From: Thalassospira sp. MCCC 1A01148
GTDB lineage: Bacteria > Pseudomonadota > Alphaproteobacteria > Rhodospirillales > Thalassospiraceae
Length of the DNA: 64,000 nucleotides
Assembly: GCF_001613795.1 (NCBI RefSeq)
Contig: NZ_LPVZ01000020.1
Span: 1,240,001-1,304,000 of the forward strand
Reading direction: 5' to 3'
The notes beneath the pieces are model-generated. The model searched no databases and was not told the origin of the DNA. It worked only from the letters and a program-made list of their open reading frames with translations. Positions 1 through 64,000 of this stretch are shown here, in pieces; position 1 is the first letter of the stretch; each line of letters opens with the position of its first letter. A program made the position numbers and the translations under genes.

Positions 1-579
1 ATTGCCAATCCCGATCTGGTGCATCATTTCTATAATGACCGCCGTTCCGGGTTACATGACCCCGATGTCGTGCCCAATGCCGCCCATCTGGCCCTGGCAC
101 GGCTGGAGGCCGAATGGCCAGGTGATGTGTTGCTGGTGACGCAAAACATCGACGATCTGCATGGCCGGGCCGGGTCAAAAAACCTGATCCACATGCATGG
201 TGAACTTCTGAAAATCCGCTGTAATCACTGTGATCTGCTTACCGATTGGCCGGGCGACCTTGCCAAGGAAACGCCATGTCCAGGTTGCAGCAAAGCCGGT
301 GGATTGCGCCCGCATGTCGTGTGGTTTGGCGAAATGCCCCTTGAGATGGAACGCATTTATGCCGCCCTTGGCGCATGCGGGCTTTTTATCTCGATCGGGA
401 CATCAGGCAATGTCTATCCGGCAGCCGGGTTCGTTCAGGTCGCCCATGAAGAAGCCGGTGCCGAAACGGTCGAGCTCAATCTCGAACCCAGTTCGGGTGC
501 CACCAGTTTTGATCACAGCACCTATGGCCCCGCCACCGAACTTGTCCCGGCCTTCGTTGCCGCCCTGCTCGGTGATTGA
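1..579 (+). CDS. cobB: Sirtuin NAD-dependent protein deacylase (5' truncated)
   Basis: The frame is open at the left edge, so the N-terminal Rossmann glycine motif lies outside the window. Visible sirtuin signatures in order are FYNDRR, TQNIDDLHGRAG (NAD pocket), HMHGEL with the catalytic His, a CNHC and CPGC zinc-binding pair, RPHVVWFGE and IGTSGNVYPAAG. The family removes acyl groups from lysines using NAD+, releasing nicotinamide and O-acyl-ADP-ribose. The Y-x-x-R spacing in FYNDR matches the CobB/SIRT5 class that also accepts succinyl-lysine; that specificity is inferred. It converges with the ArsR-type gene 8 bases downstream. Confidence 0.92.
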   Translation: MANPDLVHHFYNDRRSGLHDPDVVPNAAHLALARLEAEWPGDVLLVTQNIDDLHGRAGSKNLIHMHGELLKIRCNHCDLLTDWPGDLAKETPCPGCSKAGGLRPHVVWFGEMPLEMERIYAALGACGLFISIGTSGNVYPAAGFVQVAHEEAGAETVELNLEPSSGATSFDHSTYGPATELVPAFVAALLGD

Positions 580-587
580 TAGCTGGC

Positions 588-1268
588 CTAGGGGTTTATC
601 AAGTCCCGAAATGACTTCTCGCCGGTATCACTGAATCGCACGATCCGCGACTCCGGCACCCGCCGGGCCCAGCCAAGGTCATAAAACCGGTCCAGCAGGG
701 CCGCCCCAAATGACCCCGCCAGATGCGATTGCCGGGCACTCCAATCCAGACATTCCCGGCACAACGGCCGACGCTTGGCGCGCAAGCCATCCAGATCGAT
801 GCCAAACATGGTGGCAAAATCTATGCCGGCCGGGGTCAGGGCAACCCCATTCACATCGCTTGCAATCAGCTTGCGTTTGGCAAGGCCATCAAACAGCGCA
901 ACCCCCATATCCCCGGCCAGATGGTCATAACAAACGCGTGCCTTGCGCAGTTCCGGGTACTTGGGCCCGGTACGCACGCGGTTATGCCCGACCCGGTTGG
1001 CAATCCCCATCAGGACTTCCAATGCCTCGACAATATCGGGGCCCGAAAGCGTGAAATAACGATGCCGCCCCTGTTTGCGCGGCACAACGATCTGCCCGCT
1101 CTCAAGCTTTGCCAGATGCGAGCTGGCGGTTTGTGGCGTTACACCGGCTTCTTGCGCCAGCTCGGCCGCGGTCAATGCCCGGCCACTCATGAGGACTGTC
1201 AGCATGTTTGCGCGCGCCGGATCGCCAAGCAATGCGGCCACGCGGGCGATATCGGGTCCTTCTTTCAT
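588..1268 (-). CDS. ArsR-family winged-helix regulator with C-terminal Cys motif
   Basis: Residues 1 to about 90 form an ArsR-type winged helix-turn-helix, with the recognition segment around AQEAGVTPQTASSHLAKLE. The C-terminal 130 residues include CRECLDWSARQSHLAG, a motif I associate with a longer ArsR subfamily of about 220 residues; its ligand is unknown to me. The gene is divergent from the NIPSNAP/ABM pair across a 90-bp gap that holds a perfect palindrome right at its start codon. It therefore probably autoregulates and represses that operon. Metal sensing is possible given the cysteines but is not shown. Confidence 0.85.
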   Translation of the reverse strand: MKEGPDIARVAALLGDPARANMLTVLMSGRALTAAELAQEAGVTPQTASSHLAKLESGQIVVPRKQGRHRYFTLSGPDIVEALEVLMGIANRVGHNRVRTGPKYPELRKARVCYDHLAGDMGVALFDGLAKRKLIASDVNGVALTPAGIDFATMFGIDLDGLRAKRRPLCRECLDWSARQSHLAGSFGAALLDRFYDLGWARRVPESRIVRFSDTGEKSFRDLINP

Positions 1269-1270
1269 AG

Positions 1271-1290
1271 TTCGATGCTAATCGAAGCAT
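1271..1290. promoter_or_regulatory. Palindromic operator candidate between ArsR gene and NIPSNAP operon
   Basis: TTCGAT-GCTA-ATCGAA at 1271-1286 is a perfect 6+4+6 palindrome, overlapped by ATGCT-N6-AGCAT at 1275-1290. It starts three bases upstream of the regulator's start codon. Position and symmetry suit an ArsR-type dimer site controlling both divergent units. Confidence 0.5.
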
Positions 1291-1358
1291 TGATGCACAG
1301 CAATCGGGATAATGGGCCGCGTCACCAAACAAGATGTTTCTCCTGAAAGGACGCTGTC

Positions 1359-1700
1359 ATGATCACCTGTTTCATTCGCTATGAAATCGACCCGTACAAA
1401 AAAGATGCCTTCATGGAATATGCCCGCAACTGGGGGCAGGCCATTCCGCGCTGCGGGGCCGACCTTGTCGGCTATTTCGCCCCGCATGAAGGTTCGGTCT
1501 CAACCGCTTATGGTATCTATCATCTGCCCGATCTGGCATCATACGAAGCCTATCGTGCGCGGCTGAAGGACGATCCGCTGGGACGGGAAAACTATGAATT
1601 TTCCCAACGCGAAAAATTCATCCTGCGCGAAGAACGCCAGTTTCTGAAAATCGCCTCGACACCACACGCTGGCCCGCATAAGGAGTTGATCAAACCATGA
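1359..1700 (+). CDS. NIPSNAP-family protein
   Basis: A 113-residue protein of the NIPSNAP/dimeric alpha-beta barrel fold: it opens ITCFIRYEIDP, then has a central YGIYHLPDLASYEAYR segment and a REKFILREERQFLK end. NIPSNAP proteins are small ferredoxin-like dimers of poorly defined function. The stop overlaps the next start (ATGA), so the two are translationally coupled, and both share the ferredoxin-like barrel superfamily. 'GAAAGG' lies about 15 bases upstream of the ATG. The divergent ArsR-type gene probably controls the pair. Confidence 0.85.
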   Translation: MITCFIRYEIDPYKKDAFMEYARNWGQAIPRCGADLVGYFAPHEGSVSTAYGIYHLPDLASYEAYRARLKDDPLGRENYEFSQREKFILREERQFLKIASTPHAGPHKELIKP

Positions 1701-2044
1701 TTGCCGTCATTTTCGAAGTCACACCGCGCGAAGGGCACTATGACGATTACCTTGCGATTGCCGGCGATCTCAAACCCGTGCTTGAAACCATGGATGGCTT
1801 TATCTCGATCGAGCGATTTCAAAGCCTGACCAATCCGGGCAAGGTTTTGTCGCTGTCCTTCTGGCGCGATGAGGACGCCATTGCCGCCTGGCGCAATCTG
1901 GGCGAGCACCGCACAGCCCAGATCAAGGGACGGCACAAGATTTTTGAAGATTACCGTTTGCGGGTGGCTGGCGTGATCCGGGATTACGGCCTTCATGACC
2001 GTGATCAGGCCCCGGATGATTCCCGCGCACAACATGATCGCTGA
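1697..2044 (+). CDS. Antibiotic biosynthesis monooxygenase (ABM) domain protein
   Basis: A 115-residue ABM-type ferredoxin-like barrel: IAVIFEVTPREGHYDDYLAI, then ETMDGFISIERF and LSLSFWRDEDAIAAWR, which are typical ABM strands and helix. Family members include cofactor-independent monooxygenases and haem-degrading enzymes, but many have no known substrate. It overlaps the NIPSNAP gene by four bases and converges on the DMT transporter gene. A role in metabolising a small compound sensed by the ArsR-type regulator is inference. Confidence 0.85.
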   Translation: MIAVIFEVTPREGHYDDYLAIAGDLKPVLETMDGFISIERFQSLTNPGKVLSLSFWRDEDAIAAWRNLGEHRTAQIKGRHKIFEDYRLRVAGVIRDYGLHDRDQAPDDSRAQHDR

Positions 2045-2067
2045 TTTGTAACGTCGGTCATCGGGGC

Positions 2068-3036
2068 TCAGGCCTTTGCCGGTTTCGGGGATGCTTCTTC
2101 ATCCCCGATTTCGCTACTCTCGGCAAATTCGGCAAATTCTTCTTCCACAGCATCTTCCACCGCTTTGGCACCGCCCTTGTAATCAAGCAGCATCACGGCA
2201 AGCACCACGATGCCTGCCCCGATAAAGATGAACGGCACCGGCAGCATGTCAAAGAAGATCAAATCCATCGCCACCGAAAACGGAAGGGCGGTGTATGCCG
2301 CAGGCGACACCACACTGGCATCGGCCACACGCACGGCACGCAGCACCATGTAATTGGTCAGCATGGCAAAGAAGCCAGCACCCGATGAATAAAGCCAGTC
2401 GACCAGTGACGCCGGATACCAGGTGATCATGGCAATCGGCACCCAGATCGCAACCGCGATGATTTGTGGCCAGAACAGCATGGAAAAATTGGTTTCAGTA
2501 CGGGTCAGCACCTTGGCAAACAAAGTCTGGGCTGAAAAACAGAACGCCCCGATCAGGGCCGCGGCAACACCAAGCGGCACACCAAAGCCATCCATGCGCG
2601 GCACACACATCACCCACACGCCAACCAGCCCCAGAAGGGTTGCAATGATTTTGCGCGGGGTCAGTTTCTCGCCCAGAATCACCACCGCCAACATCACGGT
2701 CAGCAAGGCTTCGATAAACAGATAGGCATTGACCTCGGCGATGCTCATCTGGCGGAGCGCAAAGAACACAAAGAACAGCGATCCGTACCACAAAACGCCG
2801 CGCGCAATATGCGCCACCGGGCGGCGCGTACGGATCTGGCGCGTGCCGATAAACATGATGATGATCAGGAACACGGTGACCGTGGTCAGGGCGCGCATCG
2901 CCAGAATTTGCGATGTCGGTACATCATGGGAAACAAGCTTGGCACAGACATCAACAAAAACGCCCGATGCCATGGCAGCCGTCATCCACAGAACGCCGCG
3001 GAAATTTCCGCTCAGTCGCGTTGCGGTCATGGTCAA
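2068..3036 (-). CDS. DMT-superfamily (EamA) transporter
   Basis: A 322-residue protein with about ten hydrophobic helices arranged as two EamA repeats, for example AMASGVFVDVCAKLVSH near the N terminus and LGLVGVWVMCVP mid-protein. The C terminus is a short acidic tail (EDAVEEEFAEFAESSE) and is cytoplasmic if the topology is standard. Family members export or import amino acids, nucleotide sugars or drugs; the substrate cannot be read from sequence. The gene is divergent from the LysR-type regulator, an arrangement in which the regulator often controls the transporter. Confidence 0.88.
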   Translation of the reverse strand: MTMTATRLSGNFRGVLWMTAAMASGVFVDVCAKLVSHDVPTSQILAMRALTTVTVFLIIIMFIGTRQIRTRRPVAHIARGVLWYGSLFFVFFALRQMSIAEVNAYLFIEALLTVMLAVVILGEKLTPRKIIATLLGLVGVWVMCVPRMDGFGVPLGVAAALIGAFCFSAQTLFAKVLTRTETNFSMLFWPQIIAVAIWVPIAMITWYPASLVDWLYSSGAGFFAMLTNYMVLRAVRVADASVVSPAAYTALPFSVAMDLIFFDMLPVPFIFIGAGIVVLAVMLLDYKGGAKAVEDAVEEEFAEFAESSEIGDEEASPKPAKA

Positions 3037-3268
3037 TCCCGGTTTTGAAAAAGAAGTACTGGGGTTTCCGGCCGTCAGGGAGTGACGGGCTTACGTGGTG
3101 GCGCAAGGGGACATCAAAGAAACATGGCCGGAAACCCTGTATGACGATGATATTGCCTGCTTGTTTGGAAAAATACGAATGAAGCTTTTTCAGCCATTGT
3201 TGAGATTTTTTTGGCCCAATTTCGCGCAAGGCCTGATAGACAGAATAAAAGCCTTTAATACCGCCTGG

Positions 3269-4219
3269 ATGGAAACCCCGATGCGCAGAAAGCTCCCCCC
3301 ATTGCGCGCCCTTGTCGCCTTCGAAGCCACCGCACGCCATCAAAGCGTAAAAGGGGCCGCCGAAGAATTGCATGTCACGCAAAGTGCCATCAGCCATCAG
3401 CTCCGCCAGCTTGAGGAAAATCTCGGCGTGGTGCTGTTTACCCGCAAGGGTCGGGGATTGAGCCTGACCAAATCGGCAAAGCTTCTTCTGCCGCGCCTGA
3501 CAGAGGCACTTGACGGGATTGCCGATATCACCGGCGAAGTCGGCCCGGACAAGGGCAAGGCCATCCGCATTGGCGCCCTGGCCACCCCGGCACTGACGGT
3601 ATTGCTCTATGAGCTTGATAACCTGCGCGACCGGTTGCCCGCCGATATCCCTGTTCAGTTTCGCAAGATCGAATTTGATGATGGGCTTGATCCGCTTGAG
3701 ATTGATCTTGCCCTTCAGATCGCGCCAAAGGACCTGCCCGGCCCGGAAGACTGGATTACGGAACTTCTGACACCCGAAGTCTATACGGCCTTTGCCGCCC
3801 CGGAATGGCTGGCAAAGCGCGGCTATGATGCCAGCAATGTTGATGTCGGCAATCTTGGCCCGCGCGATATCCTGTTGATTGACAGTGACAGCGAACAATT
3901 CTCCCAGATCGAACAATGGTTCAAGGATGCCAGCTTTTCGCTGACCGATTGCTGGACCTTCAGCCACCATATCTGGGCACTTGAAGCTGCGCGCGCCGGT
4001 CAGGGCATTGTTGCCAGCACCGATGTCGTTGCGCGCAACTATGTCGAACGCGGTGAACTGGTCGCGCTCAACTTCCCGGATTTCATTTCACACTGGTGGT
4101 ATCGCCTGCTGATCCGCCCGGCCCGCGAAAAAGACCCGATCGTGATCGAAGCCGCCAACTGGATCCGCGAACTGATCAACCCGAAAACCGCATCGCTTGC
4201 GCGCAAAAAGGTGATGTGA
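3269..4219 (+). CDS. LysR-type (GcvA-like) transcriptional regulator
   Basis: The N-terminal winged helix starts LPPLRALVAFEATARH and includes VTQSAISHQLRQLEE, the GcvA-type HTH signature, followed by a periplasmic-binding-like effector domain of about 210 residues. The frame extends upstream to 3095, but the added residues are unrelated to LysR proteins. I therefore place the start at 3269 (Met-Glu-Thr-Pro) or at 3281, giving 316 or 312 residues, the normal LysR length. It is divergent from the DMT transporter gene and may regulate it; galE follows in the same direction 45 bases later. Confidence 0.88.
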   Translation: METPMRRKLPPLRALVAFEATARHQSVKGAAEELHVTQSAISHQLRQLEENLGVVLFTRKGRGLSLTKSAKLLLPRLTEALDGIADITGEVGPDKGKAIRIGALATPALTVLLYELDNLRDRLPADIPVQFRKIEFDDGLDPLEIDLALQIAPKDLPGPEDWITELLTPEVYTAFAAPEWLAKRGYDASNVDVGNLGPRDILLIDSDSEQFSQIEQWFKDASFSLTDCWTFSHHIWALEAARAGQGIVASTDVVARNYVERGELVALNFPDFISHWWYRLLIRPAREKDPIVIEAANWIRELINPKTASLARKKVM

Positions 4220-4264
4220 GCATATCGTCTGCAATGGCTTCAGAAAGTAAAGCGTCTCACGTAC

Positions 4265-5269
4265 ATGCAGAATATTTTGATAACAGGTGGTGCGGGCTAT
4301 ATCGGTTCGCACATTTGCCTCAAACTCATGGAAAACGGCTACCAACCGGTGGTATTCGACAACCTATCGAACGGGCACAGAGATGCCATCCCGGTCGAAA
4401 CCCCGTTCGTGCAGGGCGATATCCGCGACAGTGCGGCACTCGACGCCACGTTTAACAAGTTCAAACCAGCTGCTGTTATTCATATGGCCGCACTGATCGA
4501 AGCTGGTGCGTCGATGGTCGAGCCGGCCCGTTTCTATGAGGTCAATACTGCAGGGTCACTCAACCTGCTTGAGGCCATGCGCCGCAATAGATGCAGGCAT
4601 ATCGTGTTCTCATCCACTGCCGCAGTCTATGGTAACGCAGATTTCGATCTGCTCGACGAAACGATACCGGTTCAGGCAGAAAACCCCTATGGGCGCTCAA
4701 AGGCAATGGTTGAAACCATGCTTTCAGACTATGCGACTATTTATGATTTTCGTCCGATTGCCTTACGGTATTTCAATGCGGCTGGGGCCGATCCGGCGGG
4801 CCGTACAGGCGAGCGTCATGACCCGGAAACCCATCTTATTCCGCTGGTCCTGCAAACCGCGGCGGGGCAACGTGATCACATAAAGATCTTTGGCACCGAC
4901 TATGACACCCCGGATGGAACCTGCATTCGCGATTACATTCATGTCGATGATCTTGCGACAGCACATGTTAAGGCGTTGGAATTTGTATTGACATCTGACA
5001 GGGCTGCGCTCGAAATTGCCAACATCGGCACAGGTGCTGGCTGCTCGGTCAATGAAATTATCGAGCTTTGCAAGGAAATCACCGGGGTGGATTTCAAGGT
5101 GATAAAGGATTTACGCCGCCCCGGCGACCCGGCCAAACTCGTTGCCAATCCGCAAAAGGCAAATACCCTGCTCGGTTGGCAACCAGTCTACCCGTCACCA
5201 AGCCAAATCATCAACCATGCTTGGCACTTCCATCTTCAGAACTTGCAGAACACCGGCCAAACCAGTTGA
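4265..5269 (+). CDS. galE: UDP-glucose 4-epimerase
   Basis: A 334-residue extended short-chain dehydrogenase. The NAD-binding GGAGYIGSH is at residues 8-16, the catalytic Ser/Thr in SSTAAVYG at 116-123 and the Y142-x3-K146 dyad in PYGRSK. The later RDYIHVDDLATAH and the GTG-type end match GalE. It interconverts UDP-glucose and UDP-galactose for surface polysaccharide or galactose use. The next gene is a glycosyltransferase, consistent with envelope glycan synthesis. Base composition looks slightly richer in A+T than in flanking housekeeping genes. Confidence 0.95.
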   Translation: MQNILITGGAGYIGSHICLKLMENGYQPVVFDNLSNGHRDAIPVETPFVQGDIRDSAALDATFNKFKPAAVIHMAALIEAGASMVEPARFYEVNTAGSLNLLEAMRRNRCRHIVFSSTAAVYGNADFDLLDETIPVQAENPYGRSKAMVETMLSDYATIYDFRPIALRYFNAAGADPAGRTGERHDPETHLIPLVLQTAAGQRDHIKIFGTDYDTPDGTCIRDYIHVDDLATAHVKALEFVLTSDRAALEIANIGTGAGCSVNEIIELCKEITGVDFKVIKDLRRPGDPAKLVANPQKANTLLGWQPVYPSPSQIINHAWHFHLQNLQNTGQTS

Positions 5270-5419
5270 TCGGCATATGACGTTGCGTGCCTGAGCAAGA
5301 ATTCGCTATTGATCGGTGGGCTGGGCAAACATACTGTTTGCGCACTTCGTCTGTATCTAGGTCTGGTATATCCAGATTTGGGGAAATGGACGGCATGAAT
5401 ACCAAAAGGGGAAATATAC

Positions 5420-6259
5420 GTGCATAAGGTCTCAGTCATTGTTTCGACCTATAATTGGCCCGAAGCACTCGAAATGGTTTTGCAATCGCTGATCGACCAG
5501 AAGGACGATAATTTCGAGGTGATTGTTGCAGATGATGGCTCCGGACCAGAAACTGCCGAAACCATCGCCAGAATGCAGGAAAAGTCCCCTGTTCCGATCA
5601 AGCATTTCTGGCAGGAAGATCAGGGTTATCGTTTGTCACGTGTGCGCAACGGCGCGATCGCAATGTCTGAAGGCGATATCATTGTCTTCACTGACGGAGA
5701 TTGCTGCCTGATGCCCGATTTCGTCTCCAGACATCGCAAGGCCGCAGAGGAGAACTGTTTTGTCACTGGAAAACGGGTTTTTCTGAAGAACCGCTTTACC
5801 AAACTCGCGATGAAAAACCGGCTTCGGTTCCATAAATGGCCTCGCGGGATCCTCTTCATGCTGGGCCTGACGGGAAATTGTAACCGCCCATTTCAGTTCA
5901 TTCCGATTCCGCAAAGCCAGAAAAGCCTTTGGGAACATGCTGATTGTTGGAAAAAAGCACAAGGGTGCAACATTGCAGCCTTCCGCAAAGACATCTTGAA
6001 AGTTGGTGGCTTTGACGAAGCCTATGAAGGACACGGACTGGAAGACTCGGATTTTGTCTTGCGCATGATCCGGTCTGGTCTGAAGCGCAAGAATGTTGAG
6101 TACGACTCTCCGGTCCTGCATCTATTTCATGGGCGTTCGATGCCCAACCGCCATGCAAAAGCTTCCAAGAACCCCGGCTATTTCAAAAGTCTTGAGGCGG
6201 ACACAGATCGCTTCGTTCCGATCAAAAGCTCGTTGTTGCCCGTAGCCAAGACTGCCTAG
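5420..6259 (+). CDS. Family 2 glycosyltransferase
   Basis: A 279-residue GT-A fold protein: VSVIVSTYNWPEALEMVLQSL at the N terminus, VADDGS at 37-41, the metal/nucleotide-binding TDGD at 91-94, and GFDEAYEGHGLEDSDFVLRM near residue 210, typical of the galactosyltransferase-like C-terminal half. It transfers a sugar from a nucleotide donor to a surface glycan; donor and acceptor are unknown. It lies 150 bases after galE in the same direction and may use its UDP-galactose product. No transmembrane segment is evident, so the enzyme is probably cytoplasmic. Confidence 0.9.
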   Translation: MHKVSVIVSTYNWPEALEMVLQSLIDQKDDNFEVIVADDGSGPETAETIARMQEKSPVPIKHFWQEDQGYRLSRVRNGAIAMSEGDIIVFTDGDCCLMPDFVSRHRKAAEENCFVTGKRVFLKNRFTKLAMKNRLRFHKWPRGILFMLGLTGNCNRPFQFIPIPQSQKSLWEHADCWKKAQGCNIAAFRKDILKVGGFDEAYEGHGLEDSDFVLRMIRSGLKRKNVEYDSPVLHLFHGRSMPNRHAKASKNPGYFKSLEADTDRFVPIKSSLLPVAKTA

Positions 6260-6425
6260 GGTTTCTGATCAAAAGTATCATTTCCAACCCCCTTGGAAGC
6301 AGCCGCGTTTCGCGATAAAAGGTCGGCATCATTTTCCTTCGGGTGCATCTGTGCATCTTCGAAACTTATATCAGCCGCCCTGTTGATCGGGGCATGCGTT
6401 CAAAAAGCGAAAGGGATTTTCCCAG

Positions 6426-6950
6426 ATGGATCTCAGCAAGATTGCCGTTGGCAAGGATGTTCCGTGGGACGTAAACGTCGTCATCGAAATTCCGCAGGGC
6501 GGACCGGTCAAATACGAAGTAGACAAGGACTCCGGTGCTGTCTTTGTTGACCGTTTCCTGCACACCTCGATGTACTATCCGGTCAATTATGGCTTCATCC
6601 CCAACACGCTGGGCGAAGATGGTGACCCGGTTGATGCCATGGTCATGTTCCGCGAGCCGGTCGTTGCCGGTTCCGTCATCCGCGCACGTCCGATCGGTGT
6701 TCTGATCATGGAAGACGAAGCCGGTCAGGACGAAAAACTGATCTGCGTGCCGCATGACAAGATTGACCCGTACTACACCGACATCAAGTCCCACGAAGAT
6801 CTGCCGCAGATCCTGCGTGACCAGATTCAGCACTTCTTCGAGCGTTACAAGGATCTCGAAAAAGGCAAATGGGTCAAAGTCACCGGTTGGGAAGGCGCAG
6901 AAGCTGCTGCCAAACTGATCGAAGAAGGTGTGACTCGCCTCGGGAAATAA
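6426..6950 (+). CDS. ppa: Inorganic pyrophosphatase
   Basis: A 174-residue family I soluble pyrophosphatase. The signature [11 protein letters not shown] places the metal-binding aspartates at 65, 67 and 70, the same numbering as in the E. coli enzyme, and [11 protein letters not shown] precedes it. It hydrolyses PPi to two Pi in the cytoplasm, driving biosynthetic reactions. The gene stands alone: a spacer of about 165 bases separates it from the glycosyltransferase gene and a strong terminator follows it. Confidence 0.97.
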
Positions 6951-6995
6951 GCCGGCGCAGATCCCGTCTTCGGACCGGTTACCGATTTCACGCAC

Positions 6996-7030
6996 AACGC
7001 CCCGTTAAATGTGACGGGGCGTTGTTTTTT
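6996..7030 (+). terminator. Rho-independent terminator of ppa
   Basis: AACGCCCCGT and ACGGGGCGTT form a perfect 10-bp stem with an 8-base loop, followed by GTTTTTT. Confidence 0.9.
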
Positions 7031-7122
7031 GACTTATCAGTCGCGTAACAATACTTTGGTGCAGGGGGTCTACCCTTACAGGGTGGAAAAGACGGCAAAG
7101 TTCACGTTTCAGGATATTATTC

Positions 7123-7662
7123 GTGACCGGCGATACAGACACCGACAAGACCCGCACCATCAAAATCATCTCTGGCGACATCACCACGCTTGACGTGGAT
7201 GCCATCGTCAATGCCGCAAACGAGGCCCTTTTGCCGGGCGGCGGCGTTTGCGGTGCCATCCATCGTGCGGCGGGGCCCGAACTGGCAAATGCCTGTCGTG
7301 CGCTTGCCCCCTGCCCGACCGGCCACGCCCGGATCACACCGGGATTCGGATTAAAGGCAAAACACGTCATCCATACGGTCGGGCCGGTCTGGCACGGCGG
7401 CAATCAGGGGGAGGCCGATTTGCTGGCGAACTGTTATCGCAATTCAATCTTGCTGGCGCTTGAGAACAAACTGGCATCTGTCGCGTTTCCTGCCATATCC
7501 ACAGGCATATTCGGGTATCCGGAAGACCAGGCCGCCAAAATCGCCGTATCAACGATTCGTGACCTGACTGGCGAAGTGCCCCGAATGCCACAAATTTACC
7601 TTTGTTGTTTTTCACCATCGGCGCGTCAGCACCTTGAGACCGCCTGCAACCAATTCAGATAA
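7123..7662 (+). CDS. Macrodomain protein, probable O-acetyl-ADP-ribose deacetylase
   Basis: A 179-residue single macrodomain. VDAIVNAANEALLPGGG is the ADP-ribose loop with the conserved Asn and glycines, followed by GAIHRAAG, HVIHTVGP and the second loop FPAISTGIFGYP. Relatives such as YmdB hydrolyse O-acetyl-ADP-ribose or remove ADP-ribose from proteins. The start is GTG at 7123, preceded by AGGA eight bases upstream. The L,D-transpeptidase gene follows within 14 bases, so the two are probably cotranscribed. O-acetyl-ADP-ribose is a product of sirtuins such as the one at the left edge of the window. Confidence 0.9.
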   Translation: MTGDTDTDKTRTIKIISGDITTLDVDAIVNAANEALLPGGGVCGAIHRAAGPELANACRALAPCPTGHARITPGFGLKAKHVIHTVGPVWHGGNQGEADLLANCYRNSILLALENKLASVAFPAISTGIFGYPEDQAAKIAVSTIRDLTGEVPRMPQIYLCCFSPSARQHLETACNQFR

Positions 7663-7676
7663 GGTCCGCGAACAGA

Positions 7677-8219
7677 ATGCAAAGCGACGCTGTTGCACAG
7701 TCTTCATCCCAAGCACTTGAACTGTCTGCCTCGGCTGACGGGATCTTGCGTGTGGGCGATCACAGTTTTCGCTGTGCCCTTGGCGTCAACGGCGTCATTG
7801 ATGCCGACAGCAAAACCGAAGGCGATGGCAAAACGCCCGCCGGTCGCTGGCAGCTGCGCTATGTCATGTATCGTGCTGATCGCAGGCCCTGCCCGCGTAC
7901 CAGGCTTCCGGTCACCACCATCTCCTTCTGGGACGGCTGGTGTGATGACCCAAAGCATCCGGACTATAACTGCCCGGTCCGCCTGCCCTTTGACGCCAGC
8001 CATGAAAAGCTGTTTCGCGACGATGACCTCTACAACATCATCGTCGTTCTTGGTCATAATGACGACCCGCCCGTCCCCGGAAAGGGGTCGGCGATCTTCA
8101 TGCATATCGCCAAACCCGATTATGCCGGTACCGAAGGCTGTGTTGCCCTGGCCGAAGATGACCTTGAAACACTCCTTGGATTGGCAGCCTATGAGACGTT
8201 CATCACCATCACTGCGTAA
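7677..8219 (+). CDS. L,D-transpeptidase (YkuD-fold) family protein
   Basis: A 180-residue protein with the YkuD catalytic signature HIAKPDYAGTEGCVALAEDD, giving His and Cys of the HX(n)SXGC(R/V) type, here with TEGCV. Upstream blocks GDGKTPAGRW and PFDASHEKLFRDDDLYNIIV match the short YkuD subfamily found in Rhizobiales and Rhodospirillales. The family makes 3-3 peptidoglycan cross-links or attaches lipoproteins in the periplasm. No clear signal peptide is visible, which is common in this short subfamily but leaves the cellular location uncertain. Confidence 0.85.
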   Translation: MQSDAVAQSSSQALELSASADGILRVGDHSFRCALGVNGVIDADSKTEGDGKTPAGRWQLRYVMYRADRRPCPRTRLPVTTISFWDGWCDDPKHPDYNCPVRLPFDASHEKLFRDDDLYNIIVVLGHNDDPPVPGKGSAIFMHIAKPDYAGTEGCVALAEDDLETLLGLAAYETFITITA

Positions 8220-8288
8220 AATCATGGACTTGCCGTTTCGCTGCACAGCGCCTAGGTTCAATTGCCCGATCAATTCACAGGACAGGCC

Positions 8289-9263
8289 ATGATTGAAGAC
8301 GATTATCTCTACAAAAAAGGCGGCGTTGCAGGATTTGGCGCACGACTCAAGGCCATTTTCGGGTCGGGCAAGTTCTGGGCGCGCAGCCTTGGTGTGATCG
8401 TTCTGGTTGCCGTGATCTATTATCCGGCTGGCATGGCGATTGTGCATCATATTGATGACAACCCTGACTTTTCCGGCAACTACCAGGGCGGCAGCCACGC
8501 GGTTAGCACTGCGGCGGGCCTGATTGATCGCGAGGTCAACCAGAACCGCTGGACGGCCAATGACCCGTTCTTCCTGCCAAGTGCCGCACTTGATAACATG
8601 CCGAACTTCCAGACCGGCATCGTCTATGCCCTGTCGCGCTTTGCCATCGAACTGTCCGATCAGATCGGCCGCACCCGCGGGTCAAGCCAGGTTGACCCGG
8701 ATCTTGATGATGCTGCCGGTCTTTTGAAATTCCGTGGCGACAAATGGGTGTTTGATCCGGGTGTTTCGCTGCTGCCCGGCGTTACTTCCGAACAGCAATA
8801 CCGTCAGGCCATCCGGTCGCTTGAAAGCTATAATGCGCGCCTGATGAATGGCGAGGCCGTCTTTGAACGCCGCGCCGACAACCTGCAGGAAACACTGAAC
8901 CGCTTTGCCAATGATCTTGGCTCGGCTTCGGCACTGATTGATGACAAGGTCGAAAACCCGTCGATCTTTGATCGTACGGCCGATGATGTTTTCTATGCCA
9001 CCAAGGGCCGTCTTTATGCCTATAGCCTGATCTTGCGTGATCTTGGCACCGATTTCGAACAGATCATCAATGAACGCCAGATCGCGTCGGTCTGGGCGGA
9101 AATGATCGGCTCGCTTCAGGCCGCCGCCGCCCTTGATCCGATGGTGGTCGTCAATGGGTCGGCCGATGGCATCGTCTTCCCGAACCATCTTGCCGGTCTT
9201 GGTTTTTATCTTCTGCGTGCGCGTACGCAGATGCGCGAAATCAGCAGTATTCTGCAACGCTGA
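8289..9263 (+). CDS. DUF2333 family membrane-anchored protein
   Basis: The start at 8289 is chosen because AGGACAGG sits just upstream, giving 324 residues. A single transmembrane helix (SLGVIVLVAVIYYPAGMAI) lies near residues 35-55 after a short cytoplasmic segment. The remainder is a helix-rich presumably periplasmic domain with conserved blocks VNQNRWTANDPFF and RFAIELSDQIGR. I recognise this as the DUF2333 type; its function is unknown. It follows the L,D-transpeptidase gene in the same direction, so a role in envelope maintenance is possible but unproven. Confidence 0.75.
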   Translation: MIEDDYLYKKGGVAGFGARLKAIFGSGKFWARSLGVIVLVAVIYYPAGMAIVHHIDDNPDFSGNYQGGSHAVSTAAGLIDREVNQNRWTANDPFFLPSAALDNMPNFQTGIVYALSRFAIELSDQIGRTRGSSQVDPDLDDAAGLLKFRGDKWVFDPGVSLLPGVTSEQQYRQAIRSLESYNARLMNGEAVFERRADNLQETLNRFANDLGSASALIDDKVENPSIFDRTADDVFYATKGRLYAYSLILRDLGTDFEQIINERQIASVWAEMIGSLQAAAALDPMVVVNGSADGIVFPNHLAGLGFYLLRARTQMREISSILQR

Positions 9264-9425
9264 CGCCAAAGTGATCACAGATTGCGGCTCATGGAATACC
9301 TGAGTTGCGCACTGCGACTTGATCTTTTGTGTTTTTTACCCCATTTAGGGCCTAACCAAATGAAATAGAGATTGTTGAGCGGGCAGCATAAGCCCCGACA
9401 ATCAGAGTGAGAGGACAAGCCGACA

Positions 9426-9995
9426 ATGTTCATTCAGACAGAACCGACCCCGAATCCGGCGACACTCAAATTCCTCCCGGGTGAGGAAGTCATGGGCCGC
9501 CTTGGCACTGCGAACTTCGTCAAGGGTGACGAAGCCATCAAATCACCGCTTGCCCGCAAGCTTTTTGAAATTGATGGCATTGCTGGCGTTTTCCTCGGCG
9601 GTGATTTCATCACCATCACCAAGGATGACTCCAAGGACTGGCAGACCCTGAAACCGCAGATTCTTGGCGGAATCATGGAACATTACACCTCGGGCCAGCC
9701 GGTGCTTGACCAGGATTCGAATGCGGCTACCGGCACCAGCTCTGCGGCCGAGGGCGATGATGAACTGGTCAGCCAGATCAAGGAACTGCTTGATACCCGT
9801 GTGCGCCCGGCGGTTGCACAGGACGGCGGTGATATCGTCTTCCACCGTTTTGAAGACGGCGTGGTCTTCCTTGAAATGCACGGCGCATGCGCCGGTTGCC
9901 CAAGCAGCACCGCGACGCTGAAGATGGGCATCGAGAACATGCTGCGCTATTACGTGCCCGAAGTTCAGGCCGTCGAACCGGTCATGGCCGAATAA
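9426..9995 (+). CDS. Nfu-type iron-sulfur cluster scaffold/carrier
   Basis: A 189-residue protein with an N-terminal Nfu domain (MFIQTEPTPNPATLKFLPG, about residues 1-85), an acidic linker (about 95-115) and a C-terminal NifU domain carrying the ligand motif CAGCPSS near residue 156. These proteins bind a [4Fe-4S] cluster between CxxC motifs of a dimer and pass it to apo-enzymes. The layout matches mitochondrial NFU1 and alphaproteobacterial Nfu. GAGAGGAC lies about ten bases before the ATG. It is probably monocistronic. Confidence 0.93.
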   Translation: MFIQTEPTPNPATLKFLPGEEVMGRLGTANFVKGDEAIKSPLARKLFEIDGIAGVFLGGDFITITKDDSKDWQTLKPQILGGIMEHYTSGQPVLDQDSNAATGTSSAAEGDDELVSQIKELLDTRVRPAVAQDGGDIVFHRFEDGVVFLEMHGACAGCPSSTATLKMGIENMLRYYVPEVQAVEPVMAE

Positions 9996-10101
9996 GACCG
10001 GTTCACCCGGATCTGGCCTGTCCGTCATGTTACCGCGCCAAATGGCAAAAGCCAGCCGGTGAACTGACCACGGGCATTTTTACGAGTCGTTAACAAATTC
10101 G

Positions 10102-10137
10102 AACGCCCGGCGCGAACATATGCCCGCGCCGGGCGTT
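10102..10137. terminator. Strong hairpin after the nfu gene
   Basis: A perfect 13-bp stem, AACGCCCGGCGCG with its complement, and a 10-base loop. The run after it is AAAAATTT, so the U-tract is poor; it may stop transcription weakly or protect the 3' end. Confidence 0.55.
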
Positions 10138-10275
10138 AAAAATTTGCGCCCAACGAAAAGGTTTTCTTGGCGTTTTCAACTCTTGGGGATATTGCCCGTT
10201 GCGATCACTGGCTGCGGCAGGCATAGATAACCTCCACTTGGGATGGACAGTTTGACTGATCCAGGAGATTCAACA

Positions 10276-11265
10276 ATGACTAGCGCAAAAACAAATAACT
10301 ACAGGAATACTGCGCTTGCCTCGATTTTCGGGGCAATATTTTTCCTGTATATTGGTATTTTCGCCGGAATTGATCTCTCGCCAACTCCGGAAGGTCTCGA
10401 CACCGAGACGGCTGAAGTCACAGCAAAAGACACCAAAACCAAGAAAAAGAAACCGGTTTATCGTCGCGGCCCTGAAGTGGTCGCGCTTAACCAGTATTTC
10501 AAAAGCATCGATTATCATCTGCCCGAAGTGGGTGAAGTGCCGCGCGTCTATATCAAGCGCGTCCCGAAAGGTCTTGGCGAACTGGCATCGGTTGATGAAC
10601 GCAAACAGCTGTTCCTGCGCATCATGCTGCCGCTGGCCATGCGGGTGAACGAAGAAATCACCGCGCGCCGCGAACGTCTGATGGCCATTCAGGCCAAGGG
10701 TATTTCCGGCACCCCGGTCAGCGCGAAGGACCAGCAATGGGTCAATCAGCAGATGAAACGCTATCGCGTCACCGATGGCGGCATCACGGCCCTGCTTGAA
10801 CGCATTGATGTGATCCCGACCTCGCTTATTCTTGCCCAGTCGGCCGAGGAAAGCGGTTGGGGAACGTCGCGCTTCGTGCGTCAGGGCAACGCCCTGTTTG
10901 GCCAGTGGGCCTGGGGCGATGACGAGGGCATCGTGCCAAAGGGCCGCGAAGAGGGCAAAACCCATGTCATCAAGGCATTCGGAAGCCTTATGGACAGTGT
11001 GCGGGCCTATGCACGCAACATCAATTCCCATCCGGCCTATCAGTCACTGCGCGAACGCCGTGCAGCACTGCGCGCCGATGGCCAGATGATTACTGGCTGG
11101 GAACTGGCCGAAACCCTGACGAAATATTCCGAACGCGGGGCTGAATATGTCGACAGCCTGCACGCGATCATGAGCGTCAATGACCTCAACGAACTTGATG
11201 GCCTGACCTTCGCGGTTGGTGATGTGCCACCCCCGCCCAAGGTTCTGGCCGCACTCGAAGAGTAA
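10276..11265 (+). CDS. Bax-like glucosaminidase-domain protein
   Basis: The start at 10276 has AGGAG eight bases upstream, giving 329 residues. A single N-terminal transmembrane helix (SIFGAIFFLYIGIFAGIDL) acts as signal anchor, followed by a basic linker. The C-terminal half is a GH73-type domain with QSAEESGWGTSRFVRQGNALFGQW-type sequence, where the Glu in SAEESGWG is the expected catalytic acid. The family cleaves GlcNAc-MurNAc linkages in peptidoglycan, acting in the periplasm. It ends at a bidirectional terminator shared with the convergent lipoprotein gene. Confidence 0.88.
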   Translation: MTSAKTNNYRNTALASIFGAIFFLYIGIFAGIDLSPTPEGLDTETAEVTAKDTKTKKKKPVYRRGPEVVALNQYFKSIDYHLPEVGEVPRVYIKRVPKGLGELASVDERKQLFLRIMLPLAMRVNEEITARRERLMAIQAKGISGTPVSAKDQQWVNQQMKRYRVTDGGITALLERIDVIPTSLILAQSAEESGWGTSRFVRQGNALFGQWAWGDDEGIVPKGREEGKTHVIKAFGSLMDSVRAYARNINSHPAYQSLRERRAALRADGQMITGWELAETLTKYSERGAEYVDSLHAIMSVNDLNELDGLTFAVGDVPPPPKVLAALEE

Positions 11266-11282
11266 CCGGAAACCATATCTAT

Positions 11283-11313
11283 AAAAAAGGGACCCAAACC
11301 GGGTCCCTTTTTT
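11283..11313. terminator. Bidirectional terminator
   Basis: AAAAAAGGGACCC and GGGTCCCTTTTTT form a hairpin with A/T tracts on both sides, between the convergent bax-like gene and the lipoprotein gene. Confidence 0.9.
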
Positions 11314-11345
11314 GTGTCACGTTCCGGGATCGAAGCTATCGAAGC

Positions 11346-11804
11346 TTACGACCCGCCGCGATAAATCCAGCCATTCTCGGATTTCAGCAGGCGGATCTCG
11401 TCTTCGATCACCCGGCGGTCGCCAACAGTGTACTCGCCTTCCTTAAGGGTCAGCATCTTGGTCTTCACCAGATCAAGCGCATCGCGCACCGTATTGCCGA
11501 CTTCATCCATCGACCCGGCTGCCTTGCCTTTTTCCGACACGTCATCGGCAAATTCCGCGACCGTGCGGTCAAAGACAAGTTCATAGCGAACCATGACAAT
11601 CACTTCATTGTCTTCTTCGGAAATGCTGTTGGTCTTGGTCACGTTTTCCACATGGCCGACCTTGGCATAGGGATCGTCGCGAAACCGTTCGATGACGGCC
11701 GTGGTGATTTCGTCAGCGGTCGGCCCGCTGACCTGTTCATCTTCACAGGCCGCAAGCAGCGGGAAAAACATGATAACGGCAAAAAATCGGGTCAACGGGC
11801 CCAT
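11346..11804 (-). CDS. Small predicted lipoprotein of unknown function
   Basis: The start at 11804 has AGGAA upstream and yields 152 residues. A signal peptide ends in the lipobox FPLLAAC with the lipidated Cys at residue 20. The mature part is a compact alpha/beta region (ADEITTAVIERFRDDPYAKVG, IVMVRYELVFDRTVAEF) ending in GWIYRGGS. I do not recognise a named family. It is probably anchored to the outer membrane, because Glu-Asp follows the Cys where an inner-membrane retention Asp at +2 would be expected. Confidence 0.7.
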   Translation of the reverse strand: MGPLTRFFAVIMFFPLLAACEDEQVSGPTADEITTAVIERFRDDPYAKVGHVENVTKTNSISEEDNEVIVMVRYELVFDRTVAEFADDVSEKGKAAGSMDEVGNTVRDALDLVKTKMLTLKEGEYTVGDRRVIEDEIRLLKSENGWIYRGGS

Positions 11805-12248
11805 AAGCGGTTCCTGTTTTCTTGGTTTTGGTCTGAATTGCCAAGTTTTGCCCGGATGATGTGGCAAAAATCGGGTCAGATGTCACATGCAAACTTCAAA
11901 AGCATCCATATGGGCATCGAGGTGTCAGGATATCACCTGCTTGCGCAAAATGCGCCGGACGAATTTATGGCCTGAACGTGCCCATGGCCTCAATACAGGC
12001 CGGGTTTGATATGCCAGGGTCAGCTCCCTATTGACCGCAAACCGGTTTTCAGTCCTTGAAGATCAGCACACCACCTTCCAAAGGTCCGAGCAAGAAACGT
12101 GATATTCGATCTGATCATTGCCATCTTTGGGCAGGCTGTTGAATAACCCCCGAACGCCCGCCTGACAGACCGCGAATAGACCCCGAACAGAAAAAAGGCG
12201 GAGACTGAAAAACCAGCTCCGCCTTTTTGTTGTGTTTTCCTGGCCGGA
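11805..12248. other. Gene-poor interval before maeB
   Basis: 444 bases with no convincing gene. It holds the probable leader of the leftward lipoprotein gene and, at 12191-12228, the maeB terminator. I see nothing else. Confidence 0.6.
12191..12228 (-). terminator. Terminator of maeB
   Basis: GGCGGAG (12197-12203) pairs with CTCCGCC (12217-12223). Reading leftward, the stem is followed by TTTTTT. Confidence 0.85.
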
Positions 12249-14516
12249 TTAGCCGTGCTCTGCCTCGTGGGCGGCAAGGGCAGCGAGGTTGACCAGATCG
12301 TTCACGGTCGCCCCCATCTGGGCGATCTGGGCCGGTTTTTCCATGCCGATCATCACCGGACCAACCACCGTCCCACCGCCAAGCTTGTCAAGCAGCTTCG
12401 ATGCCGTGGTCGCCGCATGCAGTGCCGGCATGACCAGAACGTTGGCCGGGCCCGACAGCCGGCAGAATGGATAAAGCTTCAGAAGCTCGGTATCGAGCGC
12501 GACATCAACCGCCATGTCACCATCGTACTCGAAATCAACATTGCTGTTTTCCAGAATGCCAACCGCTTCACGGATACGGTCGGTATCCTCGCTATACGGG
12601 TTGCCAAAGGTCGAGTGCGAAACCATCGCCACACGCGGCTCATGGCCCATCTGGCGGGCTTTCTCAGCGGCCTGAATGGCGATCTCTGCCAGTTCTTCAG
12701 CATTGGGCACGTTATGAACGCGGGTATCGGCGATGAACACCGTCCGGCCCTTGGCAATCGCAATCGAAAGGCCCATCGGGATTTCGCCCTCTTTGGCGTC
12801 AATCACGCTGGCGATATCCGCAAAGCTGCGATTGAAGTTCCGGGTCAGACCAGTGATCAGACCATCGGCATGGCCCTTGGCGACCATCACGGACGCAAAC
12901 ACGTTACGCTTCTGGTTCACCATGCGCTGGCAATCGCGCCACAAATACCCTTTGCGCTGCAGACGTTCATACATGAACTCGGCATATTCGCTGTTATGGG
13001 CCGAAAGTGCCGCGTTATTGATCTCAACCCCGTCAAGGCTCTCGATGCCAAGCTTTTTGGCACTTTCAGCAATGCGGTCCTCACGGCCGATCAGGATCGG
13101 CGTGCCATAGCCCGAATTGCGATAGGCCACCGCCGCACGGATCACGGTTTCTTCCTCGCCCTCGGCGAACGCAATGCGTTTCGGGTGCGCACGGACATAG
13201 TCGGAAATCAGCTGCAAGTGTGCCGCGGTCGGATCAAGGCGACCACGCAGCTGGTTTTCATATTCTTCCATGTCAATGATCGGGCGACGCGCCACACCGC
13301 TATCCATGGCGGCCTGGGCCACGGCCTTGGGCACGGCCATGATCAGACGCGGGTCAAACGGTGCCGGGATGATATATTCCGGACCATATTGCAAACGACG
13401 CCCGGAATAAGCCGCCGCCACTTCATCGGGCACATCTTCACGGGCAAGGGATGCCACGGCCTGTGCGGCGGCAATCTTCATTTCCTCGTTGATCGTGGAT
13501 GCCTGCACATCAAGCGCACCGCGGAAGATATAGGGGAAGCCAAGCACGTTGTTGATCTGGTTCGGATAGTCCGAACGCCCGGTCGCGCAGATCGCGTCAT
13601 TACGGATGGAGGCAACCTCTTCCGGGGAAATCTCCGGATCCGGGTTGGCCATGGCAAAGATGATCGGTTGTTTGGCCATGCTTTTGACCATGGCCGACGT
13701 CACCGCCCCCTTGACCGACAGGCCAAAGAACGCATCCGCACCAGCCATTGCATCTTCAAGCGAACGTGCATCGGTATCTGCCGCATGGGCCGATTTCCAC
13801 TGGTTCATGCCGTCTTCACGGCCCTTGTAGATCACACCGCGCGAGTCACACATGATCACGTTGTCATGGGCGACACCCATGCTTTTGACCAGCTCGCAGC
13901 AGGCAATGGCGGCTGCACCGGCACCATTGATGACAAGCTTGATGTCTTCAAGCTTGCGCCCCGTCAGGTCACAGGCATTGATCAGGCCCGATGCCGCAAT
14001 GATTGCGGTGCCATGCTGGTCATCATGGAACACCGGAATGTCCATGACCTCGCGCAGACGCTGTTCGATGATGAAGCATTCCGGGGCCTTGATGTCTTCA
14101 AGGTTAATCCCGCCGAACGATGCGCCAAGGAAACGCACGCAATTGACGAACTCGTCAACGTCTTCGGTCGAAACTTCAAGATCAAGCCCGTCCACATCTG
14201 CAAAGCGCTTGAACAGAACCGCCTTGCCTTCCATTACCGGCTTGGAGGCCAGCGCCCCCAGATTGCCAAGGCCAAGCACGGCCGTCCCGTTGGAGATAAC
14301 CGCAACGATATTGCCCTTGGAGGTATAATCATAGGCAGTCGCCGGGTTCTTGGCGATTTCAAGACACGGCACCGCAACACCCGGCGAATAGGCCAGCGAT
14401 AGGTCGCGCTGAGTGGTCAGCGGTTTGGATGCGGTGATTTCGATTTTGCCGGGGCGCCCGCTGGAATGGAACAGCAGCGCTTCACGGTCACGAACCTTGA
14501 TTTCTGTATCTGACAT
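12249..14516 (-). CDS. maeB: NADP-dependent malic enzyme (malic + phosphotransacetylase-like domains)
   Basis: 755 residues, the normal length for the MaeB type. The N-terminal malic domain (about 1-170) contains TQRDLSLAYSPGVAVPC and the catalytic Tyr/Lys region. An NAD(P)-binding domain follows to about 430, with VINGAGAAAIACCELVKS. The C-terminal 320 residues are phosphotransacetylase-like (AFAEGEEETVIRAAVAYR to GPVMIGMEKPAQIAQMG) and in this family are regulatory rather than catalytic. It converts malate to pyruvate and CO2 with NADPH production. It is monocistronic with its own terminator. Confidence 0.96.
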   Translation of the reverse strand: MSDTEIKVRDREALLFHSSGRPGKIEITASKPLTTQRDLSLAYSPGVAVPCLEIAKNPATAYDYTSKGNIVAVISNGTAVLGLGNLGALASKPVMEGKAVLFKRFADVDGLDLEVSTEDVDEFVNCVRFLGASFGGINLEDIKAPECFIIEQRLREVMDIPVFHDDQHGTAIIAASGLINACDLTGRKLEDIKLVINGAGAAAIACCELVKSMGVAHDNVIMCDSRGVIYKGREDGMNQWKSAHAADTDARSLEDAMAGADAFFGLSVKGAVTSAMVKSMAKQPIIFAMANPDPEISPEEVASIRNDAICATGRSDYPNQINNVLGFPYIFRGALDVQASTINEEMKIAAAQAVASLAREDVPDEVAAAYSGRRLQYGPEYIIPAPFDPRLIMAVPKAVAQAAMDSGVARRPIIDMEEYENQLRGRLDPTAAHLQLISDYVRAHPKRIAFAEGEEETVIRAAVAYRNSGYGTPILIGREDRIAESAKKLGIESLDGVEINNAALSAHNSEYAEFMYERLQRKGYLWRDCQRMVNQKRNVFASVMVAKGHADGLITGLTRNFNRSFADIASVIDAKEGEIPMGLSIAIAKGRTVFIADTRVHNVPNAEELAEIAIQAAEKARQMGHEPRVAMVSHSTFGNPYSEDTDRIREAVGILENSNVDFEYDGDMAVDVALDTELLKLYPFCRLSGPANVLVMPALHAATTASKLLDKLGGGTVVGPVMIGMEKPAQIAQMGATVNDLVNLAALAAHEAEHG

Positions 14517-15027
14517 TATGTTTTCACTGACGCTTGCGTGGTGAGATGGAAATCGACCTGATCGGTCTGTGTTGTTCTTGAGTGTAGATTTTCCTGATCG
14601 ACAAATTTCCGGTGTGGGACCGTCATGTCGGACCGCCCAATAAATCAGGCTTCGGGTCGCGGGTCAAAGGCGACGTTAACGGCAACCGCAAAATTACGTA
14701 GCGTTTTCCGTATGTTGCGCCGCACCATCAACACCAGAACGCATCTGTTTAGCGACGATGTTTTACCCGCCAAACAGATATGACCGATCACCCATCAAGG
14801 CATGGATTGGCAATAAGCCTTGGTTTTTCAGCATTGTAATCCGGTATCGCCAAATAACGGGATGCCACGCATGATCTGTTGCACTGCGCAATCGCGGCCA
14901 CGGCAATCGCAATAACGTGAATTTTCCATGATACGAAAAACGGGGGCTCTGGCCCCCGCATTCCTGTATCGGCATCTGTCAAAGTCCTGCAAAGCCGCCA
15001 GACTCTGTCGCCTGACAGTTCGTCAGC
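14517..15027. other. Intergenic region upstream of maeB
   Basis: 511 bases without a supported gene. The maeB promoter should be in its left part. The right part holds the leftward terminator at 14936-14958. No repeat or RNA gene was recognised. Confidence 0.6.
14936..14958 (-). terminator. Terminator of the leftward stress-type gene
   Basis: CGGGGGC and GCCCCCG form a stem with a 4-base loop; the leftward transcript continues into TTTTTCG. Confidence 0.85.
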
Positions 15028-15528
15028 TTATTTCGGCATATGCATATGGATGTTGGTCGCCCCGTTCTTTTCAAGAATGGCGCGTGCCTTGTCCTCGGCA
15101 CCGTCATGGTCCGGGTCAATCCGCACCCAAAGGATGACAGACCCGGCATCAACCGCGCGGGCGAAATCCTCGGTATGCGGGGTGGATGTCACTTCTTCGA
15201 TAAATTCACGAAGTGCGACTGCGCCAACACCGGCCCCGACCGCGATCGCAGCCGCCGCGGTTGCCGCGCCACCAAACAATGCAATCGCACCGGACGCCAC
15301 CAGCGGCACTTCATATTTGGCTTCACCCACAAGTGCTGTCAGCACATCGGACCAGGACCGACCATCCTTGCCAGCCACGTCGATGGATTCATGGGAGCTC
15401 AAAACCGACAGATCGGTGCGCTCAAACCCGGCATCGCGGAGCGCACGCAGAGCCGCATCGAAACCGTCCTTGGTATCAAACAGTCCGACCAGTTCCGGGG
15501 CCTGCGGGATGGTCTGTTCTTCTGCCAT
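15028..15528 (-). CDS. Gly/Ala-rich putative stress protein
   Basis: 166 residues. The N-terminal part ([24 protein letters not shown]) resembles the GSP17M/YflT-type domain seen in general stress proteins, with a helix-strand repeat. Residues 80-110 form a very hydrophobic Gly/Ala helix pair ([21 protein letters not shown]) that could insert in or associate with a membrane. The C-terminal segment repeats an alpha/beta ferredoxin-like unit ([22 protein letters not shown]). The function is unknown. The gene is monocistronic, with a good terminator, and divergent from mutS. Confidence 0.65.
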
Positions 15529-15701
15529 TTTGTACGCTCCTTGCTCACTGTTATTCTGTCGCGGGAAACGACAGTTGGTTGTTGGTCACGATCTTTATAT
15601 ATTCGCAGAAATTCAGGCGTTGCAATGGCATAGATCAAGTTTTATCACCCCGCCAGTTTCCTGCTCTCGTCTTTGCCTTCAGGGTTTGCTATCAAGTCAT
15701 T

Positions 15702-18428
15702 ATGAACCAGATCGCCGATACTTCCGATACCACACCTACCGCACCTTCTTTCTCCAAGGAAGGCGCGACGCCGATGATGATGCAGTTCCTTGAAATCAAG
15801 GAACAGTATCAGGACTGCCTGCTGTTCTATAGGATGGGCGATTTCTACGAGCTGTTCTTTGACGATGCGGTCAAGGCCGCCGAAGCCCTTGATATTGCCC
15901 TGACAAAACGCGGCAAACATCAAGGTAACGAAATTCCCATGGCCGGTGTTCCCGTCCATAGTCACGAAACCTATCTGCAGCGCCTGATCCGCAAGGGCTT
16001 CCGGGTGGCCGTCTGTGAACAGATGGAAGACCCGGCCGAAGCCAAGAAACGCGGTGCCAAATCCGTGGTCAAACGCGGTGTCGTGCGCCTGATCACGCCG
16101 GGCACCCTTACCGAAGACAGTCTGCTTGATGCACGGCGCCACAATTATCTGGCTGCCGTATCGGAAGTCCGTGGCAAGATCGGGCTGGCGTGGCTTGATA
16201 TGTCGACCGGTGATTTCTTTGTGCAGCCATCCGATATGGCGGGCCTCGGTGCCGCCCTTGCCCGCCTTGATCCGGGCGAGATCCTGTTTTCGGAAAAGAT
16301 GCTGAACCGTTCCGAAGTGTTCGACATCTACGGCGAATATAAAAACATCATCACCCCGCAGCCGACCGCACGCTTTGATGCCGAAAACGCCCAGCTCAGG
16401 CTTAAAAAGCTCTATGAGGTCGAGGCCCTTGATGCCTTTGGCGGTTTTGAGGTCGCCGAGCTTTCAGCCGCTGGCGCGCTGATTGATTATGTCGAACTGA
16501 CCCAAAAGGGCCAGATGCCCCGCCTTGCCCCGCCGACCCGCGTGGCAGAGGGGGCAGCGATGGAAATCGATGCTGCCACCCGTAGATCCCTTGAACTGAT
16601 CCAGACCCAGTCGGGCGAACGCAAGGGATCGTTGCTGTCGGTCATTGACCGTACCCGCACCGGTGCCGGGGCACGCTTGCTGGCCGCCCGCCTGTCCGCC
16701 CCGCTGACCAACGCGGACGAGGTCAACAAGCGCCTTGATCTGGTGGAATATTTCCATGATCGCGATGGGTTGCGATCAGATCTGCGTGCTGCCCTTGGCG
16801 AATGCCCCGATATCGAACGCGCGTTGTCCCGCCTGTCGGTCGGGCGTGGTGGTCCGCGTGATCTGGCCGCGATGCGCGATGGCCTGTCCTGTGCCTTTGC
16901 GATTGGCAATCTTCTGAATAAACCCGATGGTGGCAATGACGGCCTGACCGCACAGCCCGAAGCCCTTTCTGATCATTTGACCATGATGGGCCATCACGGC
17001 GATCTGATTGATCTGTTGCGCCGGGCAATCGCCGAAAGCCTGCCGCTTCTGGCACGTGATGGCGGCTTTATCGCCGGGGGGTATCACCCGCCGCTTGATG
17101 AGCTGCGCATGCTTTCAAGCGAAAGCAAAAAGCTGATCGCCAATCTCCAGGCCCGCTATACCGAACAGACCGGGATTTCCAACCTCAAGGTCAAGCACAA
17201 CAACGTTCTGGGCTATTTCATCGAAGTATCGGCCAAGACCGCCGACAAGATGATGGAGGTCGATGAGTTCATCCACCGCCAGACCATGGCCAATGCGGTG
17301 CGCTTTACCACCGTCGAACTCTCCGAACTTGAAAGCAAGGTTTCCAAGGCAGGCGATCAGGCGCTTGCCCTTGAACTTGAACTGTTTGACGAACTTGTCG
17401 CCGCCGTTCTTGCCAAGGCCGATGACATCGCCAAATGTGCCCAGGCCCTGGCCGGGCTTGATGTATCTGCCGCCCTGGCCGAACTGGCCCGTGATCAGGG
17501 TTGTATTCGCCCGAACATTGATGACAGCCTTGCCTTTGACATCACCGCTGGCCGCCATCCGGTGGTCGAGGCCGCCTTGCGCGAAAATGGCGACGCACCC
17601 TTTGTCGCCAATGACTGCCGCCTTGAAGATGAACAAAGCCTGTGGCTGATCACCGGTCCGAACATGGCTGGTAAATCGACCTTCCTGCGCCAGAATGCAT
17701 TGATTGCGGTTCTGGCCCAGATCGGCGCGTTCGTTCCGGCGGCCAAGGCCCATATCGGGGTGATTGACCGGCTGTTTTCGCGTGTTGGCGCGGCCGATGA
17801 TCTGGCACGCGGGCGATCCACCTTCATGGTCGAAATGGTCGAAACCGCATCGATCCTTAATCAGGCAACAGATCGTTCGCTGGTTATCCTTGATGAAATC
17901 GGGCGTGGCACCGCGACCTTTGATGGCCTGTCGATTGCCTGGGCCGTGGTTGAAAACCTGCATGAAATCAACCAGTGTCGTGGTCTTTTCGCCACCCACT
18001 ATCACGAACTGACCGCGTTGGCTGCCAAGCTCAAACACCTGTCGTGCCATACCATGCTGATCAAGGAATGGCAGGGCGAGGTCGTCTTCCTTCATGAAGT
18101 TGGCGCTGGCAGTGCCGATCGGTCATATGGCATTCATGTCGCCCAGCTCGCCGGTCTGCCAAAACCCGTGATCAAGCGCGCCGAACAGGTTCTCAAGACC
18201 CTAGAAAAGGGCGAACAGGGGGGCGCTGTTTCCAAACTGGCAGATGACCTGCCACTGTTTGCGGTTGCGATCGAGCAAGCCGCCAAGGAAGAACGTGCAA
18301 ACACCCCCGCCCTGTCTGAGGATCAAAAGGCAGTTCTTGATGCGGTTACCGATCTTGATCCCGATAACATGACCCCGCGCGAAGCGCTTGATGCGCTATA
18401 TCGGCTTCGGGCGCTTAAAGGAAACTGA
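15702..18428 (+). CDS. mutS: DNA mismatch repair protein MutS
   Basis: The frame is open much further upstream, but similarity to MutS starts at Met-Asn-Gln at 15702, giving 908 residues. The mismatch-binding domain has [12 protein letters not shown] with the Phe-x-Glu wedge, and [14 protein letters not shown] opens the connector. The ATPase has Walker [11 protein letters not shown] and Walker [19 protein letters not shown]-terminal dimerisation tail is present. MutS recognises mispairs and recruits MutL. glnD starts five bases after the stop, so they form an operon. Confidence 0.97.
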
Positions 18429-18433
18429 TCCTC

Positions 18434-21175
18434 GTGACCTACAAGATCAAAAAGCAGCGCGAAATCATCGACCGCAAAAAGGTCTTTGCCGAGCTTGAGG
18501 CCATCGCCAACGATCCCGCACTCAAGAGTTTCAAGCGGCGCACCGCCGTTCTCAATAAGCTGAAATCGGTGCTGGAGTCCGGGCGAGCGGTTATCCGCGC
18601 GCGTTTTGAAGAAAGCAATTCCGGGCAGGACACGGTCTTTTCCAACAGTTTCCTGATGGATCAGATCGTGCGTCTGATCCATGATTTTGCCACCACATTT
18701 GAATATCCCCTGCACAATCCGACCAATGAACAGCGCATGTCGGTGGTGGCCGTCGGCGGCTATGGCCGGGGCGATATGGCGCCGCATTCGGATGTCGATA
18801 TCCTGTTTCTGTTTCCCTACAAACAGACTGCGCATGGTGAACAGGTTGTCGAATTCATCCTTTATATGCTGTGGGATCTGGGCCTTAAGGTCGGCCATGC
18901 GACGCGCTCGGTCGATGATTGCCTGCGCATGGGCAAACAGGACATCACCATTCGCACCAATCTGCTTGAAAGCCGCTTTGTCTGGGGGGATGAAGAAACC
19001 TATCACCTGTTCCGAACCCGCTTCATCGAAGAGCTGGTCAAGGGCAGCGGCATCGAATTCATCGAAAAGAAGCTTGGCGAACGTGACGAACGCCATACGC
19101 GAATGGGGGATTCACGCTATGTGGTTGAACCCAACGTCAAGGATGGCAAAGGCGGCTTGCGCGATCTCCATACCCTGTTCTGGATCGGCAAATACCTTTA
19201 TCGGGTCAACTCCCCGATGGAGCTGGTCGAACTCAAGGTCCTGACCCGCAAGGAGGCGCGCGGCTTCCTGAAGGCACAGAACTTCCTGTGGGCGGTGCGT
19301 TGCTGGTTGCATTACCTGTCTGATCGCGAAGAAGACCGTCTGACCTTTGACATGCAGCGCGAAATTGCCGAACGGCTTGGCTATACCGATCATGCCGGGG
19401 CATCTGGCGTCGAACGCTTCATGAAGCACTATTATCTGATGGTGAAGCATGTCGGGAATCTGACGCGCATCTTCTGTGCCGCCCTTGAAGAAAGCCATCA
19501 GCGCCGCCCGCTGATCCGCTTTCCCGGCAAGCTGTTTGGCACCAAGGAAATTGACGGATTTGAATTGCGCAATGACCGCCTGACGGTCGAAAGCCTTGAT
19601 GTCTTCAAAAAGGACCCGATCAAGATCCTGCGCCTGTTTCTGGTCGCCCATCAAAACGGTGTGGGCATTCACCCCGAAACGCTCCGCTGGGTGACACAAA
19701 GCCTGAAATACGTTGATCACAAGCTGCAAAACGATCCCGACGCCAACGAGGTTTTCCTTGAAATCCTCACCCAGCGCGACAGCCCGGATGTTGCGCTTCG
19801 TAAAATGAACGAGGCCGGGGTTCTGGGGCGTTTCATCCCCGATTTCGGGCGTGTCGTTGCCCAGATGCAGTATGACATGTACCACACCTATACCGTGGAC
19901 GAGCATACCATCCGCGCCATCGGCATCCTCAATCAGATTGAAAGTGGCGAACTTGCCGAAGACGCCCCTGTCGCGACCCGCATCATGGGTCAGGTGATTT
20001 CACGGCGCGTCCTTTATGTCGCTGTGCTCTTGCATGATATCGCCAAGGGACGCGGTGGCGATCATTCCGAACTGGGTGCCGAAGTCGCTGAAAAGCTGTG
20101 CCCGCGTCTGGGGCTGTCCCCGGCTGATACCGAGGCGGTCGCCTGGCTGGTCAAGGCGCATCTGTGGATGAGCCTGACGGCGTTCAAGCGTGATCTGAAT
20201 GATCCCAGCACCATTCGCGCCTTTGCCGATCTGGTGCAATCCCAGGAACGCTTGCGCTTGTTGCTGTGCCTGACGGTGGCCGATATCCGTGCGGTCGGTC
20301 CCAATGTCTGGAATGGCTGGAAGGCGACCCTTCTGCGCGAACTTTATTACGCCACTGATGACATGCTCTCGGGTGGTCTGAATGCCGATAGCCGCGATTC
20401 GCGCGTTGCAAATGCACAAGCAGCGCTCCGCGATGCGCTGAAAGACTGGCCGGAACAGGATATCGAAGACTTTATCGAGCGCGGTTATCCGTCCTATTGG
20501 CTGAGTTTCGATACCGATATTCACGTTCATCACGCACACCTGACGCACAAGGCCCGTGAATCCGGGGCCGATATCACGGTCGATGTGCGAATCGATACAG
20601 AAATCGACGCCACCGAAATCACTGTGCATTGCACGGACCATCCCGGCCTGTTTTCCCAGATTGCAGGCGCAATGGCGCTGTGTGGGGCCAACGTGGTCGA
20701 TGCAAAGATCCTGACCCTTGCCGATGGCATGGCACTTGATACCTTTTTCGTGCAGGACACCAATGGCGAGGCGTTTAACGACTCCACCAAACTCGAACGC
20801 CTGCGCGAAACCCTGGAAAAGGTCATTTCCGGGCAGATTCGCCCCAGTCAGGAAATCGAACGCCGCCAGACCAAGGACAACAAGCACCGCACGGCCGTGT
20901 TCAAGGTCGAGCCCAATGTCATTATCGACAACAAGGCCAGCCGCACCCATACGGTGATTGAAATCACCGCGCGCGACAGACTGGGACTGCTCTATGACAT
21001 CACACGTGCGCTGCGCGATCTGTCCATGCAAATCGCCTCGGCCCGGATTTCCACCTTTGGCGAGCGCGCGGTTGACGTTTTCTATGTAAAGGATGTGTTC
21101 GGGCTCAAGATCGACAGCCGCACCAAGTTTGTCCAGGTCAAGGAAACCCTGACACAGGCGATTCGCAACGACTGA
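18434..21175 (+). CDS. glnD: [Protein-PII] uridylyltransferase/uridylyl-removing enzyme
   Basis: 913 residues from a GTG start. The nucleotidyltransferase domain carries VGGYGRGDMAPHSDVDILFL near residues 97-120. The HD domain has LLHDIAKGRGGDHSELG near 535, needed for uridylyl removal. Two C-terminal ACT domains (ITVHCTDHPGLFSQIAGAM and IEITARDRLGLLYDITRAL) sense glutamine. It modifies PII proteins GlnB and GlnK to signal nitrogen status. mutS and glnD are also adjacent in other alphaproteobacteria. Confidence 0.96.
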   Translation: MTYKIKKQREIIDRKKVFAELEAIANDPALKSFKRRTAVLNKLKSVLESGRAVIRARFEESNSGQDTVFSNSFLMDQIVRLIHDFATTFEYPLHNPTNEQRMSVVAVGGYGRGDMAPHSDVDILFLFPYKQTAHGEQVVEFILYMLWDLGLKVGHATRSVDDCLRMGKQDITIRTNLLESRFVWGDEETYHLFRTRFIEELVKGSGIEFIEKKLGERDERHTRMGDSRYVVEPNVKDGKGGLRDLHTLFWIGKYLYRVNSPMELVELKVLTRKEARGFLKAQNFLWAVRCWLHYLSDREEDRLTFDMQREIAERLGYTDHAGASGVERFMKHYYLMVKHVGNLTRIFCAALEESHQRRPLIRFPGKLFGTKEIDGFELRNDRLTVESLDVFKKDPIKILRLFLVAHQNGVGIHPETLRWVTQSLKYVDHKLQNDPDANEVFLEILTQRDSPDVALRKMNEAGVLGRFIPDFGRVVAQMQYDMYHTYTVDEHTIRAIGILNQIESGELAEDAPVATRIMGQVISRRVLYVAVLLHDIAKGRGGDHSELGAEVAEKLCPRLGLSPADTEAVAWLVKAHLWMSLTAFKRDLNDPSTIRAFADLVQSQERLRLLLCLTVADIRAVGPNVWNGWKATLLRELYYATDDMLSGGLNADSRDSRVANAQAALRDALKDWPEQDIEDFIERGYPSYWLSFDTDIHVHHAHLTHKARESGADITVDVRIDTEIDATEITVHCTDHPGLFSQIAGAMALCGANVVDAKILTLADGMALDTFFVQDTNGEAFNDSTKLERLRETLEKVISGQIRPSQEIERRQTKDNKHRTAVFKVEPNVIIDNKASRTHTVIEITARDRLGLLYDITRALRDLSMQIASARISTFGERAVDVFYVKDVFGLKIDSRTKFVQVKETLTQAIRND

Positions 21176-21718
21176 TCCCGATCTTTCAGCATAAAAGATG
21201 CGCACAAACCGGATCGACCCAATACCCATGCGCTACCATCAGCAACGCCACGGTATGGGTCAGATCCGGCTGTCCCGACCAATTTGGCCGGTACGGTGCT
21301 CGAATTATGTTTTGGAAATTGCGACGGACGAGGAAGGGTAAAACCAAATCCGACAGCGTGACCTGTTATCCACGGTGTCGAAATCCTCGGAGTGCAGCAG
21401 GTTGAGGTGGATCCCTGTATTCCCCGCCCGTCCAATATCGAGGCTCGCGTCCCAACGAATCCTCAGCGAGATCGAATTTAGGTCCTCTGCAACGCTTTTT
21501 CTGTGACGGCTGTCACAGGAGCCGCAAAAAAATCACCTGATTCAATCACTTTCACAAAAATGCGATATAAGCGCCGCCTGTAAGTGCCCGTCATTACGAC
21601 TTCTTCACTTTCGGCTGTCAGATTTTCTCACACATGCGGGACCGCCCGCAAAATTCGCCGCAATTGCCAGACACCTTGTCGGCCTTTTTACAGACGCCCT
21701 GTTTCGGAACGCCAACGC
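21176..21718. other. Intergenic region between glnD and murJ
   Basis: 543 bases with no supported gene. The only clear signal is the CRP-type palindrome at 21502-21517. A TATAAG-like hexamer at about 21565 could be part of the murJ promoter. Confidence 0.5.
21502..21517. promoter_or_regulatory. CRP/FNR-type palindrome upstream of murJ
   Basis: TGTGA-N6-TCACA exactly matches the CRP consensus core. It lies about 200 bases before the murJ start and 326 bases after glnD. Confidence 0.45.
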
Positions 21719-23266
21719 ATGTCGCTTGTCCGCTCTATTGCCACCGTCAGTGGTTTTACCTTGCTGTCCCGTTTGCTGGGATTTTGCCGCGACATTCTGA
21801 TCGCCGGGATGCTCGGTGCCGGGGGCATGGCCGATGCGTTCTTCGTGGCGTTCAAGTTCCCCAACCTGTTTCGCCGCCTGTTTGGCGAAGGCGCGTTTTC
21901 CGCAGCCTTCATCCCGCTTCTGGCTGGCGACATTGAAAAACGCGGTCTGGATATCGCCCGCGAATTTGCTGCGCGCGCCATGTCGATGCTGGTTCTGATC
22001 ACCGGCTTTCTGGTCGCAATCATCGAAATCCTGATGCCCTGGGCGATGTATGTGTTTGCGCCGGGTTTTGCCGAAGACCCGGAAAAATTCGCGCTCGCCG
22101 TCGAACTGTCGCGCATCACCTTCCCGTATCTTGCGTTTATTTCCGCCGTTGCGCTGATGTCAGGCGTGATGAATACGCTTCATCGCTATGCTGCGGCCGC
22201 AGCCGCGCCGATCATTCTCAATATCTGTCTGATCGGTGCCTTGCTTGGCCTGACACCGGTCACCGAAACACCGGCCCATGCCCTTGCTTGGGGGGTCGCG
22301 ATTGCAGGCGTGGCACAATTCGTTGCCATGGTGATTGCCTGCAAGCGGGCCGGTTTTGCCATCAAATGGCAGCTGCCACGCGTTGACGACCGGATCAAGC
22401 TTCTGGGCAAACGCATGATTCCGGGCATGATCGGGGCAGGCGTTTATCAGATCAATCTTCTGATCGACACCATGCTGGCGTCCCTTGTATCTGATGGCGC
22501 AGTTTCGTGGCTGTATTACGCCGATCGCGTTCAGCAACTGCCGCTTGGCGTAATTGGCATTGCCATTGGCACCGCCCTTTTGCCGACGCTTTCGCGCCAA
22601 TTGCAGGGCGATGATCCCAAAACCGCCATGTATAGCCAGAATCGCGGCATTGAAATCGCCCTCCTTCTGACCCTGCCGGCGGCGGTTGCCCTTGGTGTCA
22701 TGGGCCTGCCGGTGATCAATGTCCTGTTTGAACGCGGCGCCTTTGGATCCGAGGAAACCCTTATGACCGGCATGGCGCTGACCGTTTTTGCCTTTGGCTT
22801 GCCGGCCTCGGTTCTGGTCAAGGTGCTGGCACCGGGCTTCTTTGCGCGCGAAGACACCAAAACACCGATCCGCATTGGCATTTCCTGCATGGTGCTCAAC
22901 ATCGTTCTGATCGTGGTTTTGATGCCATGGTTCGGGCATCTCGGTATTGCAGCGGCCACCTCTGTCTCGGTGTGGGTCAATGCGATGTCGCTTGGCTTCC
23001 TTTTGCGTCGGCGCGGTGACCTGACATTTGATGCCCGCCTTTTAAAACGTGTGCCGCGCATTCTTCTGGCTTCCGCCCTGATGGGATCGGTACTTTGGTT
23101 TGCCATTGATGCCTTCTGGCAAAATGACGCGCTTTCGATCACACGCATCATCACCATGGCGATCTGTGTTGGCGGGGGCATGGCGGTCTATGCGGTCAGC
23201 GCCCAACTGCTTGGCGCGACCAGCTTTTCCGAGCTCAAGGCGACGCTCAGGGCCAAGAACCGATAA
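21719..23266 (+). CDS. murJ: Lipid II flippase MurJ
   Basis: Homology begins at MSLVRSIATVSGFTLLSRLLG, so I set the start at 21719 and 515 residues, although the frame is open from 21584. There are about 14 transmembrane helices. The MOP-superfamily marker RDILIAGMLGAGGMADAFFVAF and FRRLFGEGAFSAAFIP near the N terminus are typical MurJ. It flips undecaprenyl-linked peptidoglycan precursor across the inner membrane. In many alphaproteobacteria it follows glnD and precedes trpS, exactly as here. Confidence 0.95.
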   Translation: MSLVRSIATVSGFTLLSRLLGFCRDILIAGMLGAGGMADAFFVAFKFPNLFRRLFGEGAFSAAFIPLLAGDIEKRGLDIAREFAARAMSMLVLITGFLVAIIEILMPWAMYVFAPGFAEDPEKFALAVELSRITFPYLAFISAVALMSGVMNTLHRYAAAAAAPIILNICLIGALLGLTPVTETPAHALAWGVAIAGVAQFVAMVIACKRAGFAIKWQLPRVDDRIKLLGKRMIPGMIGAGVYQINLLIDTMLASLVSDGAVSWLYYADRVQQLPLGVIGIAIGTALLPTLSRQLQGDDPKTAMYSQNRGIEIALLLTLPAAVALGVMGLPVINVLFERGAFGSEETLMTGMALTVFAFGLPASVLVKVLAPGFFAREDTKTPIRIGISCMVLNIVLIVVLMPWFGHLGIAAATSVSVWVNAMSLGFLLRRRGDLTFDARLLKRVPRILLASALMGSVLWFAIDAFWQNDALSITRIITMAICVGGGMAVYAVSAQLLGATSFSELKATLRAKNR

Positions 23267-23307
23267 TCTGGCGGGAATGGTCAATCAGATTTGTGCGGAT
23301 ACGCGAA

Positions 23308-23350
23308 GCAAAACCGCAGGAAGATACATATCTTTCAAGGATTTGCGACA
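23308..23350 (+). repeat. 43-base intergenic repeat, copy A
   Basis: 35 of 43 positions match copy B at 27705-27747, without gaps. Each copy has weak dyad symmetry: GCAAAA[C/T]C near the left end and GAT/ATTT-G/AC near the right, with AAGA...TCTT inside. Confidence 0.6.
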
Positions 23351-23384
23351 AAGTAGCCCGTGCCAATCTGATTGATCCAAAGGA

Positions 23385-23481
23385 CAGTCGTTCTAATTGC
23401 CAACTCCTGCGTCTAACCCCTTGCACGTGATGCCGACCCGCGCGACGGGGTTTTTCTTGGATTTAGAAATTAGAACGACTG
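23385..23481. repeat. 97-base element with 14-bp perfect terminal inverted repeats
   Basis: CAGTCGTTCTAATT at 23385-23398 is repeated in inverted form at 23468-23481. The 69-base interior contains AACCCC/GGGGTT (23415-23420 and 23447-23452) followed by TTTTT. It could be a structured RNA, a compound terminator or a miniature transposable element remnant. Confidence 0.6.
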
Positions 23482-23681
23482 CCATTCCTGTCAGATTATC
23501 GGTTCTTGGCCCTACACGCGGAAAACCCGCCTGATCGCAATTAATCGACACGTTTCCAGACAAGCAGCTTGACCAAATCGGGCCAGACCCTAAACTCGCG
23601 CGCTGTTTGCTTGCATGCTCGTCCGCCGGCGGGTGTCCAAAACCTGGCGGAGTATGCAGGCCCTGTTAAACATAGATTGAA

Positions 23682-24698
23682 ATGGACGACGACGTTATGG
23701 AACGTGTGTTTTCGGGCGCTCAGCCCACCGGTAACCTTCACCTTGGCAACTATCTTGGCGCGATCCGCAACTGGGTCGAACTGCAGAAGAAATATGAATG
23801 CATCTTCTGCGTGGTCGACATGCATGCCATCACGGTCTGGCAAGACCCCAAGGAACTGCGTTCCAACATTCGCGAACTGGCGGCCAGCATGATTGCTTCG
23901 GGCATTGATCCGGAAAATCAGGTGCTGTTTAACCAAAGCCAGGTTTCCGCCCATGCCGAACTGGCCTGGATCTTTAACTGTGTCGCGCGCATCGGCTGGA
24001 TGAACCGCATGACCCAGTTCAAGGAAAAGGCGGGCAAGCATCGCGAAAACGCGTCGCTCGGTCTTTACGCGTATCCGAGCCTGATGGCGGCTGACATTCT
24101 TGCCTACAAGGCGACCCATGTACCGGTCGGCGAAGACCAGAAGCAGCACCTTGAACTGGCACGTGACATCGCCTTGAAATTCAACACCGATTACGAGGTC
24201 GAAGGCTTCTTCCCGCAGCCCGAACCCCTGATCCTGGGTCCGGCGACGCGTGTGATGTCACTGCGTGACGGCTCGAAAAAGATGTCAAAGTCCGATGCAT
24301 CGGACATGTCACGCATCAACATGACCGATGATGCCGAAACGCTGGCCAAAAAGATCCGCAAGGCAAAAACCGATCCGGAGCCGCTGCCATCCGAGGCCGC
24401 CGGTCTTGAAGGCCGCCCGGAAGCCAAGAACCTGATCACCATTTATGCTGCGCTTACCGACAGCACGGTCGATGCGGTTCTGGCAGAACATGGCGGCACC
24501 CAGTTCTCTGGCTTCAAACAGGCGCTGACCGACGTGGTTGTCGAAAATCTGGCACCAATTACCGAGGAAATGGCACGTCTGAAAGCCGATCCGGCCTATA
24601 TCGATTCCGTTCTGGCCAAGGGCGCGCAACGGGCTGACACCATCGCCCAGCCGATCCTCAAAGAGGTCAAGGAAATCGTCGGTTTCCTGAATGGCTGA
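23682..24698 (+). CDS. trpS: Tryptophan-tRNA ligase
   Basis: 338 residues from 23682, or 333 if the ATG at 23697 is used. Class I signatures are present: [11 protein letters not shown] (the HIGH motif) near the N terminus and [10 protein letters not shown] (KMSKS). [15 protein letters not shown] and [13 protein letters not shown] are TrpRS-specific blocks. It charges tRNA-Trp with tryptophan. It lies downstream of murJ but is separated from it by 415 bases. It ends at a strong terminator. Confidence 0.97.
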
Positions 24699-24724
24699 TC
24701 GCGCATAAACGATCTGAATATCAG

Positions 24725-24757
24725 AAAGCCCGCCGGTTGAACCCGGCGGGCTTTTTT
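24725..24757 (+). terminator. Terminator of trpS
   Basis: AAAGCCCGCCGG pairs with CCGGCGGGCTTT across a 6-base loop and is followed by TTTTTT. Confidence 0.92.
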
Positions 24758-24781
24758 GTTTTGATTTCGAAACGTGGCTTA

Positions 24782-26269
24782 TCAGATGGCGTTTCCAGAC
24801 TGTGTCGGGTTCTGCTGCATCGCCTGATATTTTTTCAGGCCATCCATCATCGTCTGGCTGAACCATGCCCCCACCGGGGCATCGCCGTTCATGTTACTCG
24901 TCGCCTGCTGCAACAGGGGATGGTTGGCAGGATCATCTTCAGCTGGCGCACTGGCCGGCATGGCAGATCCGCCCTCACGATTTGCATTGGCAACATCATA
25001 TCCGCCATAGGCCTTTGCCGGGCGATCATCGGCGACGGCATTGTTGCCGGCAACCGCATCTGCGGCCATGGTCTGGGCCTTGTCACGGCCAAGGGCGGCG
25101 TTAAAGCGCGCGGCCATTTCAGCCGCCGAAAGGGGCGTGCCATCCGCTGACGTCGTCTGAATTTCGGACGCTTTTCGTTCAGCAGCTTCGGCCTTCACCG
25201 CGTTTATCTTGGCATACTTGGTTTCATGGGCCGCCATTTCAGCAGAAATGGCAAACTGATTGGTCTGGCGGCTGAATCTCCCGCTGCTTGCTGCTCGTCC
25301 CCAGACGGTATCAGCATCTTTGGGAGTCGGACGACGCACCGGTTCGTTCGCAGCCGAGCTTGAAGATATGGTCTGGCTCAGAGTCGAAACCGGGTTGGTG
25401 GTTCCGGCCGAGGCCATGGCAACAGTCAGTTCTGCCGGATCGGATGCCTGGGTCGCTGCGGCAGAAGCCAAGGCAAGTTCCGCCTCGGGTTGCGCGGACG
25501 GCTGGGATGCGGCGGCTGTCGGGTTTGCCGGATTCTGGCTGGCTTGCGCAACCTGGGTTGCCTGCACGCCCTGCGTCGCCTGCATACCTTGCGCCCACGG
25601 CACATTCAAATCCGATGCCCGAACGCCAACGCTGCCCACGGCATCGGCCGAGGCCAGCATAGTCTGATCAACCGGTGTGGTCGGGGCGGACTGCACGATG
25701 GTCGCCTGTTCGGCCGTACTGGCCGGGTTGGCCTGATAGCCGTTCATCCATGGCAGAACCAGATCGCCTTGATAGGCACCGTTTTGCGCCACGGTTGTCT
25801 GCGGGTTTTTGGTTGCAGCCGTCGCATCAGCCACCGCCGTTCCATCGTCGATGCCACTGCCGCCAAAACTGTCTTCAACAAAGGCCATGACGTGGCTGCC
25901 GGTATCGTCACCCGTGACGGCGTCCACCACAGCATCAATTGCCGCACCGGCAAGGCCAAACACCCCGCCAAACAGACCACCGCCCGCGACGCGCGCGCCA
26001 TTGCCGATCTCGTCCCCGGTGAGCGAGCGATATATCATCCCGACACCGGGAATATGTTGCAAAGGATTGATCACATCGAGGACATCGGTGAACTCGAAAC
26101 CGTCCTCGCCAAACATGTATTGCGAGAATGTCCGGCCTTCGCCGTTGCCCGACAATTGATCGGCCGCATTGGACTGGGCAAACTTGCTGTCTGCCAGACC
26201 GTTCGCGCCACCTGCGCCACCAGATACGTTACCGGGCGAAATTTGCCGCCAATTCTCACCAATCGACAT
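24782..26269 (-). CDS. Hypothetical protein with glycine-helix and low-complexity Gln/Ala/Thr region
   Basis: 495 residues, no family recognised. The N-terminal 130 residues look ordered: DVLDVINPLQHIPGVGMIYR, then an RVAGGGLFGGVFGLAGAAID glycine zipper-like hydrophobic segment at about 93-113. The middle (about 150-330) is low complexity and rich in Ala, Gln, Ser and Thr, with imperfect repeats of the type MQATQGVQATQVAQASQ. The C-terminal third has RTSGRFSRQTNQFAISAEMAA-like helical sequence (here SSGRFSRQTNQFAIS). There is no signal peptide. The AGGAGG-like site before the start and coding bias support a real gene. Confidence 0.75.
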   Translation of the reverse strand: MSIGENWRQISPGNVSGGAGGANGLADSKFAQSNAADQLSGNGEGRTFSQYMFGEDGFEFTDVLDVINPLQHIPGVGMIYRSLTGDEIGNGARVAGGGLFGGVFGLAGAAIDAVVDAVTGDDTGSHVMAFVEDSFGGSGIDDGTAVADATAATKNPQTTVAQNGAYQGDLVLPWMNGYQANPASTAEQATIVQSAPTTPVDQTMLASADAVGSVGVRASDLNVPWAQGMQATQGVQATQVAQASQNPANPTAAASQPSAQPEAELALASAAATQASDPAELTVAMASAGTTNPVSTLSQTISSSSAANEPVRRPTPKDADTVWGRAASSGRFSRQTNQFAISAEMAAHETKYAKINAVKAEAAERKASEIQTTSADGTPLSAAEMAARFNAALGRDKAQTMAADAVAGNNAVADDRPAKAYGGYDVANANREGGSAMPASAPAEDDPANHPLLQQATSNMNGDAPVGAWFSQTMMDGLKKYQAMQQNPTQSGNAI

Positions 26270-26439
26270 GTCTGTCCTCCTCTTGCGATCTATTTTGCAA
26301 AAGGAGTGCCAGTTTTAGTGCGCGCTAACGCTTTGAATTATCGTAATTTTCTTGGGAAAGAATTTCGCCAGACTTGCCTGTCGGAATCTTCTGCCGGGTA
26401 GCATCGGCATCTTCAAGACTCGCAGCTTATAAGAGCGGC

Positions 26440-27603
26440 TTAGAACAAATGGCCCGCCCGGTCCTTTTTGGTCTGCAGATAAAACTCGTTATGACCATTG
26501 GACGGGAATTTGTGCGGGACACGCTCGGAAACCGTAACACCCCAGCTTTCAAGCCCGGTCAGCTTTTCGGGGTTATTGGTCAACAACCGCACACTTTCAA
26601 AGCCCATCTGACGCAGCATTTCGGCTGCCGGGCGATACACGCGCTCATCGGCGTCAAAGCCAAGTTCCTCGTTGGCATCAAGGGTATCAAACCCCCGATC
26701 CTGCAGGGCATAGGCGCGCAACTTGTTCACAAGCCCGATGCCACGCCCTTCCTGACGCAGATAAAGCACAACGCCGCCCTGCCCGCTTTTGGCGATTTCC
26801 GAAATCGCACCACGCAGCTGCGGTCCGCAGTCACAGCGCAGCGACCCGATCAGATCGCCGGTAAAGCATTCAGAATGCAGACGAATAAGCACCGGTTTGT
26901 CCCGGACCGGTTCATCAATCACAATCGCCAGATGTTCCTGCCCGCCATCTTCCGGGCGAAACGCAATCACGGTGACGTTTTCGGCATCTTCAAGCGGTAC
27001 GCGCGCTTCGCTGACCTGGCGCAAGGATGCGGCAGAGGCATTCTCATAGCCATTGATGCTTTCAGACTGCAAAACCAGCAAATTCTGCGCCCGCGCCAGC
27101 GTTTCAAGCTGATCGGCACTGACCGGCACGGTCACAACAGCAGGCAACAGGCGCGCAAGCTTTGCCAACCGGATGGCGGCATGTTCGGCCATGCTGATGG
27201 GGCGCCAGTCACCATCGGGAAGCGCATCCAGATCAAGCAACGGATTGGCAATTTCACCCAGACGATCGGCGTCCACGCCCGATTGCGTAGCACTAACAAA
27301 GGCAATGAACGGGTCATTTTTACACGCTTGGCCAAGCGATTTGGCGCGCACACGCGGGATCACAATTGCTGGTGCTGTATCGTTTCCGGCGATGTCGCAC
27401 AGACGTTCCAGACCATGCTGGGAAAGCGGCTCCGCCGCAATCACCGCCACACTGTGGGCTTCGCCATTGTCGTGCCCCTGAACCAGAACGATCTCGCCAC
27501 GGCGCAAATCTGCCACAGCGCGGGAAACCGTCACCAGATCGGTCGCCGGGATCAGATTGCTGTCATTTTGGGCCGTCACGGCGGAGCTTTGGGTCATCGG
27601 CAT
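26440..27603 (-). CDS. ribA: GTP cyclohydrolase II with degenerate RibB-like N-terminal domain
   Basis: 387 residues. The C-terminal half is a full GTP cyclohydrolase II: HSECFTGDLIGSLRCDCGPQL supplies the three zinc cysteines, followed by LRQEGRGIGLVNKLRAYALQD. The enzyme opens the imidazole ring of GTP, the first step of riboflavin synthesis. The N-terminal 185 residues align in layout with DHBP synthase (RibB), ending ISMAEHAAIRLAKLARLLPA. The acidic DDEDRENEGD-type active-site motif is replaced by QGHDNGEAHSV, so that domain is probably inactive. A separate RibB is expected elsewhere. Confidence 0.92.
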   Translation of the reverse strand: MPMTQSSAVTAQNDSNLIPATDLVTVSRAVADLRRGEIVLVQGHDNGEAHSVAVIAAEPLSQHGLERLCDIAGNDTAPAIVIPRVRAKSLGQACKNDPFIAFVSATQSGVDADRLGEIANPLLDLDALPDGDWRPISMAEHAAIRLAKLARLLPAVVTVPVSADQLETLARAQNLLVLQSESINGYENASAASLRQVSEARVPLEDAENVTVIAFRPEDGGQEHLAIVIDEPVRDKPVLIRLHSECFTGDLIGSLRCDCGPQLRGAISEIAKSGQGGVVLYLRQEGRGIGLVNKLRAYALQDRGFDTLDANEELGFDADERVYRPAAEMLRQMGFESVRLLTNNPEKLTGLESWGVTVSERVPHKFPSNGHNEFYLQTKKDRAGHLF

Positions 27604-27993
27604 CTTGTCTTTGTGATCACAACATCGCGATCTGGTGGCTATGGGGCTGGATAAAGACCCGGTTTAATTCATATAAGCGCATCAGGCGGCGCAATTGGTG
27701 ATGCGCAAAATCGCAGGAAGACGCGCATCTTTCAAGATTTTACGACATCACGTTTTAGACAAATCGCCCCTACTACCTAATCCGGGTTGGTCAGGAGTTA
27801 AAGGACCAATGCGAAAACAGTTTGTTCTTGAAAATACAACTTAAGATGCTGATCCTGTGGTCAGGTTTAACAATGCATACTGCATATATGGCGGGCCGGA
27901 CCCGAAAGCGCCACTAAAACAACCCGGTAAAATCAACATCAGGCGCAGACCCCGGATATGACGGCGGATCTGACAAGCAGCAAGGGATGGTGA
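27604..27993. other. Divergent intergenic region ribA / response regulator
   Basis: 390 bases. It holds copy B of the 43-base repeat. A tiny frame at 27809-27844 (MRKQFVLENTT) has AAAGGA just upstream and might be a leader peptide, but this is weak. No FMN riboswitch pattern was recognised upstream of ribA. Confidence 0.5.
27705..27747 (+). repeat. 43-base intergenic repeat, copy B
   Basis: Matches copy A at 23308-23350 in 35 of 43 positions, in the same orientation. It lies about 100 bases upstream of the leftward ribA start. Confidence 0.6.
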
Positions 27994-28683
27994 ATGTCGA
28001 CAGGTAAACAGGTTCTGGTGGTTGAGGACGATGCAGCGCTCAGCCAGTCTCTGACGGAACAGCTCAGACTTCATGAAGATTTCGAATGCGTGGTTGCCAA
28101 CAGCGGCAAGGAAGCGCTCGATCTTGCCAAGGATTCCTATTTCGATGTGATCCTGCTTGATGTTGGCCTGCCCGATATGGATGGCCGTGATGTCTGCAAG
28201 CTGATGCGTCGCGCCAATGTCAAATCACCGATCATCATGCTCACCGGTGCCAATAGCGATTCGGACACCATTCTGGGCCTGGAATCGGGTGCCAATGATT
28301 ATGTCACCAAACCGTTCCGCCTGAATGTGCTTTTGGCCCGTATTCGCGCCCATATCCGCCAGCATGAACAAAGCGAGGATGCCGTCTTTGTTATCGGCCC
28401 CTATAGCTTCCAGCCCAGTGCGAAAATCCTGATCGAAACCGCGACCGAGAAAAAAGTCCGCCTGACGGAAAAGGAAACCTCGATCCTGAAATTCCTGTTC
28501 CGGGCGGGCGACAAACCGGTCAGCCGCGAAACCCTTCTTGATGAAGTCTGGGGCTATAACGCCGGTGTAACGACTCATACGCTCGAAACGCATGTGTATC
28601 GCCTGCGCCAGAAGATCGAAAAGGATCCGTCAAACGCAGCGATCCTGATTACCGAACCGGGTGGCTACAAGCTGATCCCCTGA
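27994..28683 (+). CDS. OmpR-type response regulator (orphan)
   Basis: 229 residues: a receiver domain with the acidic pair at 11-13, phospho-acceptor Asp56 in LLDVGLPDMDG, Thr84 and Lys106 in VTKPFR, then a winged-helix domain (about 130-229) with RLTEKETSILKFLFRAG and THTLETHVYRLRQKIE. It is a DNA-binding output protein of a two-component system. No histidine kinase gene is adjacent, so its partner must be elsewhere. It lies behind a spacer of nearly 400 bases and ends at its own terminator, so it is monocistronic. Confidence 0.93.
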   Translation: MSTGKQVLVVEDDAALSQSLTEQLRLHEDFECVVANSGKEALDLAKDSYFDVILLDVGLPDMDGRDVCKLMRRANVKSPIIMLTGANSDSDTILGLESGANDYVTKPFRLNVLLARIRAHIRQHEQSEDAVFVIGPYSFQPSAKILIETATEKKVRLTEKETSILKFLFRAGDKPVSRETLLDEVWGYNAGVTTHTLETHVYRLRQKIEKDPSNAAILITEPGGYKLIP

Positions 28684-28712
28684 TCAGACGATGGTTTTAG
28701 GACCTGAAAAAA

Positions 28713-28740
28713 GAAAATCCCGGCGATGCGGGATTTTTTT
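28713..28740 (+). terminator. Terminator of the response regulator gene
   Basis: AATCCCG and CGGGATT pair across GCGATG, followed by a run of T. Confidence 0.9.
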
Positions 28741-28911
28741 GTCACGGATGTCGGGTTGCTGCGTCTATGTCTTTGGGCCGATTATCCACAGCATGGGGCA
28801 AACTGCAGAAACCCTCGTTAAATGCGTAAAAACCGCCTGAAACGCACGCGTTTTTGCAGTTTTTTGCCTCGAAAACAGATTAGACAGCCAAAATATCGCC
28901 CCAAAGGCCGT

Positions 28912-29607
28912 TTAATAGCCTCGGGATCCGAAAATAGCCGTGCCAACCCGCACATGGGTAGCGCCAAACCGGATCGCGGCCTCGTAATCACCGCTCATGC
29001 CCATGCTCTTGATTTTCAAACCATGGCGATCGGCGATCTTGCCAAGCAGGGTGAAATGCGGGGCCGGCTCTTCGTCCACCGGGGGAATGCACATCAGGCC
29101 AATAATCGGAAGATCAAGCTCTTCGCGACACATCTTGATGAAGTCATCGGCATCTTTTGGCGCGATTCCCGCCTTTTGTTCTTCCTCACCAGTATTGATC
29201 TGAATGAACAGATCCGGGCAGGCGCCAGTATTATCGCGCTGCCTGGCCAGCGCCTTGGCCAGTTTCGGACGATCCACCGTTTCGATCACGTCAAACAGGG
29301 CCAAGGCATCCTTGACCTTGTTGGTCTGAAGCGGCCCGATCAGGTGCAGCTCAATATCGGGGAATTCCGCGCGCAATCCCGGCCATTTACCGGCCGCTTC
29401 CTGCACACGGTTTTCACCAAATACCCGCCGGCCATCCACCAATGCCTTGCGCACATGATCCGCATCGTGGTTTTTGCTGACACAGACCAGCGTCACGTCA
29501 CTCGGATCACGATCGGCCACGTCACATGCCGCATTGATATTGCTCTGGATTTCGGCAAGGTTGGCTGCCACATCGGTTTTATCAGATGACAGATCATGAC
29601 TGCTCAT
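28912..29607 (-). CDS. YggS-type pyridoxal phosphate homeostasis protein
   Basis: The start at 29607 (Met-Ser-Ser-His) has AAGGA upstream and gives 231 residues, normal for the family. The PLP lysine lies in TLVCVSKNHDADHV near residue 52. VFGENRVQEAAGKWPGL, ELHLIGPLQTNKVK, FIQINTGEEEQKAGI and GLMCIPP are classic YggS/PLPHP blocks. The fold-type III barrel carries PLP and helps regulate vitamin B6 and amino acid pools without a known catalytic reaction. The gene is divergent from the ThiE-like gene. Confidence 0.94.
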   Translation of the reverse strand: MSSHDLSSDKTDVAANLAEIQSNINAACDVADRDPSDVTLVCVSKNHDADHVRKALVDGRRVFGENRVQEAAGKWPGLRAEFPDIELHLIGPLQTNKVKDALALFDVIETVDRPKLAKALARQRDNTGACPDLFIQINTGEEEQKAGIAPKDADDFIKMCREELDLPIIGLMCIPPVDEEPAPHFTLLGKIADRHGLKIKSMGMSGDYEAAIRFGATHVRVGTAIFGSRGY

Positions 29608-29676
29608 GGCGGGTGGTCCTTCATCGGTAACGCATTCAGGAACGGCAGGTATAGCTGCCAAGTCGGGAGTGTATCA

Positions 29677-30327
29677 ATGGATAAGGCCCTGTTAAAGCAG
29701 GCACGCAGGCTCAATCTGCGTAATGGTGGCCCGAATTGCCCGATTCCGCCGATTGTGCTGATGACCGATGACCAAAGATTGCCCGATCCGGAACCCGCCA
29801 TCCGCGCCCTGCCAAGCGACAGCATGGTCATTTTTCGCCATTACGATCATCCACAGCGCGCGAAACTCGGAACAAGGCTGCGCGCGATCTGCCGCGCAAG
29901 GCGTATCCTCTTTCTGGTGGCAGATGACGTTGGGCTCGCGCTCAGGCTCGATGCCGATGGCCTGCATTTCCCCGAATACCGCGCGCTCACAGACCCGGGT
30001 ATCTATCGGCAACTCCCGGCTCGGTTTTTGCGCACTTCGGCTTGCCACTCACTGCAAACAATCCGAAAACTGGCCCTGCTTCCGGAGTCAACTCGCCCCG
30101 ATGGTGTCCTGATTTCCCCGATCTTTCCAACCCGGAGCCACCCGGGCGCAGCACCAATGTCATGGGCTGAAATCCGCCAAACGACCCGGATGTGCCAACA
30201 GGCCGGCATGACCCCGATTGGACTGGGCGGGATCACTGCGCAAACAATCGCAAATCTGCGGACGTCCGCCCTTGCCTCGGTCGCCGGGATCGGGTTTTCT
30301 GGTATCAGCCATCCGCCATCCCGTTGA
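29677..30327 (+). CDS. Thiamine phosphate synthase-like (ThiE/TenI fold) protein
   Basis: Homology starts at MDKALLKQARRLNLR (29677), giving 216 residues. The TIM-barrel markers IPPIVLMTDDQRLPDP, LRLDADGLHFPE, ISPIFPTRSHPGA and IGLGGITAQTIANL match the ThiE/TenI superfamily. Several positions expected for true ThiE differ: the QxRxK strand reads VIFRHYDHP and the NDD motif reads LVADD. The protein may therefore be a paralogue with altered activity. It follows a 69-base gap from the divergent yggS-type gene, and the GT9-like gene is 18 bases downstream. Confidence 0.82.
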   Translation: MDKALLKQARRLNLRNGGPNCPIPPIVLMTDDQRLPDPEPAIRALPSDSMVIFRHYDHPQRAKLGTRLRAICRARRILFLVADDVGLALRLDADGLHFPEYRALTDPGIYRQLPARFLRTSACHSLQTIRKLALLPESTRPDGVLISPIFPTRSHPGAAPMSWAEIRQTTRMCQQAGMTPIGLGGITAQTIANLRTSALASVAGIGFSGISHPPSR

Positions 30328-30345
30328 CCGGAGTTCTCCCGCAAA

Positions 30346-31566
30346 ATGCCCCGGGCCCCACACCCATCCCGCAAGAAATTCACCCGTTTTGCATCCAAAC
30401 AACCGTTTCAGTTTGGTCTGCCCAATGTCAGTCCTGCCCTGACACAAGCATCCGATAACAGCCCGATCTATGTCACCCGGACAACGTCCCTGCTGCGTCG
30501 TCAGGTTCTGGCGAACGCGCCCGGGGTCAAGATCAAGTCAGACAGCTATCGGTTTCAGGTCCTGCCACGTGACAGCTGGGGTGAACCGGATTTCTCGCGA
30601 AAATCCGTCCTTTTCCTCATCCCCGATGATGCGCTTGGCGATTGTGTCGGCATGGCGCTGTTTTTCCGTGCGCTCAAGCAAAAGTTTAAAGATATCCGGA
30701 TCGGGGTTCTTAACGCTGGCAGCGCGTCGGACATCTTTGCGCTGGTACCTGATATCGAGATTTTCCAGCTGTTTATCTCAAGCACACAGCTCAAACGCTT
30801 TGATCACGTCATTGATCTCAGTGAAATGGAAGGTTGGCGTGATATCGCGACCATGCCGGTCAATCCGGAAGAAGCCCTCTGCGAAGCGTTTGGCATTCCG
30901 CCCATACCGCTTGAAGAACGGCATCTACCAACAGAAACGCGACTTAAGATCGGCATTGTCCCGATGGCGTCATCGCCACTGCGCACGCTACCACCCAAAC
31001 TGATCAGCGAAATCACCGCCATGCTGTCCAAACAGGATTACGAAATCACCATTGTTCTGAATGCCTATCAGGGGGTGATGAAGGCCTATAAGACAGCCCT
31101 TGGCGCCTTGTCAGGCAAAAACATTCGCATCCTTGAGGGCTTCAAAACGATTGGTGACCTGGTCACGTTTGTCGGACAACAGGATTATCTTGTCGTGGCC
31201 GATAGCGGCCCGGCTCATATCTCCAAACTGTTCCAGACACCGGGATTTGGCATTTACAGTTCTGCTGACGCCAAGACCCTGCAAGGACGCCACAAAAACC
31301 TGCGCGTCTGGCAAAGTGATTTCGAAGGACCGCACTGCACCGCCCCGTGTGGGCTGGCAAAACTGCGTGCGACACCTGATGGCAAGATCGGCTGTATGGG
31401 CAGTCTTGATCTCCCCATCTCCGCACTGCCTGACATTCCTGAAAAAAGCGATCCACATCTTGCGCGGGCCCTTATCACGGATACCCCGGTACCTTGCGTT
31501 GCAAAGCTGCATGATCAGCGCGCTGCGATTGCCACAGCAATCGCCCAGGATCTGGGGCTTACCTGA
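30346..31566 (+). CDS. Glycosyltransferase family 9-like protein
   Basis: 406 residues from 30346; the first 35 are basic and poorly conserved in style, so a later start is possible. The N-terminal Rossmann half has SVLFLIPDDALGDCVGMALFFRALK, the heptosyltransferase GDxV-type motif. The C-terminal half has DYLVVADSGPAHISKLFQTPGFGIY, matching the GT9 D-[TS]-[GS]-x-x-H motif region. GT9 enzymes add heptose to the lipopolysaccharide core on the cytoplasmic face. Activity and acceptor are unproven. It converges with the porin genes at a shared hairpin. Confidence 0.78.
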   Translation: MPRAPHPSRKKFTRFASKQPFQFGLPNVSPALTQASDNSPIYVTRTTSLLRRQVLANAPGVKIKSDSYRFQVLPRDSWGEPDFSRKSVLFLIPDDALGDCVGMALFFRALKQKFKDIRIGVLNAGSASDIFALVPDIEIFQLFISSTQLKRFDHVIDLSEMEGWRDIATMPVNPEEALCEAFGIPPIPLEERHLPTETRLKIGIVPMASSPLRTLPPKLISEITAMLSKQDYEITIVLNAYQGVMKAYKTALGALSGKNIRILEGFKTIGDLVTFVGQQDYLVVADSGPAHISKLFQTPGFGIYSSADAKTLQGRHKNLRVWQSDFEGPHCTAPCGLAKLRATPDGKIGCMGSLDLPISALPDIPEKSDPHLARALITDTPVPCVAKLHDQRAAIATAIAQDLGLT

Positions 31567-31613
31567 CGCCTGATTTTGTGCCGTTATCTCTTGGGCCCAA
31601 GGCTCACTTAGGC

Positions 31614-31644
31614 AAAAAGAAAGGGTGGCCGAAGCCACCCTTTC
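31614..31644. terminator. Terminator after the first porin (leftward), shared with the GT9-like gene
   Basis: AAAGGGTGGC and GCCACCCTTT form a perfect stem over CGAA; the leftward transcript runs on into CTTTTTGCC. Confidence 0.88.
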
Positions 31645-31668
31645 GAAACCTTGCATAATTCCGAAGAA

Positions 31669-32703
31669 TTAGAAGGACAGTGCGAGACCGGTAACCGCAC
31701 CAAAGCCGTCATTGTCGGCGATGTTTGCGCTGTCGGCTTCGTCATCGAACCAGAAGATCGACGATTTCCATGCTACGCCTGCGCCAAGGGTATAGGCCAT
31801 GCCGAGGTCAACGGTGCTGATTTCACCAGAAGTGGTGGTGCTGCCGTCGGTGCGGTTGCCATACTCGGAGTATGCATAGGACAGCGAAACGGTCGCTGCG
31901 TCCATTGCATAGGAAACACCAATGTCGTAGCTGTCGGTGTCGCCAGCAGTGCGGGAGTTTTCGCCCTGTGCGTAATCGTCTTCGATGTGGCCCCAGGAAG
32001 AACCAACTACGAAGTTGCCAAAGCCAACGGTCGCGCCAAGGCCATACCAGTTGCCTTCACCCCAGTTTTCACCGGTTGCGGAAACACCAAGCGCAATACC
32101 GTCAAAGTCATGACGGAATTCAACACCTGCGGAAACGATTTCGTCGCCGTTGCCATCGGTGCCGTTATAGTTGTTCGAACCGTTACGCTGGCTGTCATCT
32201 GCATAAGATGCACCAAGGCGGAAGCCACCGAAGACCGGGGTGTAGTAGGTCAGGCGGTTCTGGTCGCCGCTCGACGGAACGGTGTCGATCAGGTACGCGT
32301 CAACCCAGTTGGTCAGGTCGCCATCGTTGACACCAACCGGACCGACGGACGGTGCAGTCACACCCATTGCGTCCGCAGCACTGTCATCTTTACCAAGACG
32401 AACCTGGCCAAAACCGCCGCTGACATAGAGATACTGTTCGTCGATCTGATCGCCCGAGGTTTCACCTTCGAGTTCGATTTTTGCACCGACTTCGATGCCG
32501 TTATCAAGCGTGGTCGCACCGGAGAAGTGAACTTCGGTATCGGACTGGAAGGCGTTTTTGGACTCGCCAACATCCTGGTCAGCGACACCAGCCCACTGTT
32601 CCATGTAACCACCGACCGAAAGTTTGATCGGCTCAGAAGCCTGTGCGGTGCCTGCAGCGGCAACAGCGACGAGCGCGCTGGAAGCAAAAAGAATCTTTTT
32701 CAT
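31669..32703 (-). CDS. Outer-membrane porin, tandem copy 1
   Basis: The start at 32703 has TTGAGGG five bases upstream and yields 344 residues. A signal peptide, MKKILFASSALVAVAAAGTAQA, precedes SEPIKLSVGGYMEQW. The mature protein is a series of amphipathic beta strands ending in a C-terminal Phe (TGLALSF), as required for BAM-dependent insertion. It belongs to the alphaproteobacterial general porin family, a trimeric 16-stranded barrel. It has exactly the same length as the upstream paralogue, and loops differ more than strands. A 659-bp leader separates the two copies. Confidence 0.93.
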   Translation of the reverse strand: MKKILFASSALVAVAAAGTAQASEPIKLSVGGYMEQWAGVADQDVGESKNAFQSDTEVHFSGATTLDNGIEVGAKIELEGETSGDQIDEQYLYVSGGFGQVRLGKDDSAADAMGVTAPSVGPVGVNDGDLTNWVDAYLIDTVPSSGDQNRLTYYTPVFGGFRLGASYADDSQRNGSNNYNGTDGNGDEIVSAGVEFRHDFDGIALGVSATGENWGEGNWYGLGATVGFGNFVVGSSWGHIEDDYAQGENSRTAGDTDSYDIGVSYAMDAATVSLSYAYSEYGNRTDGSTTTSGEISTVDLGMAYTLGAGVAWKSSIFWFDDEADSANIADNDGFGAVTGLALSF

Positions 32704-33105
32704 CTTAACCCTCAATAGAATGACGTTGATGGAGTGAAGGGATGAACCGAGCGACCCTTCAATCTGTCGAGGGTGATAAAACACTCAAGGTGACCGTTGG
32801 TCAATTACTATAAATGACTAAATGTCACTTAAATGATGCACCGTTGCTCATTTGCAACACAACATCTCTATAAGCCTTCTATTTACTGTGTTCAGTCTCT
32901 ATCTACATATGCCGACTAGCCATTAACAACTTTCCCCTCAACTGTTCTTTGTCTGACCTGTCACCTATTGTGACTTCCAGTCACTTATCACAAGCGACGT
33001 TAACCCACACAGAAATCAAGCTTGGCAACTCATGAAACAGTTAGATTTAGCACCCTTTGGTCTTTCGCTACGCGAGCGATCTCACGCAGAGGAGCTAAAA
33101 CCGGC

Positions 33106-33137
33106 TTGGCACAGCTTTGCGAGTGTCACTGTATAAT
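33106..33137 (+). promoter_or_regulatory. Rightward sigma70-like promoter in porin spacer
   Basis: TTGGCA at 33106 and a perfect TATAAT at 33132, spaced 20 bases, which is longer than the usual 17. It points toward the structured element and away from porin copy 1. Confidence 0.4.
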
Positions 33138-33163
33138 AGCCGGGATTGTTGGGAAAACCGACC

Positions 33164-33236
33164 AACGCTAACCATGATCGGGAGGGAGAGGCAGGAAATG
33201 GAGGGCGAACCACGAGGAGGTGGATCGTCGAGCGTT
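33164..33236. ncRNA. Candidate structured small RNA with SD/anti-SD hairpin loop
   Basis: AACGCT (33164-33169) pairs with AGCGTT (33231-33236). ATGATC (33174-33179) can pair with GATCGT (33224-33229) if G-U pairs are allowed. Inside, CCAC-GAGGAG-GTGG (33210-33223) makes a hairpin. The loop reads GAGGAG rightward and CTCCTC leftward. Several further GGAGG-type runs lie in the interior. Strand and expression are unknown. Confidence 0.35.
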
Positions 33237-33303
33237 CTGACAACAACGCGACATTGTGTGGTTACGGAAAGCCGTTTTGACATCAAATACGATTAAATTA
33301 GGC

Positions 33304-33337
33304 ACAAAAAAGAAGGGGGCGGATATCCGCCCCCTTC
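33304..33337 (-). terminator. Terminator of porin copy 2
   Basis: A 26-base perfect palindrome at 33312-33337, centred on GGATATCC with GAAGGGGGC arms, is followed in the leftward direction by TTTTTT. Confidence 0.92.
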
Positions 33338-33362
33338 AATTCTTCAACTAATCCAGAGAGGA

Positions 33363-34397
33363 TTAGAAGGACAGTGCGAGACCGGTAACGGCACCATAAC
33401 CGTCGTTGTCGTCGCTAGCAGCCGTCGTGCCACGCTCGTTGTCGAACATGAAGACCGAGGACTTCCAGGTCACGCCAGCGCCGAGGGTGTAGCTCAGGCC
33501 GAGGTGCAGGTTGGAAAGGCTGTCTTCAGCAGTTGCCGAACCGTTTTCGTCTTCACCATAGAAGTAGGTGAGGGTTACGGTTGCGGCGTCCATTGCGTAG
33601 CCAACACCGAAGTCATAACCGAAAGCATCGCCGTTGGTTGCGTTAGCGCCACCATCGAGGTATTCGCTGTTTGCGGCACCATATGAACCACCAACGGTGA
33701 ATGCGCCGAAGCCAACGTTTGCACCAACATGGTAGTTACGGCCATCGTCGGCATCGCCTTCAGCCATACCGGAAACTTTAACCGAAACGGCATCGAAATC
33801 ACCGATGTATTCTACGCCAACAGCATAACGTGCGTCACCAGCGGTAGCGGTGTCGTTGTGCTCCGAGGTGTCGTCATCGGTGTAAGAAAGACCTGCACGG
33901 AAACCACCGAGAACCGGGGTGTAGTAGGTTACTTTCTTGGCATCGCTGTAGCCATAGATGTTGGCGGTGATGTTTGCGTCAGAAAGGCTTACCCAGTTGC
34001 CAAGGTCACCATCCTGAGCGTTGACCGGACCGGTCGACGGAGCAACGGTGAGCATATCGGTCTGCGGGCCATCTTCGGCGCCGAGTTTGATCTGACCGAA
34101 ACCACCGTTGACGTACAGGTACTGTTCGTCAACCTGTGCACCAGCAGCTTCTTCGCCTTCGAGTTCGATTTTCGCACCGACTTCGATGCCGTTATCAAGC
34201 GTGGTCGAACCAGCAAAGTGAACTTCGGTGTCAGACTGGAAAGCGTTACGGGACTCGTATGCGTTGTCCTGCGAAGCAACACCGGCCCACTGTTCCATAT
34301 AACCACCTACGGACAGGCTGATCGGCTCAGAAGCCTGAGCTGCGCCTGCGAAACCAACAGCGACAAGTGCGCTGGAAGCTACCAGAATCTTTTTCAT
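33363..34397 (-). CDS. Outer-membrane porin, tandem copy 2
   Basis: The start at 34397 has TTGAGGG upstream in the same context as copy 1, and the protein is also 344 residues. The signal peptide MKKILVASSALVAVGFAGAAQA is near-identical to that of copy 1, and the end NDGYGAVTGLALSF differs by one residue from copy 1's NDGFGAVTGLALSF. Middle loops diverge strongly (for example SLSDANITANIYGYSD), suggesting altered pore or surface properties. Acidic loops are frequent in both. It is divergent from the DUF3576 lipoprotein gene. Confidence 0.93.
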   Translation of the reverse strand: MKKILVASSALVAVGFAGAAQASEPISLSVGGYMEQWAGVASQDNAYESRNAFQSDTEVHFAGSTTLDNGIEVGAKIELEGEEAAGAQVDEQYLYVNGGFGQIKLGAEDGPQTDMLTVAPSTGPVNAQDGDLGNWVSLSDANITANIYGYSDAKKVTYYTPVLGGFRAGLSYTDDDTSEHNDTATAGDARYAVGVEYIGDFDAVSVKVSGMAEGDADDGRNYHVGANVGFGAFTVGGSYGAANSEYLDGGANATNGDAFGYDFGVGYAMDAATVTLTYFYGEDENGSATAEDSLSNLHLGLSYTLGAGVTWKSSVFMFDNERGTTAASDDNDGYGAVTGLALSF

Positions 34398-34648
34398 CTT
34401 TTCCCTCAACGTCTTTGAATGCGTTTTACGCAATACAAATATTTGGACAGCTTTTGCCGCCCGGTTCGAAAAGGATGGAGCCACTAAATATCTGCCGCGT
34501 CAACCAAAGCTGTGACCAAAATGGCACATTGCCGCTCGACTGTGGCAAAAAAAACACACCGGTTTTCTTTGCTCATCGTGAAATTCCACCCTATATTCGC
34601 TGCAAAATATGGTTCTGCTTCTGAAGTACATTTGTCTAAAGGCCGGAA

Positions 34649-35215
34649 ATGATAACCTTTTCTTCGTTCAAATCGCAGATTTCTGCGGCGGCAATCGTTT
34701 TGGTGCTGGCCGGATGTTCCTATGGCAGCGTTGATTATGATCAGTTTCCGGGATCGGCCAATACGGACGAGCGAGTCAACGGGAGAACCATGACACGCGC
34801 CGACGAAAAAGAACGCGGCGGTCTGTTTGGCTCCGAAGGGCTCAATATTTTTGGTGGAGAAGACGCGCAGCAAGGCGGTGGTTCAGGGATTGGCGTGAAC
34901 AGCTTCCTGTGGCGTGCCTCACTTGATACGCTCTCCTTCATGCCACTTAATTCTGCAGACCCGTTTGGCGGCGTCATCATTACCGACTGGTACACACCGC
35001 CCGAGTCCCCGGACGAGCGTTTCAAGCTGACCGCCTACATCCTTGGTACCGCGCTTCGTTCAGATGCCATCAAGGTTTCCGTCTTCCGCCAGGTCAGTGT
35101 TGGTCCCAACCAGTGGCAGGACGCAGTTGTTGAGCCGGGAACGGTAACCTCCATGGAAGATGCCATTCTCACTCGTGCACGTCAGCTTCGCATTGATAGT
35201 GCAACGGCCGAATAA
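34649..35215 (+). CDS. DUF3576 domain lipoprotein
   Basis: 188 residues with a signal peptide and lipobox LVLAGC, Cys at residue 23. The core (NSFLWRASLDTLSFMPLNSADPFGGVIITDWY) is the DUF3576 signature; ERFKLTAYILGTALRSDAIKVSV follows. The function is unknown. In many alphaproteobacteria this gene directly precedes leuS, lptE and holA; here the next gene is a short leuS-like frame, starting five bases after the stop. It is probably anchored in the envelope and co-transcribed with lptE. Confidence 0.9.
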   Translation: MITFSSFKSQISAAAIVLVLAGCSYGSVDYDQFPGSANTDERVNGRTMTRADEKERGGLFGSEGLNIFGGEDAQQGGGSGIGVNSFLWRASLDTLSFMPLNSADPFGGVIITDWYTPPESPDERFKLTAYILGTALRSDAIKVSVFRQVSVGPNQWQDAVVEPGTVTSMEDAILTRARQLRIDSATAE

Positions 35216-35220
35216 GGTTA

Positions 35221-35886
35221 ATGTCGAAAGGCACACCTTACATATCGCCAGAATACAACCCCCATGCGCTGCAACGCGAATGGGGGTTTCTTGTATCAGC
35301 CGAGCGTCATGAGCTGTTTGAAGCGATGCACAAGAGTCTGGGTACATTCCGCGCTGTGCTCTGCGGATCTGTTGTTCAACACGCGGCCGAAGGTTCCGAG
35401 AGTTCTGATGCGATGCCCGGACACTCGGCCAAAGTTACGAGCGAGGGGATCGCACAAGAGGGCGAACAGCTCTATCGGGAAGTCGGCCTTGATATCATGA
35501 CACTCGCACTGCTTGCCGATGTCCCGGCAAGCCGCCCCCTACACCTGACGCAACATAGCCTGATTGGCCATTGGCGCTGGCTGCGGGATGTCTGGCGCGA
35601 AACGCAATCACGTCCGAAATATGATGCGACAGCCTTTCAAACCCGAGATGCGGTAAGTGATGCCGTGCAGAACGGCAAGAACAATCTGGCTGTGGCTGAG
35701 TTGCGCAAGATGTTTAAAGAGGTGCAACACGCGCCAGAAAATGATGGGCTCTATATTTCCTTCCTGAACAGTCTAAGTCTGTTTTGCCCTTTTATCGGAA
35801 CCGAACTATTGTGGCGTCAGGGACGGATTGATCATGATCCACTCGGCAGGTCCGGTACCAAAGACAAAGAAGGTTTGATTGAATGA
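35221..35886 (+). CDS. Leucyl-tRNA synthetase-derived small protein (no catalytic core)
   Basis: 221 residues, intact, starting five bases after the DUF3576 stop and overlapping lptE by four bases. YNPHALQREW (12-21) matches the LeuRS N-terminal tip. KVTSEGI (71-77) sits where KMSKSKxN would be. YREVGLDIMTLALLADVP (85-102) parallels the YGADTxRxFMLxxxPP segment. IGHWRWLRDVW (115-125) parallels GxEGAxRFLxRVW. Residues about 150-200 parallel the anticodon-binding helices up to LLxPFxPHxxxELW. The HIGH motif, most of the Rossmann fold and the editing domain are absent. It occupies the usual leuS position. Aminoacylation is not expected, and a full leuS must exist elsewhere. Confidence 0.8.
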   Translation: MSKGTPYISPEYNPHALQREWGFLVSAERHELFEAMHKSLGTFRAVLCGSVVQHAAEGSESSDAMPGHSAKVTSEGIAQEGEQLYREVGLDIMTLALLADVPASRPLHLTQHSLIGHWRWLRDVWRETQSRPKYDATAFQTRDAVSDAVQNGKNNLAVAELRKMFKEVQHAPENDGLYISFLNSLSLFCPFIGTELLWRQGRIDHDPLGRSGTKDKEGLIE

Positions 35887-36389
35887 CATTGCGCGCGATT
35901 GCTCCGATTCTCGCACTTGTGGCCCTGACAACCCTCAGTGCCTGCGGATTTCGCCCGCTCTATGCAACGGCGGGTGATGACTACCAGACCGCTGCAAATA
36001 TGGCGCAAGTAAAAGTCGAGTTGATCGATGATCGGGTCGGTCAATTAACCCGCAATGCCCTGCTTGAAACCCTCACCCCGCGCGGGCAAAGTTTAAACCC
36101 TCTTTATGACCTGAGCGTTACCTTGACCGAATCGACAAGTGAACAGGGCTTCACCAAGGACAACGAAGCAACCATCGCCGACTATCAGATTATCGCGACC
36201 TATGCCGTGACACGTAGATCGGATACCAAAGTACTCCGGAGCGGTACGGTCCGCGCCCGAACCAGCTACAATATCGTCGATTCGGATTTCGCCAGCATCG
36301 AGGCCGAAGATGCTGCACGCAAGGATGCCGCACGCAATCTGGCACAGCAACTGGCCAACCAAGTCGCGATTGGCCTGCGCTCACAATAA
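35883..36389 (+). CDS. lptE: LPS-assembly lipoprotein LptE
   Basis: 168 residues with signal peptide and lipobox LSAC, Cys at residue 21, then GFRPLYA, the hallmark start of mature LptE. It plugs the LptD barrel in the outer membrane and helps insert lipopolysaccharide. The start overlaps the preceding LeuRS-like gene by four bases (ATGA), indicating translational coupling; holA follows after 54 bases. The lptE-holA pairing is standard in proteobacteria, where leuS normally precedes it. Confidence 0.93.
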   Translation: MTLRAIAPILALVALTTLSACGFRPLYATAGDDYQTAANMAQVKVELIDDRVGQLTRNALLETLTPRGQSLNPLYDLSVTLTESTSEQGFTKDNEATIADYQIIATYAVTRRSDTKVLRSGTVRARTSYNIVDSDFASIEAEDAARKDAARNLAQQLANQVAIGLRSQ

Positions 36390-36443
36390 CCTTCTCAGTT
36401 CACGCGACTCACACTAATCCTCTAAAGAACCACAAGGCGCATC

Positions 36444-37475
36444 ATGAAGCTCAAGGCAGCACAGGTTGAAAACTTCTTGCGCGCCCCGGATGCGAAGGCC
36501 CAGCTCGTTCTGATCTATGGCGAGGACGAAGGCCTTGTGCGCGAACGCGCCATCAGGCTGGCCAAGACCGTGGTCGAGGATCTCAAGGACCCCTTCCGCG
36601 TCATCGAGCTTGGCACCGCCCAGCTGAAAGAAGATGCCGGCCGTCTGCGTGATGAAGCCGCCGCCATGAGCTTTGGTGGCGGGCGGCGTGTGATCCGACT
36701 CCGTGATATTGGTGATGCACAGGCCCCTGTCATTGCCGATTTTCTCGGTGATCCGGCCGGCGATGCCCTGATTGTCATTGAGGCCGGAAGCCTTCCAACC
36801 CGTTCCAAACTGCGCCAGGCAGTTGAAAAGGCCGGCAATGGCATGGCCCTGCCCTGCTATGCCGACGGCGCGCGCGATATTGAAAGCCTGATCCATTCGA
36901 TCATGGAAGAACACAAACTGCGCATTGACCGCGATGCCACCAGCTATCTGGTCGCCAATCTCGGCTCGGACCGCATGATTTCGCGAAGCGAACTTGAAAA
37001 GCTCGCCCTCTATGCGCTTAAGGACGGTCAGGTCACGCTGGCAGACGCCATGGCCTGCGTTGGCGACAGTTCCGCTCGACACTATGACGATGTCATTCAG
37101 GCAGTTTCACAGGGCAATGTCGTCAATCTGGATGCCGCGCTCACCCGGCTGGTCGAAGAAGGCCTCAACCCGGTCGGGGCCCTTCGCATGATGATCAGCT
37201 ATTTCCAGAAGCTGCATCTGGTCAAAGGACAGGTGTCTCAGGGAATGGACGCCAACCAGGCGATGAAATCACTGCGCCCGCCCCTGTTTTTCAAGGCCGC
37301 CGATCAGTTCCGCGCCAACCTCAATAACTGGGCGGTCAACAACCTGCAGCGTGCCTTGCAAATCCTGCTCGAGGCCGAAAAGGACTGCAAAAGCGGCTTG
37401 GCAATCCCGGAAACCATCGCGCACCGCGCCATGATCAAGGTCGCGGTCGCCCGTCAGAAACAGGTCCGGCGCTAA
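36444..37475 (+). CDS. holA: DNA polymerase III delta subunit
   Basis: 343 residues: an N-terminal AAA-like domain with LVLIYGEDEGLVRERAIRLAK, a middle segment RVIELGTAQLKEDAGRLRDEA and a helical C-terminal collar domain (LQRALQILLEAEKDCKSG). The delta subunit opens the beta sliding clamp within the clamp loader. It is the last gene of the rightward run and converges on parB. A 200-base spacer with a hairpin and a possible small gene separates it from parB. Confidence 0.93.
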   Translation: MKLKAAQVENFLRAPDAKAQLVLIYGEDEGLVRERAIRLAKTVVEDLKDPFRVIELGTAQLKEDAGRLRDEAAAMSFGGGRRVIRLRDIGDAQAPVIADFLGDPAGDALIVIEAGSLPTRSKLRQAVEKAGNGMALPCYADGARDIESLIHSIMEEHKLRIDRDATSYLVANLGSDRMISRSELEKLALYALKDGQVTLADAMACVGDSSARHYDDVIQAVSQGNVVNLDAALTRLVEEGLNPVGALRMMISYFQKLHLVKGQVSQGMDANQAMKSLRPPLFFKAADQFRANLNNWAVNNLQRALQILLEAEKDCKSGLAIPETIAHRAMIKVAVARQKQVRR

Positions 37476-37499
37476 CCACCCGCTCCTCTCGTGACGTCC

Positions 37500-37538
37500 T
37501 CAAGAAAATAGGCATGCCACGCGATGCGACATGCCTAC
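37500..37538 (-). terminator. Terminator of the rsmG-parA-parB operon
   Basis: TAGGCATG (37509-37516) pairs with CATGCCTA (37530-37537); leftward the next bases are TTTTCTTG. Confidence 0.65.
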
Positions 37539-37583
37539 AAAGATCAGACGGACCCATAGCCCGATAAAAGGCACAAGAACGTC

Positions 37584-37685
37584 TTAAAGAATCCGCTTAA
37601 CCTCTACCGATCCCCGGCGTGATTTCGCATCTTCTTCTTTAAGCTTCTTGAGTTGATCGATCTTTTCGCGATCAAGATCTTTCAT
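37584..37685 (-). CDS. Candidate 33-residue charged small protein after parB
   Basis: An ATG frame starts 11 bases after the parB stop and encodes MKDLDREKIDQLKKLKEEDA followed by KSRRGSVEVKRIL. It is a highly charged helix-prone peptide with codon use like its neighbours, and it ends before the operon terminator. There is no strong ribosome-binding site, so translation would depend on coupling to parB. Not recognised as a known family. Confidence 0.4.
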   Translation of the reverse strand: MKDLDREKIDQLKKLKEEDAKSRRGSVEVKRIL

Positions 37686-37696
37686 GCTGGTTCTGG

Positions 37697-38890
37697 TTAC
37701 GGCTTTTTTCCCGTGCCATCTGTAACCTCCTCGGCGATCAGATCATCAAGCGCTTCTTCGCTGACTTCTTCGCTTTCGATCGGATCATCGCCTTCGGGCC
37801 CTTCAATTACGAAATCATCGTCTTCGCCTTCGGGAAGCGTCGCATCGGCAATGGTTTCAAGTTCTGCGGTCAGATCATCGTCCGAGTCGTCATCTTCGAT
37901 AAACATCGAATCGAATTCGTTCTCATCGCCATCCGCCGAACTCACCGCGACCTCATCCTCGCCAAGTTCACTTGCCTTTCCATGGGTCAGGCGCTGCAGG
38001 ATGTCATCAAGCTGCTCAAGCGTGTCATACCGGATCAAGATTTTGCCAGACGCCCCGTCAAAGTCGATATTGACCGCCAACCCCAACATATTGCTAAGGT
38101 CACGTTCCAGAGCTACCGTATCTGGGTCTTTTTCGGCTGCTGCACTACCCGATGACTTCTTCGGACGCGTGGCCTTGCCGCCATCGGTTTTGACAAGTTT
38201 TTCGGCCTGACGAACGTTCAAGCCCTTCTTGACGATCTGACCGGCAAGCTCGACCGCGTTTTCTGCGCCCAAAAGCGCACGCGCATGGCCAGAGCTCAGA
38301 ACCTTGTCAGACAGCATCTGCTTGATTGGTGCCGGCAGGCCCAGCAAACGCAGGCTGTTGGCAATATGGCTACGGCTTTTGCCCAGTGCCTGGCCAAGTG
38401 CTTCCTGCGTGTGGGAAAATTCGCTCATCAGGCGGTTATAGCCTTCGGCCTCTTCCAGCGGCGACAGATCCTGACGCTGCAGGTTTTCAATCAGGGCAAT
38501 TTCGGCCGTTTCGCGGTCATCAAATTCGCGCACCAAGACCGGCACTTCATGAAGCTGTGCACGTTGTGCCGCACGCCAGCGACGCTCACCGGCAATGATT
38601 TCATAGGTGGTTTCACCCGTTGACGATGCACGTACGAGAATCGGCTGAATGATGCCTTTTTCGCGGATCGATGCCGCCAGATCATCAATCGCGTCATCAT
38701 CAAAGTTACTGCGCGGCTGAAACGGTGACGGTTTCAGATCAGTAATCGCAATATGCTGCGTCGTCCCGCCCGGTCCCGGATGGGCCGCTTCGGCGCTATC
38801 GCCACTGGCGGCAACAGCAACTTCTTCGTCCTCTTCACCCAGAAGTGCAGACAGTCCCCTTCCCAAGCCGCGTTTTTTTGCTTCGCTCAT
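37697..38890 (-). CDS. parB: Chromosome-partitioning protein ParB with long acidic tail
   Basis: 397 residues from 38890, which overlaps the parA stop by four bases. The N-terminal KKRGLGRGLSALLGE is the ParA-stimulating peptide, the CTP-binding box GERRWRA is at 101-107, and the HTH domain (about 155-235) has TQEALGQALGKSRSHIANSLRL. The C-terminal dimerisation domain ends near residue 305. It loads on parS, slides as a CTP clamp and directs origin segregation. About 88 further residues (310-397) are strongly acidic with many Asp and Glu. Typical ParB proteins stop near 300. Confidence 0.95.
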   Translation of the reverse strand: MSEAKKRGLGRGLSALLGEEDEEVAVAASGDSAEAAHPGPGGTTQHIAITDLKPSPFQPRSNFDDDAIDDLAASIREKGIIQPILVRASSTGETTYEIIAGERRWRAAQRAQLHEVPVLVREFDDRETAEIALIENLQRQDLSPLEEAEGYNRLMSEFSHTQEALGQALGKSRSHIANSLRLLGLPAPIKQMLSDKVLSSGHARALLGAENAVELAGQIVKKGLNVRQAEKLVKTDGGKATRPKKSSGSAAAEKDPDTVALERDLSNMLGLAVNIDFDGASGKILIRYDTLEQLDDILQRLTHGKASELGEDEVAVSSADGDENEFDSMFIEDDDSDDDLTAELETIADATLPEGEDDDFVIEGPEGDDPIESEEVSEEALDDLIAEEVTDGTGKKP

Positions 38891-39729
38891 GCTTTTACCC
38901 CTTCGCGTTTCAGGACTTCGCTCGCCAAATTCAAATAGGCCCGTGAACCCGGGCACTTCATGTCATAAACCAGCACCGGCGTTCCGTGGCTCGGTGCTTC
39001 GGAAACGCGCACATTGCGCGGAATCACCGTGCGATACACAACATCCCCGAAATAATCGCGCACATCATTGGCCACCTGGGCTGACAGGTTGTTGCGCTTG
39101 TCATACATGGTCAGGACAATGCCCTGAATTTCAAGGTTCGGGTTGAACGCCTTTTTGACCCGCTTGATGGTGCGGACCAGATGGCTGATCCCTTCAAGGG
39201 CAAAGAATTCACATTGCAACGGCACCAGAACCGCATCGGATGCCACCAGCGCATTCAGGGTCAAAAGACCCAGAGACGGCGGGCAGTCGATCAGGACGTA
39301 ATCAACATCCTGCGGCAATTTACCGAGCGAATCTTTAAGCTGCGTCTCGCGACGTTCGAAATCAACCAGCTCGATCTCCGCCCCCGAAAGGTCCATGCCC
39401 GACGGCACGATGCTCAGCCGCGGGATCGTGGTTTCCTTGCGTGCCTCTTCAAGCGTGTTGCCATTAATCAGCACATCATAAGAACTGATTTCGCGGTCGG
39501 ACGGACGCAGGCCCAAACCGGTACTGGCATTGCCCTGCGGATCAAGGTCGACAATCAGAACCCGCTGGTTCACCGCCGCCAGTGCGGTTGCCAGATTGAT
39601 CGTTGTGGTGGTCTTGCCAACACCGCCCTTCTGGTTGGCCACGGCGATGATGCGCGGACGATGATTTCTATCCCCGGCCTTGGCACCCTCTGATTTCGTC
39701 GAAAGCGGCAAATCAATAACATCCGTCAC
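38887..39729 (-). CDS. parA: Chromosome-partitioning ATPase ParA
   Basis: 280 residues. The deviant Walker A motif KGGVGKTTT starts at Lys34. LIVDLDPQGNASTGL follows, and DYVLIDCPPSLGLLTLNAL is Walker B. ATP-bound dimers bind DNA non-specifically and pull ParB-parS complexes apart. It overlaps rsmG by four bases upstream and parB by four bases downstream, so the three genes are one translationally coupled operon. Confidence 0.97.
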   Translation of the reverse strand: MTDVIDLPLSTKSEGAKAGDRNHRPRIIAVANQKGGVGKTTTTINLATALAAVNQRVLIVDLDPQGNASTGLGLRPSDREISSYDVLINGNTLEEARKETTIPRLSIVPSGMDLSGAEIELVDFERRETQLKDSLGKLPQDVDYVLIDCPPSLGLLTLNALVASDAVLVPLQCEFFALEGISHLVRTIKRVKKAFNPNLEIQGIVLTMYDKRNNLSAQVANDVRDYFGDVVYRTVIPRNVRVSEAPSHGTPVLVYDMKCPGSRAYLNLASEVLKREGVKA

Positions 39730-40361
39730 CGGCCCACTCCTTTTAAGATCATCACGACACCGTCCGGATCGACCAGGCTGGCATGCGTGGTTACATCAAA
39801 TGTCCAACCAGCGTCCCGTGCGTCCGCCAGCTCATCCTCAAAGGCACGTCCCTTTAGCAACACATAATGGCCACCGTCTTTCAAATGGCGCTGCCCCAGC
39901 TCCAAAAGCTTGGGCAAGGGCGCAAAGGCGCGCGCCGTAATCACATCGGCCTGGCGTGGTGCCGCAGCCTCAATCCGTTCGCGGGCAATTTCGGTCTGAC
40001 CCAGCACACCGCACACCCGGGCAGCTTCCATGAGAAAGACGGTTTTTTTGGTGTTGGATTCCATCAGGGTGACGTTATTGGCCCCAAGGATCGCCAGAAC
40101 GATACCCGGGAAGCCGGCACCCGATCCAAAATCAACGATTTTGCCGGTTGCGGCGATGTCCTCAAGATACGGCCAAAGCTGTGCGGAATCCTGTAAATGA
40201 CGTCCCCAAACGTCTTCGGCCGTGCTGGCGCCGACGATATTAATCCGTGGCTGCCACTTCACGACGAGGTCTGCATACTGGTTCAGTCGGTCCAATGTTT
40301 CACGTGAAACATTCAAATCCTGCTCGAACCAGGTTTTTACGGGTGTGGAAATTGTTTGCAT
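39726..40361 (-). CDS. rsmG: 16S rRNA (guanine527-N7)-methyltransferase
   Basis: 211 residues of the RsmG/GidB family: IVDFGSGAGFPGIVLAI is the SAM-binding motif, followed by NNVTLMESNTKKTVFLMEAARV and ARAFAPLPKLLEL. It methylates G527 of 16S rRNA. The N-terminal NVSRET is encoded by a perfect parS site, so the gene serves both coding and centromere functions. It is first of the rsmG-parA-parB operon and is 480 bases from mnmG. Confidence 0.95.
   Translation of the reverse strand: MQTISTPVKTWFEQDLNVSRETLDRLNQYADLVVKWQPRINIVGASTAEDVWGRHLQDSAQLWPYLEDIAATGKIVDFGSGAGFPGIVLAILGANNVTLMESNTKKTVFLMEAARVCGVLGQTEIARERIEAAAPRQADVITARAFAPLPKLLELGQRHLKDGGHYVLLKGRAFEDELADARDAGWTFDVTTHASLVDPDGVVMILKGVGR
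40294..40313. promoter_or_regulatory. parS: parS site 1 (inside rsmG)
   Basis: AATGTTTCACGTGAAACATT, a perfect 20-base palindrome with the TGTTTCACGTGAAACA parS core at 40296-40311. It encodes NVSRET of RsmG. Confidence 0.95.
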
Positions 40362-40464
40362 ATTTGATTTATAGGCCGAGCCACAAAAACACTCCAGTCT
40401 TGATTTTTACGGTTTTGTGTTTTTGCCCGCGTCGGATGTGATAAAACACCCCAAAACAGCGTCG

Positions 40465-40484
40465 AATGTTTCACGTGAAACATT
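40465..40484. promoter_or_regulatory. parS: parS site 2 (intergenic)
   Basis: Identical 20-base palindrome to site 1, 171 bases away, upstream of the rsmG-parA-parB operon. It could also allow ParB autoregulation. Confidence 0.95.
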
Positions 40485-40736
40485 CCCACCATCAAAATGG
40501 ATCGCACCGGGTCAATTTCACCGCATAATCGAGGAAGTTTGTACCCCGACCGTCCGTCGTCAGCCGAGTCGTACCGATCCGCCGAGACAATCCCCGGCGA
40601 CTCGGCAGAGATCAATGTAACGAGAGTGTAGGTCCAGCCTACCCCTGCTCGCCCACGTTCATGGTCCCATCTGTATATCCGTGCAGACGGACACAATCAC
40701 AGTCAGGTTTCCGGGACGGAGAATCCCGATACGACA

Positions 40737-40764
40737 ACACCCGGCCAATGGCTTGGCCGGGTGT
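40737..40764. terminator. Hairpin after mnmG
   Basis: ACACCCGGCCAA and TTGGCCGGGTGT form a 12-bp perfect stem with loop TGGC. There is no good T-run on either side, so it may be a weak terminator or 3'-end stabiliser. Confidence 0.55.
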
Positions 40765-40841
40765 CTGAATTTGGGTCGGATGTGTCGGTTATCGACACTT
40801 TATATATATGTGCTTGCAGGCCCACGATATGCACCGACCGA

Positions 40842-42743
40842 TCAGGCGGTGCGGGTTGCAGTCGCGGTCTGGTGCTTGTGGCTTTTGATATGACCGAGCA
40901 GCGCGGTGACCGCTGCCGGGGTAACGCCGGGAATGCGCGATGCTGCCCCGATGGTTTCCGGTTGGATTTCTTTCAGCTTCAACCGGATCTCTGCCGACAG
41001 TCCACCAACCTTATCAAAATCAAGCCCGCGCGGCAGGCGCAATTCCTCGTCCCGGCGGAAGGCAGCAATGTCAGCCGCCTGACGATCAAGATACCCTTTG
41101 TACTGGGCATCAATCGAAACCTGTTCCTTGATCGCCGGATCAAGGGCACCCAGCTGCGGCCAGACCTTGGTCAGAGTATCGAAATCAATATCGGGATAGG
41201 CCAGCAGGTCATAGGCCGACCGGCGCACGCCATCCTGATTGATCTTGATATCAAACTTGGCCAAACCATTCGGGGTTTCGGTCAGTTCAGATACTTCGGT
41301 CTTGGCAGCATTCAGGGCCAATTTCTTGGCACCCCACGCCTGTTCACGGATCGATGCGATGCAGCCAATATCAAGACCGCGATCCGTCAGACGCTGATCG
41401 GCATTATCGGCGCGTAGCATCAGGCGGTATTCCGCTCGTGAGGTAAACATGCGATACGGCTCGCGCGTGCCAAGGGTGACCAGATCATCGATCATCACGC
41501 CGATATAGGCATCGGCGCGATCCAGAACAAACTCGCGCTCAGTTCCACCGGCAATCAGGGCAGCATTCACACCGGCAATCAGCCCCTGCCCGGCGGCTTC
41601 TTCATAGCCAGTGGTGCCATTGATCTGACCAGCAAAGAACAGGGCTGCGACCTTCTTGGTTTCCAGCGTATGGCGCAACTCGCGCGGATCGACGAAGTCA
41701 TATTCCACCGCATAGCCCGGACGGAAAATCTCGACCTTTTCCAGACCCGGAATGGTGGCCAGCATGGCAAGCTGAACGTCTTCGGGAAGCGAGGTTGAAA
41801 TACCGTTCGGATAAACCGTCGAATCATCGAGGCCTTCGGGCTCAAGGAAAATCTGATGCTGATTTTTCTCGGCGAAGCGCACGACCTTGTCTTCGATGGA
41901 CGGGCAATAGCGCGGACCGCTGCTTTGGATCTTGCCGCTATACATCGGCGCGCGGTCGAGATTGGCACGAATAATTTCGTGGGTCGCTTCGGTCGTCCAG
42001 GTCAGGTGGCAGGGAATCTGCGGCACCGTGATTTCCTTGGTCAGGAAGGAAAACGGATCGGGTGGCGTGTCGCCCGGCTGTTCCTGCAGGCTGGCCCAGT
42101 CGATGGTCCGGCCATCAAGGCGGGCCGGGGTTCCGGTTTTCAAACGTCCTAATCGGAATTCGTATTTTGCCAACGTATCGGACAGTCCGGTTGCCGGCGC
42201 ATCGCCCATACGACCGGCCGGTTCGGATTTCTCGCCAATATGGATCAAACCATTGAGGAAGGTACCCGTGGTCAGCACCACCGCCCCGGCCAGGTATTCG
42301 GACCCATCACCGATGACAACACCCTTAACACGGTTTTGGTCATCAATGATCAGGTCCTCGACACCGCCTTCAAGAATGGTGAGGTTTTCCTGCTCAGCAA
42401 GGATATCCTGCACCGCCTGGCGATACAGCTTGCGATCGGCTTGCGCACGCGGCCCGCGCACGGCGGGGCCCTTGGAACGATTGAGCATCCGGAACTGGAT
42501 GCCCGCACGGTCAATCGCGCGGCCCATCACACCGTCAAGCGCATCAACTTCGCGCACCATATGCCCCTTGCCCAGACCACCGATGGCCGGGTTGCATGAC
42601 ATTTCCCCGATGCGATCCGCACGGTGGGTGACCAGTGCCGTGGATGCACCCATGCGCGCAGCGGCAGCTGCGGCTTCGCATCCGGCATGTCCCCCGCCGA
42701 CCACGATGACGTCAAAGCGGTTATTTGGCACGTTCTGTGACAT
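40842..42743 (-). CDS. mnmG: tRNA uridine-5-carboxymethylaminomethyl synthesis enzyme MnmG
   Basis: 633 residues from the ATG at 42743, which has AGGAAG just upstream; an in-frame GTG 12 bases earlier is less likely. FAD-binding [21 protein letters not shown] is at the N terminus. [23 protein letters not shown] and [10 protein letters not shown] are MnmG signatures. With MnmE it modifies U34 of certain tRNAs. Its neighbours mnmE, rsmG, parA and parB form the usual origin-proximal set. Confidence 0.97.
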
Positions 42744-42833
42744 CGACTTCCTCACTCAATCCCCGCTGCTTGTCATGCGGCGGGCGTGAACCTTGTTTGG
42801 TTCGAATAGGCGTATATGGTCAACCTTGTGACG

Positions 42834-42853
42834 AATGTTTCACGTGAAACATT
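42834..42853. promoter_or_regulatory. parS: parS site 3 (mnmG-mnmE spacer)
   Basis: A third identical AATGTTTCACGTGAAACATT palindrome, between mnmG and mnmE and about 2.4 kb from site 2. Confidence 0.95.
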
Positions 42854-42887
42854 GGCTGGGACCAAGTCTAACGACTCTTCCCTAACT

Positions 42888-44261
42888 CTATTTGCCGATA
42901 CAGAAGTCCCCGAAGATAATATCGAGCAAGTCTTCCACATCGACGCGTCCGGTAATCTTGCCGATTTCGCGAACAGCGAGGCGTACATCCTCGGCCGCCA
43001 GTTCCGCGATATCGGTCTGCAATCCGCGATCCAGATGATCGCTGGCACTTTCAAGTGCCCGCCGATGGCGCAGCCGTGTCAGCGGCACGGGCCCGGCAAA
43101 ATCGAGCCCCTCTTTTACGCGAGTCTCCAGCAGTTGCAAGAGGCTTTCCATCCCCTGCCCGGTCATGGCCGATATGGCCAAAACGGGAAGCTCCAGTGCA
43201 CGGCCATCTGCGGATGTTCCCTCCCAGCTTGCCGGGATATCAAGGCTGTCGGTCGCATCGACCTTGTTGATCAGAATAAGTGTCTTGTCATCGATCAGAC
43301 GCGCGGCCTCCGGATCAATGTTCGGCCAGTCGTTGCGATCAATCACCACCAGGCGCAAATCGGCATTTTCGGCCCGCTCCGTCGCCCGGCGGACACCCTC
43401 TGATTCAATCACGTCACCGCTTTCGCGCAGACCCGCCGTATCGACCATGGTCACCGGGAAGCCCCCCAGATCCAGATGGACTTCGATCATGTCACGCGTG
43501 GTCCCCGCGATCTCGGACACGATGGCGGCATCACGCTGTGCAAGCCGGTTGAGCAAACTTGACTTACCGGCATTGGGCGCACCAAGGATGACGATCTGGA
43601 ACCCTTCGCGCAGCCGTTCGCCGCGACGATTATCGGCAAGGTGTTTTTTGATCTCGTCAAACACACTCATCAGATCACCGCGTACCACCGGCACAATGCC
43701 ATCGGGCAAATCTTCGTCGGGGAAATCAATATCGGCCTCGATATGGGCCAATGCCTTCATCAAACGCGCGCGCCAGCCTTCATAAAGCGTGCCCAGCTCA
43801 CCGGCCATCTGGCGTACCGCCTGACGGCGCTGGGCAGATGTTTCGGCGTCAATCAGATCGGCAATGCCCTCGGCCGAGGTCAGATCCATCTTGCCGTTTT
43901 CAAAGGCGCGTCTTGTGTATTCGCCGGGATCGGCCACGCGCAAACCGTCCTGACGTGACAGGCAATCGAGCACCCCTTCGATCACGGCCCGCCCGCCATG
44001 GACATGCAGTTCAACCACGTCTTCGCCGGTAAAGCTTGCCGGGCCTTCGAAATAGATCGCCACCGCATCATCAAGCCGTTCGTGCGACTTGGGATCGCGG
44101 ATCGGGGCATAGATCGCATGACGCGGTTTGGGCATGGTATCGCGGCCCAATAACGCACACAGCACCGCCCCCGAACGTGGCCCGGATAATCGAATCACGG
44201 CAACACCGGCACGCCCCGCGCCGGAGGACAGGGCAAAAATGGTTTCTCGGCTGGCAATCAT
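42888..44261 (-). CDS. mnmE: tRNA modification GTPase MnmE
   Basis: 457 residues from the ATG at 44261, where similarity begins (MIASRETIFALSSGAGRAG). The N-terminal domain binds formyl-tetrahydrofolate, and the central helical domain contains the G domain with GAPNAGKSSLLN (G1), DTAGLR (G3) and NKVD (G4). The C terminus ends in FCIGK, with the conserved Cys of the CxGK motif. It partners MnmG in U34 modification. It ends about 145 bases before mnmG, with parS site 3 in the gap. Confidence 0.97.
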   Translation of the reverse strand: MIASRETIFALSSGAGRAGVAVIRLSGPRSGAVLCALLGRDTMPKPRHAIYAPIRDPKSHERLDDAVAIYFEGPASFTGEDVVELHVHGGRAVIEGVLDCLSRQDGLRVADPGEYTRRAFENGKMDLTSAEGIADLIDAETSAQRRQAVRQMAGELGTLYEGWRARLMKALAHIEADIDFPDEDLPDGIVPVVRGDLMSVFDEIKKHLADNRRGERLREGFQIVILGAPNAGKSSLLNRLAQRDAAIVSEIAGTTRDMIEVHLDLGGFPVTMVDTAGLRESGDVIESEGVRRATERAENADLRLVVIDRNDWPNIDPEAARLIDDKTLILINKVDATDSLDIPASWEGTSADGRALELPVLAISAMTGQGMESLLQLLETRVKEGLDFAGPVPLTRLRHRRALESASDHLDRGLQTDIAELAAEDVRLAVREIGKITGRVDVEDLLDIIFGDFCIGK

Positions 44262-44440
44262 GGCGGGTCCGTCAGTTCTGAAAATGCGGTTGCGTTGCTG
44301 AGGAGGATATCGTCCAGACAGCGGCAAAGGTCAACATATGGCAGAAAATAACCAACAGGGGTTTAATGACCTTTCGTTGGTTGATCGGATCTTGAAGTGC
44401 GCTTTGGCAACCGCCACTACCCGATTCACCGCCCTCGCCC

Positions 44441-44472
44441 CGTCATGGACCCCCGCCTTGGCGGGGGTGACG
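44441..44472. repeat. REP-like palindrome, unit 1
   Basis: CGTCA(TGGA)CCCCCGCC-TT-GGCGGGGGTGACG, the widespread proteobacterial 'cgtcat...gcgggggtgacg' type of extragenic palindrome. Confidence 0.75.
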
Positions 44473-44591
44473 GTGTGTGGCAAGCATGGGGAAACCGTCT
44501 TTGCTGTCACTCAGGAGTGAGCATGGCAGGCCCAGGCCGCGCCGGAGCAGCATCCCGAGCGCCGCATACGGTCCGAGGACATGACCCCCCT

Positions 44592-44620
44592 CCGTCATGC
44601 CCGCGCAGGCGGGCATCCAC
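44592..44620. repeat. REP-like palindrome, unit 2
   Basis: Begins CCGTCATGCCCGCGCAGGCG and ends GGCATCCACC. It shares the CGTCATG start and GCCCGC/GCGGGC stem with unit 1, about 120 bases downstream, forming a doublet. Confidence 0.75.
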
Positions 44621-44642
44621 CGCCGCGAGCACCACTGCACAT

Positions 44643-44678
44643 AAAAAACCGGCCATGCAGCTGTCACAGGCCGGTTTT
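44643..44678 (-). terminator. Terminator of the DUF6489/ferredoxin-like pair
   Basis: AAAACCGGCC pairs with GGCCGGTTTT; the leftward transcript ends in TTTTTT. Confidence 0.88.
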
Positions 44679-44706
44679 CACAATTAATGACTTATGGGTC
44701 GGCGGA

Positions 44707-45030
44707 TTATTGATCGGGGGTAAGCCGCAACCGTTCAACGATCTTGCCACCGATCAGATGGTCATTGAGGATCGCCTCGATGTCTTCCATCGTCTCGTAG
44801 CGATACCAGGTGCCTTCGGGATAGACCACCATCACCGGGCCAAGTTCGCAGCGATCAAGGCATCCGGCGGTATTAATCCGGGTCTGCGGCAGGCCAAGTT
44901 CCTTGGCGCGCACCTTCATGTAATTGCGAAGTCTGGTCGCACCCTTTGAATTGCAGCATCCGCGTTCATGGCCGGCCGGGCGTTCGTTCTGGCACACGAA
45001 TACATGTGCCTGATAGTAGTGTTCACGCAT
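44707..45030 (-). CDS. Thioredoxin-fold (2Fe-2S) ferredoxin
   Basis: 107 residues. HVFVCQNER starts the thioredoxin-like ferredoxin fold. Candidate cluster ligands are the Cys in VCQNE, the CC pair in RGCCNSKG and CLDRCELGP; GPVMVVYPEGTWY is the conserved end strand. Such proteins resemble the NuoE-type [2Fe-2S] domain and are often encoded near sirohaem or cobalamin genes, which are not seen here. The redox partner is unknown. It is in an operon with the DUF6489 gene 14 bases upstream. Confidence 0.9.
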   Translation of the reverse strand: MREHYYQAHVFVCQNERPAGHERGCCNSKGATRLRNYMKVRAKELGLPQTRINTAGCLDRCELGPVMVVYPEGTWYRYETMEDIEAILNDHLIGGKIVERLRLTPDQ

Positions 45031-45044
45031 GATATCGGGTCTGC

Positions 45045-45302
45045 CTAGCCTTTGTCCTTGTCACCGGTGCCGGTACCCGCATTGAACTGGCCCCAGAAGG
45101 CTTTCTGAAGCTGTTCCCAGTTCTGGATGCCCTGTGGCAGCCAGGTATTGAGCATGGTTTCCGGGTCCATCGCCGCCAGATTGGCTTTCATGCGGTCTTC
45201 GATATCTTGCATCATCGCCTTTTGCATCGGCTGAACATCAGGAAGGCCAAAGAAGGTCCGTGCCTCTTCTGGCGTGCAATCAATGTTCACGGTTACTTTC
45301 AT
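45045..45302 (-). CDS. DUF6489-type small protein
   Basis: 85 residues beginning MKVTVNIDCTPEEARTFFGL, then PDVQPMQKAMMQDIEDRM and WLPQGIQNWEQLQKAFWGQF. It is compact, with a beta-strand start, two helices and a charged tail. I recall this as the DUF6489 family of alphaproteobacteria; the function is unknown. Sequence similarity in style to phasin-like small proteins (LQKAFWGQF) is only suggestive. It is upstream partner of the ferredoxin-like gene. Confidence 0.75.
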   Translation of the reverse strand: MKVTVNIDCTPEEARTFFGLPDVQPMQKAMMQDIEDRMKANLAAMDPETMLNTWLPQGIQNWEQLQKAFWGQFNAGTGTGDKDKG

Positions 45303-45627
45303 CGCCCTGATCTCCTGAACTGTTCTCTTTGTCGATCTCTGTCTTTTTTGTCTGGCGGGGCCATTATCCCCACAAGCAAGCCCGCGGCAATCATAATAAC
45401 ACGCCCCGTCCCTACCATATGGAAGGTAACGTCAGGCCGCGACCGCAACTTTCACAATATTGCGATAAAAGATTCCGGCCATTTGCCTTTATGAATGACG
45501 GCATAACCCTTAGAATCACGTAAATAGCCTAATAAAGCATTGCCAGCACTGATGACTGGCGCGTGATTGCAGATCGCGCTACCGCAAACAATAAAGTCAT
45601 CCGCCAATGGATGGCACAGGACACAAA
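45303..45627. other. Divergent intergenic region
   Basis: 325 bases between divergent genes; it should contain both promoters. I see no repeat, hairpin or RNA gene that stands out. Confidence 0.6.
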
Positions 45628-47667
45628 ATGGAACTCGCACGCAACAATCTTGGTTCGGAAACCAGCCCCTATCTTGTTCAGCATCGCGACAACCCGGTGC
45701 ATTGGCAGCCCTGGAGCAGCGAAATCCTTGCTGCGGCAAAGGAGGCCAACAAGCCAATCCTGCTGTCGGTCGGGTATGCGGCGTGTCACTGGTGCCACGT
45801 CATGGCGCATGAAAGCTTTGAGGATGAGGGCATCGCCGCCCTGATGAACGAGCTTTTCATCAATATCAAGCTCGACCGCGAAGAACGCCCCGACCTTGAT
45901 GCGCTTTATCAGAACGCGCTGGCCCTTCTGAGCCAACAGGGTGGCTGGCCACTGACCATGTTTTTGACCCCGGATGGCGAGCCGTTCTGGGGCGGGACCT
46001 ATTTCCCCAAGGAAGCGCGCTATGGCCGGCCGGGATTTGGCGATGTGCTTAAGACCGTCGCCAAGATATATGCCGAAAAACCCGATGATGTCCGCCACAA
46101 TGTCAGCCAGATTTCCAACGCGCTGATCAAGATGAACAGTGCGGCAGTTGGCGCGGTCCCCAGCCTTGAGATGATTGATCGCTGCGGCCATGGCTGCGTG
46201 CAGATCATGGACGGGGAAAATGGCGGCACATCAGGCGCGCCGAAATTCCCTCAGCCCTGTCTTTTGTCCTATATCTGGCGCACCGGTGTGCGCACCGATG
46301 ATGACGGGCTGAAACGCATCGTCAAACACAGCCTGGATCGCATGTGCCAGGGCGGCATTTATGATCATCTGGGTGGCGGTTTTGCCCGCTATGCCGTCGA
46401 TGACCAGTGGCTGGTGCCGCATTTCGAAAAGATGCTGTACGACAATGCCCAGCTGATTGATCTTTTGTGTGATGTCTGGCGGGTTGATCCCAATCCGCTT
46501 TATGCCAAGCGGGTCGAGGAAACCATTACCTGGATCCTGCGCGAAATGCGCATTCCCGGTGGCGCCTTTACCGCAAGCCTTGATGCCGACAGCGAAGGGG
46601 TGGAAGGCAAGTTCTATGTCTGGTCCGAAGATGAAATTGACCAGATCCTGGGCGCGGACGCCGAACTGTTCAAGAAATTCTATGACGTCTCCGCGGGTGG
46701 CAACTGGGAAGGCCAGAATATCCTTAATCGTACTGCATCAGGATTGGCGCTTGCCGATGACGCGACCGAGGAAAAGCTGGCCGAGCTTCGGGACAAGCTT
46801 CTGACCGAACGGGCAAAACGCATTCGCCCGGGATGGGATGACAAGGCGCTGACCGACTGGAACGCCATGACAATTGCCGCCTTTGCCGAGGCGGCGATGA
46901 CCTTCCACCGGGCCGACTGGCTGGATTATGCCAAGCTTGCTTATGGCTTTGTGATCAACACCCTGATGAAGGATGACCGCTTCCTGCACAGCTATCGTAA
47001 TAGTCGTGTGCAGCATGCCGGAATGCTGGAAGACTATGCGCATATGATCCGCGCGGCACTCAGGCTTTATGAATGCTTTGGCGAGGATGCCTATCTTAAT
47101 GAAGCCATCCGGTGGTCGGCTGCGGTCGAAACCCTGTTTGCCGATGCCAAGGGCGGCTATTTCCAGTCGGCATCGGATGCCAGTGACCTTGTCGTGCGCC
47201 AAAAACCCTTCATGGATAACGCCGTGCCATCGGGCAATGCGATCATGGCCCAGAATCTGGCCAAGCTTTATGCCCTGACCGGCGATGCGCAATACCGTGA
47301 TCAGGCCGAAATCACCCTTGCGGCCTTTGGCGGGCGGATCAGCGAGCAATTCCCGAACATGCCCGGCCTTATGATGGCAGCTGAAATGCTGCAAAATCCG
47401 GTGCAGATCGTTCTGATCGCCAAGGATCGCAGCCAGACCTATCTTGATATGCGCCGCGCCATTTTTGGCAGTTATCTGCCCAACCGCGCCATCACGATCC
47501 TGTCTGACGGTGATCCCCTGCCCGACGGCCATCCGGCCCAGGGCAAGACCGCGATTGACGGCAAGGAAACCGCCTATGTCTGTCAGGGTCCGGTTTGCTC
47601 GGCCCCGGTCACAAGTGCCGATGAGCTGACCAAACTGCTTGCAGATTTGCCAGCCAAGACCGCATAG
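45628..47667 (+). CDS. Thioredoxin-domain protein of the YyaL/SSP411 (DUF255) family
   Basis: The start at 45628 has AGGA upstream and gives 679 residues. The N-terminal thioredoxin-like domain carries GYAACHWCHVMAHESF with CxxC, preceded by NNLGSETSPYLVQHRDNPVHW, the family signature. The remaining 500 residues form an (alpha/alpha)6 glycosidase-like barrel (GGIYDHLGGGFARYAVDDQW, MLYDNAQLIDL). The biochemical role is unresolved. The adjacent ogt gene follows in the same direction. Confidence 0.93.
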   Translation: MELARNNLGSETSPYLVQHRDNPVHWQPWSSEILAAAKEANKPILLSVGYAACHWCHVMAHESFEDEGIAALMNELFINIKLDREERPDLDALYQNALALLSQQGGWPLTMFLTPDGEPFWGGTYFPKEARYGRPGFGDVLKTVAKIYAEKPDDVRHNVSQISNALIKMNSAAVGAVPSLEMIDRCGHGCVQIMDGENGGTSGAPKFPQPCLLSYIWRTGVRTDDDGLKRIVKHSLDRMCQGGIYDHLGGGFARYAVDDQWLVPHFEKMLYDNAQLIDLLCDVWRVDPNPLYAKRVEETITWILREMRIPGGAFTASLDADSEGVEGKFYVWSEDEIDQILGADAELFKKFYDVSAGGNWEGQNILNRTASGLALADDATEEKLAELRDKLLTERAKRIRPGWDDKALTDWNAMTIAAFAEAAMTFHRADWLDYAKLAYGFVINTLMKDDRFLHSYRNSRVQHAGMLEDYAHMIRAALRLYECFGEDAYLNEAIRWSAAVETLFADAKGGYFQSASDASDLVVRQKPFMDNAVPSGNAIMAQNLAKLYALTGDAQYRDQAEITLAAFGGRISEQFPNMPGLMMAAEMLQNPVQIVLIAKDRSQTYLDMRRAIFGSYLPNRAITILSDGDPLPDGHPAQGKTAIDGKETAYVCQGPVCSAPVTSADELTKLLADLPAKTA

Positions 47668-47722
47668 CCCCCCAACAGCCCCAAAACACCCAAACCAGAT
47701 CCACCGCACGAAAGACGCCACC

Positions 47723-48211
47723 ATGCCGCAAATCTCGATCAACAGCCCCGTCGGCGCAATTACGGTTTTCGCATTTGAAGATCAAATCGTTGCGCTTGAT
47801 TGGGGTTTTGTTGACGAGGTTGAAAGCACCCCGGTGCTTGAAGAAGCCCAAAAGCAGCTTACTGCCTATTTCGCAGGGCGCTTGCACAGCTTTGATTTGC
47901 CACTCGCCCCTGACGGAACAGAATTTCAAAAGGCGGTCTGGGCTGCCATGTGCAAGATCCCGTGCGGCAAAACCGCGACCTACAAGGATCTGGCGGCGAT
48001 GGCCGGATCGCCCAAGGCGTTCCAGTCGGTTGGCACGGCGTGCGGATTAAACCCGATTCCGATCATGATCCCCTGTCACCGCGTTCTGGCTGCGGGCGAC
48101 AAGCCGGGCGGCTATTCCGGCCATGGCGGGCTTGAAACCAAGCGTGCGCTTTTAAAGATCGAGGGTGTTGATTTACCCCTGCCCGACGATCAGGGCGATC
48201 TGCCATTATAA
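47723..48211 (+). CDS. ogt: Methylated-DNA-[protein]-cysteine S-methyltransferase
   Basis: The start at 47723 (MPQISINSPVGAITVFAFED) gives 162 residues. The active-site motif IPCHRVLAAGDKPGGYSGHGGLE contains the acceptor Cys. GTACGLNPIPIMIPCH and KTATYKDLAAMAGSPKAFQSV (helix-turn-helix) are typical. It repairs O6-alkylguanine by transferring the alkyl group to itself. It begins 55 bases after the DUF255 gene and is probably cotranscribed. Confidence 0.93.
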   Translation: MPQISINSPVGAITVFAFEDQIVALDWGFVDEVESTPVLEEAQKQLTAYFAGRLHSFDLPLAPDGTEFQKAVWAAMCKIPCGKTATYKDLAAMAGSPKAFQSVGTACGLNPIPIMIPCHRVLAAGDKPGGYSGHGGLETKRALLKIEGVDLPLPDDQGDLPL

Positions 48212-48227
48212 CCTTGTTTTCGATTAC

Positions 48228-48620
48228 TTAGTCTTTGGCGTAGCACACGGCTTGCAGCTTGTTGCCATCCGGATCTCGGACATAGGCAGCATAGTAGTTC
48301 GGGCCGTAATGCGCACGCAGGCCTGGTTGGCCTTCGTCCATGCCACCGTATTTGAGCGCCGCTGCGTGAAAGGCATCGACCATGTCACGTTGGTCCGCCT
48401 GAAACGCGATATGAGTACCATTGCCCCATGTTGCCGGGCGCCCGTCTGCCGGGCTGTAGATATAGATCGTTGGCATCTGTCTATCCCGCTCATAAGCCAG
48501 TGGCTTTTCCGGGGGTTTTGGCAATCGCTCGAAGCCCAGCGCACCGAGAACGGCGTCGTAAAACTTCGCAGAGCGGGCCTTGTCATTGGTTCCGAGCGTA
48601 ATGTGGCTGATAACCGTCAA
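48228..48620 (-). CDS. VOC-superfamily (glyoxalase-like) protein
   Basis: 130 residues with two beta-alpha-beta-beta-beta modules: ISHITLGTNDKARSAKFYDAVLGALGF at the N terminus, then THIAFQADQRDMVDAFHAAAL and YAAYVRDPDGNKLQAVCY. Likely metal ligands are the His in SHITLG, the His in THIAF and a C-terminal position. The terminal Glu of many VOC proteins reads Gln here (KLQAVC), so metal binding is uncertain. Substrate is unknown. It converges on ogt. Confidence 0.85.
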   Translation of the reverse strand: MTVISHITLGTNDKARSAKFYDAVLGALGFERLPKPPEKPLAYERDRQMPTIYIYSPADGRPATWGNGTHIAFQADQRDMVDAFHAAALKYGGMDEGQPGLRAHYGPNYYAAYVRDPDGNKLQAVCYAKD

Positions 48621-48840
48621 TGCCGTTGTCCTTCCTTATGAACGGGTCAAGCTTGTTGCGACAAAACAAGTCTAGCAGATTGCCATGACAGGATATGTCA
48701 GGAGCAGGATGGCTGCGATCAAGCACGGCCTGTCGCAAAGATATTTTCGGTATTTCCCCTGCTGCAAATCACAGGCTTCTGCCCTACACTGCCCTCATTG
48801 ACGAAACGTGCGTTCCAAAACGCAAAAAGGGAGGTCACCC

Positions 48841-49815
48841 ATGACGAAAGCATTCCGATTTCACGAAACCGGCGGCAGTGATGTTCTGAAATTTGAAGAT
48901 GTCGAAGTTGGCGCACCGGGCGAAGGCGAAGTGCGCCTGGCGCAAAAGGCGGTCGGGCTGAACTATATCGATATCTATTTCCGCTCCGGCGTCTATCCCG
49001 CACCCAGCATGCCGTCCGGCCTTGGGCTTGAAGGGGCTGGTATCATTGAGGAAGTCGGTCCGGGTGTGACGGATCTGGCCGTGGGCGATCGCGTGGCCTA
49101 CGCCGCACAGCCGCTTGGTGCCTATGCCGAGGCGCGCGTGATGCCGGCCAAGGGTCTGGTGAAAATCCCCGATGATGTCAGTTTCGAACTGGCCGCGGCC
49201 GCCATGCTTCAGGGCATGACCGCGCAATATCTTTTGCGCCGGACCTATGAGGTCAAAAAGGGCGACACCATCCTGATCCATGCCGCGGCTGGCGGCGTTG
49301 GCCAGATTGTTTGCCAGTGGGCCAAGCATCTGGGGGCCACCGTGATCGGAACGGTCGGTTCCAAGGAAAAGGCCGAAATCGCCAAGGCCAAGGGCTGTGA
49401 TTACCCGATCCTGTATCGCGAAGAGGTTGTCTCGGAGCGGGTCAAGGAAATCACCGATGGCCAGGGCGTTGAAGTTGTTTATGATTCAGTGGGCAAAGAC
49501 ACCTTTGAGGATTCGCTTAAATGCCTCAAACGGCTTGGCATGATGGTCAGCTTTGGCCAGTCATCGGGTGCAGTTCCGCCGGTGTCGCTTGCCCAGCTTG
49601 CCCCGGGGGCCTATTTCCTGACCCGGCCGAGCATCTTCCACTATAACGCCACCCGTGAAGAGCTGCTGGCCAGTGCCGGTGAGCTGTTTGACGTGCTGAA
49701 ATCGGGCATTGTCACCATCGACATCACCGCGACCTACCCGCTTGCCGATGCCGCAAAGGCCCATGACGATCTTGAAAGCCGCAAAACCAACGGTTCGATC
49801 GTCTTTACCGTGTGA
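48841..49815 (+). CDS. qor: Quinone oxidoreductase (zeta-crystallin-type MDR)
   Basis: The start at 48841 has GGGAGG upstream and gives 324 residues. It lacks the zinc-ligand pattern and has the QOR-type blocks KAVGLNYIDIYFRSGVYP, AAAMLQGMTAQYLL and HAAAGGVGQIVCQWAK (NADPH-binding). YPLADAAKAHDDLESRKTNG is the usual C-terminal motif. It reduces quinones with NADPH in the cytoplasm. It is followed by a strong terminator. Confidence 0.93.
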   Translation: MTKAFRFHETGGSDVLKFEDVEVGAPGEGEVRLAQKAVGLNYIDIYFRSGVYPAPSMPSGLGLEGAGIIEEVGPGVTDLAVGDRVAYAAQPLGAYAEARVMPAKGLVKIPDDVSFELAAAAMLQGMTAQYLLRRTYEVKKGDTILIHAAAGGVGQIVCQWAKHLGATVIGTVGSKEKAEIAKAKGCDYPILYREEVVSERVKEITDGQGVEVVYDSVGKDTFEDSLKCLKRLGMMVSFGQSSGAVPPVSLAQLAPGAYFLTRPSIFHYNATREELLASAGELFDVLKSGIVTIDITATYPLADAAKAHDDLESRKTNGSIVFTV

Positions 49816-49856
49816 TACGCCTTCAATCCTGACGAGAAAAGTCTAGGAACTTCCAC

Positions 49857-49890
49857 AAAAAAGCCGATACATTGCGCGATCGGCTTTTTT
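49857..49890 (+). terminator. Terminator of qor
   Basis: AAAAAAGCCGAT and ATCGGCTTTTTT form a 12-bp stem with a 10-base loop. Confidence 0.92.
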
Positions 49891-49920
49891 CTTGTGCCTT
49901 CGCATAATGGAACCTCTGCA

Positions 49921-50577
49921 ATGTCTGTTTCAAAAGTACAACAATCTGTCATCGCAGCCTTCAAATCGGCAAAAACCTATCAGGACCCATATCAGCACTG
50001 GTTCCTTGAAGATGTCCTCCCAGAAGGCATGGCAGAAGCCGTTTGCGCCCTTCCGATTGACGCGCCGTTTCTTGAGGTCGATGATGCCGGCACGCGTGAA
50101 GCCAACAATTCAAGCCGTCGTTACTTCGATCAGGAAAACATTGCGAAATTCGAGGCCGCCAATGACATCGCGCAGGCCTTCCATTCCCGCGAAGTTGTCG
50201 ACACGGTCGAGGAAGTGTTTGGCGCCGATCTGAGTGATTCCCGCATTCGACTGGAATTTGCCCAGGATCGCGATGGTTTCTGGCTGCAGCCGCATACGGA
50301 TATCGGCGTAAAGCGCTTTACCATGTTGCTCTATCTTTCTGACGAGCCGGGTCATGAAAAGCTGGGTACCGATATCTACAAGGACGCCGATACCCATTTC
50401 GGCGCATCGCCGTTCAAGCCGAACTCGGCCCTGATCTTTGTGCCATCCAACAATACCTGGCACGGCTTTGAAAAACGGACCATTCCTGGCATTCGGAAAT
50501 CGCTGATTATCAACTATGTCACGCCGGACTGGCGGGCTGTTGAACAGCTGCCCTTCCCCGATAGCTACGTCAAATAA
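49921..50577 (+). CDS. 2-oxoglutarate/Fe(II)-dependent oxygenase-like protein
   Basis: 218 residues from 49921 (MSVSKVQQSVIAAF). LQPHTDIGVKRFTMLLYLSD carries the HxD metal pair, and NTWHGFEKRTIPGIRKSL has the second His plus the Arg that binds 2-oxoglutarate. The fold is a double-stranded beta helix. The substrate is unknown; relatives hydroxylate proteins, lipids or small molecules. The start is 30 bases past the qor terminator, so its promoter must overlap that hairpin region. A hairpin follows the gene. Confidence 0.82.
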   Translation: MSVSKVQQSVIAAFKSAKTYQDPYQHWFLEDVLPEGMAEAVCALPIDAPFLEVDDAGTREANNSSRRYFDQENIAKFEAANDIAQAFHSREVVDTVEEVFGADLSDSRIRLEFAQDRDGFWLQPHTDIGVKRFTMLLYLSDEPGHEKLGTDIYKDADTHFGASPFKPNSALIFVPSNNTWHGFEKRTIPGIRKSLIINYVTPDWRAVEQLPFPDSYVK

Positions 50578-50610
50578 CGTTCAAAGCGACGTCAAGTCAG
50601 CGTAAGAAGC

Positions 50611-50639
50611 CCGGTATTTCAACATTTACCGGATTTTTA
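50611..50639 (+). terminator. Terminator of the oxygenase-like gene
   Basis: CCGGTA and TACCGG pair over a 10-base loop and are followed by ATTTTTAG. Confidence 0.75.
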
Positions 50640-51170
50640 GTTGCCGTGGGTGATCCGCACATCGCGTGCGATGGCGTCAAAGCGATCCGAAAGGTTGTCA
50701 CTGACTTCGCGGCATGGGGCGATGACGGCTTCGGCCCAGTCGACATAGGTCAGTATCTGCCTTTCATCCCAGCCAACCGGCGTGTCGGTCAGCATCGCAC
50801 CGACATTGGCGACCTTGTCGGCCAGACGCACCAGTTTGGCCCCACTGGTCAGGTTTGGGGCGGTCTCGATCTGCTTTGCCTTGCGCTCGTCACGTGGCAG
50901 GGCCTTGTCATCACTGACTTCGAGCACGATATCGGCGATGATGTCGTTAAAGCAGGCGGCGATTTCATCGCGCGTCGCACCGCAATCCTCAATCACATCA
51001 TGCAGAACGGCGGCACAAAGGATGTCCTCCCCTGTGTGCGGTTCGCATTCGACAATCAGGCGGGAAACCTCGATCGGGTGATTGATATAGGGTTCCTGTG
51101 CAGCACCTTTGCGACGCTGGTCGCGATGGGCACGGGCGGCGAAATCAACGGATTTGAGTAGAAGTTGCAT
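50637..51170 (-). CDS. Small HD-domain hydrolase of the SpoT/MESH1 type
   Basis: 177 residues from the ATG at 51170 (MQLLLKSVDFAARAHRDQRR). The HD signature is split as in RelA/SpoT enzymes: YINHPIEV, AAVLHDVIEDCG and KLVRLADKVANV, which supply the metal and pyrimidine-pocket residues. Length and the lack of a synthetase domain match stand-alone alarmone hydrolases (MESH1/SAH). These hydrolyse (p)ppGpp or NADPH; which is used here is unknown. The stop lies inside the hairpin of the convergent oxygenase-like gene. Confidence 0.85.
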   Translation of the reverse strand: MQLLLKSVDFAARAHRDQRRKGAAQEPYINHPIEVSRLIVECEPHTGEDILCAAVLHDVIEDCGATRDEIAACFNDIIADIVLEVSDDKALPRDERKAKQIETAPNLTSGAKLVRLADKVANVGAMLTDTPVGWDERQILTYVDWAEAVIAPCREVSDNLSDRFDAIARDVRITHGN

Positions 51171-51332
51171 CAAGCGCAATACAGTCGTGAACGGAAAGCC
51201 CAGAGTCCCACGGCTTTTGCGTGGTTTCAAGCCTTCATGCATCCAACAGCAGTGAAAATTGCGCAAGTGCATGAAAAACAGCGGCAAACAGGATAGACTG
51301 ACAGCAAAGCCATGACCCGGGAGAGGCCAATA

Positions 51333-51635
51333 ATGTCACAGGAAATGCGCCTGAAACTGACCTTGTGGAATGAAAACGCCGAGACCCCGCTGCATCTGAG
51401 CGCCCTTGCCCCCAAGGATGGCTGGCAAAGCGCCCCGCCCAACCGGATCGAGGCCGGTGAAACGGTGGTGTGCGAAATCACGGCTGCCAACACACTGGCG
51501 ATTACGCTCAATTACGGCACGCACCATATCGGCATTCATCTTGAAGATGACAGTTTTTCCATCGAGCCGGGCACTGCGCGTGTGGATCGCCAGAAACTTG
51601 ATGGCGATCTGGCGGAAGTAAGCCTGACACTATGA
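51333..51635 (+). CDS. Unknown beta-rich 100-residue protein
   Basis: The start at 51333 has GAGAGG upstream. The protein opens SQEMRLKLTLWNENAETPLHL and includes PPNRIEAGETVVCEI and TLAITLNYGTHHIGIHLEDD. It is predicted to be mostly beta strands, like a small jelly-roll or lectin-type module. No signal peptide and no known family is recognised. It converges on rho. Codon use looks native, and the RBS supports expression. Confidence 0.65.
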   Translation: MSQEMRLKLTLWNENAETPLHLSALAPKDGWQSAPPNRIEAGETVVCEITAANTLAITLNYGTHHIGIHLEDDSFSIEPGTARVDRQKLDGDLAEVSLTL

Positions 51636-51664
51636 CCGGGACAAATACGATCCCAAGCCAGCAG

Positions 51665-51681
51665 CGTTTCATGTGAAACAC
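51665..51681. promoter_or_regulatory. Degenerate parS-like site
   Basis: GTTTCATGTGAAACA (51666-51680) differs from the perfect parS core by one central base (CATGTG for CACGTG). It lies about 9 kb from the parS cluster, in the convergent gap before rho. Confidence 0.45.
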
Positions 51682-51717
51682 TGCCGCGTTCTGGTCTGGC
51701 GTGTCCGGACCGCACAC

Positions 51718-51748
51718 AAAAAACGGGGCCCGTCGTGGGGCCCCGTTT
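51718..51748 (-). terminator. Terminator of rho
   Basis: AAACGGGGCCC pairs with GGGCCCCGTTT; leftward it is followed by TTTTTTGTG. Confidence 0.88.
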
Positions 51749-51792
51749 GATTTGGTCGATCCATGTCACAGGCCGTTCAGGCCCGGACGGCA

Positions 51793-53058
51793 TCAGCCAT
51801 TCATGGAATCGAAGAAGTCGTCGTTGTTCTTGGTGCCCTTGAGCTTGCCAAGGAGGAATTCCATCGCGTCCTGCGAACCCATCGGGTTGAGGATACGACG
51901 CAGCACCCACATCTTGGACAGAACGCTCTTGTCGACCAGAAGCTCTTCCTTACGGGTACCCGATTTAAGGATATCAATCGCCGGGAAGATACGTTTGTCA
52001 GACAGTTTGCGATCCAGGATAAGCTCGGAGTTACCGGTACCCTTGAATTCTTCAAAGATGACCTCGTCCATACGCGAACCGGTATCGATCAGGGCGGTCG
52101 CGATGATGGTCAGAGAGCCACCTTCTTCGATGTTACGGGCCGCACCGAAGAAGCGTTTCGGACGCTGCAGCGCGTTGGCATCAACACCACCGGTCAGGAC
52201 CTTGCCCGAGCTCGGAACCACAGTGTTATAGGCGCGCGCCAGACGGGTGATCGAGTCCAGCAGGATGACAACATCATGCTTGTGTTCGACCAGACGTTTG
52301 GCCTTTTCCAGAACCATTTCGGTGACCTGAACGTGACGCTGGGCCGGTTCATCGAAGGTCGACGAAATGACTTCACCTTTTACCGAACGGTCCATGTCGG
52401 TCACTTCTTCCGGGCGTTCGTCAATCAGAAGAACGATCAGATAGGCTTCCGGGTGGTTTTCCTCGATCGCGTGCGCAATGTTTTGCAGCATCACGGTCTT
52501 ACCGGTACGCGGCGGTGCGACGATCAGGGCACGCTGACCTTTACCAAGCGGAGAGACAAGCTCGATCACGCGGTTGGTGGTGTCCTTGTTCGTGCCTTCC
52601 TGATCAATTTCACGCTCCATGTGCAGCGGCTGATCGGGATACAGCGGGGTCAGGTTGTCAAAGTTGACGCGATGACGGACTTTTTCCGGCGCATCGAAGT
52701 TGACCTTGTCGACCTTGAGCAGCGCGAAATACCGTTCGCCTTCCTTGGGCGACCGGATCTGGCCTTCGACCGTATCACCGGTACGCAGACCAAAACGCCG
52801 CACCTGGCTCGGACTGACATAAATGTCGTCGGGGCCGGCAAGATAGTTTGCCTCGGGGCTGCGCAGGAAACCGAAACCATCAGGCAGTACTTCAAGAACG
52901 CCCTGACCAAAGATGGCATGGTCGTTCTCGGCCAACTGCTTGAGAATGGCAAACATCAGCTCCTGCTTGCGGAGCGTGCTGGCATTTTCGATTTCGAGTT
53001 CATCAGACAGAGCAAGCAGCTCGGTCGGAGATTTCTTTTTAAGGTCCTGAAGATGCAT
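51793..53058 (-). CDS. rho: Transcription termination factor Rho
   Basis: 421 residues. [21 protein letters not shown] starts the N-terminal helix domain, [21 protein letters not shown] is the RNA-binding cold-shock fold, and [20 protein letters not shown] is Walker A of the hexameric ATPase. [13 protein letters not shown] and [12 protein letters not shown] follow. Rho unwinds RNA from the polymerase at C-rich untranslated sites. It has a 450-base leader upstream, where autoregulation by attenuation is common in other bacteria. Confidence 0.98.
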
Positions 53059-53504
53059 ATGTGCGTTTAATGATCTGTGGTTGCCGAAAGGGCGAAGATT
53101 TTATGGAGATAGAAGAGAAGATGTGCGGTTGACCGTCAGGCAAGGCACTCAGGCTTTTGCTGGGGCGTGCGGACGGTTCGAAACCTTGGAGTTGCAAGAA
53201 AGGCAGGTATTTTCATGTTTCTGGATCGAAACACCACCGATTGATACCCTTGAAAATCGTAATAGTCAAACCGTGATTCGAAGAAATCACCTATTTTGAC
53301 CCCCACGTTGTACAAAAAACACGCTTTTGGCCGGTGATTACCCGGATTTCGATCAACAGTTACGGAAACAAGGCCCCGGGATCGCAACAGATCGACGTCA
53401 CCACCGGCACATCATCACCAGAATATCACTGGCATATCACTGGCATATCACTGGCATATCACTGGCCCGGCCATGGATATCAAACAAAGCCTGTGCGTCA
53501 ATCC
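53059..53504. other. rho leader region with 11-bp tandem repeats
   Basis: 446 bases between rho and the HTH gene. It contains the likely rho promoter and leader, and a four-unit 11-bp tandem repeat at 53423-53466. No protein gene is supported. Confidence 0.65.
53423..53466. repeat. Four perfect 11-bp tandem repeats (ATATCACTGGC)
   Basis: The unit ATATCACTGGC is repeated four times without interruption, with a period of about one helical turn. It lies between rho and the XRE-type regulator gene. Confidence 0.9.
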
Positions 53505-53864
53505 CTAGGCCGGGCGTTCGCGCACGATTTCAAGCATGCGACCCAGTTGATCGTCGCTCAGCCCGGCAATCCGTTCCGAAAGCAGATTGGCCAGTTCGGT
53601 TGCGGCCGGTTCCAGACCGGCGGTATCGACCGTGACCTTGGGGTGCGAAAGCTGGGCAAGGCGTTTGATGTCATCGACCTCGTCCCAGACCAGATTGAAA
53701 TAGCCACATATCTGTTGCACCAGACCGGGGCTGGGCCGTCCGCGATGGCCATGTTCAAGGGCGGACAGATAGGCTGGCGACAGCTGAAGCGCGGTTGCCA
53801 TATCGGTCAGTGTGACGTTGTTGCGCGCACGGAGTTCCCTGATGCGATTGCCAAAAGGTGTCAC
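53505..53864 (-). CDS. XRE-family helix-turn-helix regulator
   Basis: 119 residues from a GTG start at 53864 that overlaps the smr stop by four bases (GTGA), with GGAG upstream. The HTH is NRIRELRARNNVTLTDMATALQLSPAYLSALE at about residues 5-36, given here by its ends. A C-terminal domain (about 60-119) ends AGLSDDQLGRMLEIVRERP. Alphaproteobacteria often carry this HTH gene directly after smr. Targets are unknown; the 11-bp repeats just downstream are one possible binding site. Confidence 0.85.
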   Translation of the reverse strand: MTPFGNRIRELRARNNVTLTDMATALQLSPAYLSALEHGHRGRPSPGLVQQICGYFNLVWDEVDDIKRLAQLSHPKVTVDTAGLEPAATELANLLSERIAGLSDDQLGRMLEIVRERPA

Positions 53865-54508
53865 GGGCGTCTCCGTTTCAACAAGACATAAAAGGCCCCG
53901 GCCCCGCCATGCTGGATCTGGGCCTGATGAATGGCAAGAATGCGATTGCGCAGGCGCGGCGCGCTCAGCCATTGCGGGGTGCGTTCGCGCAAAAGACCGG
54001 TACGGCCATACTCATCGGGCCTTGATCCCTTGCCAGTTATTACGAGAACGCAACGTTTTCCGGCCCGCCAGCTGTCTTCGATAAAGGCATTGAGCGCATT
54101 ATGGGCGACGTCCTGGGTCATGCCATGCAGATCAATGCGCCCGTCAATGGACATCTTGCCTTTCTGGAATTTTTGGGCGGTTGAGCGATCAATCCCGTCG
54201 GTGACGCCAGGTTGGAGTTCCGAAAGCTGGCGATTTTTGATCTGTGGTCCACGATCGGCATTGCGGGCCGATGGCAGATTGCGCGCTGCCCGGCTTTGCT
54301 CGGACTGTTCAAGCTTGTCGCCAAGATTGTCGGGCAAGGTGATGGCGGTATCGCTGGTGTGGATGTCGTCATCAGATGCGATCACGTCATCGCCGCCCTT
54401 GCGCTTTTTCTTGCGCAAGGGTTTGACGTCACGGGTAAAGACCTCCCACAGGGTCTTTTCATCATCCGTGACAGTGCGGCGTCGCTTATTTGGTTTCTTC
54501 TGACTCAT
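53861..54508 (-). CDS. Smr/MutS2-type endonuclease-domain protein
   Basis: 215 residues from the ATG at 54508 (MSQKKPNKRRR). The N-terminal 100 residues are charged and probably disordered. The C-terminal Smr domain starts GRIDLHGMTQDVAHNALNAF (DLHG), followed by VLVITGKGSRPDEYG and LLRERTPQWLSAPRLR. Smr domains cut or bind nucleic acids. It is translationally coupled to the HTH gene downstream. Confidence 0.9.
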   Translation of the reverse strand: MSQKKPNKRRRTVTDDEKTLWEVFTRDVKPLRKKKRKGGDDVIASDDDIHTSDTAITLPDNLGDKLEQSEQSRAARNLPSARNADRGPQIKNRQLSELQPGVTDGIDRSTAQKFQKGKMSIDGRIDLHGMTQDVAHNALNAFIEDSWRAGKRCVLVITGKGSRPDEYGRTGLLRERTPQWLSAPRLRNRILAIHQAQIQHGGAGAFYVLLKRRRP

Positions 54509-54733
54509 CGACCAAGACAATATGCAAGTGGCGCGATCCATGTGCGCCAAGCTGTATCATCTGTTCGATATCACCTGTCCGCAACAGCCCGCTCAACCAA
54601 GGAATGTTCGCGGCATATTGCCGTGTCCTTCCTTTTCGCGCAACCGCGCCCGTGGCTCATTTCGGCATCTGGCGACAAACTGTTTGGTAAAAACAGACAG
54701 AACCGGCAATAGCGATCCCCGCAGGTCGGGACC

Positions 54734-55666
54734 TTAGGGACCAATGCCGTTCAAATCGACGCAGCTCACACCATTATTATCAAGATCAAGCATCGCCTTG
54801 AGAAACGAGCTTTCCAGATTGGTCGATAATCCGTTCTGACGCCGGTTTTCGACAAAGAAACCATTGGTTTTAAAGGTATCGAGCCGGGTCTGGAGTTTTG
54901 CGATATCACTGTCTGGCACATCGCCGCTGATCGCGATGTAAAGGTAACAGGTGCGATACGGCAAGGCGCCGGCCACATCCGGGACCGGCGTGTCGGGATT
55001 TTCGGTGCGGGCCTGATCAATATAGTGGCGCAGGATATTGCCACCGATCGCGATCAGATCCACGCGATCAGCCATCATCATCGGCAACAGCAATTCTTCA
55101 CGCGGAACCATGACAAGCTGTTCGGCCCCGCGCATGCGCAAATATGCCTCGCGCGCAGAGCCAAGCAAAACGCCAATCCGGGCATCGCGCAGAAGCGTTT
55201 CAAACGCGATGTCTGGCCAACCCTTGTTTTCAAAACCGTAAAGTTTCCAGATTGTTCGACTGACCGGGCCAACCCATTTGAAAACGTCCTCGCGATAGTC
55301 CACACGCGTTGTTGGATAGATCACATGACCCGCCTCGCGGTCGGCAATTTCCATCTGCCGTTTCCACGGCATTTGGGGCACGAATTCGATATCAAGGCCG
55401 CTTTGGGTGAACAGTTCGATGGCAAGATTGTCGAAATAGCCCGGTTCCGGCCTACCGGATGCGCCTGCACGCGCACTTTCCGACAAATGAATGACATATG
55501 TGCCGTCAAATGCAGTGTTGCCGGATATGTCTTTGGCCCCGGCATCGTCGGCTTTGGCCGGTACAATATTTAGAACGGTCGTAAAGAACAGGGCAATGGC
55601 AAGGCCGGGGACGCATTTTTTGAAATGCTGTGGGAAACACACATTCGGCCACTGCCATTTTCCCAT
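54734..55666 (-). CDS. Periplasmic substrate-binding-like protein (SBP family 3)
   Basis: 310 residues with a hydrophobic N-terminal signal (CVPGLAIALFFTTVLNIVPAKA). The mature domain resembles family 3 solute-binding proteins: FDNLAIELFTQSGLDIEFV, QMEIADREAGHVIYPTTR and KWVGPVSRTIWKLYGF. No permease or ATPase gene is adjacent, so it may act alone as a sensor or with a distant transporter. It sits between smr and dnaQ, separated from both by gaps, which is not a common arrangement. Two cysteines near the C terminus (YRTCYLY and GVSCVDL) could form a disulfide. Confidence 0.8.
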   Translation of the reverse strand: MGKWQWPNVCFPQHFKKCVPGLAIALFFTTVLNIVPAKADDAGAKDISGNTAFDGTYVIHLSESARAGASGRPEPGYFDNLAIELFTQSGLDIEFVPQMPWKRQMEIADREAGHVIYPTTRVDYREDVFKWVGPVSRTIWKLYGFENKGWPDIAFETLLRDARIGVLLGSAREAYLRMRGAEQLVMVPREELLLPMMMADRVDLIAIGGNILRHYIDQARTENPDTPVPDVAGALPYRTCYLYIAISGDVPDSDIAKLQTRLDTFKTNGFFVENRRQNGLSTNLESSFLKAMLDLDNNGVSCVDLNGIGP

Positions 55667-55667
55667 C

Positions 55668-56381
55668 TTATGCCTCTTGTTTTCCTAGCCACAGGGCGTC
55701 TTTGATCTTGGCTTCAACATAGGCCCTGTGGGCGGTGAGCTCTTGTTCGCTGATCACGTGCGGCCTTGGTTCCAGCCGGTTGCCACGCGGGCCCAGAACC
55801 CGGCGACCGCCGTTTTCATCATCCTGATCGCCGTTCAAGGCGTTGGGATCAAGCGACAGGCCATGCTGACGGCCCCCCAGCAGTTCGAGATAGACCTGGG
55901 CCAACAGATCGGAGTCAAGCAGGGCTCCGTGAAGGGTACGGTTGGAGTTGTCGATCTTGAACCGGCGGCACAGCGCATCAAGGCTGACCGGGGATCCGGG
56001 GAATTTCTTGCGCGCCATCTGAACGGTATCAAGGGCGCGTTCCATGGCAATGCGCGGTTTGTTCAGCCATTCAAGTTCCGCATTCAGGAACTTCATATCA
56101 AAGCTGGCATTGTGAATGACCAGAACCGAATCATCGCCAATAAACTCGATGAAATCATCGGCGACCTCGGCAAAGACCGGCTGCTCTTTGAGGAAGTCAT
56201 CACCCAGACCGTGCACGTCGAATGCCTCTTTGGGCATGGGGCGCTGGGGATTGATGTACTGGTGATACTGACGGCCTGTCGGCATGTGATTGATCAGTTC
56301 GATACAACCGATTTCGACCAGTCTGTGGTCAGCATAGGGATCAAGGCCGGTGGTCTCGGTATCGAGGACAATCTCACGCAT
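55668..56381 (-). CDS. dnaQ: DNA polymerase III epsilon subunit (3'-5' exonuclease)
   Basis: 237 residues with the DEDDh exonuclease motifs: Exo I MREIVLDTETTGLD with Asp7 and Glu9, Exo II VLVIHNASFDMKFL, Exo III HGALLDSDLLAQVY. The C-terminal 50 residues bind the polymerase alpha subunit in this family. It proofreads replication. It ends one base before the start of the downstream binding-protein gene region and begins 18 bases after coaE, so coaE-dnaQ is an operon. Confidence 0.96.
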   Translation of the reverse strand: MREIVLDTETTGLDPYADHRLVEIGCIELINHMPTGRQYHQYINPQRPMPKEAFDVHGLGDDFLKEQPVFAEVADDFIEFIGDDSVLVIHNASFDMKFLNAELEWLNKPRIAMERALDTVQMARKKFPGSPVSLDALCRRFKIDNSNRTLHGALLDSDLLAQVYLELLGGRQHGLSLDPNALNGDQDDENGGRRVLGPRGNRLEPRPHVISEQELTAHRAYVEAKIKDALWLGKQEA

Positions 56382-56399
56382 GTATTCTGGGTCCAGTGA

Positions 56400-56984
56400 T
56401 CAACTGAGTTGGTCAATAATGCCCTGAATACATTGAAAAGTCACTGCGCGTCCCAAGCCGGTCGGGATGATGAAGTCAGCGCGCTTTCGCTTTTCAGTAT
56501 CAGGCATCTGTTTGGACAGAATGGCGGAAAATTTTGCATCCGTCATCCCCTCTCGCGAAAGAACACGCTGACGTTGAACAAACCCGGGCGCGGTCACAAC
56601 CGCGACATGATCGCAGCGTTTTTCACCGGATGTCTCATATAAAAGCGGAATATCAAGAACAACCAGTTTGCGCCCCAGACGGCGCTGTTTGGCAAGAAAG
56701 CGGTTTTCGGCCGCGCGCACCAATGGATGCAAAATGGTTTCAAGCTTTTTGAGAACCGCCGGATCAGCAAAGGCGATCTTGCCCAAGGCCTGTCGATCAA
56801 TCCGGCCATCAGTGATCACATCGGGGAAAGCTGCGGCAATCGGATCAAAGCCCAAACCATCTGGCGCCATCAATTCGTGGATACTGGCATCGGCATCGTG
56901 AACCGGCACACCAAGGGTGCGAAACATCGCCGCCGCGGTTGATTTGCCCATTCCGATGGAGCCGGTTAACCCAAGAATTTTCAT
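56400..56984 (-). CDS. coaE: Dephospho-CoA kinase
   Basis: 194 residues. The P-loop GSIGMGKST is at residues 8-16, and GVPVHDADASIHELM and HPLVRAAENRFL are CoaE signatures. It phosphorylates dephospho-CoA to finish coenzyme A synthesis. It lies 21 bases downstream of aroE and 18 bases upstream of dnaQ. The maf-aroE-coaE-dnaQ order is conserved in alphaproteobacteria next to the origin. Confidence 0.96.
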   Translation of the reverse strand: MKILGLTGSIGMGKSTAAAMFRTLGVPVHDADASIHELMAPDGLGFDPIAAAFPDVITDGRIDRQALGKIAFADPAVLKKLETILHPLVRAAENRFLAKQRRLGRKLVVLDIPLLYETSGEKRCDHVAVVTAPGFVQRQRVLSREGMTDAKFSAILSKQMPDTEKRKRADFIIPTGLGRAVTFQCIQGIIDQLS

Positions 56985-57005
56985 GTTAAGATTACCCTTC
57001 GGATC

Positions 57006-57872
57006 TTAATATGGCGAAAGTACGAAGTCGCGCAGTTCCTGGGTCACTTCCGGATCAATGCCGAACCAACGATGGAATCCCGGTCGTGCCTGATGGAGCA
57101 ACATGCCAAGGCCATCGACAATCGGATTGCCGCGTTCCCTGGCCTGCGCCAAAAGATCCGTCATCAGCGGCGCATAGACAATATCAGTCACAAGGGCGGT
57201 TTGCGGCAAACCGGCCAGATCAATCTCAAGTGCGGGCTGACCAACCATGCCAAGGCTTGTCGTGTTCACAACAAGTGATGCGCCGTCCAGCGCATCGGGG
57301 GAAAGTGGCCAGTCCACAACCTTGATCCTTGGATCATTCATCTCAGCGGCCAGGTCTTCGGCGCGTTTGCGGGTCCGGTTGGCCAGACGGATTTCCGGAC
57401 TACCTTCATCAAGCAAGGCGACAAGCACCGCACGGCACGCACCGCCTGCCCCAAGCACCACCGCCGGACCACTGGCAAAAGCAATTTCCGGGGCGACTTG
57501 CCGAAGGTTTTCGATAAAGCCAAAGCCGTCCGTATTGTCGCCCAGAAGACGACCATCCTTGGCGAAGGTCACAGTATTGACCGCCCCGATGCGCCGCGCG
57601 CGATCAGAAAGCTCATCACATTGGGGCATCGCCATTTCCTTTTGCGGAATGGTGACATTGACCCCGGAAAAACCCAGATCACGCAAGGAAATCAAGGCTG
57701 CCTGAAAGTTTTTCGGCTCTACGGGCAGTGGCATATAGCAACCATCAATGCCGTATTTTGCCAGCCAGTAACCATGCAAACGTGGTGATTTCGAATGCGA
57801 TACCGGCCAGCCCATTACGCCCGCCAGGCGCGAGGTTCCGGTCAGGGTGCGATAGGTGTGATGCGGAGTCAT
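57006..57872 (-). CDS. aroE: Shikimate dehydrogenase (NADP+)
   Basis: 288 residues. VMGWPVSHSKSPRLHGYWL binds shikimate, VNVTIPQKEMAM has the catalytic Lys, NTDGFGFIENL the paired Asp, and VVLGAGGACRAVLVAL the NADP site with NRTRKRAEDLA. It reduces 3-dehydroshikimate in aromatic amino acid synthesis. It follows maf after about 54 bases and precedes coaE closely. Confidence 0.97.
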   Translation of the reverse strand: MTPHHTYRTLTGTSRLAGVMGWPVSHSKSPRLHGYWLAKYGIDGCYMPLPVEPKNFQAALISLRDLGFSGVNVTIPQKEMAMPQCDELSDRARRIGAVNTVTFAKDGRLLGDNTDGFGFIENLRQVAPEIAFASGPAVVLGAGGACRAVLVALLDEGSPEIRLANRTRKRAEDLAAEMNDPRIKVVDWPLSPDALDGASLVVNTTSLGMVGQPALEIDLAGLPQTALVTDIVYAPLMTDLLAQARERGNPIVDGLGMLLHQARPGFHRWFGIDPEVTQELRDFVLSPY

Positions 57873-57926
57873 CGAACGATATTTCCTGCCTGAATGCTTT
57901 GTATCAGTTGGGTATCAGTTGGATTT

Positions 57927-58532
57927 TTATGCTTTTAGAACGCCATGATCGCGCAAGAAGCCGATCAGCGGCAAGAGCGGCATGCCCAGAACCGTGAAGT
58001 AATCGCCGCGCACCTCGGTAAAGAGCTGCGCGCCCAGACCTTCAAGCTGATAGCCACCGACACAGTGATAAATCTCCTCACCCGCGGCATCGAGGTATTC
58101 TTCGAGCCATTCATCGGTGAAGTTGCGCACGGTAAGGTGGGCGGTATCAATCGTGCCCCAGATGCGCGAGCCTTCCTTATATATAACAGCGGCCGAAACC
58201 AGCTTGTGACTTTTGCCGCGCAGCGACAAAAGCTGTGCGCGGGTGTTGTCACGGTCCATCGGCTTGTCAAACCAGATGCCATTGCATTCCAGCATCTGAT
58301 CGGCAGCAATCACGATGGCATCAGGTTGCTGGCGATACATGCGAAGCGCCTTCATTTCCGCAAGCGTCTCTGCGGCTTCGGCCGCCGTTGCGCCTTCGGC
58401 CTTCATCGCCTGTTTATAGCCATCCTCGTCAATCATCGAGGCGACGGCTTCGCATTCAACACCGGCATCGGCCAGCATTTTGTGACGGGCCTTGCTGCTG
58501 GATGCGAGAATAAGACGATGGGTATTGGGCAT
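57927..58532 (-). CDS. maf: Maf-type nucleoside triphosphate pyrophosphatase
   Basis: 201 residues starting at the ATG at 58532 (MPNTHRLILASSSKARHKML); the frame is open upstream, but that sequence is unrelated. RLILASSSKARHKMLADAG, AIVIAADQMLECNG and YFTVLGMPLLPLIGFL are Maf landmarks. It hydrolyses modified or canonical NTPs to monophosphates. Between this gene and the PPDK-regulator gene are 46 bases, so they are probably cotranscribed. Confidence 0.93.
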   Translation of the reverse strand: MPNTHRLILASSSKARHKMLADAGVECEAVASMIDEDGYKQAMKAEGATAAEAAETLAEMKALRMYRQQPDAIVIAADQMLECNGIWFDKPMDRDNTRAQLLSLRGKSHKLVSAAVIYKEGSRIWGTIDTAHLTVRNFTDEWLEEYLDAAGEEIYHCVGGYQLEGLGAQLFTEVRGDYFTVLGMPLLPLIGFLRDHGVLKA

Positions 58533-58578
58533 GGCTTTATCCTGATTGAGAGCGCGACTTCGTTTACGGGCCGCGCTT

Positions 58579-59403
58579 CTAGTGACCGCGCCGGTCATAC
58601 ATGGTTGATAAGATGATGGCCGCGGTTTCCTCGATGGAGCGACGGGTGACATTAATGATCTTCCAGCCGCGTTCGGTAAAGTACCGGCGTGCCTGGTGGA
58701 CTTCATCACGCACCGCGACCGGATCAACATAATCGCCGCCCTCGCCGCGTTCGATCTGGCGCAGGCGGTTTTTACGGATCGAGACCAGCTGATCAACATC
58801 CTTGATCAGACCGACCACCAGCGGTTTTTTAAGCCCGTCAAGTTCCGGCGGCAATGGACAGCCCGGCACGAACGGAATATTCGCCGTTTTGATGCCGCGA
58901 TTGGCCAGATAGACAGATGTCGGTGTTTTTGACGTACGCGAGACACCGACAATCACCACATCGGCTTCTTCCAGATCCCAGCCCGATTGCCCGTCATCAT
59001 GCGACAGGGTGTAATCGATCGCCTCGATCCGGCTGAAATATTCCTCGTCCATCTTGTGAAGCGCGCCGGTCCGGCCGTGCGATTGCTGCCCCAGATAACC
59101 GGCCATCATGGTCACCGTATTATCAAGCACGTGGCTGTGCGGCACCTGCAAGCGACGACAGCCTTCTTCGAGCTTGCGGCGGATGTCCTTGTCAAACACC
59201 GTATAAAGAACAATTCCCGGATTGCGTTCGATATCGGCCAAGACACGCGCCAGCTGTGCGTCGGTTCGGATCAGCGACCAGACATGTTCATGGGCACGCA
59301 CATCGGGAAACTGCGCAACACAGGCACGCGCGATGCCATCAACGGTTTCCCCGGTTGAATCCGAGACCAGATGAAGATGGAAAATTTTGTCCGTCCCGAC
59401 CAT
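58579..59403 (-). CDS. PPDK/PEP-synthase regulatory kinase-phosphorylase
   Basis: 274 residues of the DUF299 family: HLHLVSDSTGETVDGIARACVAQF at the N terminus and the P-loop GVSRTSKT at 153-160. The enzyme uses ADP or Pi to switch pyruvate phosphate dikinase or PEP synthase off and on. The target cannot be determined here. It is the leftward gene flanking the origin; RP001, the gene next to the origin in Rickettsia, may be its counterpart, but I am recalling that rather than checking it. Confidence 0.93.
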   Translation of the reverse strand: MVGTDKIFHLHLVSDSTGETVDGIARACVAQFPDVRAHEHVWSLIRTDAQLARVLADIERNPGIVLYTVFDKDIRRKLEEGCRRLQVPHSHVLDNTVTMMAGYLGQQSHGRTGALHKMDEEYFSRIEAIDYTLSHDDGQSGWDLEEADVVIVGVSRTSKTPTSVYLANRGIKTANIPFVPGCPLPPELDGLKKPLVVGLIKDVDQLVSIRKNRLRQIERGEGGDYVDPVAVRDEVHQARRYFTERGWKIINVTRRSIEETAAIILSTMYDRRGH

Positions 59404-60096
59404 GCCTGTCCGTTTCTTTGGTCAATTTTTGATCACCAAGCGGAATCTTATCCACTTTTTGCCGACCAAACGATTTTTCAAACTTTATTCAAACAACAAT
59501 CCAGCTGTTCAAAATACCGATCACTAACCGGATGGATAAGGTTTTTATCGCAACCCGAAGTTAGCGGATCGGAGTCGGCCCTGTGGATAAATGTGGATAA
59601 CGGGTGCGACTCCGGCCCGATTTTTTCCACAGGAATTATCCTCCCACCCATACAAACTTTCTCAAGTGCTCTGTCCCGAGCGGGATAAGTGCCAAATTTT
59701 TCCCGTAATAACAGGGATAAGAATGCAAAAACCAGACTTATTCACCTTATCCCCATTATTCAAAAACGTCTTTTCCCAAGGCAGAGTCCGGGAGTCGGTC
59801 GGAGTCGTACACAGTTTTCCCCAAGACCGGTTGAGATGAATCATTTTTCCCGAGTCGGAATGTGAATAAACTGTGCGTGAAATTTAATCCCTGTTATCCA
59901 CAGGGAACTACTCACAAACAACATCCTTTTTTATTAAATAAGGTTTTGTTAGGCAGGACGTGGAAAACGTTCGGGCAAAGGCCCCAGGACAAAATTCACG
60001 AAATCACAAAACCGGCTCCGGCACCTTCTGACGATCCGTTCAGAACCGGAACCAAGCTTTAAAAAAAGCGATCGGGACAGAGAAACAGGAAACCAG
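59404..60096. other. oriC: Predicted chromosomal replication origin (oriC)
   Basis: 693 bases, A+T-rich, without a gene, between the DUF299 gene and hemE. Exact DnaA boxes are two tandem inverted copies at 59582-59590 and 59592-59600, one at 59894-59902 (TTATCCACA) and TTATTCACA at 59861-59869 (reverse). Near matches are at 59448-59456, 59623-59631, 59738-59746 and 59748-59756. The run from about 59925 to 59955 is very A+T-rich and could be the unwinding element. The hemE-adjacent position matches the Caulobacter and Rickettsia origins. Confidence 0.88.
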
Positions 60097-61137
60097 ATGC
60101 CCAACACCCAGAAGACCTTCTTGCGTGCCCTTGCCGGTGAAACCTTGCCTGTACCGCCGATCTGGCTGATGCGTCAGGCAGGTCGCTATTTGCCAGAATA
60201 CCGCGCCACCCGCGCAGAAGCAGGCTCTTTTCTTGATCTTTGCTATAATCCTGATCTTGCTTGCGAAGTTACGCTCCAGCCCCTTCGGCGCTATGACTTC
60301 GATGCGGCGATATTGTTCTCCGATATCCTCGTTATACCGCAGGCACTGGGTCAGCATTTGGCATTCAAGCAGGGTGAAGGCCCACAGCTTGAGGCCATCA
60401 GAGATGCTTCAGGCCTTGGCAAGCTTTCGGTTGAAGGCATTCATGACACGCTTGGCCCGATCTACGAGACGGTTTCAAAGCTTTCACACGCCATCCCGTC
60501 AAGCACAGCACTGATCGGCTTTGCCGGTGCGCCCTGGACCGTTGCGACCTATATGGTCGAGGGCAAGGGATCCAAGGACTTCCCGAATATCCGCCGCTTT
60601 GCCTATGGCGATCCCGATGGTTTTGCCAAACTGATCGACATTCTGGTCGAGGCAACCACGCAGTACCTTCTGAAACAGGTTGAGGCAGGCGCAGAATGCA
60701 TTCAGCTGTTTGAAACTTGGGGCGGTGTTCTGTCCGAGACCGGCTTTAATCGCTGGGTGATCGAGCCGACCAAACAGATCGTTGCAAACTTGCGCGCCGT
60801 GCATCCGGATCTGCCGATTATTGGCTTCCCGCGTGGGTGTGGATTGCATCTGGTTGATTTCAAACAGAAAACCGGTGTAACCGCGGTTGGCCTTGATAGC
60901 GGGGTGAAACTGGACTGGGTGGCGGAAAACCTTCAGAAACTGGGGCCAGTACAGGGCAATCTTGACCCGATGTTGCTGATCACTGGCGGTGATCCGATGT
61001 TTGATGAAACCAAACGCATCCTTGATACGCTGGGCAAGGGGCCATTCATCTTCAACCTTGGCCATGGCATCACGCCGGAAACGCCGCCGGAACATGTTGG
61101 CCAGCTGGTGAACTTCATCCGCGATTACAAAGGATAA
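60097..61137 (+). CDS. hemE: Uroporphyrinogen decarboxylase
   Basis: 346 residues. [17 protein letters not shown] has the substrate-binding Arg26 and Arg30. [17 protein letters not shown] and [16 protein letters not shown] are typical, and [15 protein letters not shown] follows. It decarboxylates uroporphyrinogen III to coproporphyrinogen III. It is the first rightward gene off the predicted origin, the usual alphaproteobacterial position, and is followed by hemH after 199 bases. Confidence 0.97.
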
Positions 61138-61336
61138 ATGCCGGCAATTGCTGCATTTTATTTTGTGATTTTTGAAATCAATCAAATCGATTGAAAAATT
61201 CAATGCGTATAGTGGGCTAAGTTTGTTGCGCTTGGGACCTGTTTGACCAAAATAGGCCCCGGAGCGCGACGGATTTACATATATTCCGGTTTGTCGGGAA
61301 CCGGTTGAAACACGCTGTGCCATGAAGGATAGCCAA

Positions 61337-62452
61337 ATGTCCGAAACGACGCGCAAGAAACGCGCCATTGTTCTTTTCAATCTGGGTGGTCCGGACAGTC
61401 CGGCAGCCGTTGAGCCGTTTCTGTTCAACCTGTTTAACGATCCGGCGATCATCAGCCTGCCCAATCCGTTCCGGTTCTTGCTGGCCAAGCTGATTTCGCG
61501 TCGCCGTGCGCCGATTGCGCGCGAGATTTATGATCATATCGGTGGCAAATCGCCGCTTCTGGAACTGACCCAGGAGCAGGCCGATGCCTTGCAAACGGCG
61601 CTCAATGGCGAAGATGACGGTTATGAAAACCGTTGTTTTATCGCCATGCGCTATTGGAAGCCGTTTGCCGATGATACCGCAGCCGCGGTCAAGGCATGGG
61701 GGGCAGATGAACAGATTTTGCTGCCGCTTTATCCGCAATTTTCGACTACCACCAGCGGATCTTCGGTCAAGGACTGGAAACGGGCCTGTGCCAAGGTTGG
61801 CCTGACATCCCCGATCAAGACCGCATGCTGCTATCCGACCAATCCGGGCTTTATTGAGGCCTCGGCCGAGATGATCAAGGCGGGCTATGAACGCGCATGT
61901 GCCAAGACCCAAGAGCTTGGCATCGAGAAGCCGCGCATCCTGTTTTCGGCCCATGGTGTGCCAAAAGCGGTGATTACCAAGCGCGGTGATCCCTATCAGT
62001 CGCAGATCGAAAAAACATCGGCCGCCGTGGTCGAGAAAATGGCGATCGAGGGGCTGGACTGGAATGTCTGCTATCAAAGCCGGGTGGGCCCGATGGAATG
62101 GATCGGCCCATCGACCGAGGACGAGATCGAGCGTGCTGGTGCGCAAAACAAGGCAATTGTCGTTGTGCCGATTGCCTTTGTGACCGAGCATTCGGAAACC
62201 CTGGTCGAACTCGACATCGAATATGGCGAACTGGCGCATGAAAAACATGTGCCGGTCTATGAGCGTGTCCGCACGGTTTGTTCCCATCCGAAATTCATCA
62301 ACGGACTTGTTTCGGTTGTAAAACAAACCCAGGACGAGCTTGATGACAAGGGCCCCGATGACTACACGGTCGAAACGCGTGGCTGGTGGTGCCCGGATGA
62401 ACATTCCTGTGCCGTGGCCAAGCAACCCGCCCTCAAACCCGCCGGGGTCTAG
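61337..62452 (+). CDS. hemH: Ferrochelatase
   Basis: The start at 61337 (MSETTRKKRAIVLFNLGGPD) is preferred because AAGGA lies nine bases upstream; an ATG at 61322 is in frame. About 371 residues. LFSAHGVPKAVITKRGDPY carries the catalytic His, and SRVGPMEWIGPSTED is the second active-site block. It inserts Fe2+ into protoporphyrin IX. A C-terminal segment, WCPDEHSCAVAKQ, has two cysteines, so a [2Fe-2S] cluster is not obvious. Confidence 0.96.
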   Translation: MSETTRKKRAIVLFNLGGPDSPAAVEPFLFNLFNDPAIISLPNPFRFLLAKLISRRRAPIAREIYDHIGGKSPLLELTQEQADALQTALNGEDDGYENRCFIAMRYWKPFADDTAAAVKAWGADEQILLPLYPQFSTTTSGSSVKDWKRACAKVGLTSPIKTACCYPTNPGFIEASAEMIKAGYERACAKTQELGIEKPRILFSAHGVPKAVITKRGDPYQSQIEKTSAAVVEKMAIEGLDWNVCYQSRVGPMEWIGPSTEDEIERAGAQNKAIVVVPIAFVTEHSETLVELDIEYGELAHEKHVPVYERVRTVCSHPKFINGLVSVVKQTQDELDDKGPDDYTVETRGWWCPDEHSCAVAKQPALKPAGV

Positions 62453-62610
62453 ATCCCGGCCAGGGGTCTGGATCACAGTGATAACGCCAATCGGGCCGGT
62501 TCTGTTTTTGAATCGGCCTGATTGCTGTTAAGGTCTGGAAAATTTCAAAAATCTGCCGCTAACGCGGAAAACCAGCCCGATTGTGATCGCCACATCCAGA
62601 GAAGAGAGAC

Positions 62611-63039
62611 ATGGATACCTACAGCATTATCAAATCCCTGCATGTCATCAGCATGATCGCCTGGATGGCGGGTCTTCTGTATTTGCCCAGGCTTTATGTC
62701 TATCACTGTGAAGTGGAACCGGGATCAGAAGCCAGCGAGAAGTTCAAGGTGATGGAACGCCGATTGCTGCGTGCGATCATGAACCCGGCAATGATCGCGA
62801 CGTGGATTTTTGGCGGCTATCTGATCCATGCGGCCGGTGTCATGACCGAAGGCTGGTTCCACGTTAAACTGCTTTGTGTGGTTCTGTTGACCGCATCACA
62901 TATGATGATGGCGCGTTATCGCCGCGCGTTCGAGGCGGATGCCAACACGAAATCGCAGAAATTCTATCGTATTTTCAATGAAGTACCGACGATCCTGATG
63001 ATTATTGTCGTCTTCATGGTGATCGCACGGCCCTTCTGA
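62611..63039 (+). CDS. hemJ: Protoporphyrinogen oxidase HemJ
   Basis: 142 residues with about four transmembrane helices. SLHVISMIAWMAGLLYLPRLYVYH contains the conserved His and the YLPR motif, and YRRAFEADANTKSQKFYRIFNEVP is the signature end region. HemJ oxidises protoporphyrinogen IX and is widespread in alphaproteobacteria that lack HemG and HemY. It ends the hemE-hemH-hemJ run. Confidence 0.93.
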   Translation: MDTYSIIKSLHVISMIAWMAGLLYLPRLYVYHCEVEPGSEASEKFKVMERRLLRAIMNPAMIATWIFGGYLIHAAGVMTEGWFHVKLLCVVLLTASHMMMARYRRAFEADANTKSQKFYRIFNEVPTILMIIVVFMVIARPF

Positions 63040-63105
63040 TCGCACGCCCTTCTGATCGTGAGTGCCTGGCGGGCCACCCGCAAAAAAACGTTTCGATTTT
63101 AAAAT

Positions 63106-63137
63106 AAAAAGGCCGCCAAACTGGCGGCCTTTCTTTT
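63106..63137. terminator. Bidirectional terminator between hemJ and secB
   Basis: GGCCGCCA and TGGCGGCC pair over AAC, with TTTCTTTT on one side and an A-run on the other. Confidence 0.88.
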
Positions 63138-63180
63138 ATACCGTTTTGGTATCGAACCAAAAACTGGGATGTGGGGTCAA

Positions 63181-63678
63181 TCAGGCGTTTCCAGCCGGCT
63201 GACCTTCCATCTTTTTGGCGAATTTCTTGCGGAAAAGATCAGCAAAATCAATCTGCTGCATCATCAGCGGCGGGAAGCCACCGTCTGCGGTCAGGTCTGA
63301 GACGATCTTGCGGACATACGGGAACAGCAGGCGCGGGACTTCGATCATCAGCACCGGCAGGCGGTGTTCGTCAGACACATTGAGCGTCACGACACAACCA
63401 TACTGAAGTTCGGCAATGAAGGCCACCTTGTCGCCAACGTCGGCTTTGACATTGATCTTGATGGTGACTTCGTGAAGTTTCTGGTCCTGAGTGGTGCGGG
63501 CCTCGACATCAACATCGATATTGATTTTCGGCTGCTGCTGCAGGGCAACGCTTTCCGGTGCGTTCGGGTTTTCGAACGACAGATCCTTGATGTACTGGGT
63601 ATGGATCGTGATCGGGTTTGCCGGCTGCTGCTGTTGGTCTGCAGCGCCTTCTGCACCGGTGGTATTCTCGTCGGCCAT
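63181..63678 (-). CDS. secB: Protein-export chaperone SecB
   Basis: 165 residues: ITIHTQYIKDLSFENPNAP is the SecB opening, then INIDVDVEARTTQDQKLHEVTIKINV and ELQYGCVVTLNV strands, and LLFPYVRKIVSDLTADGGFPPLMMQQIDFADLF helices, cited here by parts. It holds precursors unfolded for SecA. A short Gln-rich linker (DQQQQPANP) precedes the domain. In alphaproteobacteria it is usually near the origin with fxsA and tim44 genes. Confidence 0.97.
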   Translation of the reverse strand: MADENTTGAEGAADQQQQPANPITIHTQYIKDLSFENPNAPESVALQQQPKINIDVDVEARTTQDQKLHEVTIKINVKADVGDKVAFIAELQYGCVVTLNVSDEHRLPVLMIEVPRLLFPYVRKIVSDLTADGGFPPLMMQQIDFADLFRKKFAKKMEGQPAGNA

Positions 63679-63908
63679 TAAAGTCTAGCTCCCTTACAGG
63701 TCATTTGGTCTTGATCAGAAAAAAGCTTTCAGCTTCGTCATCAGACCTTGCTGAAATGCTTGTTACTGACGCCGCCTCATCGCGGCAGATGAATTGGACT
63801 TGTTGGCCTAGCACGTCTGACAAAGACGGGCAAGCCAATCAGAGGGCGCGCAAAGCCCTTATTTCTGCGGGTTTGCCTGATGTAATCAGCGACAAGAGCG
63901 CCGAAAAC

Positions 63909-63945
63909 AAAGAAGGTTGACCGAACATCTCGGCCAACCTTCTGA
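63909..63945 (-). terminator. Terminator of a leftward gene beyond the right edge
   Basis: AGAAGGTTG..CCG and CGG..CAACCTTCT form a long stem; leftward it continues into TTTGTTTTC. Confidence 0.7.
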
Positions 63946-63966
63946 TTTTGTGATTTTCCTGTGAAT

Positions 63967-64000
63967 TCAGCGCGTCTCGTTATGTGTTTCGTCCTTGGGC
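63967..64000 (-). CDS. Possible C-terminal end of a leftward gene
   Basis: A leftward frame with codons for PKDETHNETR runs off the right edge and stops at 63967, 22 bases before the hairpin. A gene of the FxsA type would be expected here from usual alphaproteobacterial order, but ten residues cannot show it. Confidence 0.3.
   Translation of the reverse strand, partial: PKDETHNETR

Follow-up and report, generated by a model that had tools for sequence, protein, structure and literature searches.

The gene at positions 35221..35886 on the plus strand of the window, by which we mean the whole 64,000-nucleotide stretch of Thalassospira sp. MCCC 1A01148 DNA analyzed here, encodes a derivative of leucyl-tRNA synthetase (LeuRS) without the catalytic core. 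As far as can be read from its slot and its sequence, which agree, this remnant is a descendant of the native leuS. We infer that, before Thalassospira radiated, a xenolog displaced the native leuS, which was then demoted. In the history that we propose, a Thalassospira ancestor would have gained a second, very different leuS at another locus, and the native leuS, in its old place between a DUF3576 gene and lptE, would have lost about 590 internal codons as well as the C-terminal domain. What was left, still in frame, would have encoded a small folded protein made of the N-terminal tip, the stem-contact fold and the anticodon-domain helices, and selection on its amino acids would have retained this product across the genus for some new job. 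Taken as a whole, this explanation (gain of a xenolog, demotion of the native leuS in place and a folded non-catalytic product under selection) is in our judgment probably correct.

Neighborhood, homology and anatomy of the remnant

As the first-pass annotation had described, an intact frame of 221 codons plus TGA, running from ATG to TGA, lies between a DUF3576 lipoprotein-like gene upstream (34649..35215, plus strand; PF12100, 1e-43) and lptE downstream (35883..36389, plus strand; PF04390, 6e-5). Its ATG is found 5 nt past the DUF3576 stop, and its TGA forms an ATGA overlap with the ATG of lptE (35883..35886, plus strand; offset -4). Based on script-assigned lptE starts, the offset between remnant and lptE is -4 in 21 of 29 Thalassospira genomes, 0 in two, -1 in one and +4 in five. 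This close spacing suggests translational coupling of the remnant to both DUF3576 and lptE. After lptE follows holA, encoding DNA polymerase III delta (36444..37475, plus strand), whose best Pfam match of 24.0 bits is slightly below the cut-off of 27. Just 5′ of the DUF3576-remnant-lptE operon, two similar porin-like genes (named by eye) stand in tandem on the minus strand at 31669-32784 and 33363-34484. An RNA-level or promoter explanation of the remnant was rejected, as the locus holds one promoter-like site compared with 1.8 in shuffled sequences and six terminator-like sites compared with 3.8 (sd 2.3), neither count being clearly over chance.

On its own, the window protein matches the NCBIfam model leuS_bact (TIGR00396) at E 0.0089 over profile positions 616-704 of 843, with 14.2 bits against a cut-off of 548.4. 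The same model is matched by 28 of the 29 family members at E up to 0.1 (best 4.7e-7). Searching the PDB with a profile of the 29 remnants yielded 16 matches at E up to 1, all of them LeuRS (best 2.2e-8), and profile-profile comparison gave E 1.2e-8 against 19 native LeuRS of the order and 2.8e-6 against four LeuRS of Thalassospira. Structure modeling, proposed in the first-pass annotation, produced two AlphaFold models that resemble LeuRS, one for the window protein (pLDDT 82.9, pTM 0.82) and one for the divergent member L032 (pLDDT 87.7, pTM 0.86). Among the 50 Foldseek matches listed for each, 49 and 48, respectively, are LeuRS; the others among those listed are one CysRS and two MetRS, both class I enzymes. 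TM-scores by query length are modest (0.40-0.55), with best E-values of 4e-4 and 1e-4. On the tree, L032 (from genome G020) diverges further than any other family member; it has no ATG ahead of the conserved tip, and with an assumed GTG start it comprises 205 aa.

The window protein by itself has no Pfam match and stays under the NCBIfam cut-off, as might be expected of an unrelated small protein that merely resembles LeuRS, but profiles, profile-profile comparison, fold and position all indicate LeuRS and we give that reading almost no credence. No independent known protein family was found in searches of Pfam (none meaningful for the 29 members), NCBIfam, PHROGs and plasmids. The leuS origin proposed in the first-pass annotation was to be given up if LeuRS profiles gave no match or if the frame belonged to a known family of its own; it withstands both, with LeuRS matches present and no such family in Pfam, NCBIfam or PHROGs. 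Because a gene of this type has no Pfam match and only a sub-threshold NCBIfam match, it may easily be filed as hypothetical.

Two parts of native LeuRS (~853 aa) are kept in the remnant, the N-terminal tip and a segment (remnant residues 71-202) that begins at the KMSKS loop, takes in the stem-contact fold and ends with the anticodon-domain helices. The tip (residues 7-28, YISPEYNPHALQREWGF...; 35239..35304, plus strand, as are all following parts) resembles the LeuRS N terminus. Behind it, about 590 residues of the native enzyme, the Rossmann core and the editing domain, are replaced by a fast-evolving, variable linker of 42 residues (29-70; 35305..35430). As these are the only residues between the tip and the KMSKS region, there is no room for an editing (CP1) domain, and a profile search with residues 29-71 found no significant match that would derive the linker from other LeuRS parts. 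The decayed KMSKS loop and stem-contact fold (residues 71-126; 35431..35598) are followed by a second variable linker (127-146; 35599..35658) and the anticodon-binding-domain helices (147-202; 35659..35826). With a short tail (203-221; 35827..35883) the protein ends about 20 residues past these helices, and the LeuRS C-terminal domain (tRNA elbow) is absent. Stem-contact fold and anticodon-binding helices are a LeuRS feature that the remnant displays in both profile and fold. The protein has a class I anticodon-binding region without a catalytic core.

In the alignment, KVTSEG (residues 71-76) corresponds to KMSKS, EVGLD to YGADT and NNLAVAELR to FNKAVARIR. The KMSKS columns have decayed in the remnant family, with K at 59%, V at 83%, T at 48% and T at 69%; in 58 compared LeuRS, K, M, K and S stand at 100%, partly by construction, as rows were picked by the motif and the native L065 and L070, which are without it, were dropped. 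A HIGH-like motif occurs in none of the 29 remnant members, and HMGH or HVGH is found in all 20 native LeuRS. With the loss of HIGH, adenylate pocket and KMSKS, the sequence implies that the remnant is incapable of aminoacylation or leucine activation. Eight of 34 LeuRS-conserved columns (90% in the 58 LeuRS) are kept, namely G89, D91, P102, R119, W125, A159, P190 and G201, while 13 columns, W120, R122, F188 and C189 among them, show at 95% or above a residue that is not the LeuRS majority. In total, 32 columns are invariant in the remnant family, the start Met included.

The N-terminal tip is the homology claim with the least support. When its YN-x7-W pattern was compared with LeuRS in an ungapped register (full overlap, BLOSUM62), 12 of 5000 shuffles reached its score against alphaproteobacterial LeuRS and none of 5000 against other Pseudomonadota, in a test that was redesigned after the outcome of the first version was known. 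In that first version, where windows could overhang the end, 516 and 444 of 1000 shuffles did so. The tip alone gave no significant match in profile searches. LeuRS from T. thermophilus has YNPHAIEAKW close to its start. Traces of the tip, the decayed KMSKS, a YGADT-like segment, the anticodon helices and the lack of HIGH and editing domain had all been noted in the first-pass annotation and are borne out by register test and alignment; the loss of the C-terminal domain had gone unmentioned.

The native slot and the leuS elsewhere in the genome

For comparison of the slot we considered 31 relatives from the order outside the genus, 27 of which matched leuS strongly, and retrieved 20 of the 27 loci. 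In every one of the 20, lptE and holA adjoin a canonical LeuRS frame (850-967 aa), as expected from the earlier statement that leuS is usual at this position, and DUF3576 is located upstream of leuS in 18. In Thalassospira, the DUF3576 gene, the remnant and lptE are encoded on one strand in 29 of 29 genomes, with holA next in all 12 larger loci. Given the order DUF3576-leuS-lptE-holA in the relatives, the remnant therefore occupies the place of the native leuS. It shares with the bacterial LeuRS native to the order (TIGR00396) the operon slot, the tip, the segment from KMSKS loop to anticodon helices and the predicted fold. It differs in size (221 compared with ~850 aa) and in lacking a functional KMSKS, the HIGH motif, the Rossmann core and the editing and C-terminal domains.

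The remnant is present in each of the 29 Thalassospira genomes searched, without a single internal stop (0/29) or broken frame (0/29). A search of 297 genomes of the order, including that of the window, detected short frames in these 29 Thalassospira only, and the 57 other matching genomes have frames of at least 754 aa, which are LeuRS. A diverged remnant outside the genus could be missed by this search because 211 of the 268 non-genus genomes gave no match, not even to their own LeuRS. No remnant was found in five small-genome alphaproteobacteria that have the same LeuRS type as Thalassospira; one of the five matched, with its own LeuRS (frame of 935 aa).

A full leuS resides elsewhere, as the first-pass annotation had anticipated. 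It is the sole full leuS found in the genome of the window, encodes 1002 aa and is located at G000:C18:120124-123129 (L071:3025-6030), on a contig other than that of the window, which lies at C20:1240001-1304000 of the 24-contig genome. The encoded LeuRS carries LHIGH and KMGKR motifs and belongs to a rare type with extra segments; in the main aligned piece it shares 32-36% identity with 20 native LeuRS. One LeuRS at another locus is present in each of 28 genus relatives and in the window's genome, with frames of 1002-1108 aa except for G022, in which the LeuRS piece is a 712 aa frame under the cut-off. Searches at E up to 1e-60 found no native-type full LeuRS in the same genomes. In a tree of 72 rows, constructed with a quick method and with long branches flagged by the program, eight Thalassospira LeuRS group with four from small-genome alphaproteobacteria in a clade (100) that excludes the 60 other Pseudomonadota LeuRS. 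The nearest relatives found are from five small-genome alphaproteobacteria (G313, G317, G444, G448 and G545), with 45-53% identity. At E up to 1e-150, matches were obtained in 5 of 287 non-Thalassospira genomes of a class sample and in 0 of 394 of a phylum sample, and the donor was not found among them. Overall, tree and identity indicate that the full LeuRS of Thalassospira is probably a xenolog of a rare type.

Single-sequence searches with the remnant against 92 LeuRS place native LeuRS of the order at all of the best 18 ranks. Below E 0.01 the remnant matches 19 of 20 native LeuRS of the order, 3 of 10 other alphaproteobacterial and 5 of 30 other Pseudomonadota LeuRS, 3 of 27 Thalassospira xenologs and none of the five from the small-genome group. 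Used alone, the stem-contact part gives E 3e-7 with native LeuRS compared with about 3 for the xenolog; the anticodon-domain part is not discriminating, with a slightly better match to the xenolog group than to native LeuRS. Remnants and native alphaproteobacterial LeuRS lie on one side of a branch (100/99.9) in a segment tree of 99 rows, from which 19 of the 27 xenologs, the short L098 and two rows with no match to the motif (L065 and L070) had been left out. Grouping of the remnant with the xenologs is 9 log units worse and was not rejected by the AU test (p 0.111). The first-pass annotation had left two routes to the remnant, shrinkage by internal deletion or a repurposed duplicate. The former stands, with the native gene shrunk in its slot. 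The latter does not, as the full leuS is by tree and identity a xenolog rather than the remnant's sister copy, which argues for displacement and then demotion.

Selection on the remnant protein

We calculated NG86 omega for pairs with dS under 1.6, giving 124 pairs that are non-independent and partly overlapping, and report figures from the 40 pairs with the lowest dS. In 35 of these 40, omega of the remnant lies between 0.18 and 0.39, and two pairs have 0.49 and 0.50. The three closest pairs, which belong to one trio, show 0.83, 0.86 and 1.05 at dS 0.04-0.07, where lptE has 0.07-0.10. Across the 40 pairs the neighbors range from 0.02 to 0.16 (lptE) and from 0.02 to 0.29 (DUF3576), a few values being not computable. 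Pooling of 14 chosen pairs revealed a regional pattern, with omega 0.24 in the tip, 0.50 in the first linker (computed for residues 29-71), 0.14 in the stem-contact region (computed for 72-126), 0.51 in the second linker, 0.28 in the anticodon helices and 0.54 in the tail. This comparison shows, as far as substitution patterns can, that selection at the amino-acid level keeps the remnant protein in the 29 genus members examined. The retained function that had been suggested from the intact frame thus gains support from low omega in the folded parts (0.14-0.28) relative to linkers and tail (~0.5). Omega near 1 together with frequent stops had been named beforehand as a sign to the contrary; omega reaches this level in the three closest pairs only, and no stop occurs in the 29 genomes.

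A slowly decaying pseudogene of the native leuS that is open by chance would also be a truncated, fast-evolving relic, with omega near 1 in the closest trio. We consider this highly improbable, as the frame is open in 29 of 29 genomes, omega is structured by region and a neutral simulation of 10 pairs puts the chance of the frames remaining open near 2e-20, a product obtained with a simple model in which 1 in 1000 was entered for two pairs that scored 0 of 1000. Translational coupling alone could hold a frame open, so the regional omega pattern is a stronger argument for selection on the protein than the open frames. The same pattern bears on the idea of a translation relay, in which the frame would be open only for ribosomes from DUF3576 to get to the lptE start and the protein would be inert. 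Tight spacing to DUF3576 and lptE, rapid protein evolution and the omega values of the three closest pairs, which lie close to 1, all fit such a relay, but a few codons would suffice for it, and the contrast of 0.14 in the stem-contact region with 0.5 in the linkers, the 32 invariant columns and the well-folded model are unexpected if the frame alone matters. A relay is in our view improbable, and a product retained by selection is the reading that we carry forward.

Evolutionary rates contrast sharply within the one operon, with identities to the nearest sister of 65% for the remnant, 86% for lptE and 97% for holA. Four-fold-site differences, summed over 20 overlapping pairs, amount to 368 of 1907 for the remnant, 455 of 1786 for lptE and 834 of 1870 for DUF3576. 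In L028, L029 and L030, DUF3576 differs at about one third of four-fold sites and the remnant and lptE at 2-6%, suggesting a recombination boundary between DUF3576 and the remnant.

Possible functions and related synthetase-derived proteins

The part of LeuRS that is retained in the remnant runs along the inner side and corner of the tRNA in the enzyme. Our tentative first choice for the mechanism, by analogy with DALRD3, is that of a non-catalytic tRNA-binding adaptor: the retained segment might bind the inner corner of a tRNA and hold it for another enzyme. The first-pass annotation had likewise proposed tRNA binding, or else regulation of lptE, as a possible function. As described in PMC7237682, DALRD3 contains an anticodon-binding domain of class I, lacks recognizable catalytic motifs of a synthetase, is thought to descend from a synthetase gene or domain and delivers tRNA-Arg to the methyltransferase METTL2. 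It differs from the remnant, to which we liken it by description, in its ArgRS-type DALR domain, its occurrence in vertebrates and its demonstrated METTL2 partner and tRNA-Arg binding (PMC7237682). Strong tRNA binding by the remnant is disfavored because the family is near neutral in charge (pI 5.8-9.2) and the LeuRS C-terminal domain is missing.

Neutral charge is consistent with a role in protein-protein contacts, in which the helical core would be a scaffold or subunit for a cellular partner and not touch tRNA. This alternative, which we rate as somewhat unlikely, draws on the conserved operon and on the 13 newly fixed positions, several of them hydrophobic or aromatic (W120, F165, F181, F188 and C189), in a piece that was formerly packed on other LeuRS domains. 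The new hydrophobic residues may, on the other hand, just repack the core after domain loss, and the partner is still putative. Candidates would be the xenologous LeuRS, which however has anticodon and C-terminal parts of its own, another synthetase, or an LPS-assembly or replisome component encoded in the operon.

Returning to the tRNA-binding adaptor as our preferred mechanism, other synthetase-derived proteins provide points of comparison. LeuRS-I of Sulfolobaceae and LeuRS2 of Halobacteria are duplicate LeuRS that have wholly or largely lost aminoacylation and still produce leucyl-adenylate or low amounts of Leu-tRNA, so that a catalytic core must be retained in them (PMC9437257). The remnant, in contrast to LeuRS-I and LeuRS2, has no catalytic core, and the LeuRS of its cell is a probable xenolog. 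GluQ-RS (YadB), HisZ, PoxA and other synthetase paralogs have jobs other than charging, and GluQ-RS is a catalytic domain without the anticodon domain, according to the same source (PMC9437257). Relative to GluQ-RS, HisZ and PoxA, the remnant retains the opposite, non-catalytic part. HisZ and PoxA likewise rest on the catalytic domain. To our knowledge, known synthetase-derived proteins mostly retain a catalytic or editing part. Among open-licence publications, in which absence is not proof, we found none on Thalassospira and leucyl-tRNA synthetase together, and no listed title or abstract opening on LeuRS-like paralogs, truncated or inactive synthetase-like proteins or transfer of leuS dealt with the remnant family.

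In the remnant, the scaffold that faces the tRNA has outlasted the catalytic part, in the original operon and throughout the genus. Its history can be read step by step from the native slot, the xenolog elsewhere and a remnant under constraint, and it offers a clean way to test what a synthetase can do with its non-catalytic half alone. These data suggest that an essential enzyme, when replaced, can persist as a functional relic instead of being cleanly lost. Possibly, though with less than even confidence on our part, the remnant represents a new non-catalytic tRNA-binding family that arose from a displaced native LeuRS, consists of tip, stem-contact fold and anticodon helices only and is a bacterial counterpart of DALRD3. 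If this is true, xenologous replacement of an essential enzyme would have released the old gene, in its original place, for a new role.
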